Below, piece after piece: positions 1 through 64,000 of a stretch of DNA of 64,000 bases (positions are counted from its first letter, which is position 1; the number at the start of each line of letters is the position of its first letter). Made by a program: the position numbers and the translations under genes. The notes below the pieces were generated by a model. It made no database searches, was not told where the DNA came from, and saw only the letters and a list, made by a program, of their open reading frames with translations. The DNA lies in NCBI GenBank assembly GCA_032358165.1, contig JAALGY010000038.1, positions 2,542,001 through 2,606,000 on the forward strand. The letters run 5' to 3'. The stretch is from Diplosphaera chodatii. Taxonomy: Eukaryota > Chlorophyta > Trebouxiophyceae > Prasiolales > Stichococcaceae.

Positions 1-1583
1 GCACACGGCACCGGCCATACGAGATGTGATGTTCCGACCTTGCTGCTGGCCTTGCTGCGCTGCTGAGAGAGTGAGGGAGTCGCCAGGACCCTCGTCGTGC
101 CACCACCGGAAGCGCACCCTCGCACGCTTGGGCATGCCCGCGCAACTCCACGTCAGGTGCGACAGCACGAAATGCAGCGTACACACATGCTGCAGGGGTG
201 CGGGCCCAGCATTTGCACATGACTGCATGTGGCACGGCACCACTGCTGTCTGCATACGGATGCCAAACCGACCAGCTTGACGTGATATGACAGACCGGTG
301 TGATCATAATACTCAGGACCTTCGCCCTCTACCTGCAGACTGCCGCACTGTTGTGCCATGACGCATGGCGGCAGTGATGTAGCGGCCATCTGCATGGATC
401 CCTTTGATGCGTTCTTGCCGGATGGCAACGCTGCGTCCTTACACACGTGGTGCAGCGTGCTTTCAGCTGCGCTGCTGCCTTACTCACTGGCTGACCCTTC
501 TTCTTGTGCTGCTGCACCAGCTAGGGTGGCTGGTACCGTTTAAGGAGTTTGACCTTCCTGCAGATCGAGATCGCAAATCATGCTCAGGTCGTTTGTTGAT
601 CATATGCACAGCATGAGCATTGCGAACAGGCTCTTCATCGTGCACACCATGTGGCATAACGACATCTGGCTGTTCGGCCAACTGCAGTGGCGGGAAGCAT
701 GTCGGATGACATAATCACCGTCGATGTGGTTTGCCTCCCAAGCTTCTGCGGTTGGCAGACGTCCGTCTGTGCAGCGCAAACGATCCTGAGGTCCGAATCA
801 GTACACACGCTGTCAGGACAAGGCGGAAGCTGCACGGACTGCGCCCCTCTGCATCAGGGCAAATATGCCGTTTGTCACAGTCATGAACTGCTCGTAAGCT
901 GCAGACCCAGCCTTTCTGGCGCCGTACCTAGCAGGCGCCTGCACACCGATCGAAGCACCTAGTGTGCTGCAACAGCGGCAGCGAAGAATGCTCTGAGCGG
1001 GTAAGGCGTTGCTCACTTCTTGCACAGTTTGGAGCACTGCTCGCCTAAGCGCAATGATGTCTGCGAGAGCCAGAGGCGCGGAAGCCTATCTGCAGTGACA
1101 CAAAATCATCAGGAACCAACGTGGTGCTTGCCCTGAGCGGCTCACGTATCCGAGAGCCTGCCCGAACTTCAGCACAGATTTCAGGGGCTCAATGTGACTT
1201 CCTGGGCTTTCGCGCCTGGAGATGCGCACCAAAACAGTCCGGTCGGCGCATGCAGGCGTGCTGGTTGTCCATCAGGGCGCGCGGCACTGGTGAAGAGGGT
1301 GGTTAGCCTCATCAGCGGGCGCAAGCCTCCACATGCACCAGTAGCGCCCTACCAGGAAAGCCTGGGTTCCCCGTTCACAGACGGTTCTGCATCAGAGCAA
1401 CACTCATCCTGGTCCTCAACGACGACGATGCTGGCATGTTAGGACGCGTCGTGCTGCCTGTGCAAAACCGCATGGTCGAGCTGACTTGCAGGTCTCGCGC
1501 CTCGGCAGCGTGTGGCACCTGCATCGCCCAGGAGGCAGCAGGGCACCGCGCGGTCCCCGTAGCCGCCCGCCGCTGCCGGCACC
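1..1583. other. No recognisable gene; 5' flank of the flippase gene
   Basis: All six frames were read. There are only short, low-complexity frames without family motifs and without a chain of phased splice sites. The last 100-200 bases before 1584 probably hold the promoter and 5' UTR of the flippase gene. No tRNA, rRNA or repeat array was seen. Confidence 0.5.
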
Positions 1584-4500
1584 ATGATGCGATGGATGCC
1601 CAAGGCGCCCAGGCTGAAGCTGCGCCGAGGCACGGCCGATCACAAGCGACGCCTCACCTCGCCGGTGAGAGACTCGGCCATGAAGCTCCTCGTATCAGCA
1701 TCACAGTGCTTGATGTCACCGGCACTTCCGGCTGCTGCAGAGGGCTGGCAGTTGCAGCTGGCGTAGCACATGTTGACTGTCAGAAGTGCTACGTTTCAGA
1801 GAGGCGCTTGTGCCATGGCAGCTGCAAGGCACAGGCTGCCGGCCCGACCCAGCACCACTGCAGCTGGCTCCAGCTGCTAACCTGCCAGCTGCAGTCCTCA
1901 CACTGCTGACTGTGCTTGCCCGCAGTCGGTGGAGCTGCAGCGGCTGGGCATCGAGAACATCCCGGGGCAGGACTCGGCGCGCGTGGTGCACCTGAACCCC
2001 CCCGAGGGCGCCGTGAAGCGCACCTTCGGCTCCAACGCTGTCCACACGGCAAAGTGCGCACCCGCACGCCAAGGGCGCGGTGTTTCCACGCCCTGCACTG
2101 CGTGGCTGCATGCATGCAATGGGTTTATGGCTTGTGATGTAATCACCCCGTGGCACGGTGTCGCCCCCCCTTGTGCAGGTACAATGTGGTGACCTTCGTC
2201 CCGCGCTTCCTGTTTGAGCAGTTCTCGCAGATCGCCTACTTCTACTTCCTCGTCCAGGTGTGGCATGCAGCCTTCCCGTAGGGCATCTGACTCCATGTTT
2301 TCACTGACGCGTCATGCAGCCTCTGCTTGTCGCAGGGGCACAGCCGGACATGCACTTGCAGCGCCCCCACAGCGTCTGCTACAGCAGCTGAGCGCCTGCA
2401 GCCTCACAGTTTGGCATGGTTCGCTGCCCGCCGGCAGACGTGTCTCTGTGCAACACCTGCAGGCGTGCCTGGTGTACTGGTCGGTGGTGTCGCCCTTCAA
2501 GCCCTTCGGCCCCACGCTGGCGCTGGTGTTCGTGCTGCTGGTGGGCGCGCTCAAGGCGATCGCTGAGGACAAGCGCCGCCACGTGGAGGACAACAAGCTC
2601 AACAACAGCACCGCGCACGTGCTGAATGAAGACGGTGAGTGATGCCCAAACTTCCTGACAAATTTTGGGCTCCTGAGCCCGTGCAGAGGATGTGCGCTGC
2701 ACATAACAGCTCGTGGCAATGCTCCTCTAAGGCGTCAGAATGCCAATCAGCCGGGAGAGTTAAGTGTATCTTCCAGATGCGTACAACCGTCAGTAGGCGC
2801 ATGATACGCCACATCTTGGGCGTTGATCCCCAGACCGTGTGGCATCCAGGGGTCATTTTTCTGGAAGAGTCTGTGTCCCTTGACCTGCAGGCAGCACGTC
2901 GGACATCAAGTGGTCCAACGTCAAGGTGGGACAGGTGCTGAAGGTGATGTCGGACGAGGATATCCCCGCAGACCTGCTGACGCTGTACTGCCGCCTGGAC
3001 GACAACGTGTGCTACATCAAGACCACCAACCTGGACGGTGAGCCGGGGTTCCCAAACCCTGAACCCCAGCACATGCGCAGCACAGCTGTTGTAGCGCCCG
3101 CCAGTGTCAACAGGAAAGACAAAGCCGCGGTTCTGGCAATGGCACTGGCTGGGGGATGCGTGCACGGCTGCTGCGGCCAGCCGCATTCGTTTTGGGGCAT
3201 GCAGCTGGAGTGGGTGTTCAGCAGCACGAGATTAGCACAGGCAGCAGCCTAGACCCTGCTGTACGGAAAGTAACTGCTGAAATATACGACACTCACATAC
3301 TCAACCCTGCTGCAGGTGAGAGCAACCTGAAGGTGCGGCGGCCGCTCAACATCAAGGGCCGCGTCCCCGAGTCGCCCGAGGCGGTCGCCGCCATGAGCGT
3401 GACCCTCGCCTGCGAGCCGCCCAACAACAATCTGCACTACTTCGTGGGCCGCGCCGTGGTGCAGGTAGGGGCTTCGAGTACATGCAGATGCAGCAGGCTC
3501 TCATGAGCAGTGCAACCACCTGACAAGGCTTCCCCAGATGCAGCACTTCCAGCTGCCGTGGTCAGCAAGCTCACGAGGCTCAGGCTTATAATATCAGGAT
3601 GCAGGCTGTCTGCCAAGAGGTTCAGCCTGATGCAGGCATTGCTGCGAGGAACCAGTCTCATCTGCATGGCAGGTTGGGTGCCTTGCATGTGCTACATGCC
3701 GGTGTACCTGACCACCTGGATGCAGTGACGACTGCATCATCCTCTGCAATGCAGGACGGCGTGCACCGTGAGACAGTGGCGGTGTCCATGAACGAGATCC
3801 TGTTGCGCGGCTGCACGCTGAAGAACAGCGGCTTCATCGTGGGGCTGGTCGTGTACACTGGCCCCGAGTCCCGCATCCAGATGAACGCTGCAGAGCCGCC
3901 GCGCAAGCAGGGTGAGACGCCTGGCGCTCCCAAGTGGACTGAGCGCACTTGCGAACTCCTCAATGCATTTCTCATGCCCGCCCGCAGCATCGTCATGGGT
4001 GCTCGAGCTGTGTGGCTGTGCATCAGATCGCCTCAAGTTGATGCTGCAAGCTGACCGCGTGCCTCCTGCTGCCGCGCAGGCAGCTACACGCGGTTCCTCA
4101 ACCTGCAGGTGCTCATCATCATCCTGCTGCAGCTGCTGCTGTGCGCCGCGTGCGCGGGCGCAGCCCTCGCCTGGCGCGAGGGCCCAGGTGGGGTTCAGAA
4201 CCCTACACTGCTATAGGTCCAATAGCATGGCTCACAATTTTCTGGCAGCAGTGCAGCGGCTGCAGTGTCAGCTGTTTGGCAAGTAACGGCATGGCGTGTG
4301 TGAGCCCTGACGCTGTGCAGCGCCCCATGCCTGGCGCTGCTGGTATCTGGGACGGCCGACCCCAAATATGGCTTGTCGCATGGCTGATGGCCAGATGCTG
4401 GGCTCCCGGATTACACTCGTCGTCCGAACGAAGTGCTGATTTGCTGTGCTATGCAGCTTTGCTCTGATGCGCTTCGATGGGTGGGGTTGGTGCATATGCT

Positions 4501-7500
4501 GCAGGGAAGGCGCGGTACTACCTGGCGCTGACGTTCAACAACCAGGGCAACTACAGCTCCAACGTGGCGTTCTTCTTCGTGAACATGATCACCTTCTGGC
4601 TGCTGTTCAGCTACCTGGTGCCCATCTCGCTGTTCGTCACCATCGAGGTCGTCAAGTTCATCCTGGTAGGCGCCATGCCACCCTTCCCATTGTCAAGTAT
4701 GCGTGCAGATCCTGGGCAGCGTGGTGCAGAGTATGTGGGGCTGTGGATCTCACTCAGTTCCACAAATGCATGCCATGAGCTCGTCCTTTGAATGCGTCAC
4801 TGGATCGACACAGCTGCTGCTGCCGGGATACCATGCCGTTTGCTGTTTGCTGCAGGGCAACTTCATCAACAACGACCCCCAGATGGTGCCGCCAGGGACT
4901 ACAGACTGGGGCAAGGTGCGGACACTCAGGGTTCAGGATTCCACGTGTTGCATTGCTGCTGCCAGCAAGTGCTGTCATCATGGTATAATCATGACATGCT
5001 CGTAAATCACTATATATCCGATTTACACATCAGCACCAAGTATCCAGTGATGGGCGTGAACGCAGGCCCGCAACACCAACATCATTGAGGATCTGGGGCG
5101 AGTCGCGTACGTCTTCTCCGACAAGACGGGCACGCTGACATCCAACGAGATGCGGCTGCGTGCAGTCTCCATCAAGGGCGTCCCCTACGGCAGCCTAGAC
5201 TTCAGGTGAACTGGTTCCTGTGTGACGAGCCTCCTTTGCAGGTTTTTAGATGTGACATCTGACCGGAAACATCACGGCATTGCTGCTCTTGATTTCTGGA
5301 CTCTTTGCTGCAGGCTGGAGGATTACGAGGGCACAGGGCGGGAGGCGCTCACAGCATTCGACGCGCGCCTCGACAAGGCGGCAGCGGTGCTGCGCCAGGC
5401 TGGGTAGGTCGAGCATATGTCACTCCCTCTCTCGTCTCTGCAAGGCGACTGTCTGGCAAGGCCACGAAGAAGCGCACGTCTTGAGCCGGCTGACTCAGTC
5501 TGAGAGTTCAAGTGGCAGTGGCAGCCAGCACTATGCACTGCTCAAAGTGTGTCAGCCCATTTGGGGGCGACTGTGTTGGCCTGATCAGTGTCATGTGGCC
5601 CAGGCTGCGCTTGAACGTCACACGTAATGTGGGCACACAGATGATGCACTGTCTGCACAGGTTCTGGGATGAGACGCTGCTGCGGGGTGGATCCTCGCAA
5701 AACCTGCTGGCGCTGGCCCGCACAGAGAGCAACACGCCGCCCGAGGTGGGATCGCACTCCCTGGGTGTGGCTGGCAGCAGATCAACGGCGTGTGACGTGC
5801 TAAGCATCCGCAAGCCATGGAAATATATATGGGGAAGTTAGCAGTATGTGAGGCTGCCCAAGCACCCGTCAGCGTTGCTATCCCACCCTGGCTGCAGTCG
5901 CTGGGCCTCCGCAGCCCGGGCGGCACGCCGCAGGGCATCAGCACGAAGGAGATCCTGCTGGGTGAGCCCTGCCGAAGCGCGTCTTGCCACACGAGTAGTT
6001 GACTTGACAGCTGCCTTTCTCGACTTGGTGTGCAGTGGCAAGGCTCTCAAGACGATGCAAAGTGCACCCACATGCCAGCCGTGCTGCCGCCAAGCAGTTT
6101 GGTGCCCTGTGCCCTGTGAGGCGGCAGGTGCCTGAGCCTTCACTGTGATCAACGCAGGCCACCACGTGCTGGACTTCTGGTCGGCCATCTGCATCTGTCA
6201 CAACCTCATCGTGGAGGGCGACGCCGCCGACGGCGCCTTCCGGTACCAGGGGCCATCCCCCGACGAGGTGCATTCTCCCTTCAGATTGTTCTGTGTTGAT
6301 CTCCAAGACACGCCTTGTGCCCTGCTCTGCCCATTGCCACAGTTTGCCTTGCGTGACTCCTGATAGCCTCCATATACACTCATTCATAGCAAGCCGCCTA
6401 GACACCCTGCTGCGCTGCGCTGCACTGATGGCCCAGCAGATACTGGTTAGCAGACCACACTGCTGGTGTTAGCGGGTTGTGGGCTGCAGGGCCTTGACCG
6501 TTATCACCCGCGCATCATAGCAGTTTCCTAAGCTTGCATTGATAGCATCATGAGCTATGAATACAGTGTGCTGTACTAATAAACAAGTCAGCACGCCTGG
6601 CACACAGCAGGTGCCATGGCCTGAGCCTCGATCCAGACCCCAGAATCGCAACCCCAAACCCGGGTGCAGGTGGCGCTGGTGGAGGGCGCCCGGCAGCTGG
6701 GCTTCGAGTTCCGCGGCCGCACCCGCTCCCACCTGACCGTCAGCTTCCAGGGCCGCGAGGTGGGGCCTCCGCACCTGTGATTGCAAGGATGAGATGCAGA
6801 GCGTTATGGCTGATAGCTGGTGTTTCGGCAGAGCAGCAGCATCTGCCGTTCGTACTCGAATCTGCCACTCAGTCAGCAGGAAGCAGCGCCTGCACAGTCG
6901 GCATGTTGACAACTTCGTTGCCCATGCTCATGGCACGCCGGAAAAGGTGTCTTCGGCTGCAAGCTTTTGAGGCATGCAGAGAGTGGCCCAAGCTCGCGTC
7001 CTGGAGACCACCTCCTTGGGCATGACATGCCGGCAGGGTAGTACCAGACTGTGAGTTGTGCACACGGGTACATTACGTGCACTTGTCCAGAACCAGCACG
7101 ATTGATGTGGCAGGTGACGCACGAAATCCTTGTGGAGCTGGAGTTCACCTCGGACCGGGCCCGCATGTCGGTTGTGGCGCGTGCCCCCGATGGCACCATC
7201 CGCCTGCTCACCAAGGGCTCTGATGCGGTGAGTTCACACAGAGTTCTTTGTGTCTTCAGTTCCCTTTTGATGAACACAAGTGGTTGAGCACCAGCACGGT
7301 CAAATGTCGTGGTGATGGATACCCAGAGCCTGACAATGTGGCGCTGGGCCGCAGGTGATGATGCCGCGGCTGCGGGCGGGCACTGACGCGGCGCTGCTGC
7401 AAGCCACGGAGGACAATCTGCACGCCTTCTCCGTCAAGGGCCTGCGCACGCTCATCGTCGGCTCCAAGGTGCGCTTCCCGCTTCCTGCCCCCTTCTTCCC

Positions 7501-10500
7501 GGCGCCGAAAAGTTTGTGGTCGCCACGCTGCTCAGCCCTGCTTTGATTCGGCACGTCAGCCCGTGCTTGTGCCAGGCACAGCAGGAGGCCATGGACCAGC
7601 ACCGCACCTGACCGTTGGACTTCAAGCATCGCAAACATGCTTGGCACCGGGATGCGTCAGAGCTTGTCTTCGGGAAGTTCCGAGTCAAAACTTTACCGCA
7701 TGCAGGTGCTGTCGGAGGACGTGTGGCAGCGGTGGCACGGCACGTACACGCAGGCGGCGTCATCGCTGGACGACCGCGAGTCCCGCATCGCCGCGGTCGC
7801 CGAGCAGCTGGAGACGGACCTGGAGCTACTGGGCGTCACCGCCATCGAAGACAAGCTGCAGGTGGGGTTCTGGGCTGGGAGTCTGTAGAAGCGCAGCACT
7901 GCAGAGCTGCGCCAGCACTGCCAGTGTGCAGGATCAGATTGAGAAGTCCGCCCTCGTGACTTGATGCAAGCATGCAAGCAGCATGCTGGAAGGGGCAGCG
8001 CAGCTGGGTGGAGGTGACTCTTGCTGTGCTTGCATCTGCTGCGGAGACCCGTCATCCCTGCAGAGGTCGCCAGGATGCGCTGTTCTCCGCCGGGTGAAAG
8101 CACTCATCGACTGCCAAGGTAGCAAGACCGAGTCCAGGACAGGTCCCTTTATATATCGTTCTGCAAGTCTTTCAATGCGATGTCGCCACATGCTCATGGC
8201 AGGAGGGCGTGCCAGAGGCGATCAGCACACTGATTGACGCCGGCATGCGGGTGTGGATGATCACCGGCGACAAGCAGGAGACCGCCATCAACATCGGCAT
8301 CTCGGCGGTGCGTCACACTGCGACCCCTGACCATGGCACATCTGGGTGTCGTGGTATGGCTGCAACATCAAGGCCTGCTGCACCGTGTCCGAAGCCACAG
8401 GCGTCCCTGCACAGTGTGACAGTCAGCTTTCATCGGACTGACCACGCCACTAGCCAATCTACAATTAGCAAACCTCATCATCACACCTGACCGCACTCGC
8501 TGCAGGGCCTCATCTCCGACGCCAGCCGCTGCCTGGTGTGCAACGCCGGCGACATCGACTCGGCGGCCAAGCGGCTGGGGGAGCTGCACGCGCGGCTGAT
8601 GCGGGAGCACGGGGCGGGGCCCTCGGCGCCGTCTACAGTCACGTCCACAGCGCCGTCCGTGGCGCCTTCCATTGCCGACAGCGCCGACAGCAAGTGCGCC
8701 TGTATCGTAGCTTGCTGTGTGCATTGCCATGCGCCCTTGCAGGGCATTAGATCGTGATAGCCGCTGTGCAATCAAGTGTGAACCGCCATTGTGTTGAGGC
8801 AGCCGTCATGTGTCCTTGCAGGCACGCCCAGAACGGCAAGTATGCCAGCAGCATCGACACGTCGCCGGAGTACCTGATGCCGACAGGCGGCCTGACGAGC
8901 AGCGTCGCCGGCGGCACGCGCAGCGGGAAGCACTACTCCTCGCGGCCCGAGCTTGTGGTTGACGGGCGGACCCTAGGTGCGATGGTGTTGATGGCTCTGC
9001 AGCCCTGTGTAGGTGTGCCCCCGCGCCCATGATATAGAACCAGGGAACAGCAGTTGTGGACGATTTCTGACAGGGTCTGTTCAGCTCGGTCGGACTGTGG
9101 CAGCATCAGGCCAGCAGGAAGGCCAACACGAGCCCAGCAGGCTGCCTCTGACGCCTGCAGCTGCATCCAAACGTTGGTTGTTACGGCGCAGGGTTCCTGT
9201 TCGGGACGCCGGCAGAGAAGCAGCTGGCGGCCGTGGCGGCGGGCTGCGCATCCGTCATCGTGTGCCGTGCCTCGCCCAGCCAAAAGGCGGCTGTCGTGCG
9301 CATGATGATGGAGTACGAGGTGACCTTGAACTTTGACCCTCGAAAGCTGACCCGTACTTATGCCTCTGCAGCCTGTGCACGGCAGCCATGTGTGCGCTTA
9401 GCAAATTGGAACCCCAGCCCCAACAGGGCTCATGCTTCCTGCATTGTGGGCTAGTGGCGTAGCTGGGCCGGACCAGCATTTGCAGTGGTGTCCACCTCCG
9501 GAAACCGCAGCAATCCCCTGCCACACAGGTGGACACATCCCAGGCTGGCAAGCGGGGCAAATTTGCGCAGTGGCTGGCGCGCTACAAGCGCCGGATGGAC
9601 ACCAAGATGCTGGCCATCGGCGATGGTGCGCACTAGGGTTTAGGGTTTTAACCCACCAGTTCCTGCCACCCGCAGAGCGTCCGCTCCTGCCACATGCCTG
9701 TACACACACCAGACATACTATGCGCTGCCTGCTGTACATCATATACAAGGTTTTAAATAGGCTGTTGGCAACAGCCCATGCCCCACATGTGGGTTGCAGC
9801 CCAAAACCCTGGGCAGGCAGCTGCTTTGCATCCTGCCAAACGTGAACCATCTTTGTGCAGGCGCCAACGATGTGGCGATGATCCAGACGGCGGACATCGG
9901 GGTGGGCGTGATGGGCAAGGAGGGGCGCCAGGCCGTCAACAACTCCGATTATGCGGTCGGCCAGTTCAGGTGGGGGCTCCAGGGTGGGGACTGCCGCGCT
10001 GGTTTGAGCTGGCCGCCATGCGTGCACATTTGCAGTGATGCACTCGCCGTTTTACATACCGCTCTGAATGGCATCTCAGTCCAGAGTCAGTCAGAGCCCC
10101 ATTATTTTCCAACCCAGCCTCTGTTTGAATGGTCAACTGACACTATAGTTGACAAACATATGAATGCGACTCCCCTAATGCCATCGCAGGTTCCTGGTGC
10201 GGCTGCTGCTGGTGCACGGCAGCCTGTCAGTGTACCGCCTGGCGCGCCTCATCAAGTACTCCTTCTACAAGAACATCACGCTCGCCTTTCTGCTGTTCAT
10301 GCTGCAGCCCTTCGGCGGCTGGTCGGGTGCGCATTCCAGTTGTTGCCGATCGTTGACGTGCAGCCCCTATGCCGCATGTGCCATACGCAGAAGTCAGTGT
10401 TGACTGCTGGCATGATTGCCATCCTGTGCCATCATGATTGTCATGGCGTGATCCAGCTGCATGGCTGTGACGATGACGACGGTGACGAACGTCGATGATG

Positions 10501-13096
10501 CTCGCTGCATTACAATATAACACCTGCACCCCAGCGTCAGAAGTACAGAGTGGCAGTGTTTGCTTCGGCTTGTGGCATTAATATGTGCTGTCTGCAACAT
10601 GCAGGCCAGGCGATGCTGGACGGCATCACAGCCTCCTTCATCAACGCATTCTTTGTGAGCCCCCCCCCCCCCCTGTTATTGTGACAGCCTTCTGTGCACA
10701 TACGCTTGCAATTGCCCGCCAGTCTTAGTGTCGCTGCTTCAGATCGCACTGTCATCAGTTGACAATGATATGTATAAAGGAGGCATTGTGGGAGTATACA
10801 TGCATTGCCCGCCATCACGTGAGCTCTGATATTGCAACCTGCTTATCATGCAGACCGCGTTCCCGATCGGCGTCTTCTCTGTTGTGGACCGCCCGTTCAG
10901 AGATCTGAAGACGTATATGCGCTTCCCGAAGGTGCCCTGTCCCTGCGCGTGCAACTGTGACCTTTTTCAAACAAACTTGCTGCTTGACACCACAGCCACC
11001 ACGGCAGCTCAGTATCACGCGTCGGTGCTCGCTTCCATCTCTAGTGCGATGGCTGTCTCACGTGCATGCTGCCCCCTGCGTCCACCCACACAGTTCTCAG
11101 CCACGTCAACCAAACGTGGCCACCCCCTCCGCAGCTGTACAACCTGAACAACCCGCTGCGGGCGCGCAGCTACTGGAAGACGGGCGTCATCATGGGCATT
11201 GTGCACGGCGTCACCATCTTCCTCATCGTGTACTACTCCGCGGTGAGGCTCCCAGCGCCGTCGGCTGCACATGCTGTGTGTGTTGTGTACCATCACGTTT
11301 CAGGGGGACATGGCGCGACCTCGACTCAGTCAGTGGACCAGTTGCAGCACCGCCGCTGCCTCAAACGGGTCCTCCACCTGACGTGCCGATGTGCATGCAT
11401 GTGGCTGGCAGGAGGGCTCTGCTGTCAGAGTCAACGTTCAAACTGAGTGTCGGTTCTTTTTGCTGCGCAGGTGGCGTCGGGCCGCGACAGCGTCACGGAC
11501 ATTTACTCCACGGGCAAGTCCATGTTCCTGGCCATGATCATGGTGGTGACGTGCGAGATCGGGCTGCTGGCGCGCTTCTGGACCACGCCCTTCGTCATCA
11601 TCTGCTTCCTGTCGTACGCCCTGGTGGGTTGTGTTTTAAGATGGTGTTTTCCTTTGGCCTCTCTACGACGCTGTGCATATGTTTGTTGGGCCACACCAAC
11701 TGGTGCCCCTGATTTTTCAAGACCCCTGAAGCACCAGATCTGATGTCTGCAGGTGTACCCCTTCATATTCCTGGTGCCGCTGATCGAGCGTGGCTTTGGG
11801 TCCTATGATGTGACGCTGCTCGGCGTGGTGCGTCCCCGAATGACCCTGATGTCGATGCCCTGCCATGCATACTGCAGGCAGCATTTGCTGATACTTGCGC
11901 AATGCAGCATTTGCTGACACTTGTGCAGTGCAGCAGTATGGCTGTCATACTGCAGCGCACGCTCCTTGCCCTCTTGCCCCCTTCACGGCATGGTTGAACC
12001 GTGTTGTTGGTTTGTTGCTGCAGGGCGTGACACTGATGGCGCAGCCGCTGTTCTGGCTGCAGCAGGTCGCAGTGCTGGGCCTGCTGTTCGGCACCCGGTA
12101 CGACCCGACCCCAATACTTGTGACAACCTCCCGCAGCCACCCGATGGCATGTGTGGCCTGCCTTTGACTGTGTGCATGTGGGGTACCCCTCCCTTGCACT
12201 CTTGTCAGTGCCCAGCATGCATCTCTGGCCTCCTTCTGGTCAAACTGCATGCTCAATCTCCACACAATTTTCTTAAGTGAACTGATGCCTGCTCTGCAGA
12301 TTCGTTGACCGCTCGCTACGCACGATGTTCTACCCCAACGACTATGTGGTGAGCACCTGGCACCCCCCGCGTGCGCACCACAGCCCTGCATTGCCAGCTC
12401 GCTTTCCTGCCGCGCTGCTGCACCCGATTCCATGCGTGATGACAGCAAAGCGCCTGTCGCTTTGGTGTTCTGGCTCACACGAGAGGCCCACTGGGCGCTC
12501 ATGCATGTGGTCCACCCTGCATGGCAATGCTGACACGGGAGCTGACCTCGCTGCTGGTGGTGCAGATCGTGGCGGAGGCGGAGAACCGCGCGCCGAGGGA
12601 CGCGGGGCTGGGGGAGAAGTCGGTGGCGCGGCTGGAGGCGTTGTCGGTGTCGCAGCCGCTGGACCACGGCAGCGGCCGCAGCGGCAGCGTCGTGCCCGCG
12701 CCGGCGTCGGAGAAGCAGCAGCAGGTGCGGGTTTGGGGGTTGGTCCTGATCCTTGAGCGAAGAGCGCTCTAATGCCACTAAACTCCGCCCAAGTGCAACA
12801 ATATTTTCTCAGCAGTAACCTTGCTTGCCGTAAACAATCCCTTGTGTTGATACGAGCATGCCACTGTGGTGGGCTAGGGTGCTGCCTTTTTGTTGGCGTC
12901 TCGGCTCGTGGCAGGGTTAGTCAATGCACGCAAGCACTGCCGAGCGCACCTCCTGACCCGGCCTGTGTATGCGCAGGCGCACCAGAACGGACAGCTGCAG
13001 CTGCAGCCGCAGGGGCAGAGGGGCGTGCGCATGGCGCCGCCGGGGGAGGCTGCTGCGCCGGTGCCACATGCGCCGGGCGCAGACGGCCGCGTGTGA
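1584..13096 (+). CDS. P4-type ATPase (phospholipid-transporting flippase)
   Basis: Flips aminophospholipids to the cytosolic leaflet of plasma, Golgi or endosomal membranes. The 35 exons join in phase to 1329 aa: 1584-1664, 1926-2053, 2179-2257, 2463-2634, 2891-3037, 3316-3464, 3755-3911, 4080-4187, 4505-4665, 4856-4915, 5066-5205, 5314-5403, 5661-5745, 5898-5961, 6158-6267, 6670-6759, 7114-7227, 7355-7468, 7706-7861, 8203-8307, 8506-8693, 8822-8976, 9192-9319, 9529-9625, 9861-9969, 10190-10326, 10605-10654, 10854-10931, 11135-11242, 11471-11623, 11753-11827, 12024-12097, 12300-12348, 12566-12724, 12977-13096. Visible motifs are the N-terminal RVVHLN and [12 protein letters not shown], the actuator LDGESNLK, the phosphorylation site DKTGT (Asp near residue 433), [25 protein letters not shown] and GDGANDV, followed by the C-terminal membrane helices. 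The start is ATG ATG in an ACC-ATG context. The tail is short, polar and Ser/Gln-rich. Length is within the family range. The family is certain; single splice edges could shift by a few bases. Plant homologues are called ALA, but no orthologue is assigned. Confidence 0.93.
9635..9649 (+). repeat. Interstitial TTTAGGG-type motif in flippase intron 24
   Basis: AGGGTTTAGGGTTTT lies ten bases after the exon 24 donor. It matches the plant/green-algal telomere unit TTTAGGG but holds only about two units. Confidence 0.6.
11878..11929. repeat. 26-base tandem duplication in flippase intron 31
   Basis: Two adjacent copies of GCAGCATTTGCTGAxACTTG plus six bases, differing at about three positions, follow the exon ending 11827. 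Confidence 0.8.
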
Positions 13097-13886
13097 AGCG
13101 GAATGGAACTGGGGCCAGCGACGCAGAACTGTGTTTGACTGGCTGCCCTGCCACCTGATGGCCAAGCAGGCACGGAGTATGGCCGTGCAAGGGCTGCGGA
13201 TGAAGTCGGCCGCGCTTACCAGGCAACGGGTGGTGCGAAGTGTTGCCTGACGCGTCCCACAGGCAGTCAATGACGGGGTTGGGGAGCCGACGACATGTCA
13301 CAAACGTACGTGAAGTGCTGTGCGTTTGTAAGCTCGACTTGTTTGGCGCAGAGTGGTTGTTAGAAAGTGTGTATTCTTCAGCGAGGACGAAGCGAGTGAG
13401 GGTAACAGGCAGGGTAACATCCAGTGACAACATCCCACTGCAGCCAGCAGCGGGTCCATCAGGGTTGTGAAGCATTGCCACTGAGGAGAGGGCAGCGCAA
13501 TGCGGGTTCCGCTGTGGCCAGTAGCACTGCACATACACGGTCCACATCTGCGTTACTGTTTTATTGCCTGCAACACGCAAAGCAGGCTGGGGTTTGCACG
13601 TGTGTGGGCTTGACTCACATACTTGCACATCGCAGCATGGCAAGTTGCAACCGACAGCTGCAGGATGTGTGATCACAGATGCATATTGAATGGCATCACG
13701 CATTAGCACGCACCTGTGCACGTCAGTCCTGCTGGATCTGGTGCTCTCAACGGTGCTCGAAACAGTGATGTGATCTGCTGCATGCGGCATAGTGTCCCAA
13801 TTAAATTGTCAGGCCTGCAGCCCAGTCAGTCGCAGTGAAGCAGTGATAGCTTCTGCAGCTCGCTAGCAGTGATACGCCGCGCCACA
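13097..13886. other. 3' UTR of flippase and 5' flank of NDC1
   Basis: No coding frame with splice logic is visible. It holds a TGTAA poly(A) motif at 13327-13331 and, towards 13800-13886, AT-richer sequence suited to the NDC1 promoter or 5' UTR. Confidence 0.5.
13327..13331 (+). terminator. Putative poly(A) signal TGTAA of the flippase gene
   Basis: TGTAA is the usual green-algal polyadenylation motif. This copy lies about 230 nt after the flippase stop, a plausible 3' UTR length. The motif is short, so chance occurrence is possible. Confidence 0.45.
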
Positions 13887-16800
13887 ATGCCAGCAGCCGA
13901 CGCCGACCTGGTCCGATGGCGGCTGCTTGGCGCCATCTGCTGGCAGGTCGGATTTACAAACATCAGATGCATGCACGGCATGCAAGCAGTGCCCCACTGC
14001 GCTGAGATTGCTGCTCGGTCACAGCTCTGTGTTGCATCGCCGCCTCACACAACCCAGCACCGTATCATGCTGCTCGATGCATGCTCGGTGCAGCCGCGCA
14101 CCCTGCTCAAACCCGGCTGCATGCATGCAGGCGGCGGCGACGCTGGCGGCGGTGCCCGCCTGGCGGCTCGTGACGCACGCGCCGTGGCTGCTGCTGCGCC
14201 CGCTGCGGCTGCTGGCGGAGACGCTCGGGCTGTGGTCCCTGGGCACGGCGCTCCTGCTGGCGGCGCTGCAGGCCGCCGCAATGTGGGCAGTCAGCCAGGT
14301 GCTGGTACTTGTATGATCTGATCGAGGGGTTGCTCAGAGCTTTCCATAGGCCGGCTGGCATTGGCCGTCACACGCTGCAAATCCCGTCACAGCATAGGCA
14401 TCCCGCCGTGGGGCTTGATTGGGAGGCCAGAGGCCTGCGAAAGGCCCCATGCATTTGGCGTGGCCCTAAGGCTCAGGTTTCGGTGCACATCCTCCACAGC
14501 TGCTGGCGGTGCAGCAGCGGCAGCCGGGCCGGGCACCGCAGCCCTTTGCCGCTGCATCGGGTGCGCCGCTCGCGGCGCTGGCAACTGCCATCGTGGTCTA
14601 TGCTGCCACCGGAGCCGCATCAGCTGTTCTGCTGGCCAAGGTCCAGGTGCCAAGCGGGTCAATTTGCTATGATTCAGTCCTCTCCGTCTGCTTCATGTGC
14701 TAGCAGGTGCGGATTAATTCTGCTGGTGTTGCTGCAAAGTGGTAGGCACCCAGCACACTACAACACATGCAAGAGCGTCTGCATGACTCATCAAGTGGCT
14801 GGCTGAGGAGCGCTGCGCATGTGAGGCTGCTGCAGCATTGCTCCTCTGCAGGGTTCCGCTGCGCACAGCCTGTGGCTGGCGGCCTTTGGCGCCGCCGCCG
14901 GCGCTGTCTTCCTGGGCTGGGCGCTCGCCGCGGGGTGGGATGTACTCTCGTTCCCGCAGCAGAAGCGGCCCCGCTACCGCCTGCTGCGTGAGCAGCTGCC
15001 CGCAGGTGACACACGCAGAGCATGTCTGAACATGGGCTTCTGCCTGGGTCCGAGTGGCTCTGAACTGCCGCCGTCCGTGACTGCACCAAAGTGGTGATTC
15101 CGTGGCGTCCCAGCACACCTCTGCCCAGCCACGAGGTTGCCACATTGCAGCGGCGGCGGCGGCGGCCCGCATCACGGTGCTGACCGCGCTTCTGGTGGGC
15201 GCCATTCGGCTGTTCGGCTTCTTTGGCAGCGGCAGCGGCAGCGGCGGCGACGGCACAACTCTGGCGGCGTGGCGCTCGGCCCTGTCCGCCGCGCTGCTGC
15301 TCGCCTTCCTGTGGTACACAGGTGCGCAGGCATGTAGCAGGCTGGAATGCCGGTTGCCTCTCTGCAGGCAATAAGTGACCACTGTCCAATCTTTGGTGCA
15401 TATGCGGGTGGTGCAAGTTCAATTTGCAATGGATCTCCAGCCAATGGAGCGGCGATTCGCCGACGCATCCGGCAGTGCCAGCGGCTGGTCGAGAGCTTGC
15501 CATGTGGCGCGACAGGGCTGGCGATGCTGCGCATCGTGTTTGGGGAGCGCCTGGACTTTGTGCGGCGCTACGCCGGCGGTCACCAGGCCGCGCTGCTGGC
15601 CGCGCTGGCAGACGACAAGGTGCACATGTGTCACCACGATGAAGATGACCAGTTGTGAACGGGTGAGCTCGGCTGGATGCTGGCAGCTGCTCCGCAGGCG
15701 CCGCTGCAGCAGCAGCCGGCACTCAGGCACAGGGCAGCAGTGACTAAGAACCACCATGCAGCAGAGTCAAGCACTGGTGCTGTATATTTACGAGCAGCTG
15801 AGCTGGTTCTTGACACCTCACCCCTGCGTTCGGCAGGCGCCGCTGCTGCAGCAGCTGGCGTTCCAGGAGCTGGCGACGGTCGCGCAGCCGCCCTTTGCGG
15901 CGCGCCGCGCCGGCCTGTGGGCCGACGACAGCGGCGGGACGTGGCGGCTGGCGGTCCAGCCGTGCCTCCAGCAGGTGCTGCACCTGGCCGTCTCAATCCG
16001 TCAGCGCGGCGTCTAGCATTCGTAGCCACCTCCCCTGACCCGCCGCAGCTGCTGCCAACAGCGGCTGCCTGTGTCGAGGGTGTGGGGCAGGACTGCCTGA
16101 CCGCCGCTGCTACAGCGCGAACTGTGTGGGTGTTCAGGCATGACAGCGCCATGACCGGGGCACCCGACACCGGTGCTGAGGTGGCGCCTCGGCACGCAGG
16201 TCGAGGGGCTGGTGCGGGCCGTCGCCGACGCGACGACGGCGCAGCCGGGCGCCAAGGGCGGCGGCGGCGGCAGGGCCGGCGGCGCGGCCGGGCCGGCGCC
16301 CAAGTGGAACCAGCCATCCGCGCTGGTGGCGGGCGGCCGGGGGCCGCGCTGGCCCCTGAAGGTGGACACCGCTGCTTTGCCCTACCTTTGCTGCATGCGG
16401 GCTCTGCCCCGTCTCATGAGGTTCAGCGTCCAAAATATGGGGTCAGGTGTGTGAGCATATGACGGCTCAGGAGCATCAGCAGACCCCAACAACCATCACA
16501 GTGCAGCACGATGCGTATTGCAACCAGACTGCTGCATGTGTGCAATGGAGCTACATGCCCAGCGGCGGGATATCTTCGAACGCAGGGCGCCGTCGACCGG
16601 GCCGCAGCGGCGGCGGCGGCGTGGCTGCCGCGGCAGCCCCTGCGCGGCGTGGCCTGGCAGATCGCCTCGCAGCGGCAGCGCACGGCCTGGGCGCTGGACG
16701 CGCTGGCGGGCCTCGCCGGCGCATCCCGGCAGGTGGGCGGGAGCAGTGTAGCTTCCAGCTTCCAGCTTCCGCCCCTCCAGCGTCACAGCCCTCTCACCGC

Positions 16801-17425
16801 ACGGCAGCACATGATGGAGGCCCTGCTCAGACGTCGCCTGGCGCTGTGCCCAGATGCGAGCTGTTTGCGATGGCTCGTGACCGCACGCTGCAGGAGGACC
16901 GCTACGGGGTGGCGCAGCTGAGCGACCCGGGGCTGCCGACCATCCTGCAGACCCTGCTGTCCGCGGCGCTGGCTCTAAAGGCGGCAGCAGCTCTGCCAGC
17001 CTGGCGCAACGGCAGCGGCGGCGGCGGCGTCAGCAACGGCGGTGCGTGTTGTTGTGAAGCATGCTTCTGGGTTGTCTCACAGTGCCCAGCGTTGTGACAT
17101 GGCAGGCCTCAGCCCAAATGGGAACGCATCTGCTCAAAGTGTGGCTGGGGAATGTGCAGACGCCAGCGGCGGGCGGCCGCTGAATGCTGCAGCAGAGCTG
17201 CAGCAAGCGGCGGAGCAGGCAGTGATGCGGTTCCTCGGCGCCTTCGGGGAGGCAGCTGCTTCCCGCTTCCTGTCGGCCGCACCCTGCGCGCCCGCCTTTG
17301 GCAGCGCCGCCGACGCAGCCGCGGAGCTGCAGGCCTGCCTGCAGCAGCTCATAGAGCGGCAGCAGCGGGCGCGTGAGGCGCAGCAGCAGCAGCAAGCGGA
17401 GCAGCAGCAGCAGCAGAGGCAATAG
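13887..17425 (+). CDS. NDC1: Nucleoporin NDC1 (transmembrane nuclear-pore and spindle-pole anchor)
   Basis: NDC1 anchors the nuclear pore complex in the pore membrane. The 11-exon model gives 579 aa: 13887-13946, 14131-14298, 14500-14646, 14852-15005, 15151-15321, 15441-15619, 15837-15974, 16200-16361, 16586-16732, 16894-17041, 17160-17425. Exons 1-5 encode six hydrophobic helices, as in NDC1. The soluble half carries family landmarks: PLLQQLAFQELATVA, the following TWRLAVQPCLQQV block, and EDRYGVAQLSDPGLPTILQT, which matches the NDC1 C-terminal consensus. The C-terminus is a Gln/Ala-rich coiled-coil-like stretch. Exon 6 is the weakest: its acceptor at 15440 was chosen because it restores phase to the clear reading around FGERLDFVRRYAGG. 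Other acceptors nearby shift the frame or hit a stop. Sequence conservation is modest, as usual for NDC1, so the name rests on pattern and topology. Confidence 0.75.
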
Positions 17426-18011
17426 CAGTCTGCGTAAAGCAGCAGGGGTGTCGGCTGCCTTGTGTCACGTGACTAGCATGTCACAGTGGCTCCTGCAGAA
17501 GGAGCAGCCGTCCTACGGCGCATGCGAGCGGTGGATGGTATGTTAGTGGGGGTGGGCGCAAGTGGCATGGTGGTTGGGGCGGGCAGGGGCTGCGTGCGCC
17601 AATCTCAGCAGCTGTTCTGCTGGGGTGCTTGGCCTTGCCGTGTAGAGGGCACGGCCAGGTGTTTATGTGATAGCTTGTGACAGCTATTATTATTTATTGA
17701 GTGCAATTTGTAGGTGGCATGCGAAGCACAGTGAAAGGCAGGTGCTGTAGTAGGGGGTCCAGGTTCTGAGGTCAATGGCGTTCCCCTCTGCAGCTGTCAG
17801 CTTCGCCCCAGCTGGCCGGCTTAGTAAGGGCTGGGAGGGCGTTGAGTCACCCCGGGCGTCATGTGCGCGCAACGGCGTAACCCGGTCACAATTCGCTTTC
17901 ATATACTCAGAACCTTGACGCAGTGAGCTCATTAGCCAATTGCACTGTTCACAGCATCAGCTATTGGCCACCATTTCGCTCATCACACGGATCCAACAGC
18001 AGGCAACAGCC
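17426..18011. other. Intergenic, NDC1 3' UTR to thioesterase promoter
   Basis: GC-rich for the first half, then AT-richer with short A/T runs near 17690-17700. No coding signal and no exact TGTAA motif was seen. Confidence 0.45.
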
Positions 18012-19738
18012 ATGTCGCCAGCTGCAGCTGAACTTCGCAGCGAGCAGCCAGCGTTCCAGCAGATGTCGCCGCTGGGTGCGCCGCCAAAGGCGCCAGCACA
18101 GTCCGTCTCCAGCGACATCTTCCAGGAGACGGTGCGTCTACCTGCACAGTCGTAGTCCACAGGATCGGGAGTGCACAGCTGGGGTGCAGCTTGATCTGAG
18201 GGCGCATGTGGCCCAGGGACCCACATCGTTGCGTTTTCCAGCCGTAATCTGGCAGCACAGTGCTGTGAACACCACGATTAATATCGCAGGTTTGGGTGTT
18301 TATCCCATCTGACGTGCGGGGTTGTCAAGTCAGCACCTCATGGCGAAGTGTATGCAGTAGTTGTCGCCATGCGCAGGCGCACGAGGACGGGCAGCTCATG
18401 GAGCTGGACTGGGCGGCGGATCTGCGGGCCCAGCCGGGCATGGAACGGGTCATGACGGCAGGCGCGCTGCTGTCGCCCGACAGCAAGATGCCGGCGGACC
18501 ACCTGGTGAGGGGCGGCAGGCAGGAGGCGCCAGACAGAGCAACGTATTGCCTGTTAACGCGCCTGCGATCCAGACCCTTGTGCTGGCTGAGGGTGCGGCA
18601 GTGAGCTGCGGCACTGCTGACGACGCGATGACGCGCACGATGTTCCTGCCCACCCTGCATGCCCGGCATGTCAGCCCGACCCGCCCTGTGCTGGGCTGCA
18701 GTTCACGGCGCTGCTGCGGCACGGCCTGGTGGGCGACCTGACGTGCCTGTACGACCCGCGCACCCACGCGCTGCACACGCTGGTGGCGCTGGGGCCCAGT
18801 GTGTGCGGCCACGGGGGCCTGGTGCACGGCGGCATGTCGGCCACGGTGAGCACCCTGCTTTAGCTTGGTGCGGCCCCTGCTTGAGTCACACCGCTCCAAG
18901 CACTATGGTCTTGTCGCAGTATGTTATCACACACCAGTGCCGGTGCTGGTCCCGCCCTGCGGTTGCATGTAGCAGCCCTGCTGTTGGGCCTGCAGATCTG
19001 CGATGAGACGCTGGGCGCGCTGGCGTACATGCTGAAGCGGGATGCGGAGCTGCCGCCGGGGCCCATCTTCACCGCGCGGCTCGAGGTGGACTACAAAAAG
19101 GTAAGGGTCTGCACTGCATCGCGATCACATTCTGCGCTGTGAAGCAGGCTGCCGTCCGCTGCCCGCAGACCCTGCAGGAACCTGCACGCACGCACCTGCG
19201 CTGGCCCGCCTGCTCAGTGCAGAATGCTGTCCTGACTGACAGCCAGCCATTTTGCTCCCTGCAGCCCCTGCCGGCGCCCTGCGACGTGTGCTGCACCGCG
19301 CGCCTGCTCAGCATGGAGGGCCGCAAGCTGTGGTCCTCCGTCGAGCTGGCGGACCGGCCCGGCGGCACTGTCTACGCGTCGGGCAAGGTACACTGTTGAG
19401 ATCCTGATACATGTGTGTCTCCGCAACTGAGCACGTAGCAAGCACCTGTTGTATTTATCCGTCGATGAAGGGTTGATCCTTGTGTTTATCTCTCTGCACG
19501 GCAGTCATCCACGAGCACCTGCAGTATCTTAGCAAACATGCAATTTCAGTGGTGCGAGTGTCCTTGTAAGTCGAGGGCGCAGACGGCTGAGCTCGTGTAC
19601 GTGTGGTCACTGGTGACCACCTCGTTACAGCCTTTCTGGGTTCCTACACAGGCACTGTTCGTGACGCCGCGGCAACCTGCCCAGCCAATGGCGGATGGCA
19701 GGACAGCAGAGGCTCTGGCAGCGACGGCTGCAGCATGA
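18012..19738 (+). CDS. Hotdog-fold acyl-CoA thioesterase, THEM4/PaaI-like
   Basis: Predicted to hydrolyse acyl-CoA thioesters to free fatty acid and CoA. Six exons (18012-18131, 18377-18505, 18702-18845, 18996-19100, 19265-19387, 19652-19738), all phase 0, give 235 aa. The core reads GHGGLVHGGMSATICDET, the HGG signature of the THEM4/PaaI branch with His at about residue 125. The catalytic pair of human THEM4 (Asp161, Thr177) appears to correspond to D134 in ICDE and T157 in IFTARLEVDYKK. The N-terminal 60 residues are polar and not a clear transit peptide; no upstream in-frame ATG was found, so targeting is unknown. The C-terminal Ala-rich tail is unremarkable. Substrate chain length cannot be read from the sequence. 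Confidence 0.85.
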
Positions 19739-20300
19739 GCTGTGTTGGGCCGGGGGGTGGCATGCGTTTCAGCACAATCAAAGATTATGTTGGAATATTA
19801 TGTATTAGTTGGTGAGAGTAGCTTCGTCCGCGTACTTGGTTTGGAGCTGAATGTGCACCCCGCAGATTTTCAGTCGTAGTCGAGTAGCAGGAGCTAGTAC
19901 AACGTGGTTGAGTGCGCATGATTCAAAGTGAACAGTGCAGACCCGCCATACGGGACAAGACCTCGCTTCCAGGCAGCATTGCCTAGGTCAGTCGTGCGTG
20001 GGATGCCACTCTCAAACTTTGCCACTGCCAGTACTACCGCATTCACCCTGGCGGTGCCTTGGTGTCCTGCTGGATGGTGAGTGATGAGCGAAGCTTGAGA
20101 GTATCGAGCTGGAACTTGGGTTTCCGAGGGTTTGCCGATCCAATGGTTCGGAATCATTCACCAATCCAACATCACTGGCTGTGTAACAGCATGGCTCCCG
20201 CACTTATTTCGGCACACACGCCTGGAGCCTTCGACGTGATTTACAGTTTGAGATTCTGGTCGCCATGTCGCCAGCCCAGCGCACTTGATTGCTTCCTGAT
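19739..20300. other. Intergenic, no gene seen
   Basis: AT-richer stretches at 19780-19810 follow the thioesterase stop and could be its 3' UTR. No exon-like reading was found on either strand. Confidence 0.4.
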
Positions 20301-20921
20301 ATGTCTTCAAAGGCACGAGACCTGTGCAACGCAGCAGCTGATGCTGTGGCACGAGTGGGAAAGCTGGCAGACTGCAAGCTGGTGGCCGCTGATGGCCGGT
20401 TGACACCTTTGTCCAGCAGCTCAGCGCACAGAACATATCACATCTCATTGCGGTTGCCCACGACAGCCCAGACATGAACGAGCTGCTGAAGCATCGCTGC
20501 ATCGCGTATGTGGCCTGCCAACTGCAGACAATCCTAATTGCAGGTGCATGGTGCCCACCAGTCAACGTACGGTGTACAATGATAGCAGACGTCAACTGAG
20601 TAGCATCCTGGACTCAAGGGCTGACCGACCTGCGAGTATGCAGCCGCTTTCTGCATGGCAGTCGCGTCACTGGTTCACAGGGTGTTCGACGAGAAGCACC
20701 GCACAGATTGGCTGGAGGCTCTCCCGCAATCAACACTGGTGGAGCTCAAGCAGCGCCGCGGCAACGTTGCTTTTGGCGCCGGCGTGGAGCACGTAGCGCC
20801 TGCGGCAGTTGCGCCCCCATTAGATATTGCGCAGATGGCATATCCGGAAGCGGCGATGGCTTACAAGTATGCAGCACCTGCGGCAACACAGCCGCAGCCG
20901 CCCGGCAATAACCAGTGGTAG
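20301..20921 (+). pseudogene. Decayed tandem copy of the BTB gene
   Basis: Parallels the intact BTB gene at 21478-22531 but lacks most of the BTB core. It opens with MSSKARDLCNAAADAVARVG, like CAAAAGAVSCVGDLADC in the intact copy. It then jumps from the VAADGR position straight to a block equivalent to the intact FVQQLKLTDENL, in a different frame, so the reading from ATG 20301 ends at 20477. A one-base shortening just before the donor (near 20542) also breaks phase with the next block. That block, 20681-20921, is recognisable by the WLEALPQSTLVELKQRR reading, equivalent to WLNDLPQSTLVNLLLRR in the intact gene. A large internal deletion plus frameshifts fit a pseudogene. An unrecognised splice form is possible but less likely. 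Confidence 0.7.
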
Positions 20922-21477
20922 GTCAGGAGTGGGGTTTGGGTGCCAATGCATCCATACCCCCACCACCTTGACGCCATTGACCCATATGTCGCATCGGCAG
21001 CAACGTCAACCTGTAAGCAACCAACATGATTCTGATGCGGCGTCCATGCCAGTAGTGTCACGCAACCGGACGCACGGACAGGGGCACGCAGCCAGCGACG
21101 GAAGCAGGCTGATGTGCCACACATACATCCCAAGCCAGCGTCCATATGTCATGTCATCATTTTCACCTCCGTCGCAGGCTTGGGGCTTCAAAACAGCTGT
21201 TGCTGCCCCGGCTCCCAGTCAATAGCTTTCACAACAAGGTCTCATCCTCACTTGACTTGACCTCGCTGGACCGCCAATAATCCTCCTTACGGAGGCGAGG
21301 CAGGGATCCAGAATCGTAACGAGTGAGGTACCTGCGGGGATGGCTACCTTAGGACCACCGGTCCTCAGTGGCACTATCGTGCCTCGCTCACTGAGCCATC
21401 ACTGGGCCATCACTGGGCCATGACAAACGTCTATCTCGTTTTAGCTCAGCTCGCTCTGATGCTCTCACGTCTGCAGC
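20922..21477. other. Intergenic between the BTB copies; short tandem repeat near 21394-21421
   Basis: No coding signal was seen. It contains an approximately 12-base unit (CCATCACTGGG type) repeated about three times just upstream of the intact BTB gene. The last 60 bases form the probable 5' UTR. Confidence 0.4.
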
Positions 21478-22531
21478 ATGGATGACGACATGGATTCTCA
21501 ACCACTTCAGCTGTGTGCTGCAGCAGCTGGTGCTGTGTCGTGTGTGGGAGATCTGGCAGACTGCACGCTGGTGGCTAGCGATGGCAGTAGTTGCAAGGTG
21601 TCCAAGGGCTTCATAGCTGCGCATTCAAGAGTCCTCGGGTGCGCTGCCTCCACGTATGCACCGATCAACGCACAACATTCACGCACAGCAACCATGCATG
21701 GCTTAGGACGCTGTTAGTGTCGATGCACTCAACGTGGGACGCGCCTGATGTCCCACTGATATACACAAAACACTTATGACCTTACTCCTGCCGCAGGACC
21801 CTGCTCAACAGTGTTGATGCAGCAGAAGAGACCCTCAAGCTGGACGACAGCCCTGCCGAGGTTGCATGCATGGTCAACCATGTGTATGGCGGCGACCTGT
21901 TCCTGATCGACATCAGCAATCTGCTGGACTGCAGCCGCATGGTGCAGAAATATGACATGCCGCGGCTTCAGAGGGGGGTTGGCGCCTTTGTCCAGCAGCT
22001 CAAGCTCACCGACGAGAACCTTCCAGATTGGATGGCGGTCGCCCATGGCGACCCTGAAATATCTGAGCTGAAGCAGCGCTGCATCGACTTTGCAGCAAAG
22101 CGTCTGCAGAACACCCTGGACGCCAGGTGAATGATGCGAGCAGTGCTGCAATTCTGGTCACACACATTTTGTTGGACACATTGGCAGCTTTGGTGCTTTC
22201 AATGAAGCACCGCCAATGACAAAAGCCAGTTGCCCTGTCACAGGTATGTGTCCATCTATACTCTACAAAGGCAGATGTGACATACCTAGCGATGTCTCTA
22301 TGCAGGCGTTGGAAGGAGCTGCCCCCCACATTCTGGCTGAACGACCTCCCACAGTCTACACTCGTCAACCTGCTGCTGCGCCGCCCGCAGCTCATCGCCG
22401 GCGTTGCAAAGGCAGACTGCACACACTGCATGCAGGGTTGCCCACGCTCCACATATGTAGCACACGAGAAGGGGAGGCCCCTGAGTGATGCAGATGTTCG
22501 CAAGTATGAAAGTAGCCCATCGTTGCAGTGA
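21478..22531 (+). CDS. BTB/POZ domain protein
   Basis: Three exons (21478-21638, 21797-22126, 22306-22531) join in phase to 238 aa. Residues about 18-110 show the BTB pattern: LADCTLVASDGSS, then KVSKGFIAAHSRVLG, then an Asp-rich connector, a Tyr-Gly-Gly turn (VNHVYGGDL), and LLDCSRMVQKYDMPRL. A helical segment follows (FVQQLKLTDENLPDW...), resembling the start of a BACK-like region, but no kelch, MATH or NPH3 domain follows. BTB proteins usually dimerise and act as CUL3 ubiquitin-ligase adaptors; that is family knowledge, not shown here. A decayed sister copy lies just upstream. Confidence 0.75.
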
Positions 22532-22590
22532 CATCGTCACAGGATCAACATGCAAATGTGTGAACTGCGAGGCTAGCATGTGTTCAAGTA

Positions 22591-22595
22591 TGTAA
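22591..22595 (+). terminator. Putative poly(A) signal TGTAA of the BTB gene
   Basis: TGTAA lies 60 bases after the BTB stop codon, in the 250-base gap between this gene and the convergent VPS15 gene. Confidence 0.5.
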
Positions 22596-22781
22596 GCAGG
22601 GCACGTCCCTGTGAACCTGCTGTGATACTGTCGTTCATGCGTTGAAAACAGGCGCAGTTCCGATAATGTACACGAGCAGCGCTGCCCTGTTAAATACAGT
22701 CATGCATGTATCTAGCTGGTCTGACAAACATCACAGCTTCCAGCCAAGTGTTCGTTGCTCCCTGTCCATCGCTCTGAGCCC

Positions 22782-25700
22782 TCATTTCCAGACCTTCACA
22801 ATGCCGTCGCGGCTGCAGGACACCAGCATCCGCTCCGTCACCTGCAGCAGGGCACGGCAGGACAGTCACCTGAGAATGCTGGACGTCACTGTGTTGCACG
22901 GAACTGTCAAGCGCTGCACTGCATCACGCAGAGTACCACCTCTATGGCTGCAAGGTCCAGCACGGCGTCGCGGTGTGACAGCGCCGCCTGCCGCCGCCGC
23001 GCCGAGGAGGCCCCGCAGCGCCTGGGGCCAGCGGGGCTTTGCACGGCGCCGTCGCCAAAGCTGCCGCCGCCGCCGCCGCCGCTTTTGGCGGACGCGGCCT
23101 CGTCGATGACCGGCACGCCGCTGATGGCACGCTGGCTGTACTTATAGGTCGGCACCGCGAGCTCGGCAGCCTCCTGCAGGCACGACACAGGGTGTTCGCA
23201 GATCAGAATGTCAAGCCCAGAACATAACACCTACGTGTTGCAGAGCACAGGCTTGGAGCCACAGCTGAAATGCACACCATATACACATTGCAAGCATCCT
23301 TCATCACGGCACACTCCGCAAGAGCCGTCGCCATCACGTTGCAGCAGAACCAGCCATGTGACCTGGCACGCTGACAAAATTACCTCATCAGTGAGCGCCG
23401 CGGTAGACGGCGGCGGCGGCGGTGCAGCCACGAGGTAGGAGGCGGCCGGGTTGGCGGGCGCCCAGTTGCGGATGGCGCCGTCGCTTCCCGCCGCCAGCAA
23501 GTTGCCGCCGCCCGTCGCCAGCAGTGCGCGCACCCTGCAGCAGATCAAACCAGAGAAGATTTAGTAGCACCCTCAGCAGTGCATTGGTGCATCAGACTGA
23601 CTGGTTCCAGAGTGTTCTGTCGGACGTGCAGCCTGCATCATGCGCAGCATCAGTGTCCAGCGGCTCAGCAGCCAGGCGGGAGCTGATGGGCGGTGTGTAC
23701 CCAGGGGGGCGCGTGGGGGGAGCATGCAGCTCCTGGACTCTCAGGTGCGCCGCCAGGGCCGCGGGATCCAGCGGGTTGGCTGCAGTGGGCTCTGGCGGCG
23801 GCTGCTGCAGCGCCGCTGGGGGCAGCTGCGCGGCGCCCCGCCTGGCACCCCCGTAGCGCAGCACCTGCAGCGGGGCCCAGTTGGCAGGGTGAGGGGCCTT
23901 TGGAAGAACACATACTAAGCTGGTGCAGCAACAGCAGGCGGTGCTGCCTCTGGATGACAACGATACGATTTGGATTTCACTGGAACTGCTGCTATGGCAG
24001 CTGACTGTCTGACCAACGCGCTCAGGACACCATTGACTGGGGCAGCAGCATGAAAATGCAGCCAATCCTGCATGCCAGTGGCAGACTGGCAATGGCTGCA
24101 TCAGGCATATGGCCCCAGTCAACCAGCGAGAACCCATGTCAAGAGCCTACAATCGCTGCGGGTGGGTCACCTGGCGGCAGGCGCCGGCGGCCACGTCCCA
24201 CAGGCCCACCTCGCCCGGCCCCGCCGCCAAATACACCAGCGGCGGCTGTGCAGCGCTCGCCGAGTCCGCCGGCCCCCGGCGGGGCAGCCCCAGCTGCGGC
24301 GGCGGCGCCAGCGCCGGCTCCAGGGCCTCGATGGCTGCAGCAGTGTGCACATGAAGGGAGTTGATACAACCAGCAATGCCCTCAGGCAGCAGAACACGCA
24401 GCGTCCTGGCAACATGTGGGGCACTTGACCTCAGTGATGCCACTGTATGTACCCCAGGACGCAACGGTTGCAAGTTTGCCATGTGACACTCCTATGATAC
24501 TGCTGGTCAAGAGGCAGCTGGACTGCTGGCGTGGCTTGTACACGTGACAAAACTGCATCAGCTGCACGCTGCCCATCACACCTCCGGCCGGGTGGCGCCA
24601 GGCGTGCACCGGCAGCCGGAAGCGCGCGTCCCACAGCGTGCAGTGGCCCCGCGCCCCGCCCGTCAGCAGCCAGGTGGCGCCCTCCGGATCCGCCGCCAGC
24701 TGGTCCGTGACGCCCTGCGGTGGCCCAGAGCACTTGCGTTTGTCATCCAATTTCATTCGACACAGCCTGTCGGCCAGCTGCGGCCTGTTTCCAGGGCTTG
24801 TTGCACAGCGGTGTGCAGGCACTGCACAAAGGGCGGCGCATCGCGACCCACAAGCTGGATACGAGATGCTTCACAGAGGCATGTTCACCTGCCGCGGCTG
24901 TGACGGCAGCACCCAGGCGTCCCCGCTGGTGCGCAGGTCCTGCATGCATCAACACGCCAAGATAGCAAACACCGATGTGCCCGGCGACTTGCACCCAGGC
25001 GCCACCTTGGCACAAATCGAAGCAGCGGCTGACACCATGAATAAGCTGGTCAACCGGGTGATGGCCAGCCCTTCCGCCGTGCGCACCCAGGCGTGCAGGC
25101 CGCCGGCCTGCGTCCAGTACAGCAGGGTGTGTGGCCCCCACCGCCGCACCCCCAGCACCGCGCCCTCCCCGGGGCGAACCTCCCGCACCCGCGCCAGTCC
25201 CGTGTACTGGTCTACCGCGCCGCCTGTGGGGCAGCAGCCGTCGATGGTCAGCAAACATTTTGCTCCGCATGCTAAAGCATCTGCTGCTGATCAGCGCTGT
25301 GCCGGAGTGCCTCCCTCGCCACTGGCAGCTGGCACACGGATCACCAGCAGCGCTCGGGCGGCTGTGATGCAGCCACCGTTCCTGCTGCCGTCTGCAGTCC
25401 ACAGGAGCTTTTGCCTTGTGAGCACGCCTTTGTATGCGCAAATGCACGTCAGGGAGACATCAAGTATCAACGTATGGGCATCCAGCTGCTGGGCGGCCAC
25501 ACTGGCCTGGACGCAGCCAAGGAGCTGCGGCCGAGCTTGTGCCGGCAGCTTAGAGGCTGGCCCAAGCCAGTATGGCCACCGGTCGCTGATGTACAGGATT
25601 GTGCTTCGACACCGCAGTGGTACTGCAGCAAAGCTGCACATGTGCGACAACTCGAGAGACCATGGCTGAGGCTATAACCTGCCAAACGCCATGCCCTGAC

Positions 25701-28700
25701 CCTTGCTGTGCCACCATGCTGACCATGCCAACCCCAGACGCTGCCCAGCAGGCGCCGCGCCAGGGTGACATATGTCACCTAGAACCTGAAAGCTTTTCTC
25801 AGGTTTCCTTGGGATGTGCCGACGAGCACGATGCATGCTGCTGCTGCTGACTACAGAGGGCACCTGGCGCGCCGCCGCGGGTGGTGTACTCCACGCGCCA
25901 CAGGTGCAGCGAGCCGTTGGCGGAGGCGGACGCGACCGACTGCCCGTCCTCGCACCCGCTGGCGCCCAGCATGCGGCCGCCTGCGCCGCGGCTGGACTCG
26001 AGTCGAACTCAAGAGCGAGCCGATCAGGGAAAACCGAGCCTGCTGTCGTTCTGGTCAGCAGCAATGCCCTCGGCAGAAGGCGCACCCTGCGCGGCGTAGG
26101 TGATGCGGCTGCGGAAGGACACATCCTTCTCAAGCCGCCGGCAGTCCCACACCTGGCGTGAGCGCAACACACTGGTTGTCAGCTGTATTGGCCTGGTTGC
26201 TGCGCTGCCGGAGACTGTCGACATGTGGGGAGTGCAGTGTTCTGATCTGGGGCCAAGCACGCGGTGACTGTGCACTGGGCGCCACAGCGCACCCTGCGTG
26301 AGCTCTCCGGGGTTCAGCAGAAGCCGGCGAGTACAATACAAGGTCTGGACATCTTGTACGGCACCGTCATAGCACAGCAGGGCATGGCAGCACCTTGACG
26401 GTCTCGTCGTTGGAGGCGCTCACGAAGAAGGCGCCGCCGCTGGCCGCCGCCACCTGGTTCACCGCCCGCCTGTGCTCCGCCAGGTGCGCCACCTGCAGTT
26501 TAGTCAGGATCCAGCGTGTTCAACCCCGTGCCCCAGTCCGATGACTGCTTGCAGGTCGCAGGTCGCAGAGCAACCTCTGCGACATGCGCTGCTTGCAATG
26601 CGCTGCAGGCAACTGCAAAATCATCATGTTGCGGATGGGAGCCTACAGCACAACGATGCTGCTGTGGATGGTGCAGTTTGTCCTTGGTGTTACGACTTGA
26701 TGTGAGGCTCAATTTCTGGCAGTGCTGACGGTCTGCAGCTACAGTAGTTGTGTCTTGCCACCTACTGTAATGTTAACGCTATCTTGACTGCCAGATGCCT
26801 GACGCATGCAGCAGCTCTTCTGAGGGTCCCTCAGGGATCAGGGTTTAGGTTTGCGGCCCCGCACCAGCACGCCGCGTGGGTGCCAGGGCTCGGGGGACGC
26901 CGCGCCGGCCGGAATCGCGATGCCGCCGCCGTCGATGGTATTCCCGCCGCCGCCCTCCGCCTCGGCCGCGCCCGCATCCTGCCCCAGGGCGGGCCGGCTG
27001 GGTGGGCGTGGCAGGCTCAGCGGCTCCTCCAGGCTCAGCGACAGCCGGCCTGCAATGCCGACAGGCTGTCAGCCTGCAGCAGGTTGTCGACCTGATGGCT
27101 GTTCGACATCAAAGGGCTTGCACAGTCACTGCCTCTGTTGAAGCGCAGCCAGGTTGGGGCAGCTGCGATGCGTCGCAGGCACCTGCCAGATGTGCCTGCG
27201 GCTCATCGTGTCCGCCCTGACCTGACTTAGCATGTCCTGCCGTGCATGTGCACATGTGCACGAGACAGGTGAGATGCTGCCGAGACCTGGCATCGAGTCG
27301 GCGGCTGGCTTGGGGCCGAGACGCGTCGCGTGGGCGACCAGCTGCGCCGTTCCCGCCGCCGCCGCACGCAGCAGTCCCGCGCCGCCGCCATCAGAACCGG
27401 GCGCCGGCCCGGCTTCCGAGCCGTCAGGGTTCGTGCTGGCGGCGGCAGCGCCGGCGGCCGCGGCGGGTCTAGGTGACTGCCGGGCGTCTCGTCGCGGATG
27501 CGGCAGCAGCACAGCGGGGTTGGCGGCCGCTGCAGGGGGGATGATGTGGCCGTCCTGCGCCGCGGCGGCTGCGGCGGCGTTCAGCGCCGCCGAAAGAACG
27601 GAGGCGCCCCCCTGCAATGAAACAAATGGGTTGAGAGTGCCGAACACTGAGCTCCGCTCCGATGCACAGCCAAATGCATATACACCAAGATACAGCCTCA
27701 TAGGATGTGTACCCGGGGAGTCTCGGGGCACTCATGTCTCCCTGCGATGCTGGCGGCATGCAGTCAACATGGTGCAGTTTGCTCCAGGCTGCGTGTGACG
27801 TTCATGACACAGCATAGCAGCTCCGAGAAATATGCTGTCCATGGCAGCTCAGCGGCTGGACGGTGAACACCACCACACTGCCTCTGTCAGTGTGGTGGCG
27901 CCTGGCATCCCTGACCCGCTGAGCGTTGCACAAGAGCGCAACTTGGTGCATGGGCAGTGACAAGGGCCATGCCACGCAGCCTACGCATGTCAACCGGAGA
28001 ACCTCCTTGGCACTGGACTACACCGTGATGCACTGGTGGGTATCACCTGCGCGTGTGCGGCGGGGAGGCGCGAAGAATAGAGCGGCACGCCCCGCAGCTC
28101 GGGGCACGCCTCTGAGTCCTGGGCAGCCGGCGGCGGGCATGGCTCAGCTCCAGGGGCAGACTGCCGTCGGCGCCGCTGCGGCGTCTGCATCTGCGTCTGC
28201 ACCAACCACGCTTTCGTGACTGCAGGAAGCGGACGGCGTCCAAACGGCAAAGTACTTCATTTGATTCCTGCTGGTGTTGGTCATCAATACTGGGCAATAG
28301 CACGCAGGGATGGAGCCCTGGCTTGCAGTAGGCCCCCAGATTATGCACCAACATGACAGGACCCGGCGCCGCTGTGGGGGCGCTCCCCAAGCACCACAGC
28401 ACATCCCGTACCTGCGCTGATGACGCCGCCGACCGGGGGGTGCCCAGCCGGCTGCGGGGCGTGGTGGCGCGGGAGGCCGCCCAGCTGCGGGGCGCGCGCG
28501 GCGGGGGCGGCGTCTGCTGCGGCGGCGGCGGCGCGGGCGACGGCGCCGGCAGCGCCTCCGGCTCCCTGAGACACCCCGCCAGCTCCTGCGCCGCCGTGAC
28601 AGGCGCCGAGCCGTTTGGCAGCAGGTGCCGGATACCGTGACAAGGGCTGGGCATTGTCAGCTGCCTGCTGTTCATGGAGGGTAGGCATGTTCGCTTGCTG

Positions 28701-31700
28701 TATTGTGAGCGCACCTTTGCGTCTGCGAGCGAGGCGGGTTCGCTGGTCAGGGCGGGCGCCACGAGCGGCAGCAGCAGCGCGTACACTTCTGCGGGCGACT
28801 GCTGGCCGGCGGCCGCCGCCACAAACTCGACCGCAGACGACCGCACGCTGCAGACCGCAGCACAGCATGTCACCGCAATCTATGCAAGCCATGTGTTCTC
28901 AGGGTTTTGTGACACACGATCCACAGGTGGCTGTGATGCAGGGTCCCGGCAGCCTCTAGGCGTGATCCTTCTCAGTTGATGGTGTTGGGAGTGATGTCTG
29001 CTATGACACACCTGGTGGAGGGGTGCAGCAGCAGCCTGGGGGAGACTCTAGACGCAGCCGCCAGCAGCCAGCGCCCCGTCAGCAGGCCGCAGCGGGTGAT
29101 GGCCGTCAGGAAGCCGGCGGCCGCTGCCACAACTGCTTCCTCCGCATCCGCCAGCGCCTGCACCCCGGGGAGATCATGCGTTGTTCCTGAGAACGAGCTC
29201 CTTTCGTTTGATAGCTGGGCTTGCTGCCCGACAGCAGGACTGTCAGTTGCTTTCAGCGACCTACGCTGGTGACTGTTAGCAGTGTATGCAAAGCATGCTG
29301 CAATTGTCGCCACTGTTGCAGCAGAAGGGCACTGCAGGTGATGGGCACAAACAAGCGAGGCTGCAACAGGCGAAGCATGTTTCAGCCTTGCAGCATTTGC
29401 CATCTGTCATCTGCACCGCCTTCTGCTGCACGTGTGTTACACTGTGACTGGAAAAAGGCTGCATGCTCCTGCCCATGCTCTTGACGTCATCACGAATGTG
29501 GACGCAGACAGGTCATGTCTTTGATGGGCACCTGCTCGAGGCAGGGAAGCAGGAAGGCGTCCAGGCCGGCGGTGCCGGCGTTGACGGCCAGGCAGGCGAT
29601 GTGGCGGAAGAAGCCGGCGCGCAGCTGCCAGTCCCGGTCGTTCAGGAACGTGATGGTCGCCGGCAGCAGAAAGTCGTTGCTCTCCCTGCACATCAGTTCA
29701 GAGGCGTGGAGAGACTATCACCATTCAAGGCATGCAGCATGTGCCGCTGGCTATCTGTCCTGCCTGCCCATCGCACTGGTGGGCACATTCAAGAGGCGGG
29801 TCTGAGCCTGCCATGCAGACACCGCATAGGTGATGTTGCCATGGAAGACACGGCAGCAAACAGCTGTGCGCATGCCAGCTTTTGGGACCGTCTCCAGCCA
29901 CGTATGTCCATCGATCACCAGGCTTTACTGCAGAACCGACGAGTGGCTGGGCTGGGCCGCCTGCCGGCATGCGCAGGGCTACATGCCCGCATCAGACACT
30001 ACATGATATGATGCACAGTGTCGGGACTTCTGCTTGCGCTGCTGTCACACACGTGAAGGCCCTCACTTGCGGCCCAGGAAGGCGACCAGGGCGGGGAGGC
30101 GGGGCAGCAGGGCGCGGCGGGCGGCGGGGCCCGACCCCGCCCCCACCGCCACCTCGTGCACCAGCCGCCCCACCGCCGCCCGCAGCGCGCCCACCTCCGC
30201 ATCGTACCTCACCTGTGACACAGACATATGCAACAGATGGTTCGTGTTCGAGTCGCATGTGCGCACCATGGGATGCTGCTGCCCTGCCTCTGCCTGTCAG
30301 CACCTGACGATGCTGCTGGCCGGCACCGCAGCACCAGCTGTCCGCAGTGCTGGTGTCTGCGTTGAAATGGTCCGCTACATGATGTGGCTGTGCACATCAT
30401 CGACACTGCTACTGCAGCAGATGTCCAAGACAGTGGCGACCTGGATCTGTCATCCGTTTTTGAAAACTTGCCACAGCCTTGCGAGCACCTGCTACAGTAG
30501 CAGCCATGGCTATTTTGGAATGTGCCGCCTTGACGCATATTTGATACCGACCCACCGGCAGCGGCGCCGCTTCCCCCGGCTTGACGGGCGCCTGTCCCTG
30601 CAGCTGCTGCGCCACCAGCAGCCGGTGCGCGGTGGCGGCGATGCCCGCGATCACGCCGGCGAAGCGCACCCGCACAGACTCCTCAGGGTCGTTTGGCACC
30701 AGCGACAGGCCAGGCAGCACGTACCTGCACATGCAAGTTTGCGCATGACTCACTGCGCTGTACGCTATGAGCGTGCTGCAGCGCAGAGCCAGCGCTATAC
30801 AGCTGCGTGTGCCGCATGGGTACGCTATCATTGAGCACACGTGCCTGGCTCTCGAGAAAGCAGGGTGCTTGTCATGTTGAGGCAGCTCTTGTACCAGTGC
30901 AACGACAACCACTGCGGAGCACTGAGCTGCACCGTACTGGCTGTCATTGCATCGCCCGAGGTGCCTCACAAAGCGGATTTGGCAAACAGCATACCTCAGG
31001 AGTGCCTCAGGAGCCACACACGATCCTAGCCGGCTGGCAGAAGACAAGGCTTGCTGTTGCCGTCAAAACAAAGGACGGCGGGGCGCACTCGTGGATGAGC
31101 TTGGCGTCGCCCGGCGGCAGGCGCTGCACATTCTCCAGCGCCGCCGCCAGGCAGCCCACCGCCTCGGCGCGGACGGCGGCCTGGGGCTCTGACACCGCCG
31201 CCTGGCGCAACACTCAAGCGGTCTCGTCCACAGGTTGGGACCCAGCAGGCGGTGGAGACTAAAGTACTCGCGCACCGCACCTCCTGTGGCCTGTGAATGT
31301 TACAGCAGCCAGGCCCAGACCGGGCCCCGCACAGCGGGCCGTTCCAAAACAGAGGCAGGAACAAGGCCATGATGCGGGTGCCCCACCACAAGGTAGGGGA
31401 TGACACGGCGCAGCCGGGTGTCGTCATTGCAGTACGCTGCTGCCGCGCACAGCAGCCTGACCGCTTGGACCTGCGTAGGCATGGACACGGTCAGGAGACC
31501 CCGGTGAGTGGTGCCAAGCACCTTCATGCTAAGGAGCTGCGCCCTTCCTGGTGAGGAGCAGTCCGTTCTGGAACAGCCAGCCGTGCTCCCTCTACCAAGT
31601 GGATGCTCAGGGGCATCCAGAGCCACATGGTAGAGGCGCACAGGTTTGACTGGTCCACTGTACATCAGATACCGCACAGGTGACCAAAGCAGCGTTCCAG

Positions 31701-34700
31701 GCATGTTCAAGGGTACTGCATCAAGCCAATGGAACACCTTACTGACTATCGCGATTGTCTAGTGCTGAGAAGCGGCCTGGCTGAGACATCCAAAGCATGA
31801 GCACACCTGGTGCCGAACGTCTGCTGCATCGCCAATGTGATCTGTTGCACCAACATGCAGTGCATTATCAAAAAGCGGAGGGTCCTCACCTTGGACTCCT
31901 GCAGCACGGCGCCCCGCAGCAGGGGGCACAGCGCCGCGGCGATGAGCTCCATGCCGGGTGCCGCCGGTGCTGGTGCTGCTGCCACAGGCGCTTGCGTCTG
32001 GGCTTGCTGTGGTGACTGCCCGCCGAGCGCGGGTGGCGCTGCAGATCTGCAGCCCGGAAGCCCGCCGCTCAACAGCTTCCGCCAGGCACACTCACGCAGA
32101 GCGCGGGTGCTGGTTGCGCAGCTTGCCAGTTTGAAACCACGAGCAGCAGACAACCATCACAAGCACAATTGCCCAGCGATCTATCGTACGCACTGCAGGG
32201 CGTCCGTGGGGCGCTCGGGGCTGGCGCCCGGGGTGCCCGCCCGGATGTACCCCTCGTCCAGCGCCACGCCGCCGCCGGAGCCGCCGCCGAAAAATGCGCC
32301 CTCCTCGCTGCCGGCTGCCAGCCAGACACGACAGCACCCCAGTCATGGCGTGCTCCGGCAGGCGCAGTGGTTCCAGGTGACAGCCATGCGGGAGCGCGCC
32401 CTGCAACAGCAGCTGATGGGGAACGGTTTGGGTACAGCACCTCCGCTGAGCTGGCTCATCAGGTCCCGCGTGTCGCTGAGCAGCTTGCCGACGTCGGCGG
32501 CCAGGTCGCCGTCGAAGGGCCGCGGCGTCTCAGCGGCACCTGCGCATGGTGCAACAGAGACTCGAAGGTCTGCCTGACACCAGGGCCGTCCACTTGCCAC
32601 AAGAGTGTGGCTGCCTCTGGGGGGCTGCCACTTGAGTGAAATACGACCTGCACTGAGTCATACCAATGCTGGGCGCCGTACCTGCTGCCACTGCTGCAGG
32701 GGTCGGGCTGCCACCCTCCGGCATGTCATCCATTGGTGCATCCGCACCGTTAATTGGCGGCAGGGATGGCGGGCCGCATGTGCCATTGCGCAGCTCAGCC
32801 TGGGGCTGGGTGTCTGCCAAACCCTGCGGTTGAGATGAGTGACCCGATTGAACGCTGCACTATGCTGCCTCCTGGCAGTCGTGAACGAGCTGCTGCCACA
32901 TGAGACGGAAGATGAAGGTTTCTAGACGCATCGAATAGGCGGATGCATCCCCCTCAGTCACACATGCATCTCACCGTTGCCAGGCGGTGGAAGTCGGCCT
33001 CGATGGCCGCCACCCGGGCGTCTGGCTCCAGGGTGGCCAGGCCGCCCAGGAAGGGGTGCAGCAGGGCGCCAAAGTACGGCGGGAACAGCTGCGGGCCGTA
33101 GTGCTGCAGGTACTCCTCTGCAGACAGCCGCCGCCCTGCAGCATGGGCGTAAAGCGTACTTGGGTAGCAGACAATGCAGAATGTGGTATTGAGCAGTATT
33201 GAGTAGCCCTTTGTGGTCAGCCACTGCCTTCTGCAGCAATTGGGACAGCATTGGCGAGGCCATGTGTGTCCTTCACGCCGCTGATTGACAGATTACGAAG
33301 GCGCACAAATGCGCACCTGGCTCCAGCTGGATCATGTGGAGGATCAGGCGGCGCAGCGCCGGCGGCAGCCCCGCCAGCTGGGGCCCTGGGTCGTGCTCCC
33401 GCCGCCGGTACGCCAGCAGCTGCAGTACACACACGGCAGGTTCGAGCAATAGTTTGTGAGCCGAGCGCAGTCCTTAGGATATGAATCTGCAAACGCCATT
33501 GTGGCAGTGGTGCTCAAACCAGGAACAACTGTCATCACCCCAAAAACCAACTTGGGTGTCATGCGGCAAGGGCGATAGTGGCAGTGGGCGCTCACTTCAG
33601 GAAACGACTGTCATCACCCCAAAAACAAATTGAATACCAGACTGATCCACAGTGACGTGTTCAGTATGGATGGGTGCGCTGAACCGCGCCTGGCTCAGGT
33701 CGAACAGCGCGGCGCCGTCCGTGAATAGCTCGGCGAGCACGCAGCCCAGGCTGAAGACGTCCATCGCGGGGGTGAGAGCGGTGGGGCCCTCGGCGGCGGC
33801 CGCGGAGGACGCCTCGTAAAAGCGCTCCGGGGCCAGATAGCAGCGCCGCCGGCCGCCCGTGTCGAAGAAGAACGAGAAGTCCGCCTGCACGGTGCACACT
33901 AACCTTTTCGTGTCTACAACATGCTTCTAAAGGTGGACACACTTGGACATAGTTTACACGAGTTTCGTTCTCAGGCTGCTGGCTGAGTGTTGCGAGTACA
34001 CCTGACCTTGGGTGTGGGGCTGCCAGGACACCTGAGTTTGTAGCCAGCTGACAGTAAGGTGCGCTGCCTAAGCCTTGGGCAGGTGCAAGGATTACTGGCA
34101 TGTCACCAAGCCAGCAGGGCAGGCGAGAACACCCAAATCCTGAAGTCCGAATGGGCGACTTCATGACATGGGTGTCTGCACCGAAGCTGCTGGCTGGACA
34201 CACATGACCGGCAGCGATCCAAGCCTTTAGCATATGACACTGGTGAGCACATGGATGGGTGGACTGCTACGACTGGTGCTGTAGCCATCACAAAAGGCAG
34301 CCAAAGGCACTCGCCGGGTTGTCGGCGGGCAGCTGCACAGGCTTGTAGGAAGCGAAGTCCGCCAGGTACGCCCAGTGCCAGGAGGTGACCAGCACGTTCT
34401 CGGCCTTCAGATCGCCGTGGCAGACGCCCGCGCCGTGCGCCGCCGCCAGGCCCTCCAGCAGCTGGTACGCGATCCACAGCTGCGGGTTTGGTAACATCAG
34501 CCTTACACCTACGGCATTCTGCACCCCAGCAGGACCCGCATGAAAGCGGCCCAATGAAACCAGCACTACCAGCAGCTGCAACACGTACAACATGCTGCAG
34601 CGTGCGATGAGCAATGTGTTTCAGAGCATGGCTTGCTGTGCCACAGACCTACTGTCATTGGTTCTGATCAAGAAGCTCCAAGCAGGTTTTTGAATGTTGG

Positions 34701-35823
34701 AGAACATGACCGTTTTCAACACCGTGTCACATTAAGTGTGCACAGTGTTGCCTGAACACATTTAGGCTGGCAGCAGATGTTTGTCAGCACATTGCCATCA
34801 GTACCCGTCGAGCTGGTGCATGTAGGCGCATCATGCAGCGGACTGCACAAATCCACACCAACTGGCAGAGCGTCGCTTCGCAATGCGCCGAGAGTAACAA
34901 GTGTCACTGCAGGGTGCTGCTTAGCCGCACCTTCTCCAGCTGCGACAGGAAAGGGCGTGTGCCGAGGCGGTGGCTCAGGCTCGCATACACATGCTGCCGG
35001 ATGAGGTAGCAGGCGCGCTCCGTCTCCACCCACTCCTGGGGATGAAGACAGCCCAGGCATTGACGCGCCTGTTGCTGTTGATACGGTTGAAGAGCTGCCA
35101 TTCACAATCATGACATGCCTGAGCTATCCACATGCCGCCTCCAATCGGGGTGCACCTGGAATGGCCACACATGACCAGCTGGGATCCCACGCAGCTTCCA
35201 CCTGCATAGTGAACGGGCATTGGTTTGGGTCCCTGGTCAATGAAACGGGCATCTACATTTCAGATGGTCATGGCATTTGCAGTGACATGGCTTTTGCTGT
35301 CGTTGGGTTACATCTATGTCGCACTTAATGTCCTTCAACTGCTGCGCATAGGGCCGCAAGTCCGGCACCTCGCCTCGCTTATAGTACACCTGCAGAACGC
35401 CGGCGCCAGTGTTGTTTGAGGCGATCTGCCGCACGTGCACTACCGTACACCACGGCAGTTTCAAATCCTCACGATGTCAGGTTGAGAAAAGGAGCACCTT
35501 GACAACCACAAGGCCGCCATCCTCGTGCACACACAATGCCGTCTTCAGGAAGCGCCCGCCGCCTGCATATAGGCGTCAGGGGATGTGCGACTGGTTTAGC
35601 CAGCACGCAGACTGGCGAGAAGCAGACTGGCGAACCTTCCCGTTCGTGACAGGATGATGAGCAAGCTGTCGCCTGTTGTCTGCCGCTAGTGCATTACATC
35701 ACGGGCCTATGCTTGAGTCCTGCGGACTGGCGACTCACCCAGCATGTCTTGCAAAGTGACATCGTTCAGCTCTGCCAGATGCTCCGGCTGCAGCTTCTGC
35801 GGCTGCGCCAGCTGGTTGCCCAT
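22782..35823 (-). CDS. VPS15: VPS15, regulatory protein kinase of the class III PI3-kinase complex
   Basis: VPS15 scaffolds and activates VPS34 for endosomal sorting and autophagy. The 34 exons give about 1554 aa: 35823-35739, 35562-35498, 35389-35312, 35068-34931, 34479-34315, 33884-33690, 33419-33317, 33135-32975, 32823-32682, 32539-32441, 32314-32194, 32046-31890, 31470-31387, 31201-31089, 30724-30556, 30212-30067, 29685-29532, 29157-29012, 28847-28715, 28585-28412, 28196-28047, 27611-27287, 27049-26865, 26492-26394, 26152-26086, 25980-25864, 25223-25087, 24939-24889, 24714-24582, 24334-24171, 23864-23701, 23534-23384, 23173-22940, 22841-22782. The start MGNQ fits the family's N-myristoylation. 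The kinase part (residues 1-330) shows [35 protein letters not shown] (DFA, not DFG, as in VPS15) and [21 protein letters not shown] repeats follow (about 450-870), then a low-complexity Ala/Pro linker, then WD40 blades ending [12 protein letters not shown]. Exon 4 could instead start at 35035 (same phase). Introns 5 and 6 need GC donors. Confidence 0.92.
33501..33633. repeat. Direct repeat, two copies of about 55 bases, in VPS15 intron 6
   Basis: Copies at about 33501-33554 and 33578-33633 share GTGGCAGTGG, then a block ACTGTCATCACCCCAAAAAC that is identical in both. They lie between kinase-domain exons of VPS15, close to a suspected GC-donor intron. Confidence 0.8.
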
Positions 35824-36674
35824 GGCTGCCCGGGTTTGGCGCCGAGTCACAGGTGTGGGTCAGCAGCCCACGCTGCCGGCTGCAACACCAATGCTGCTGA
35901 CGGCTGCTGCTCGAGACAACGGGAAGGGTCGCATCAAGAGAATGCATGCAGCATCGGTGCTGTCCTCTGTGAGTCACTCAGTTCCTGACATGGCAGGGCG
36001 CTGCATGCTGCCCCATGCCGCAGCAGGGCCTCGAACCCGGGTCTGCCGGATGGCAGCTGGGTGGAGGCTACCTGATAGCAGCAGTTAGACTGCCGGATGG
36101 TGTCAATTGCCTTGGAATCACATTTGACAGGACAATTAATAGGCTGCGACAGGGATGTGAACTTCCGACAGCAGTTGTTTGCAAGGGCCGCAGATCGAGC
36201 AAATTCAAGCTGCTTCAGTGGTTTCTGCTGCCTCGAACTGCCCAATGCGAGCCAGTGCATTGCCACGAGCACTTGCAGCCTGTGCATGGTGCAAACTGCA
36301 GTGTCCAAGACGCTGTGCTGCTACAGGGCGGGGCAACCTTCAGCAACACAACCTTGTGATCAGCAGCGGCAGGCGGCATTCTTTTGCATGCAGACCTTGT
36401 TGAAGTTGCGGCTCGAAAAACATCTCAGCTTCCATCGCCCAAAGCACGCACGAAAGCACTGTACAGGCGTGCTCATACAGGCCGTTGCTCCTGCAGCATT
36501 CTCTGGTTGCGCTGCTAGGATCTGCAGCGAGGGGCTGGCAAGCTGGACTGCCTAAGTACCTCCTCATGTAGCCGCGCAGCATCTCTATTCCGCAAGATCA
36601 GCCCCTTGCAGCGCATCCCACAGCACAGACACGCTGTGCCGCAAGCATTCCGCAGCTGTGCACAGCACCACATC
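35824..36674. promoter_or_regulatory. Head-to-head intergenic region between VPS15 (-) and lipid phosphatase (+)
   Basis: The two start codons are 851 bases apart and divergent, so both promoters must lie here. No TATA box was found at a fixed distance from either start and no coding frame was supported. A shared bidirectional promoter is inference only. Confidence 0.5.
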
Positions 36675-37982
36675 ATGGCTGTTGCGCAGCAGGACACCAC
36701 GCAGACGCCTGGCGAACAGGTGTCGTCGCTGGCGGCGCTGGACAGGTCCCTGTCCACCGCGCTGTTCCGCAACCTCGGGGCGCAGATCCCGAGGCCGGCG
36801 CTCATGCTGTTTGAGCATGCCGGCAATGGCCTGTTCTGGATCCCAGGTGAGCCTTCAATCTCTGCAGATATGTCTCATCCCTTTCGATGCCGCGGGTCTG
36901 TGCTTGCATCATACTCAGACGCCACAGCAGCGCATCACCGCTGCCGCCGCTGCCCTGATCCGCCTACTGGCACGACCTGCAGGCGCTCTGGCGGTGTGGC
37001 TGCTGCCGGGGCTGATGCCATATCAGCGCACGCTGGTGGCCAACCTGCTAGCGGGCTTTGTAGTGGACATCATAGTGGTCGGCACAATCAAGGGGACTGT
37101 GCGCAGAGGGTGAGCAGTGGGTTTGCCCAATCCTAAGGACTACTTCAGCGCTTGATGCACCCAGCTGTTGAGAAAGTCAGCGGCGGCACCGATTATGTCC
37201 TGCGCACCCGCAGAGCAGAGTCCGGCAGTATGACTTTGACTTCATGCTTCCCAGGCGGCCCGTGTACAATAAGGAGGATGACTTTGTGTTGGTGGTTTCG
37301 GTTGACAAGTATTCTTTCCCCAGCGGCCACGCTTCCAGGCGAGATCCTGACCAGTCAAATTCACTACTTAGATGAATCGCGATTGCACAGCAATGTATAC
37401 AGGGTCGGATCATCAGACACCGCCATGTTACTCTGCAGGGCGTCCTTCATTGCATTGTTTGCGGCGGTGTGCTGGCACGCCGCCTCCAGGCCGCTGGCGG
37501 CGGCCGTGCTGGCGTGGGGCGCCGCCACCGCCGTCAGCCGCGCGCTGCTGGGGCGGCACTTCCTGGGCGATGTGGCCGCGGGCTGCCTCGTGGGCGCCGC
37601 CACGACCGCGGTCATCACTCGGGTGAGTGCAGCACCAAGATGTAAAGGCATTGAACCGTACTATCACTGTTGAGCTTGGGCCCGTTCACAGCCTCCAACC
37701 TTTACAATGAGCGGTAACGGTCTCATGTGAGCAGCGGCTAATGGGTGCCTAGCAGTGACGGTTCGTGGTATGTGGCAGGACATTCTTGACTGTCTTGTTG
37801 TTGATGGTACCGGCAGTGGCACCAAACGTCAGGTCTGATGTCTGATACTGCAGGGTTCGTGGGACATCGGCACCCCGCTGCTGCCGGAGGCCCTGTCGCA
37901 GCAGTGGTACCATGCAGCAGCGGCCTGGCTGTCGGGCCTGCCGTTTGCGCCCCTGCAGCAGCTGTACGGGCATCAGCTCTGA
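36675..37982 (+). CDS. PAP2-superfamily lipid phosphatase (polyisoprenoid/presqualene diphosphate phosphatase type)
   Basis: Predicted to dephosphorylate a lipid (di)phosphate at a membrane. Five exons (36675-36846, 36983-37109, 37255-37338, 37439-37622, 37854-37982) give 231 aa. All three phosphatase motifs are present: C1 as KGTVRRGRPVYNK, C2 as SFPSGHAS, C3 as SRALLGRHFLGD. The pre-motif region (LDRSLSTALFR, LFEHAGNGLFWIPG) matches the PLPP6 branch rather than classical LPPs. Hydrophobic helices lie around ALAVWLLPGL, LVANLLAGFVVDIIVVG, ASFIALFAAVCW and LAAAVLAWGAATAV, and after C3. Two splice choices matter. Exon 2 starts at 36983, the only acceptor giving the right phase. Exon 3 ends with AG|GCGAGA, a GC donor, because no GT donor joins PSGHAS to the next exon in phase. 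Confidence 0.87.
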
Positions 37983-38400
37983 CATCTGATTGCCAGTACA
38001 CGTGGAAGTGAATGAGGGTATATCTGGTGATCGGTATCGGCGCCGAGCCTCTTGTCCTTTGCGGGGGGGAACTGCAATGCCGCTTGTCCCACCTGTTGAT
38101 GCAAGTTTGAAGTGCGCATGGCAGACTACACGCCCCTCCATCATCAAGGACAGCATCCGGCTGCCGCATAGTTTTCAGTACAAGCTGGAAGCTTTGCATG
38201 CTGTACCGCAGCTGCCGCATCCGGCCATATGTCCCCTTGGTCTTGGCCTCCTGGGATCTACAGCACTACCCTCATAGCAACTTGGGATGCGTAGTTCATA
38301 AGGGCGCTGGAGCGAGCTGCAGCACACTCGGGATCTATAGTCTAGCGCAACTTGGTCCTTGGATCTGCATGCAGCCGAAACCCAGTCTGCTCGATCAGCC
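37983..38400. other. Intergenic, phosphatase 3' UTR and FCP1 5' flank
   Basis: No gene is seen. The last 100 bases before 38401 probably contain the FCP1-like 5' UTR. Confidence 0.4.
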
Positions 38401-41400
38401 ATGATGGCCGTGACGGAGCCGGAGCCCGCGTCACCGTCAGCGTCAGACAGCGACGGCCTTCTGGCGCTGCTTGAGGCGGAGCTGAACGAAGCAACCTCGC
38501 AGAGCGGCAGCGGAGGCGATGGCAACGGGTGCGCCATCCTGACGCGCCATGTAGATATCAGAGAGCTTGCCGCATCAAGGCACGGCCAGGCCCAGCAGCG
38601 TATTCAGAGCACGATTACATCATGGAACGGTGCATCGACGGTGCTGCAGTGAACGCCCCGGCAGCCAGCCCGTCACTCCAGCATCCAAGCGGCGCCGTAT
38701 CGCCGGATCACCCCCCAGCGCAGATGCAGCGGCACAGCCTGCCTCGCGGGACCAGCAGCAAGCAGACGGGATGCAGCATCAGATGCGATCAGGCGCATCT
38801 CAAGATGCAGCATCAGCAGACCCTGGACTGGGCGGCGGACGCACGTCAGGCGCACTGGAGAGTGGGGGAGCGCCCGGCAGCGGGGCTGCGGCTGCTGCGG
38901 CGGCTTCTGCAGGCAGCGGCGCGGCCTGCCCGCCGCACCCGGGCTTCATGCGCGGCATCTGCATCCGGTGCGGCACGGCGCAGCCCGAGGAGGCCGACCC
39001 GGCGGCGGAGCCGGGCGTTGCCCTGAGGTGACTTGCACGCACCGAACAGCAAATGGACAAGTGCTGGGAGCGCATTCAGAGCGACAAGGGTCAGTGAGTG
39101 CTTTCACGAAACGGCTTCCACGCAGAACTTGGCCAGCAGGTAGGTTGCCGCACCCACCGCCCTGCCGGCCCGCAGCTCCGCAGCTGTCAGTCCGGAGGGA
39201 CGCTGGGTGCAGGTACATCAAGGCGGACTTCCGGATCAGCGGCGCGGAGGCGTCGCGGCTGCGGGCGGCGAACCTCAAGCGGCTGCTGGCCGCGCGCAAG
39301 CTGCTGCTGGTGCTGGACCTGGACCACACCCTGCTCAACTCCTGCAGGTGTGGCCGCTGCTCGTCGGCAGAGGAGGCGCAGATACACCGACAGGCAGCTT
39401 GGCTGCCACCACACAAATTGATTTTGACCAGAAACCCCGAGAATGGGAATTGGCGAGGAGATGTTTAGGCATTCAGGATGGGCTGGGTGTAGATTCCTCG
39501 ATGTGGATGAGGCGACGGCGCCTCGACTCGCCTCGGCGATGGAGGCGCAGGACGCAGCTGACCCCACCCTGTACCACCTCCCGCACATGCAGGTGAGCGC
39601 CGCTCCAACCGTCCTGCTCAATCTGCGGACCCACGCTCGTATTCCGTGACAACGGTACTGCAATCTACGCGACAGCCTCAAGCATCTACAGGCACCGTCT
39701 GTATGGTTCCTCACACAGGAGACCATCTTGCAGACTGCGCTGACGTAGGCTGTTGCCCTGCTCCCCTGCAGATGTGGACCAAGCTGCGGCCCGGGCTGCG
39801 CGCCTTCCTGCAGCGCGCGGCGCAGAACTTCGAGCTGCACATCTGCACCATGGGCGACCGGGACTACGCGCAGCAGATCGCGGCGCTGCTGGACCCCACC
39901 CGCCGCCTGTTCGCCGAGCGCATCATCAGCTCGGTGCGCCACAGTCAAACCTAAAATGCTGCAAGCCACGAACACAACACCATTCTGTCCCCGTTTTCCA
40001 CGGCACAACAGCCGTGCTCTCGGCAGATGGCGCTGCAGCGGCGGGCTGAGCACCTGCAGCCGCAGTCAACCTCGCCTTTGCTGGTTGTGGCATCAGCCAG
40101 CGCCCGTATGCTACTCAATCTCTCATTCCCCCTGGTACAGGGCGACACCACCGAGCGGTCCATCAAGGACCTGGACGTGATGCTCGGGGCGGAGTCGGTG
40201 GCGCTGATACTTGACGACACGGCGGGCGTGTGGCCGCGCCACCGTGGCAACCTGCTGCAGCCGCCGCGCTACATCTACTTCCCCGCCGACCACAGCCGGT
40301 GGGTAGGCGCTGGGTTCGGACCCACGTTCCAGACCCTTCTTCGTGCACAACAAGCAACAGCATCAGCACACGTTTGTGTCACGCTGTCTGTGTGTACCTG
40401 CTACCGTTGCTGTGTAAGTGGCACACCCTGTATGCGGCCACTTGCAGGTTCGGGCTGCCGGGGGAGGCACTTCTGAGCAGGGGGGAGGACGAGGCGCCCG
40501 GCACGGGGCTCCTGCCGCAGCTGGAGGTGACCCCCGGCTCCATGCCTGAAGCTGGCTGTGCTTTGCTGCGGACCAGTCAGTTGCGCCTGCAGACTGTCTG
40601 TCTGGCTGGTTGTGTCGCAGATGTCGTGGTACCCTGGGCCACGGTCTCCGTCCAGACTGTAGGTCTTCTTTTCTATGTGTGAGTTTTGGCGGTGTCGATA
40701 AGGGCTGTGTCTCCCGACTCAGTTGTAGCCACGACCTGCTGCAGGTGCTGGAGGCGGTGCACGCGCTGTTCTTTGCCGTGGGCGACCCCGGGGCGCAGGA
40801 CGCGCGGGAGCTGCTGCAGGGCATGCGGCGGCGGGTGCTGCAGGGCTGCACCCTGCTGTTCAGCGCGGTGTTCCCGCGGCTGGCGGTGCCTGAGCAGGAC
40901 TTCCACTGGCAGCTCGCCGAAAAGGTGCGTGCCCAATGTGCAACTGGCCTGGGTGCTCCATCCAGCTCCAGCAGCGCTCGAGCGCTTTGGCATTGTGTTC
41001 ATCAACCATACTGCTGTCCAGCAGCGTTGCAATAGCGTACAGCTGGCCGAGAGGCTGACACGCTGGGTGGTGATATTGTCCTCAGAGCTGCAAGCTCGAG
41101 ACCCAACATGAACCGATGACTCGTACCCGAAAACATCTGGGTGTGTCCCTTGCAGCTGGGCGCCTCCTGCACAACCGCTACAGGGCCGGGCGTGACGCAC
41201 GTGGTGGCTGCGCAGCCAAATACCGACAAGGCCCTGTGGGCGCGCTCGGCCGGCAAGCACATCGTCTCGCCCGCCTGGCTGGTGCAGTCGGGTGGGGCCG
41301 CTTACAAGCAACTGGCGCTGTTGCACATGAAGCACTGCAGGGGTGCCAAGATGACGTGCAGGCTTGCTTTCATGGGGGCTGACCTCCAGTTGTAAACAAA

Positions 41401-41694
41401 GTATAGGGGCTGTTACGATTTAGTGCAGTGCAGGGCACTTGGCAGGCTGCAGCCGCTGCCTTCCATGCTGCAGCGGGGAAGCCGCAGGCCTCAAACCCTC
41501 CCCGGGCTGCTCACTCGCTGGATCGCGATGCAGGCCACATGTGGAAGCGGCAGCCGGAGGGCGACTTCCCTGCCAGCAGGCCGCAGGCGGTGGCACCACC
41601 GGCGGCGGCGGGGCAGCCGGGCGGCCCTGTGTCAGATGTGGACATGGCTCTGGCGGCGGCAGGCGGCGGCGCTGGAGCAGCAGATACCAGCTGA
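38401..41694 (+). CDS. FCP1-type RNA polymerase II CTD phosphatase with BRCT domain
   Basis: Removes phosphate from the RNA polymerase II C-terminal repeat in the nucleus so that polymerase can be recycled. Ten exons (38401-38528, 38650-39027, 39213-39347, 39493-39592, 39772-39933, 40141-40298, 40448-40526, 40745-40924, 41156-41291, 41534-41694) give 538 aa. After a disordered N-terminus comes HPGFMRGICIRCG. The FCP1 catalytic block follows, with LVLDLDHTLLN (nucleophile Asp about 204, general acid Asp about 206), WTKLRPGLRAFLQ, FELHICTMGDRDYA, and ILDDTAGVWPRHRGNLL. A BRCT domain reads GVTHVVAAQPNTDKALWA, then HIVSPAWLVQSG joined to HMWKRQPEGDFP across intron 9. The layout matches plant CPL4/fungal FCP1. 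If intron 9 is retained, the reading ends at 41395 with a different BRCT tail. M1 or M4 (ATGATGG) may be used. Confidence 0.88.
41391..41395 (+). terminator. TGTAA motif inside FCP1 intron 9, overlapping an in-frame stop
   Basis: If the donor at 41292 is ignored, translation continues to a TAA at 41393-41395 that is itself part of a TGTAA poly(A) motif. This may permit a shorter isoform; see findings. Confidence 0.35.
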
Positions 41695-42418
41695 GCCGAG
41701 CTTGCCGGTCAGCATCACTACAAGGTGTGCAGTCCGGCAGATCTGCATGTGCATGTGCTGCTGTGCATCCCAATGCATGCAGGTGATGTGTGTCAGGGTT
41801 TAGTGGGTGTTTGACCCGCCCAATGAATCGTCACAGCGTCCGGCAGGGCCATGCTGCCACTGAGCGGGCCGCTCAGCAGACTGTTGTGCAAGCGCTATCA
41901 AGCTTTAGATTCGGCTTTGCCATAGCAGCGGTGGGCAGGCCCCTCCCGAGGCTGCGATCGACTACAGTGGGTGTTCCGATCAGCACTGTACGCATTTTGC
42001 ACACATCTCGGGAGAGCTGCCCACGGTGGCCGCTGCTCATGTGTTTGTGCATCACAAAAAGCTTGATGTTGCTGCAAGCTAGGGTCTTGCAACCGTGGTG
42101 TACCTGACCAAACTCATCTGCTGAGCCGCACGCATCTGCTGCGGCCCTTGCAGCGCTGCACAGCAATCGACGCCGCAGAGCATTGTTAACACTGGCCGGG
42201 CCTCTTGAACCTATCTGCTAAGATCAGGTGCCCCGATTGCTGACCTGGTACGCGTGCTGGCCGATGACAGGTTAGCCACTACTGCGGCGGTGCTGTTGCA
42301 CTGCACAATGCGACCGCGGGTGCAGGCATCAGGCGACGGCCTGTATGCACCCACACTCGCGTCTGACAGACACCAACATGTGTCATCCTATGTTCAATTG
42401 CACCATTGTCAGGCAGCC
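41695..42418. other. Intergenic, FCP1 3' UTR and 5' flank of the GT2-GH9 gene
   Basis: No exon chain is seen. An in-frame ATG at 42308 precedes the chosen start of the next gene, and an acceptor-like TTGTCAG at about 42406-42412 could mark a 5' UTR intron. Confidence 0.45.
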
Positions 42419-45400
42419 ATGGAGCGGGCGCGCTCGGTGCGCGGCTCCGACTGGTTCGCCTCCATGGACGCCACGCACGGCCACCTGACCGCAGAGGAGA
42501 TGACCCCGCAGGTCGGAGTTGTTGTGCTTGACTCACGACAGATACTGCAACATGCGTTGCCCCTTGTCTGGGCAGCTGTGCGCACATGTCGGAGCATCCG
42601 CATCATCACCCACGCATTATTCAGGCGCCCAGGCGCCCTTGCATCAGCTGCACTGGGGTGGGACTAAGCCAACGTCATTGCACTGCCCCGTGCAATGCAG
42701 GCGACGGCAGAGTTGAACGCCGGCGCCGGCCCCAGGCCGCCGCCGCCGCCGCAGCCCGAGGCCGCCGCCGAAGCCGCTCCGCTGCCGAGCGGGCACATCC
42801 GGCCGGATGGGGTGATCGACATCCGGGTCGACGCAGGGCGCGGGTCGGACGACGGCCACGCCTCCCTCGGCAGCACGCCCTCCAGCATCCAGGTGCGTTG
42901 CGCAAGCAGTGGGCTGTCCAGGACCGGTCCACAGGGCTGCAGAGGCAATGTTCTGAAACACCAACACCAGCAGGGTGTTGTGCGGACGCTGGATGGTTTG
43001 GCCAATGGGCTGCGCATCAAACTCTGGCGCAGCACATTATCGAAGCTGTCCACGGTTCCCACAACGCCATGTGTGTACATAGCACTGGTTCCTGGTGTCC
43101 AGTCATCAGACGTCGTGCCAAACCAACGGCCAGTGCATTCATGACACTGCAATGGACCTGCCCAGGCCTTACATGCTGGCACCCAGCCGCGCCCAGCATG
43201 GGCGGACAGCCGTGCGGCGCATGCGCCCACTGGCTGCTGGGCCACCTGAGCTCACAGACACCATGTCACTGCGCGCGAGCCGCCTGAGTTGTGTGTATCT
43301 CTCACACCCTTGTCAGGTGGCCACGCCGCTGCGCAATGAGCTTGCGGCGACCACCGCCAAGACGCTGCGCCAGCGCCGCTCGTCCGCGGGAGGCGCCAAG
43401 GAGAACGGCGCCGGCGGCGCCGTGCGCATCGACGGCGCCGATGAGGACGACCCCGACTGGGGCGCCACAGCCCAACGCACTGCCTCAGGTGCCAAGTTGC
43501 TGCCGGCCAGGGCTTGATGGAGGGCAATTGCCACAGTCGTAGTTGCCCAGTTGGAGGTTGCATCAACCTTGCCCGACTCTGTTGCATGCCGTCGCCATTT
43601 TGGATGTGCTATGAGCAGACAGTGTCGATGTGCTTGTTGCAGGCATGCCGCAGCCGACCATCACCCGGCACTGGAACTGGTGGGCGTGCGGCGCCTATAC
43701 GCTCATGTGGGCGGCGCTGGTCTTCTACTTCTATGTGCGCATCAGGTGTGTACCTATGATTACGGGGTGTACCCATGATTACGGGATGATCAAGCGTGCA
43801 CTGATAACCATTCTGCACACTCATACCCCAGGCTTTGCACAGCACGATCCTGGTTGGAAGGGCAACTCGTCTCGATGCTCATGTCCGAGAGCTTGATGTG
43901 TGATGACGTCATATGCTTCCAAGTCGATGACCATATCGTTTGGACCTGCCTTTAGGTACACGATCCCGGTGAACTATGTGGGCTACTCCATCTTCATCCT
44001 GGTGTTCGAGCTGGTGGGCTCCTCCAACACAGTGCTGCAGGGCCTCTACCTGCTGCGCCGCAAGGAGTACCACTACGGTGACAGTCCCGCAACACAACAC
44101 CCCGACTCTTGCATACCGTATACTGGGATGGGCGACACACCTACCGATCGATGCACAACATGATGATACAACACTCGACTCCAGCTTATAATGTGACACC
44201 TGGCACCACTGCTGCAAATGAACACCATACGGGCGGGGATGCTGACCCTTGTGGAAGCATCCTGAGATGTTTCCTTGGATGCCCTGCAGTGCCGAATGTC
44301 AATGGCCGGCTGCCGCTGTCACGCCCTTTCCACGTGCGCGTCATGCTGCCCTGCTACCGCGAGAGCCTGGAGCTCATTCAGGTCTCTCTTTACCTCAGGC
44401 ACCTGCTGGCTGAGGCGCCACAGCGACTCGCCTCCGCCGTAGTGTTGCTGCGGATCGTGCTGGCCAGCAGAAGAGTGGCTTCAGCAGCAGACGGCCATGC
44501 TATGCTACAGGTAGCACGTGCGTCTGCCTGTGCCACTCAGAGACTAACTGAGGCTGCTGTGCTTGTGTCGTAGGTCACTGCATATGCAACGATCCGTGCG
44601 GAGCTGCCTGCCGGATGCCACCGCACCGTGTACATCTGTGACGATGGCAAGGATCCGGGTGAGGAAGATCAGCCTTCCACAACTGTCGGTGTGCCCTCTG
44701 ATGCATGCAAGTAGGTCGTTGGATATGCTGCTTGTGCTTCACGCAGCACATATATCGATGACTTGGCGAATTCTGCACAGCAGGCAGCACTGACGAGACA
44801 GGCAGCTTGCTGTGATTCTTGCAGCCAAGCGGCAGTGGGTGCTGGACGTCAACAGCCCGGAGCTGGTGTACGTCTCGGGCCGCACGCGCCCCGCCGGCGA
44901 GATCAACGGCAAGTCGGGCAACCTGAACAATGCGCTGACGCTCATCTACCCGCCCGGCGTGGACATCCCACTGGACGAGGTGAGGTCTTCAGAACGTGTA
45001 GCTTATATCTATATATCTGATGTCTGTGTGTGCTGACTGTGGGGTATCTTCTCTGACACCATACGTAGCTCTGAGGACCGTTTGTTCTGGAATCTTGCAC
45101 GGCATTCTCAGCCAAGCCGTGCATGTGCTGCAGGTGGTGGCGGTGTTTGATGCGGACCAGGTGGCCAAGGAGAACTTCTTTGTGCGCACGCTCCAGGTGT
45201 GGCAAATGATACAGTAGTAGCGATGCTCTGACTGCTCGTCTTGATCACTCTTTTAAAAGCACCGAGGCCCTGCACAACCAGGTTGACCTGCGGTGACCAC
45301 TGCTGTGTGTTTTCGGCAGTGGATGCAGGATGACACGACAACCATCGTGCTGACGCCGCAGTACTTTCACAACTTCAACCCGCGTGCCGACATCTGGAAC

Positions 45401-48400
45401 CACAAGTCCTCAGCATACTGGGACGTCATCCTGCCAGGTACCCAAACTGGTATATTCTGGCATATCTGCTGACTGCAAGGTGTACCTGGTGTCGTTGTGA
45501 AAATACATCTGCAGTGGGATGCAGGTGTTCATCGTCTCATGAATAATGCAGCACGCAGCACGTCAAGATGCCCCATTGTGAACCCTGCTGCAGGGCAGGA
45601 TGGGTACAACACGGTGTGTTGCACCGGCAGCAACTTCCTGCTGCGTGCATGCCATGCGGCTGAGGTCGGCTGGTTCCCAACCTTCACAAGTGAGTGTCTC
45701 AGCCGTATACCTGCAGTGTACAGGCAATGTTGTGATCATGCTGCACACTCACATGCGTAGGGTTTCAAATCATCCTTACGTCAGCGTCACGCCTGATGTG
45801 CGTGCACGTCAGCACAGGGTAGATCGAGCTGCAACACTGCCAAAGTATGTTGCAGTGCCCTGCAAACTCGCCCTGTATGGACGCGCGCCTGCCGCAGTCG
45901 TGGCGCTCAGACAGACATTCAAATTCGCATGCTTGCTGCCCTTAACAGGCTTGCACCTTCGTAACCAATATAGATCCCCTGCTGAAACTGCAGTCCCTGG
46001 GTAGTTGAGCTGTCTGCCGCTTTCCGCAACATGCCTGCCCCACCCCGTAGTGGGGGAGGACGTGGCGCTGGCGCTGGAGCTGCAGTGCCGCGGCCACGCC
46101 TCTTGCTACCTGCACGACTGCCTGGCGGTGGGGGAGGTGCCCACCTCCATCCGCGCCATCTGCATGCAAAAGTCCAGGTCAGCACTGTGCGAACAGCGTA
46201 CTTGTGAATGGTGCATACAGAGTACGTGTAGAAGTTTGCCTGAAGCGTTTGTATGATGCAGATGCCTGCATGCAGGCAAGCCTTTGCGCATTGCTTACGG
46301 ATGCAAGGCATCACATAAACCTGGCGCCAGTGCTGCTTCGTCAAATCCGTGCTGACTTCTGTGCTTGCAGGTGGTGCAAGGGCGGCATGCAGATCTGCTT
46401 CAACCAGCGCAAGTGCCCGCTGCTGCGGCGGGAGCTGCCGCTGTTCCAGCGCCTGCTGTGGGCCACCGGCTACTGGGTCGGTTGCCTAGCCGTATGCAAG
46501 CCTGTAGACTGTGCCCGTAAGGAGCCGTGCAACCTGCAAGGCCATGCTGGTCTCAAGACATATGTGCAGAGGGTCTGATGCTGAAGGCTGTGTGCTGCAG
46601 GGGTACTTCAGCGACTGTTTCTGCACGCCAGTGAGTGGCTGATGTGCTGTCTCGGGATGGTTGTCCCTGCTCATGCAAGCTGCAGTCTGTGTGAAGCCAA
46701 GAAACTATGCGGTGCTGGTAAGGCTGGAGGATTAGCTGGCTGTGTGGCTCGCAGGTGTTCTACCTGGTGCCTGTAATTGGCATTTGCTTCAACATCTTCC
46801 CCGTCAACAACTCCTTCTGGTTCGCGCTGGCGTTCACTCTGTACATCGTCATGATCCAGGTCTGCAATGTGACATGCTACGCGATTGATGGCACACTCAG
46901 TGATGCAGTGGCTCACCGCCAGTGCCTGCATTTCTGTTGCACACCACACGTAGCGGCCTTTCACGTAGATCTGCGTATGCCCAGCAGGAGCGCTGGCGTT
47001 TTCAGCACCCTACAATCGTGACACCGTCCTTGGCACGCAGGTGATCAGCTTCTGGGCGCCCAACTGGGCGACGCAGCGCGCGCTGTGGTTCAGCTCCGTG
47101 GCCAACACCAACCTGTGGTTCACCTTCGCCAAGGCCATCTACTCCGTGCTCAAGGGCAAGTTCCTGAACAGGTGCAGCAGTGGCCGGTGGTCCACTGCCA
47201 GCTACCTTCATGGAATGACCCTGCATCTGTGTGGGGACGACGACAGCCATCCCTTGCCAGATTTTGCAGGTACATCATGTCGGGAGGTCAATCGACATAG
47301 CAGAAAACAGCAACCTTGGATGGTTCATGCAGGCCAGCGGTGTTCAAGGCGACACCAAAGTCGGCGGGCGGCAAGGCGGCCAAGAAGGCCAAGGCGCCTT
47401 CCGCCTTCCGGGACCTGTGGATGCAGGTCAGCAGCATTCTTGTGGCTGAACCTGGTGTGATATCCACTGCATCTGCAGCAGTGAGCAAGGCTGGGCTGCA
47501 TGACTATTTCCTGGAGCTGGTACTTGACCTCCAATGTTGTCCCTGCAGACGCTGATGCTGACGGTCCTGGTGATCGGCTTCCTGGTCGGCATCTGGCGCC
47601 TGGTCATCGACGGCATCCTGCGCTCCACCTGGAACTACAGGCATGCCCTACTCGCACCCTTGCTGCTGTCAATGCTGTGCTGTTTTGCAGCCACAGTCAG
47701 TTGCTTCGACGTTATGCCTGCTGCAGGGTGTCCCTCACCTCACCAGGGAGAACTGCCATTTGGTCGTGTTGTCCGACTCCTTTGCGAGGCGAGAGTTGGC
47801 AGCACAGCAGTTTTGTTGCCTGGCGAACTGGCGAACTCAGGTCGTGCCTGTGCTCAGTGCAGCCTGATCGTCAGCCTGCTGTGGTGCATCTACAACGCGG
47901 TGCCGCCGGTGCTGATGCTGTACTACGCGGGCTTCAAGGAGCACGGCCTCGCCGAGGTGTGCCGCGTGGCGAGCGTCATCACCTTCCTGGCCGGGGCGGG
48001 TGAGCCCTGGAATGTTGCATGCCCCTACACACACAGGCGCAATGGGTTCGGTTGCACTAAATCTTGTCAGCACTGAGCTGCGGCAAACGTGTCACCTGCC
48101 AGCGTTGCCCTGTTGCCAGGTCAATGTTGTGGGTGGGGACGTTGCCGCAGCTCTCTGAACCACTGCATATGCTGTTAGCCGATCAGTTCCATTACAACGT
48201 GCCGCATCCGGCTCTACTGGAGCTTCTGTCCAAAGTTCCAGCAACATGTTCAGCCTAGATTGCCCGTCTGCAGGCGTGATCGCCATCGTGTGGTGGCTGC
48301 GGCCGGAGGTGTACGACTACAAGCGCATCCTGAACGACAGCCTGCTGTTCTATGAGGCACACCGCATTGGTGAGGCAGAGGCCATACACGACGTGTAGGT

Positions 48401-51400
48401 GCACCGACTGAAAATGGGCAGAGGTTGCAGCTGGCACCAGCACCTGCCCGGCAGTAATGATACAAACAGTGATAAACAATGATACAAAAAGCAGCCGTGG
48501 AGGTGCTGAAGCCAGAAGCTCACTCTGCCAGTGTGGCAGCATGGCCTCGCCGGAGCTGGGACACTTGCCTCGTGCAGCCCAGCTGCACCGTCCACATGTG
48601 TCAGCTGGCACACCTGCAAAAGCTGAAGGCAGCTGTGCCCATTGTGCCTGCTGTGACCAGGATCATCTGCTGCCGCAGGGCCGCTGCCGCCGGACAACCG
48701 CATCCCCTGGCGCGGCGGCTCCTTCTTCTCGGATTTCGCCCCGGGGGGCGTCAGCCTGGTCGGCGGCTACATGGACTTTGGCGACTCCTTCGTCAAGTAC
48801 AGCTACCCCATTGCCACCACCGTGAGCTGACCTAGTGCATCATGGCTACACCCCAATTTTGACAAAGGCTGGCATGTGAATGGGCCTTCGGCCTTGTCGC
48901 AAGTTGGGCAGTGTGCAGCTGTTAACATGCGGATATCAGTCGGATTCACATTGCTGAGGCCATGCGAACTTGCAGATTTGTGTGCTGTCAGGTGGCATTG
49001 CTGGCGTGGAGCCTTTTGGAGTTTCCGGACGGCTACCAGAAGGCGGGGCAGGACGTGTATGTGCGGGAGGCCATCCAGTGGGGTGCGCACCAGGCTGCAT
49101 GTCCTGCGCAATGCGGCAGACTGTGCGAATGGCACAACACTGGTATGGTGGTTGATGGGGCAGATCTGTGTGATTCCAGGGGCAAACTACCTGATCAAGG
49201 CGCATATCAGCACCGTTGCCTTCGTGGCGCAGGTCGGCAACAGCGTTGTTGATGGTGCGTCTCCCAGACCCTATTCCTCGAAATCTGGCACAGGGTGGAA
49301 CATCGTACAGCTCGCGGGGCACTGCAAGCACATAGGTAGCTGCTGCCAGTCTGCGATGTGGACAATCATCTGTTGGGATGATCGCTGCAGCACTGCCTGT
49401 TCAGGGCAGAAGTGGACACGGCCAGAGCAGGTCAAAGAGTTCAGACCTGTTTACACGATGGACGCCTCGCACCCAGGTGAGCGCCAGGTCACCGAGGCTT
49501 CACGGCTTTTACACTGCACAGTGAAGCAAGCTGCCTGTGTATCGGAGAGCATAGCCTCCCAAGCGCTGGGAACACTGCACTGATCAGTGACCGCCCGGCT
49601 GATGTGGGCTGCTTGGCACCCTCCTTGACAGTATGGTACCGATGTGCACAGGTGCGGATGTGGTCGCTGCCTCGGCGGCGGCGCTGGCGGCCACGGCGCT
49701 CGCCTTTAGGGGCGACCCGCTGTCGGACACGGCCCAGACGCACGCGCAGCAGCTGTACCAGTGCGTGTCCTACAGCTCTGCTGCACAGTCCTGCACACAT
49801 TCTGATGCACAATCGACGCTTGCACTGATGACTGTCGTGTCAACTGTCCAGATAATATGTCAATCAGCTCTACAGGCTGGCGGTCGGCAACCCTGGGCTG
49901 CACGCCAAGTTCGTGGTGTCCACCGGCGGCGCCATCATCACGCCCTACAACAGCCACAGCTACTTCGACGACCTGGCGTACGCGGCGGCCTGGCTGCACC
50001 GGCTCACGGGGGATGGGACATACCTGGCGGCTGCCAAGAGCTACTACGACTCGCACGTGAACGTGAGTCGTGACTGCTGGGGTTGAGGCGTGCTGCAGCC
50101 GCCTTGCCGCGATCATGCTGAGCAAGCCGACTTGCTGGCATGCAGAACTGCAGTTTCCGGTGGAACGCGCGTTACACGTTGAGCCAGAGGGCACCAAGCA
50201 GTCGCAAGGCAACGACTGTGGCCCTCTCCTGCTGTAGGCATACCCTGGGGCGGGCACCCCTGCGTACATCTACAACTGGGAGAACTCGGGGCCGGCGGTG
50301 GCGGTGCTGCTGGCGAAGGCGACAGACTACCAGGTGCGCTGTGTGCTTGTTTGTGCGTGTGAGATGTCGTTGTGCACAATGCAGGCGCACAGCCACACAA
50401 CAGCTCAGGGCTGGGCATCGCACGGCTTCAGGGGGTTGTCACAGTGTGAACCCTGCCCCAGCGTGACAAAGTCATGTGATACGTGAAGCCCAGGTCCTCG
50501 TGCTATGCTGCGTCACCTTGAATGGCGTTTTGCCGTGCAGGACAAGGCGTACGTGGCGGACGTCAACGCGTTCCTGCACATCTGGCTGCAGGAGAGCGCG
50601 CAGGTCAAATACACGCCGCACCTCCTGGCCTGGACCGCCGGCGGGGTGAGCAGTTCTGCAGGCTACAATGCCCTTTTTGCTGACGCTTGTTTGCGGCCCT
50701 GCATGGGCCAGGAGTATTGGCTGGTGGTCTCTCACAGCTGCTAGATATAAAGAGATCCTAAGCAGGCTGCCCCACTGGTGTACCAGGCATGTGGCACTGC
50801 ACACATTGTGCATTGACGCATACCACGCTTGCCAGTGGGGCGGCTTTTGACATGATAGTCACACACGCGCAAGGCGTTCGACGCTGCACGTGCTGAACGG
50901 GTCGCCTCCTGCTGCTGTGCAGTTCCCGCTGCAGAATGCGGCCAACGCGGCGTGGCTGGCGCGGCTGTGGGGCGGCCGCGACGGCGCCAGCCGCAAGTAC
51001 TCCTGCTGGGCCGAGAGCCAGGTGCGGGGCTGTAACGTTTGACACTGCAGCATGTCACGAGATGCACAGCACCCTCAAACAGCCAACAGATCATCAGGCT
51101 GACACTGTCATGGCATGCTACTGCTGCCTCCAGTCGCATCAGTGATCTTTTCGAGATCTGCTGTATCCTGCACCTGTTCTCACATGCAGGTTACGGTGCA
51201 TCACGCAGCTGGCTGTGCGTGTCATCATGAGTGTCATGCTAGTCCAATGCGTGACGTGTGCCTATCCGCAGCTGCGCTACATGCTGGGGATGCGCAACCG
51301 GGACCACTCGTACGTGGTGGGCACCGGGAAGAGCCCCAAGCGCCCCGGCGATCGCGCCGCGTCCTGCCCCCTGGACTTCAGCGTGGAGTGCAACAGGTCG

Positions 51401-52200
51401 GTCGCTTGCAGGATGCGGTCTGCGGGCATGACAACCTGCTGCCGAAGCTGTGCTGTGTCGAGCCTCCAGCTGCAGTGGTGCTGTGCACGCGGCTCTGGGT
51501 TGTGCTGCCGCAGCGACTGCTTGTGGCACTTGATACTCTTGGCGACTGATGCAAACGTGCCGAGACTGTCTGCTGCACCCTCAGCAGTCCCTAAACCCTG
51601 TTCCTGCGCGCTGCAGCCTGAATGCGCTGTGGACTTCAGCGCCCAACCCGCACGACCTGACCGGCGCCGTGGTGCGCCCTAAACCCTACACCCTCCCGCC
51701 GCTAGCACCCCCTGAAACGCTCTGGAAAGCAGAACCCTCGCTCTGGCTGTGCATGCCAGGCCAGCAGCAGCACGGTTTGCAGCACGGCAGCCACAGCTGT
51801 CACGCTGCGTGTCAGCTGTCTGACCCCGTGCACCGCGGGCTGACCTTCGCCTTGAGGCTGCGCATCCTCACCATATCCCGGGCTGCCGGTCTGCAGGTGG
51901 CTGGGCCGGACAGGGACGACCGCTATGACGACGTGCGGGCGGACAACAACTCGCGCGTCTGCCTCAACAACAACGCGGCCTTCACAGGTGCGCAACTGAG
52001 ACCCTGAAACCCCACTGCCACCCGCCATGCCAAGTCCAGCAAGTCTGCGGGTCGCATGCTCCATCAGAATTTCCATGTGGTGCTGTCCTGTTGCTACAGG
52101 GGTGCTGGCGGGCATGCTGGAGCTGGGCGGCGGCCACTGGGCCGACTGCGTGTCCACCCCCGTGGTGTTCTGGCAGACCAACCGCAAGCCGGTCAGCTGA
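42419..52200 (+). CDS. Cellulose-synthase-like GT2 fused to a GH9 (endoglucanase-family) domain
   Basis: 33 exons give about 1185 aa: 42419-42511, 42701-42892, 43317-43488, 43643-43745, 43956-44077, 44290-44381, 44574-44658, 44825-44979, 45134-45196, 45320-45437, 45594-45689, 46051-46177, 46371-46476, 46601-46630, 46755-46859, 47041-47171, 47333-47426, 47549-47640, 47863-47999, 48274-48369, 48679-48821, 48992-49082, 49180-49254, 49405-49476, 49652-49760, 49876-50062, 50238-50333, 50541-50645, 50923-51021, 51272-51396, 51617-51671, 51897-51987, 52100-52200. After a disordered N-terminus and two helices comes a GT2 domain (about 228-508) with all processive motifs: DDGKD (D281), NGKSGNLNN, FDADQV (D344/D346), MGEDVA (D434) and QKSRW (470-474). 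About five helices follow. Exon 20 carries the end of the last helix and the GH9 start (LLFYEAHRIG). The GH9 part (about 705-1185) shows WRGGS, LVGGYMDFGD, ANYLIKAH, VYTMDASHPGADV, AANAAWLARLWGG and AASCP. It probably makes a beta-glucan at the plasma membrane. The exon 18 donor and the choice of ATG are uncertain. Confidence 0.88.
43746..43787. repeat. Short tandem repeat in intron 4 of the GT2-GH9 gene
   Basis: Two near-identical units of about 20 bases (GTGTACCxATGATTACGGG) follow the exon 4 donor directly, the first unit overlapping the donor. Confidence 0.7.
51677..51694 (+). repeat. Interstitial CCCTAAA-type motif in GT2-GH9 intron 31
   Basis: CCCTAAACCCTACACCCT lies six bases after the exon 31 donor. 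A second CCCTAAACCCT is at 51589-51599 in the previous intron. Confidence 0.6.
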
Positions 52201-52813
52201 GCGGGGGCGGCCGAACGGGAGCAGCTGCGGCGGCGGCTGGAAAGCGCGGGCAGCCCCTGCCGGCTGCGCTGCACAGCCCTGCATGGCATTGCCGCAGGGA
52301 GCACGGGCAGTTGACGTGGGGTGATCCTTCATCCCTGTCACGGCGAAGTCGGGAAGGTCTGGGGTCTCAGGGAACGATCCGCTCTTTTGCAAGGACGCGG
52401 CAGGCTGAGGCCGTGCTTGCCATGCATGCACTGCTAATCGTTGGGCAGGCTTTCGGCGCTGAAGCTGTGTGCAGAGGTGACCGCAAGATGACAGGGCTGT
52501 GCCTGAGATGGGTTGTTGAGTCACAAGCTCATGAACAACCACGCACAACTTGCTTTGATGACTACGCAGACCAGACCGACAATGTGCCTATGAATCTCAA
52601 TCACATGGCATAACGGTGACCTTACCAAGCCTTCACATCCGCTGTCCTGTGCCAGCACACCCTCCTCATCCCACAACTATAGTCACCAAAACACAACAGG
52701 AACTGACATGTGGCAACTCGTATGTCACTAGCAGGCAATAAGAACTCACGTACGTCAACACATGCATGTCACGACCGTGGCCACTGGAGGGCACATCACA
52801 CACCTTGCGCAAC
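52201..52813. other. Convergent intergenic region: 3' UTRs of GT2-GH9 (+) and acyl-CoA reductase (-)
   Basis: The two stop codons are 613 bases apart and face each other. No TGTAA motif and no extra gene was seen. An AT-richer stretch lies near 52530-52750. Confidence 0.5.
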
Positions 52814-55800
52814 TCAAGCGCTGCTGCCTGGTCCCTTGTCGGGCTCTCGTGGCGGGATCAGCACGAAGCCCGCATCGGCAGCAGCACCGCTGCTGGGCGG
52901 CTGCCGCAAGCAAAGGGCTGCAGCGCCCGCGACATACATCCGCAGGTACCGCCGCCACCCCGCCTTCCCGGTGGCCGCGGCGGCCTCGCCAGCAGACACT
53001 GCTGCGGCTGCCTGCATGTCGAGCTCGGCCGCCGAGGCTGCCTGGACCGCGCCGGCTGCGGCTGCGCTGTTGCCGAGCGCTGCTGTGGCAGGGGGCGTCG
53101 CTCCCAGATCCACCCAGGAGTCATCCGAGTCCGGCGGCTGCCCTGTAGCATCTTCACGCTCATCCTGCAGCACAGACGGCAGCAGTTTCTCAAAACATCT
53201 GGCTCCTTGCATAGCTACGATCACGGTTGGCCGCTGTCGTCCAAGCAGTTGCCATTCAAGGTTTGAGACAGATATAGGCTGACGCCGAGAACACTGCACG
53301 CCAATCTGCGGACCACCTGCTGCTGCTGCTGCTGCCCGGCGGCCCAGGCGGCGGCGTCCCACAGGGGCCGGATGGCACCGCGCTCTGCCGCCGGCAGCCG
53401 GGCCGACAGCGCCGCTGTGCCGCTGGTGTCGAAGCGCAGGTCGAAGTCCAGCCGGGGGTGGTTGAACGTGCGCACCGCCTGCAGCAGGGGGCCCAAAGTG
53501 GGTTTTTAAGTGTGAAACGAGGTTTCGTGTCGCACCGTAGTCTGTCTGTGATGGAAGTAGCCTGCACAGAGTTGCACTCTGCCATCGTGGGGTGCTGCGA
53601 GCATGCACGTTTTCAGGACGCTCGGCAACACGGTACTCAGGTACGCAGAAGTCAGGCGCGCATAAGAGGAAAAAATGTCATAGAGCGCACCGTCCAGGCC
53701 CCCAGGAGGCTGCGGGCGGCCTTGCCGTGCCCGCTCAGCCACAGCAGCGCGGCGACGGCGCCGAACTTCACCGCCGCCAGGACGTCCAGCAGCGCCGCCT
53801 CAGCGGAGTTGCCGACGATGCGCATCTGTGGCGCGGGCACAGCCACACTCGACCGCCTGTCGCTGAGCAGCTCGGAGGGAGGATCCTAAGATGGGTGCGA
53901 CCATCACCTCGCGCCAGTGTCAACCAGTTGCATGTCAGGGATCCTTTGCAGGCGGCCTCGCCCCCAGGAGCGATTGCCAAGCAGGGTGTCCAAGCTGATT
54001 CGATAGCTTCTGCAGCCTTTGAACATGTGTATGCACCCGCTCGGGAAGGTGGCTGCGGAAGGAGCGCTGCGCCGGATAGTCGCTGAAGTACCCGCGCACC
54101 TGCCGAGCAACCGGGCCAAAATGTGCGTTTACAGCATACAGCTTGCTGGGAGCTTGATCTCCATAAGCATATTCCGATCCGACCACGCCCCAGAACAGCG
54201 GCAGCGCGCCTCCTGGTAGAAGCGGCCCGTCACCAGCGGCGCGGCGCTTGTGGAGGTGCCGACATGCAGGATGGGCGGGGGCGATGGCGGCAGCCCGCCG
54301 TCCTGCACGTGAAAGGTGTATGGCCTGTGAGCGCTCACCTGTGCAGCGCATGCAGGCGGCGGATGGTGTCGTCCAAGTCTGAGTCTGTGAACCCGGGGCA
54401 CTTTCACTTCTCGAACACAAGCTTCTGGAACACAAGTCTGAACATATCAACAATTACCCAAGACAGGCCAGCCCATGCAGCCCAGTTGCAGCAGCTGGGC
54501 CTCAGCGGCCGCCGCCGCCTGACCCACCTGTATGACTGCCGCCGCCGCCAGGAGGATCGCCGACGCAACGGCGTCGCCAGGCACCACGTCCATCACCGAC
54601 CCGGGGCGGTGGCGGCTGAAGGTCCAGATGCCGGTGCCGATGGCGAGCGCGGCGCCCGTGGTGCCCGTGCGGTTGCCCACATACCTGCGAAGGGAAAAGG
54701 TTCAGGGTCCGCGGTGGACGGCCCTGCAAGCCATACTGGCTGACTGTTTCAGCGCAACAACGTTGCTGTCTTGATGGTGTCTTGTGGCTGTCTTGTGAGA
54801 ATGTGCAGGACTACTGCATCGGCTGTCAAGGGGAATCGCGTGCTGCTTCAGCAGCGCAGCTCTGTCAGGAGGCCGTCTTGGTGCTGTCTGGAGGCTGTCT
54901 TGTGACAGCGTGCAGGACTACTGCATCAAACGCTCAAGAACCCAGAGTGGTGTGCACCTGCAAAGTGGTCCAGAGGCTGTTCCAATAGTTCCGAATACGG
55001 ACCCTGGTTCCAACACGGTGCAGGACTACAGCACCATGTGGTACAGAACCTGCAACCCATATCGCAGTAATGATGTGTATGGAGTCGCGCACCCTGGGTA
55101 TGGCGCTCCCGCCACGGCGCCGACGATCGCGGGCCGCACCAGCGCCGCCGGCAGCCCTGCGGCGCAGCGCTCCGCCACCAGCCGCTCCGCCAGCCACTTG
55201 CTGAGGCAGTAGGGGTTCGGGAACGCCAGCGCCGCCGCCAGCGCCTCTGCCTGTGCCGCTGTCAGTGAATCGAGGCGCTGTGCGAAGCTGGCGTGCTGTA
55301 TGGGCTGCCCGCCCTCGTCGTACGCTGCATACAGGCGCTCGGCCACCCTGGAGCCCTGCGGCTGGTGGCCGTTGACAAAGGCTGTCGACACGTGCACGAA
55401 TGCCCGCAGCTGCGGCAGCGCCTCTGCCAACGCCAGCACCTCCGATGTTGCATGGTAGTTGTGCCGCAGCGACTCCTGGACCGGGGATGTGAAGCAGACG
55501 GACGCCGCCGCGTGCACGGCCACGCTGCAGCCCGCCAGCCGCCGCATGTCCGCGCCGCTGAGGCCGCACCCCGGCCGCAGGATGTCCCCCTCCACCACCG
55601 CCACCTGCATTAGGGAAACTCAGGCATCTCCGCCTGTGCAAGTGAGATAGAAGATGAAAATGCGCCTGCTTATGCCGACATGCGTAGTCAGCTGCAGCAT
55701 GCTCTGGGGTCCACAGGTGGCCAGTTGGGCCGCTGCAGGGGGTGCCCTGCAGCGCTGGCACGGTGCCTTGCTCCTGCTAAGCCCAGTGCCTGATGGTGTG

Positions 55801-56271
55801 GCGCAGCGCAGCCGCAAACGATCTGGTGCAGCAGATGGGCGCTTCAAGGCACCAAATGGACACGCCAAGCAGACCACAGACCCTGTTCGCTGCACCTTCT
55901 GGCAGTCACAACATGGCGTAGCGGCATGGGAGCGTTGCTGTCCCAGTGATGAGGCCGAGATGCTCGTATTTCCCTCTTTGGTAGCTGATCTTGGGACCTC
56001 GATTGCGCATTCAACCAGCCTCCGCACGCACCTTTTCCAGCACCCCCGGCTGCCCCCACAGCAGGTGGAACAGGCCGCTGTCCAGCAGCCGCCGCAGGCG
56101 CTCTGGCGGCGAGCGCCCCTGCTGACACCGCACCAGCACGTACACCCTGTCCACATCGGGGCACACGCGCAGCAGCTGCTCCAGCACCAGGCTGCCGACG
56201 TAGCCCGTGGAGCCGGTGAGCAGCACGCTGCGGCCGGCGAAGGCGGCGGCCACCGACAGGGGCTCTGCCAT
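52814..56271 (-). CDS. Alcohol-forming fatty acyl-CoA reductase
   Basis: FAR enzymes reduce acyl-CoA with NADPH to fatty alcohol for wax or ether-lipid synthesis. Eight exons (56271-56032, 55604-55093, 54684-54528, 54302-54210, 54099-54037, 53825-53691, 53478-53317, 53164-52814) give 570 aa. The N-terminal Rossmann domain starts VLLTGSTGYVGSLVLEQLLR (GxxGxxG type), followed by VYVLVR, VVEGDIL, VAVHAAASVCF, FVHVSTAFVNG, the catalytic YCLSK (YxxxK) and LVRPAIVGAVAGAPYPGY. The C-terminal part is weaker, with helix-rich sequence (AALLDVLAAVKFGAVAAL) and a WRRYLRMYVAG segment in the place of the FAR_C domain. Exon 4 must end at GAG|GCGCGC, a GC donor, since no GT donor keeps the phase into VRGYFSDYP. 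A broken copy of exon 1 lies at 63165-63755. Confidence 0.87.
54779..54928. repeat. Direct repeat in acyl-CoA reductase intron 2
   Basis: Two copies of a unit of about 43 bases (about 54779-54821 and 54886-54928) share GGCTGTCTTGTGA and GTGCAGGACTACTGCATC. A third partial copy, GTGCAGGACTACAGCACC, lies at 55019-55036 within the same intron. Confidence 0.75.
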
Positions 56272-57100
56272 CGCGGCAGGCGGGCGCCTGCCGCGGGGCT
56301 GGCTTTGCAGCGACTAAAGTGCTGTAGTTGCCAACTAGGGGGCGTTGCAAATGTGATTTCTGCTCATGATGCCATAGCGCAGAGTGCTTGGCCCTATACC
56401 GCAAAAAGATGCAGAGTGTTCCAAGGCTGCACCTGGTGAACCATGCTGTTTCTGCACTTCCACAAAAAGGGTCGCGCAGCACGCAAAGCAAGCAGCAGCA
56501 CCTCAGCAGCACTGCAGGAGGTGAGGCCCTGCTGCGAATGTGTCTGATCTGCACAGCAAATCTCACGCGCTTGCTATCAACCAGGCCATTTTGTACGGGC
56601 ATGGCTGTACTGCAGGAAGCGATGCCAAATGCTTTGGGCCGACAATGGACCGCCTCGGTCTTATACTAGGGGTGGAAGTGAAAGAACTTCTTTGACAAAC
56701 CCTACTTATACGTTGGTCTCAGGACCACGTGAAGGCAACGAAAAGCAACGTTTCCCAAAGGCTTCACCCTTCGTTGTCTGAAGCTTCCTTCAGCAGCTGA
56801 TCACCTGTGATGCAACGTACCACTGCTACCAAGCATATATATGTCCCCAAGCTCAGGGCAACAGCACGTATGAGTGCCCCTTCATCTGCTGATAGATGGC
56901 GCTCGGCCTCCCTGATGAGGCAACTTCTATCAGCCTGAGGCTTTGCAGGCCGCACAATTGCTGCAATATGTACTGACTTCGTTGACACATATGCTGTCCC
57001 AAGAGTAGATGCAACAGTAGGAGTCGACGCTGCAGATCTTGTCCACACGGGTTGCACGAACCTGCTGCTGGAAACCGGGCTGGCGCCGGTTGTGCACATG
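56272..57100. other. Intergenic between acyl-CoA reductase and PA14 gene (both -)
   Basis: Contains the acyl-CoA reductase promoter side and the PA14-gene 3' flank. A long open reading on the minus strand (56764-57363) overlaps the last PA14 exon in another frame and shows no family motif, so it is not called. Confidence 0.45.
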
Positions 57101-60100
57101 TTATGGGGCATGTTGCTCGAGCAGCTGCAATCCCGCAGCTTGTATTGGCCCTGCAACAGGCACGGACACCAGGATCCCCTTGCTGGCGTGCCCAATGCCG
57201 CAGTGCAGCGCGACAGTAGTTGTTGAGGACCACTTTGAGGCATGCAGCCTCCAAACAAGGCAGGCCTTCTCGTACGGGCTGATGTATGGTGGGATGCCCT
57301 GTGCTGGGGGGCGATAGATGATACGCACGGTCGGCGCAACACAGCACATGCCACTACATACAATCAGCTTCACATCCACCTGCGCTGTCTCTACCCGTTC
57401 TGCTGGTGCAGCAGTATTCTTCAATCCCTTCGACTGAGCAGAGTACACATTCACCCGCCGGCGCTTGATCACGCCTTGCTACTCATGTGCACCTGAAACC
57501 TGCAACCGCTGGGCAGGCCTGCCTACCCTGTGTCGCCGCTACCATCCTGTTGATGTACCATCTACACCATGTTGGGTTGCGGTCATGCCCGCCCCAGAAC
57601 TTCGTATATCACGTATCCAAGTGGCGCCACGCAAGAGCTGGCTTTCACTTTTTAGGGTTTCCTTCTCAGTACGCACAACCTACCGCTATGCAGTGCTTTT
57701 CGCCTACCGGCACAGACTGACGTACACACATAATGATCCTGGATCCTAACGCAATACTGCCATCCTGCCTGCTCCGCCCAATGCCAACGCACGCGGGAAA
57801 GGACGCCGAGTGCGTCAGCGCTTCACAGGCGGCGTAGGCGCCGCTGCTCACGCTGGCACGCAGAAGGCAGACTTGGGGACCGCCCGGTACGCTGCCCCGC
57901 CCACTGCACACAGCGGAGATGCCATCAGCGTTCTCGAAAGGCCGCCGCAAAGGCGTGCGTTCCCATACACATGCTGTCAACCGCACAATGAGTGCTATCG
58001 CTTGGGTAAGGTAGCGACCGCCAGCACGGCATCGGCACGCTGGTGTCTGGGGAGGTGTGGTGTGCGCCTACCGACTGGCTGAGGGCCGGTGCTGCCCAAG
58101 AGCCGCCGGCGGCCAGTGGGGCACGAGTCCGGGGTGGTGTCGATGTCTGTTCCATTCCAGTTCCTGCAGATTCAGGACAGGTATGGCCTTGCGCATGCAT
58201 GCTCGACGATGCTTTGAACAACACGGCAAGGTCGGCTGGCTCATTGAGCCTCCTACATTGAGCTGCAGCATGGGGCGGTTCACAATTCCGCACTGTCAAC
58301 CCGACGCACCAGAGTATCACCAGAGCTGTGTCACCGCCGTTTGAGTAATGCTGAACGTCGAAGGCATGCACACCTGCGCATGGGACACATCGTGGGCTTT
58401 TGATCCAGCCAGCAAGCTCAAGGCCTGCTGTATCACGACAGGCAGACAGGCGGGGCCTGACCCTGATGATACGCCGCAGTACGTGCATGGGGTGGAATGC
58501 AATACAGCTTCAGCATGCCAAATGCAAGCATGCACCATTCGATGGGGTTGAACGTGCCTGCTGTCAAAAACACGGAGCCCTTTGGTATTGGTGCAAAGTA
58601 AACATTGGAAGCGCCGGTCTTCTCCAAGACAACACCATCTGCGAGGTTTTGACAATCGAGTCCATACACTCGTCCTACTGGCGTGCCATATGCTAATGCA
58701 GCGCACAGCGCATCTGGCTACCGAATGCCGAAGCTGCCAGGAAGTACGCAACTCGCCAACTGAGTACGTACCATCAATCTTCAAGCGAACGCCATCGTCC
58801 GCAAAGGCCGCAAAACTATAGGTACCAGACTTTGGTATGTTGATCCCTCCAGTCCACCTGCACCGCAGCGCCATCAAGCTACATACTTGACTTACGCTTT
58901 GGCTACCACTACAGGTGCCTGAGATGTATGTGAGCGCACATGGTCGGGTCAGGACGAGGAGGCTACCTCTACGTCAAATGCCAGCCTAGCAACAGAGTCA
59001 TGGGTTGTGGGCGCATGACTGAGCTGTGTGCGGATGCGTGTCCCACTCGTTCACACCCACCGGGTAATGTAGTCCTGTGTAAGCCCTGGAACGAGGAAAT
59101 CGCTGCCGCCATCGGGTGGTGCTCTGTTGCCACCGCCGTAAAACCCGTTGACGGTCGCTGGGCAGGTCCTGTCTGGGTTGAGCGTGTACGCAAGAGCTGT
59201 CGGGCCAATTTGGCCTGTAAGTCGTACAAGTTAAACCCGGTTTACTCCATCTGCACTCCGCTAGCATATGAATGGGTCGGGCACCACTTGGCAGAAGCGC
59301 CTTTTACAAACGAGATACTCATGTAGCGCAACAGCTCGAGTGTGGGACAGGCATGCAGGCGAGGGAATGAATTGCACCGCAGCCTGTTGTGTTGCTGAAG
59401 TCGCAGTAGCCGTTTGTGGGCTCGTCCACCGTCTTCACGATGTGTGGCGTGTTGGGGTCATACCTGCAGGCACATCAAGGAGGAATGATGCACACAGTGT
59501 TGGCCTTCACAACATGCATGCATGCATGCAACATCAAACCAGAGCCACAACGTAACAAGCGCCGCATGCAACCCAGCAGCACGTCACATCATGCCATGTG
59601 TATGCCACTGCTCACGGGCAGTTCGGACAGCCACTGCCGACGGGCAGTGGCGTGTTGTTGGGGCGGGTCGCCGCGAATGCGGCCACGCTGCTGTTGGTCA
59701 AAAAGATGCTCAGGCGCAGACCGCAGACCGGTGGCGGCGGCGGCGGCGGCGGGCTGGGGGGCGGGCGGGGCGGCGGGCGGGGGGGCGGCGGTGATGGTGG
59801 GCGGGGTGGCGGTGGTGATGGGGCTGCAGTCAGGATTGACATTGCTTTTCGGGAACTGCATGCCCGTCAACTTACTCAGCGGCAAGCAGCAGGCGTGAGG
59901 GTGCCATGCCAGTGCTGGACCTGAGGCACAGTATGCAAGGCAGGCGGTTCGAGAGCCCAGATTCAGAGTCAGACTCAGCTCAGGCCTGAGCCGCTTGCAG
60001 GGGCAGAGGCAGCATACTGCTTGGGCGAGGCGGCGTCCCTCACCTGTGCACGTCGTCCGCGCTTGGTTGATGCGGTAACCAGCCGGGCATACCCTGCCGC

Positions 60101-61736
60101 CGCCAGAGTACACAAATTTTGCACTCAAACTCATAGGTGCTGAAAGTAATGCCTGGATGTGCGACACCCAGCTAGCATTGTATCACGGCCACATGGTGTC
60201 TGTGAGCTCTCAGGGGTGGCACACACTCACCGGCAGCTGGTGGCCCCGATGCGGGGGTTCCACCCCCGCCCAGAGCATTTGGTGCACCTGCACACAGGGG
60301 GTGCTATGCTCTGCAAAACAGCCAGAAGCATGGCAGTATTGATGGCTGTGCTAAGTGGCACTGCGGCGTGGTGGAAGTGTGGAAGCAGGGACGTGTCAGG
60401 AGTGCTGCTGCACGCCCTGTAGCCAGGCCGCTGGGCAGGGGCATGGTGGCAGCAGCCAGTCTGGCAGGAAGGACCCACTTGAAGTTGCCGAAGCCCCGCT
60501 TCGCGAAGCCGGGCCTGCAGCTGCGCACGTTCTGTTTGTTGATCCCAGCCAGGGGCTCGACGCCCGGGCGGCACACTGCGGAGGGCATGCATCTAGGGGT
60601 TTCGGCTGCGCCGGTGCCAGAGCGAGTGACGTGACGGATGACATGCCACAGAGAAACCAGCAGCTGCGGACAGTCTGCTGATCATCGCACCCCGTGCACG
60701 TCAGCCGGCAGTGTGCCGTGCGCCGCCACAAACAAAGGGTGACAGCATTGCAGGTCTTTGCAGATTCACATCTGGCCTCTCACCGGCTTCGCCACCCCTC
60801 AACGCCGTCAGCCCCGGGCTGCGGACCTGGGTGCACCTGGACTTTGCCACGCTGATGCCCTTGCTGGTGTTGAACGTGCAGCGCAGGCACCGCCAGTTGT
60901 GTGCCTGCAGCATCACGAGCGCATTCAAGCCCCCGCTGCGGCCGAAATGCTGGCCATGTGATCCTGCTGATGGTGTGGCCACCGAATCACAGCAAGCACT
61001 TGCTATGCTCTGCCAGTACACCGCAGTGAAGCGTCGCAGCCAGTGCTCTGCTCCCATGAGCGACCGTGAAGCCCCTCACCGTGACGCACTTGGCCTGCAA
61101 GTAGGCCAGAACACCTTGTCATCAGCCTCCACAAAGACCATGGGCTGCACATGTACATGTGCTGAGCGGCCTGTGACGCGCGGGGGTCAATAACCAAAGC
61201 ATAGCTCTTCAGGGCTCACAATCACAATCTCCGAACAGCAGCGAGGGTGTCAGCAGCTCGATGTCAGCAGAGCAAGAAAACCAGCTCACTATGTAGGCCT
61301 CGACCGGGGTGCACTTGCCGCGCGTCTTGCCAGTCTTTGGGTTCCTCTCGCACCGCCGCAGCAAATCATTGGCCTGGTACGCCCCAGGACTTGCTTAGTT
61401 ACATGATTCCAAGCTGTATCGTCACAACGCAGACCAGTGTGGGGTGCCGAGTCAGCCTGTCAGCCACGCACTGCAGCATGCGCAGCAGGTGGGGACTACT
61501 TTGAACAGTTGAAGACCAGCTCCCAGTCGCTTGGGTGCAGGGCATTGACGCGCTCAGCACAACTGTTCAAGGATGTCCAAGAGTCAAACCCTTACCTCCC
61601 TGTCGCTGCGGGCGGCAAGTCTGGCAGTAGACACGCTCGTGGCTGGGCCCGCCGCCGCAGCGCCCACCCAGCAGCACAGCAGCAGCAGCAGCAGCGCCAG
61701 CGGCGCCGCTGGGGCCTCCCGCTGGCCTTTGAGAAC
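57101..61736 (-). CDS. Secreted Cys-rich, Ser/Pro-rich, PA14-domain protein (cell-wall type); 5' end unresolved
   Basis: 17 exons, all GT-AG and all in phase, encode about 605 aa: 61736-61596, 61552-61500, 61389-61290, 61144-61080, 60935-60837, 60771-60650, 60575-60479, 60287-60231, 60093-60044, 59823-59616, 59463-59378, 59214-59061, 58857-58772, 58638-58536, 58163-58072, 57903-57852, 57353-57101. The first exon begins in phase after an acceptor and encodes a signal-peptide core (APLALLLLLLCCWVGAAAG); the exon with the start ATG was not found. A Cys-rich region follows with CxxC and CxPG units (CTGCDDQQTVRSC, CRPGFAKRGFGNFKCTKC, RVCPAGYRINQARTTC), like ephrin-receptor/EGF-like modules. Then a PPSPPPP linker of about 35 residues, typical of hydroxyproline-rich algal wall proteins. 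A PA14-type carbohydrate-binding fold follows: VNGFYGG, ITRWTGGINIPKSGTYSF, FADDGVRLKID, GSVFLTAGTFNPIEW. Ligand and role are unknown. Confidence 0.72.
59787..59822 (-). repeat. Pro-rich coding tract (start of the PPSPPPP linker)
   Basis: CCN-rich sequence in exon 10 of the PA14 gene, continuing to about 59725, encodes alternating SPPPP and RPPP units. In green algae such tracts are hydroxylated and glycosylated wall-protein linkers. Confidence 0.7.
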
Positions 61737-63164
61737 CTACAGACAGCGCGTGAAGGCGATGGGTGCGGTTCCTCTTCTGATGTACAGGCCGGGGCCAATC
61801 GGTACTGCCCTCGAGGACCCAGCAAGCTGGCAACAGTGCCTGCATGCGGTGTACAGATCACCCCCCCGCACGCTCGTCTCCGACCCTCAACACAGTATGC
61901 ATGGGCAGCCGTGCTGTGTGCTTTATGTCAGGCACCTCGCGTTGAACCCATTCGAACGCCAGCGGGCGAAGTAATGCACAGAGAGCGTTGCAATCAGCAG
62001 CATTGCATGCACCAGGACGCCCCCCGCAGTCAATAATGCATGACATCAGCAGCGCAACTGAGGTGTTGCGCTTGGCGCACAACCAGGGCCGTGCGGCATA
62101 ATCAGCAGCCAGCAAGAGCCGTGAAGGGAGCCCACCTGCGCAGGCATCGGCCTGGCCACCCTTCGCCGCCACGCACTTGTGATACCCGCAGCGTCGAGGA
62201 GGCCACCTCCGACGCAAGGTTGTGTGACTCAGCGCAACAGACAATGCAATGTGTCGCGGCGTCGTTGCAACGTGGCGTCACGCTACCGAGCCAAAATGGC
62301 GTCGGAGGTTTCACCTGTGGAGCTGCTCATGAAGCCACCAGCTGGATGGGCCAAAATGGCTAATGCCATGGGAGACTGCAGGGGCAGACAGTGGACAAAG
62401 CTGCTGAACAGGTGGACCGGCCTGAACGCTGCGTTTCGCTTGAACTGATAGAAAGCACATCCTTGAAAGCATCTGTGGCTCGAACACGGTTGACGGCCAG
62501 CAGCAGCCATGGGTGCGCAAGATCAACAGAAGCAACAGCGAGTGACTACCAATACCCTGTGGTGCAGGAACACCTTCAAAATAGCAGAAGAAACATCAAC
62601 ATGCTCAGAGCTTGATCACACCGTGCTGGTCATCATACATGTGATGAGCTGGAACCTGCAGCCTCTACAGCACTAGCATAGAGCCTAGGCCTGCTGATCT
62701 AGGCCTGCTGGCCCTGCGCTGATGTTTAGATCTGGTCTGCTTTGCATCTACTTCCGTACCATGTACTCCATGTGGGATCACCGATGCCCCAAAATTCGTG
62801 TGCTGAAACAAATTGGCGTTGCCTCAAGATCTGTCATCTCCTTGATCGCCAGGTTGCACTACCTTTGTGAATTGCTTCTGCCATCGACATGCTGTGGGGA
62901 TTCTGCTCCAGCACGCACGAAACGTGCAGGCGATGCCACGCAGCAGCGCCCGGTCCCTCGTGCTGGGCAACTCAGCACCGCTGCTGCGGCTGCACGCGGC
63001 TGCACAGGGAAACCGTGCATGTCCAGCTGTGGCGTCGGCAGCCTTGCAGTGCCTGGACACGCAATGAGAACAACAAAGCAGCCTGCAGGGCACGGCGACC
63101 AGCAGGAGTCACCCCCTGCAGGGCGTCAGTTTACCTGCAGTATAGCTGCCGAGCATGTCCTTTG
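61737..63164. other. No supported gene; probable 5' end and promoter of the PA14 gene
   Basis: The missing first exon of the PA14 gene should lie within a few hundred bases above 61736. Candidate ATGs on the minus strand in 61750-61990 do not join in phase to the signal-peptide exon. No exon chain was found in the rest. Confidence 0.4.
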
Positions 63165-63755
63165 CCACGGGCACCCCAGAGCGCTCCTACAGCAGGCGGC
63201 CCTGCCCGGCTGCCCAGCAGCTGCTGCGGGCGCGCTGCCGGCGACTGGCCACTGCTTCCACCGCACCAGCAGACACACCCTGCAGTGGAAAGCGCAAGTG
63301 CAGCGGTCAGTATATGCAGGCAGGCAGCGGCCCTGCTTTCCCAACACTGGCACATACACCCTGCAGTTGTGCACTGCCACGCTGCAGTGGTGATGGCGCA
63401 TGAGCCCAGGAAGGCCTCGGGGTGCGGCTTTCTGATGTCATGCACTCCTGCCGATGTGGGCAGGGCCTGCGGTTGTGCCACAGTGGCAGCGCACCCTCGT
63501 CCGACTCGTGTGCCATGCGTGGCATGACCTCCGAGGCAGCTTGGTATGCGGCGACATTCGTGCGGCCGTCAGAGCAGGCTTCGGGCTTACCTGCGGCGCC
63601 AGGCGCGGCACGTGCGCTGCGCCTGCCGACATGCAGGCACGTGCGCAGCAGCTGCTCGCTCCAGGGCCAGGCTGAGCGCGTTATCCGTGGCGCTGGTGGT
63701 CAGCTCGCTGCGGCCGGCTGAGGCGGCGGCCACTGACAGCGGCTTCTGCCACTGC
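63165..63755 (-). pseudogene. Broken copy of acyl-CoA reductase exon 1, split by an insert
   Basis: Read on the minus strand, 63755 to about 63630 aligns with the start of the intact acyl-CoA reductase exon 1 (shared GGCCGCCGCCT, GCCGGCCGCAGC, CAGCCTGG and CAGCTGCTGCGC). From 63280 down to about 63165 it aligns with the rest of that exon (CTGCTGGTGCGGTG, CAGCTGCTGG, GGCAGCCGGG). The copy has a one-base gain near its start and has lost the glycines of the TGSTGYVG nucleotide-binding motif, so it cannot encode a working reductase. The stretch at about 63281-63600 between the halves is absent from the intact gene and has GTAAG-like and TGCAG-like ends. Confidence 0.7.
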
Positions 63756-63936
63756 GTGGGCGAGCATCATCAGCGCATGCTGTAGAGGCGCGATGGCTGC
63801 GGCTGACTGGGCCTGCCTGCACGGTGTGCGTTTGCCACGGGCGACAGGGGCCCAAGATGTCCGTGCAACCTTCGTGGCTAATGAGGGGCCGCATCGGCGC
63901 GCAAACAGGGAAGCAATGTTGCAGAGGTTCCCTCAT
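63756..63936. other. Spacer between the two duplicated remnants
   Basis: Corresponds in position to the 56272-57100 spacer of the original locus but is about 650 bases shorter. No coding signal was seen. Confidence 0.4.
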
Positions 63937-64000
63937 GGCTGCAGCTGCAATCCCGCAGCTTGGCCCTGCAACAGGCACAGGCACCCGGATCGCCTGGCTG
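63937..64000 (-). pseudogene. Partial duplicate of the last exon of the PA14 gene, cut by the window edge
   Basis: GCAGCTGCAATCCCGCAGCTTG followed by GGCCCTGCAACAGGCAC is shared with 57121-57162, inside the last PA14-gene exon, with small indels (TATT present only in the original). Order and strand relative to the acyl-CoA reductase exon-1 remnant match the original locus, which supports one segmental duplication. The rest lies beyond the window. Confidence 0.65.

Follow-up and report, generated by a model that had tools for sequence, protein, structure and literature searches.

The window, by which we mean the whole 64,000-nt stretch of DNA analysed, carries a gene in which a cellulose-synthase-like GT2 glycosyltransferase is followed by a GH9 module (Table 1). 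In an in-frame splice model the 33 exons form one frame of 3555 nt plus stop, from the ATG at 42419 to a TGA ending at 52200, which predicts a protein of 1185 amino acids with a computed mass of 130.8 kDa; an earlier sequence-only reading of this DNA had expected about 130 kDa. Introns are GT-AG in 31 of 32 cases, intron 18 (47641-47862) being GC-AG, and the end of exon 13 is fixed at 46476 (donor gtcggt), since splicing at the following gt, four bases downstream, disrupts the frame. A Pfam scan of the translation placed the GT2 model PF13641 at residues 243-476 (E 5.4e-14), with GT2 models together spanning residues 243-549, and the GH9 model PF00759 at residues 720-1155 over profile positions 1-444 of 444 (E 3.9e-95). 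The GH9 module is full-length in sequence and predicted fold, and the presence of both Pfam domains in one translation of a single 33-exon frame bears out the earlier proposal of one GT2 plus GH9 gene. Pfam detected no domain in 8 large open frames from other parts of the window.

Table 1. Features of the GT2-GH9 gene (positions within the window)
Feature	Position	Strand	Basis
Whole gene, 33 exons, 1185 aa predicted	42419..52200	+	In-frame splice model, repeated on C21 copy
Exons 1-3, N-terminal tail, residues 1-152	42419..43488	+	Splice model; dN/dS 0.118
Exons 4-5, predicted membrane helices 1 and 2	43643..44077	+	P0002 model helices 47-71, 77-100
Exons 6-13, GT2 glycosyltransferase domain	44290..46476	+	Pfam PF13641/PF13632; BcsA match by sequence
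GT2 motif Asp-Asp-Gly	44640..44648	+	Sequence; present in all rows covering it
GT2 motif Asp-Ala-Asp (DxD)	45149..45157	+	Sequence
GT2 motif Gly-Glu-Asp (TED position, Glu-Asp retained)	46053..46061	+	Sequence
GT2 motif Gln-Lys-Ser-Arg-Trp (QxxRW), split by intron 12	46167..46374	+	Sequence
Exons 14-16, predicted membrane helices 3 and 4, interface helix	46601..47171	+	Hydropathy; P0002 model
Phe-Lys-Ala-Thr-Pro-Lys, FxxTxK motif	47343..47360	+	Sequence
Exons 18-20, predicted membrane helices 5, 6 and 7	47549..48369	+	Hydropathy peaks 630-648, 660-678, 694-712
Exon 20, junction of helix 7 end and GH9 start	48274..48369	+	Direct reading; 96-nt exon also in C21
Exons 21-33, GH9 module body	48679..52197	+	Pfam PF00759, residues 720-1155
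DFGD, both GH9 catalytic-base Asp positions retained	48774..48785	+	Direct reading; termite enzyme has DAGD
Gly-Asp in place of the His-His of active GH9	51347..51352	+	Comparison with termite enzyme
Arg codon in place of general acid Glu (termite E412)	51954..51956	+	Alignment; direct reading

The two halves of the protein meet inside exon 20, which together with one base of exon 19 translates as GVIAIVWWLRPEVYDYKRILNDSLLFYEAHRI. In this exon the last membrane helix ends and is followed by a short RPEV and then by YDYKRILNDSLLFYEAHRI, the usual start of GH9 proteins (the termite protein starts MAYDYKQVLRDSLLFYEAQRSG), and since the exon runs from the helix straight into this start, the GH9 module is almost linker-free. 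Exon 21 continues with IPWRGGSFF...LVGGYMDFGD. The sequence-only reading had given exon 20 as 48274-48369, joining helix and GH9, with read-through to WRGGS and LVGGYMDFGD and with neither a stop nor a phase break between the halves; the exon boundaries proved exact, and the uninterrupted frame is repeated, with the same 96-nt exon, in a second copy of the gene on contig C21. That copy likewise has 33 exons and 1185 codons in its splice model, with no coding indels, and the flanks of the two genes are collinear on either side. Because the C21 copy retains exons and codons without an indel, the fusion is not a product of chance. Identity between the copies is 93% in exon DNA and 55% in intron DNA. 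Their dN/dS is 0.118 in the N-terminal tail, the least constrained part, 0.037 (bootstrap 0.013-0.064) in the helices plus GT2, and 0.043 (bootstrap 0.026-0.070) in GH9. The GH9 half is thus under purifying selection and, as its ratio is near that of the synthase half, selection holds it about as strictly.

The synthase half contains the cellulose-synthase motif set DDG, DAD, GED and QKSRW in full. Across aligned relatives DDG, DxD, the Asp of TED, QxxRW and FxxTxK, the last of which we take to be the gating-loop motif, are retained with few exceptions (DCD in P0037 and P0079, DSD in P0020 and P0043, FKPSEK in P0019), and the T of TED varies among the aligned GT2 rows. The GT2 core matches BcsA by sequence in the window protein and by model in its relative P0002, and the predicted membrane channel and fold are like those of BcsA/CesA; Pfam detected no PilZ domain in the window protein. 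Seven membrane helices are predicted for the synthase. When the window protein was scanned for hydropathy, helix 2 (residues 190-208) alone rose above the cut-off in exons 4-5, helix 1 staying below it, and one false peak (residues 864-882) fell inside GH9. An AlphaFold2 model of P0002, which rests on 41 sequences (an 11-sequence version was poor, with a pLDDT of 69.0), predicts that the GH9 fold sits directly behind the last membrane helix. By the membrane topology of CesA and BcsA, the GH9 module would lie on the outer side of the membrane.

The active site was compared with that of a termite GH9 enzyme, in which we take E412 to be the general acid and D54 and D57 the catalytic-base Asps; we likewise presume that the His-His of GH9 is an active-site motif and that certain aromatics are substrate-cleft residues. 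By direct reading the window module retains both base Asps (GGYMDFGD). It has Arg in place of the general acid Glu and Gly-Asp-Arg in place of His-His-Arg, and so departs from an active enzyme at both sites. Residues 1125-1151 of the window protein (GPDRDD to NNNAAF) contain no Glu, and the missing acid is therefore independent of the alignment. Most other fusions with an eroded site lack one or both base Asps; as the window pair keeps both in DFGD, its loss is only partial. Judged by these residues, the GH9 half of the window gene looks like a pseudo-glycosidase. We rejected a plain editing hydrolase on account of the two replacements, and with it falls the earlier suggestion that the fusion couples polymerisation with glucan editing or release, which presumes a working hydrolase.

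Erosion of the same kind is seen in a column comparison of 17 intact GH9s (9 fused, 8 stand-alone) with 20 eroded rows. Conserved columns (those shared by at least 15 of the 17 intact GH9s) number 111, of which 60 are kept at ≥80% in the eroded rows and 17 drop to ≤40%, including D54, D57, H124, R305, H359, H360 and E412. Retention of much of the scaffold together with loss of the active site is what characterises a pseudo-enzyme; of the 17 lost columns, about half (S21, G45, P147, F187, L295, G343, G393 and others) are not counted as active site. The acid Glu is present in 17/17 intact GH9s and in 0/19 eroded fusions covering the column, a difference to be read with the grouping in mind, as the groups were set by catalytic residues and the acid column partly defines them. 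Its replacement is Arg in 8 of the 19 and G, W, N, S, Q, H, A or I in the others. Independent support thus comes only from H124, H359, R305 and W301, which lie outside the group definition and change along with the acid column. An aromatic residue occupies W301 in 13/17 intact GH9s and in none of the 20 eroded rows, a loss that may weaken or change the binding of glucan, and the aromatic columns Y206, W253 and W127 are retained. The automatic D57 column reads S in the window protein and P0001 through a one-residue insertion where direct reading gives Asp, so that the D57 count is too low by two.

Searches of this genome (85.6 Mb, 55 contigs) with both halves, followed by splicing, yielded at least five pairs of GT2-GH9 fusion loci: window/C21, C44:602500/C13:136000, C26/C27, C19/C25 and C10/C3. 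The general acid Glu is present in none of these 10 loci. Column counts took one locus per pair (the window copy, L041, L043, L044 and L046); the other five do not differ from these at D, D and E. A further pair, L048/L049, has GT2 with no recognisable GH9 within the stretch examined, and the pairs L050/L051 and L052/L053 have GH9 with no GT2 match. All GH9 matches listed, which as the best-scoring candidates are a lower bound, fall within the fusion loci and L050-L053. The pattern G-[FY]-[FY]-D-A-G-D, which does not take in GGW variants, had no match in the genome. Splice models for L040-L053 were built on related proteins and have rough edges, the worst in L044/L045 and L048-L053.

Two homolog searches found at least 20 proteins in which Pfam detects GT2 as well as GH9, at least 13 in the first search (P0001-P0011, P0018, P0020) and another 7 or more in the second (P0026-P0031, P0037); as the best 7992 and 7994 candidates by shared words were scored, 20 is a lower bound. 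The domain-architecture search proposed in the sequence-only reading, for GT2 plus GH9 in chlorophytes, was thus fruitful, the named hosts all being green algae: Trebouxia, Myrmecia, Elliptochloris, Apatococcus, Symbiochloris, Chlorella sorokiniana (P0027), Chlamydomonas eustigma and Haematococcus. These relatives share the domain order of the window gene. P0028 is an ORF from a Trinity transcript, with both domains on that single transcript, and P0001, P0002, P0007, P0008, P0010 and P0029 are single open frames filling contigs of 4.3-5.9 kb. The counterparts of P0002 and P0007 in this genome (L041 and L042) have 28 and 23 exons in their splice models, and by this comparison the single-frame contigs look like cDNA. 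P0032-P0036 stop just past the junction, apparently cut at an intron, and P0001 is seemingly frame-shifted near its end. GT2 proteins without GH9 also occur elsewhere (P0014, which is partial, P0019, P0039 and P0040), and among P0041-P0083, the named ones of which are bacterial, GT2 was found and PF00759 in none.

At least one catalytic residue is missing in 17 of the 20 database fusions, D, D and E are complete in two (P0030, P0037), and P0011, which covers neither motif, is unjudged; in P0001, P0020 and P0031 the acid position is uncovered and the first base Asp is replaced. The two intact-triad fusions share domain order and junction with the window gene, from which they differ in keeping D, D and E and in being likely still active, and their existence shows that a dead module cannot be deduced from the architecture by itself. 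Intact GH9 also stands behind part of the synthase membrane region in P0084-P0089 and P0107 (Botryococcus), sequences that start in that membrane part with the GT2 catalytic part outside. A profile of the synthase membrane region matched them at E 1.7e-59 to 1.2e-5, weakly in P0086, P0089 and P0107, and found no match in five stand-alone algal GH9s. These seven proteins also keep D, D and E, with the order and junction of the window gene, and their GH9 is likely still active.

In a GH9 tree computed with the active-site columns removed (and without P0011, P0020, L052 and L053), the eroded fusions fall on one side of a branch with a support of only 75/93, and the intact fusions and stand-alone GH9s lie outside the eroded group. 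The GT2 tree (without P0011, P0031 and P0038, its root among the algae left open) reproduces the main subgroups of the GH9 tree, so that the two halves seemingly travelled together. It also contains a GT2-only branch amid the eroded fusions (P0012, P0013, P0015-P0017, L048 and L049; branch support 98/97). Since this related branch is seemingly free of GH9, the module is not needed in every lineage. The simplest series would be a fusion with active GH9, then loss of catalysis, then loss of the domain in the one GT2-only branch, a direction that we infer.

We propose, with a probability of about 0.55, that a synthase-fused GH9 lacking its acid caps the outer end of the channel, binding glucan without cutting it. 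The synthase would polymerise what is presumably glucose in the cytosol and thread the chain through its own helices. Fixed by the exit, the GH9 module would likely take the emerging chain into its old substrate cleft, where binding is expected, and, lacking the acid, the module would keep hold of the chain and orient it but not cut it. With Y206, W253 and W127 kept and W301 lost, the grip would be limited to part of the cleft. The main rival, which we regard as unlikely but worth serious attention, is that GH9 is a structural or sorting domain (for complex assembly, folding, traffic or wall-protein contact) that does not bind nascent glucan. It would explain why 60/111 conserved columns stay while active-site columns go, why the W301 aromatic is gone from 20/20 eroded rows, and why purifying selection is strong; against it, several aromatics that we assign to the cleft are retained, and the module directly adjoins the last helix.

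An active endoglucanase trimming or releasing the chain of its own synthase is improbable in the window gene, where Glu has become Arg and His-His Gly-Asp, and the acid is likewise gone from all 19 eroded fusions that cover it, even though the GH9 match is full-length, DFGD supplies both base positions and P0030 and P0037 have intact triads. Editing by hydrolysis is likely confined to intact-triad fusions such as these two. The two Asps retained in the window pair, and Arg in 8/19 eroded rows, could also hint at new chemistry (an alternative acid, transglycosylation or another substrate), but the variety of the replacements fits lost rather than changed catalysis, and we see only a slim chance of it. 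We also disfavour, as quite improbable, a decaying passenger heading for loss: the missing catalytic residues and the GT2-only branch (98/97) would suit it, whereas the GH9 dN/dS of 0.043 in the window pair, the absence of indels and stops, and the retention of all exons beside introns of 55% identity would not. As the window gene model was read from genomic DNA, two separate genes could have been merged by a faulty model or a splice artefact, an explanation that we rejected as having next to no chance, since the junction lies within exon 20 itself, the C21 copy has the same structure, and the relative P0028 has both domains on one transcript.

The fusion itself is already known, contrary to the novelty implied in the earlier reading: the available text of Blanc et al. 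2012 (PMC3446292) describes four GT2-GH9 proteins in Coccomyxa subellipsoidea C-169, which like the window gene have a cellulose-synthase-like domain and GH9 in one protein, and GT2-GH6 has been published for tunicates (PMC10334666). The same 2012 text also places the synthase-like domain in Chlorella variabilis and Emiliania huxleyi, and treats the GH9 domains as cellulases; its available portion yielded no look at active-site residues (PMC3446292). Our sequence comparison included P0027 of Chlorella sorokiniana, the C-169 fusions being known by their description (PMC3446292). Catalytic loss in algal GT2-GH9 proteins did not come up in the literature accessible to us, subscription papers and supplements aside, and the pseudo-glycosidase and the evolutionary series are apparently undescribed.

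It has long been asked why a cellulase (KORRIGAN, BcsZ) is required for cellulose synthesis. In bacteria, where BcsZ is a separate endoglucanase alongside BcsA, the GT2 core is like that of the window protein and the endoglucanase stands apart. KORRIGAN1, a plant membrane GH9 needed for cellulose synthesis, works beside cellulose synthase (PMC13181414); it is a separate protein taken as hydrolytic, whereas the window GH9 is fused and acid-less. The available text of that 2026 paper argues that hydrolysis by such enzymes is important in making polysaccharides, which counts against a pure grip model in general (PMC13181414). Related algal synthases with apparently active, eroded or no GH9, together with a tunicate parallel, amount to a natural experiment and, should the eroded domain prove necessary, what a cellulase contributes beyond catalysis could be tested directly by swapping or removing a single domain of one protein.

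The tunicate GT2-GH6 protein was credited with cellulase activity in its fused domain in 2012 (PMC3446292), and in 2023 its GH6 domain was described as lacking a key catalytic Asp and likely functionless (PMC10334666), as far as the available text of each source goes. Tunicate CesA thus resembles the algal fusion in having the synthase first, a C-terminal cellulase-family domain and a lost catalytic residue (PMC10334666), and differs in that its domain is GH6 where Pfam gives GH9 in the window protein. The two fusions appear to be of independent origin. It is a tentative idea, to which we give somewhat less than even odds, that green algae and tunicates independently fused a cellulase-family domain to a cellulose synthase and then killed its catalysis with the fold preserved, the dead cellulase being a recurrent non-cutting exit chaperone that grips the new glucan chain on its way out of the membrane. 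If so, the need for a cellulase would be partly a need to grip, not to cut.

The cellulose-synthase-like (GT2) and GH9 loci that we detected in this genome occur as pairs. Across the five pairs of GT2-GH9 fusion genes, dS computed by halves ranges from 0.18 to 0.55. DNA comparison also shows that both flanks of the window gene are collinear with the contig carrying its second copy (C21), piecewise and at a DNA identity of about 73–93%. Because of this collinearity and the pairing of the GT2/GH9 loci, the genome seems to be made up of two subgenomes, or two haplotypes, that have diverged.

Stretches collinear between the window and contig C21
Feature	Sequence	Coordinates
First flank	window	36000-41500
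Second flank	window	52814-56800
Collinear stretch	G000 C21	3462428-3483057

One same-family GT2 gene pair (L048/L049) has no recognisable GH9 in the stretch examined, and is positioned among the eroded fusions in the tree of synthase halves. The stand-alone GH9 pairs L050/L051 and L052/L053 retain a Glu at the acid position and carry EAGG in place of DAGD, which suggests that they may likewise be inactive. Among the matches listed, no GH9 of this genome showed a complete triad, and the pattern G-[FY]-[FY]-D-A-G-D, outside which GGW variants fall, gave 0 matches genome-wide.

Among the homologues, P0081 combines GT2 with an SKN1 domain (PF03935) and a GH16 domain (PF00722), and is perhaps a further synthase-hydrolase fusion. 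The GT2-GH9 fusions P0026, P0027 and P0031 contain long Asp/Pro/Phe/Ala/Gly-rich insertions close to the start of the GH9 module.
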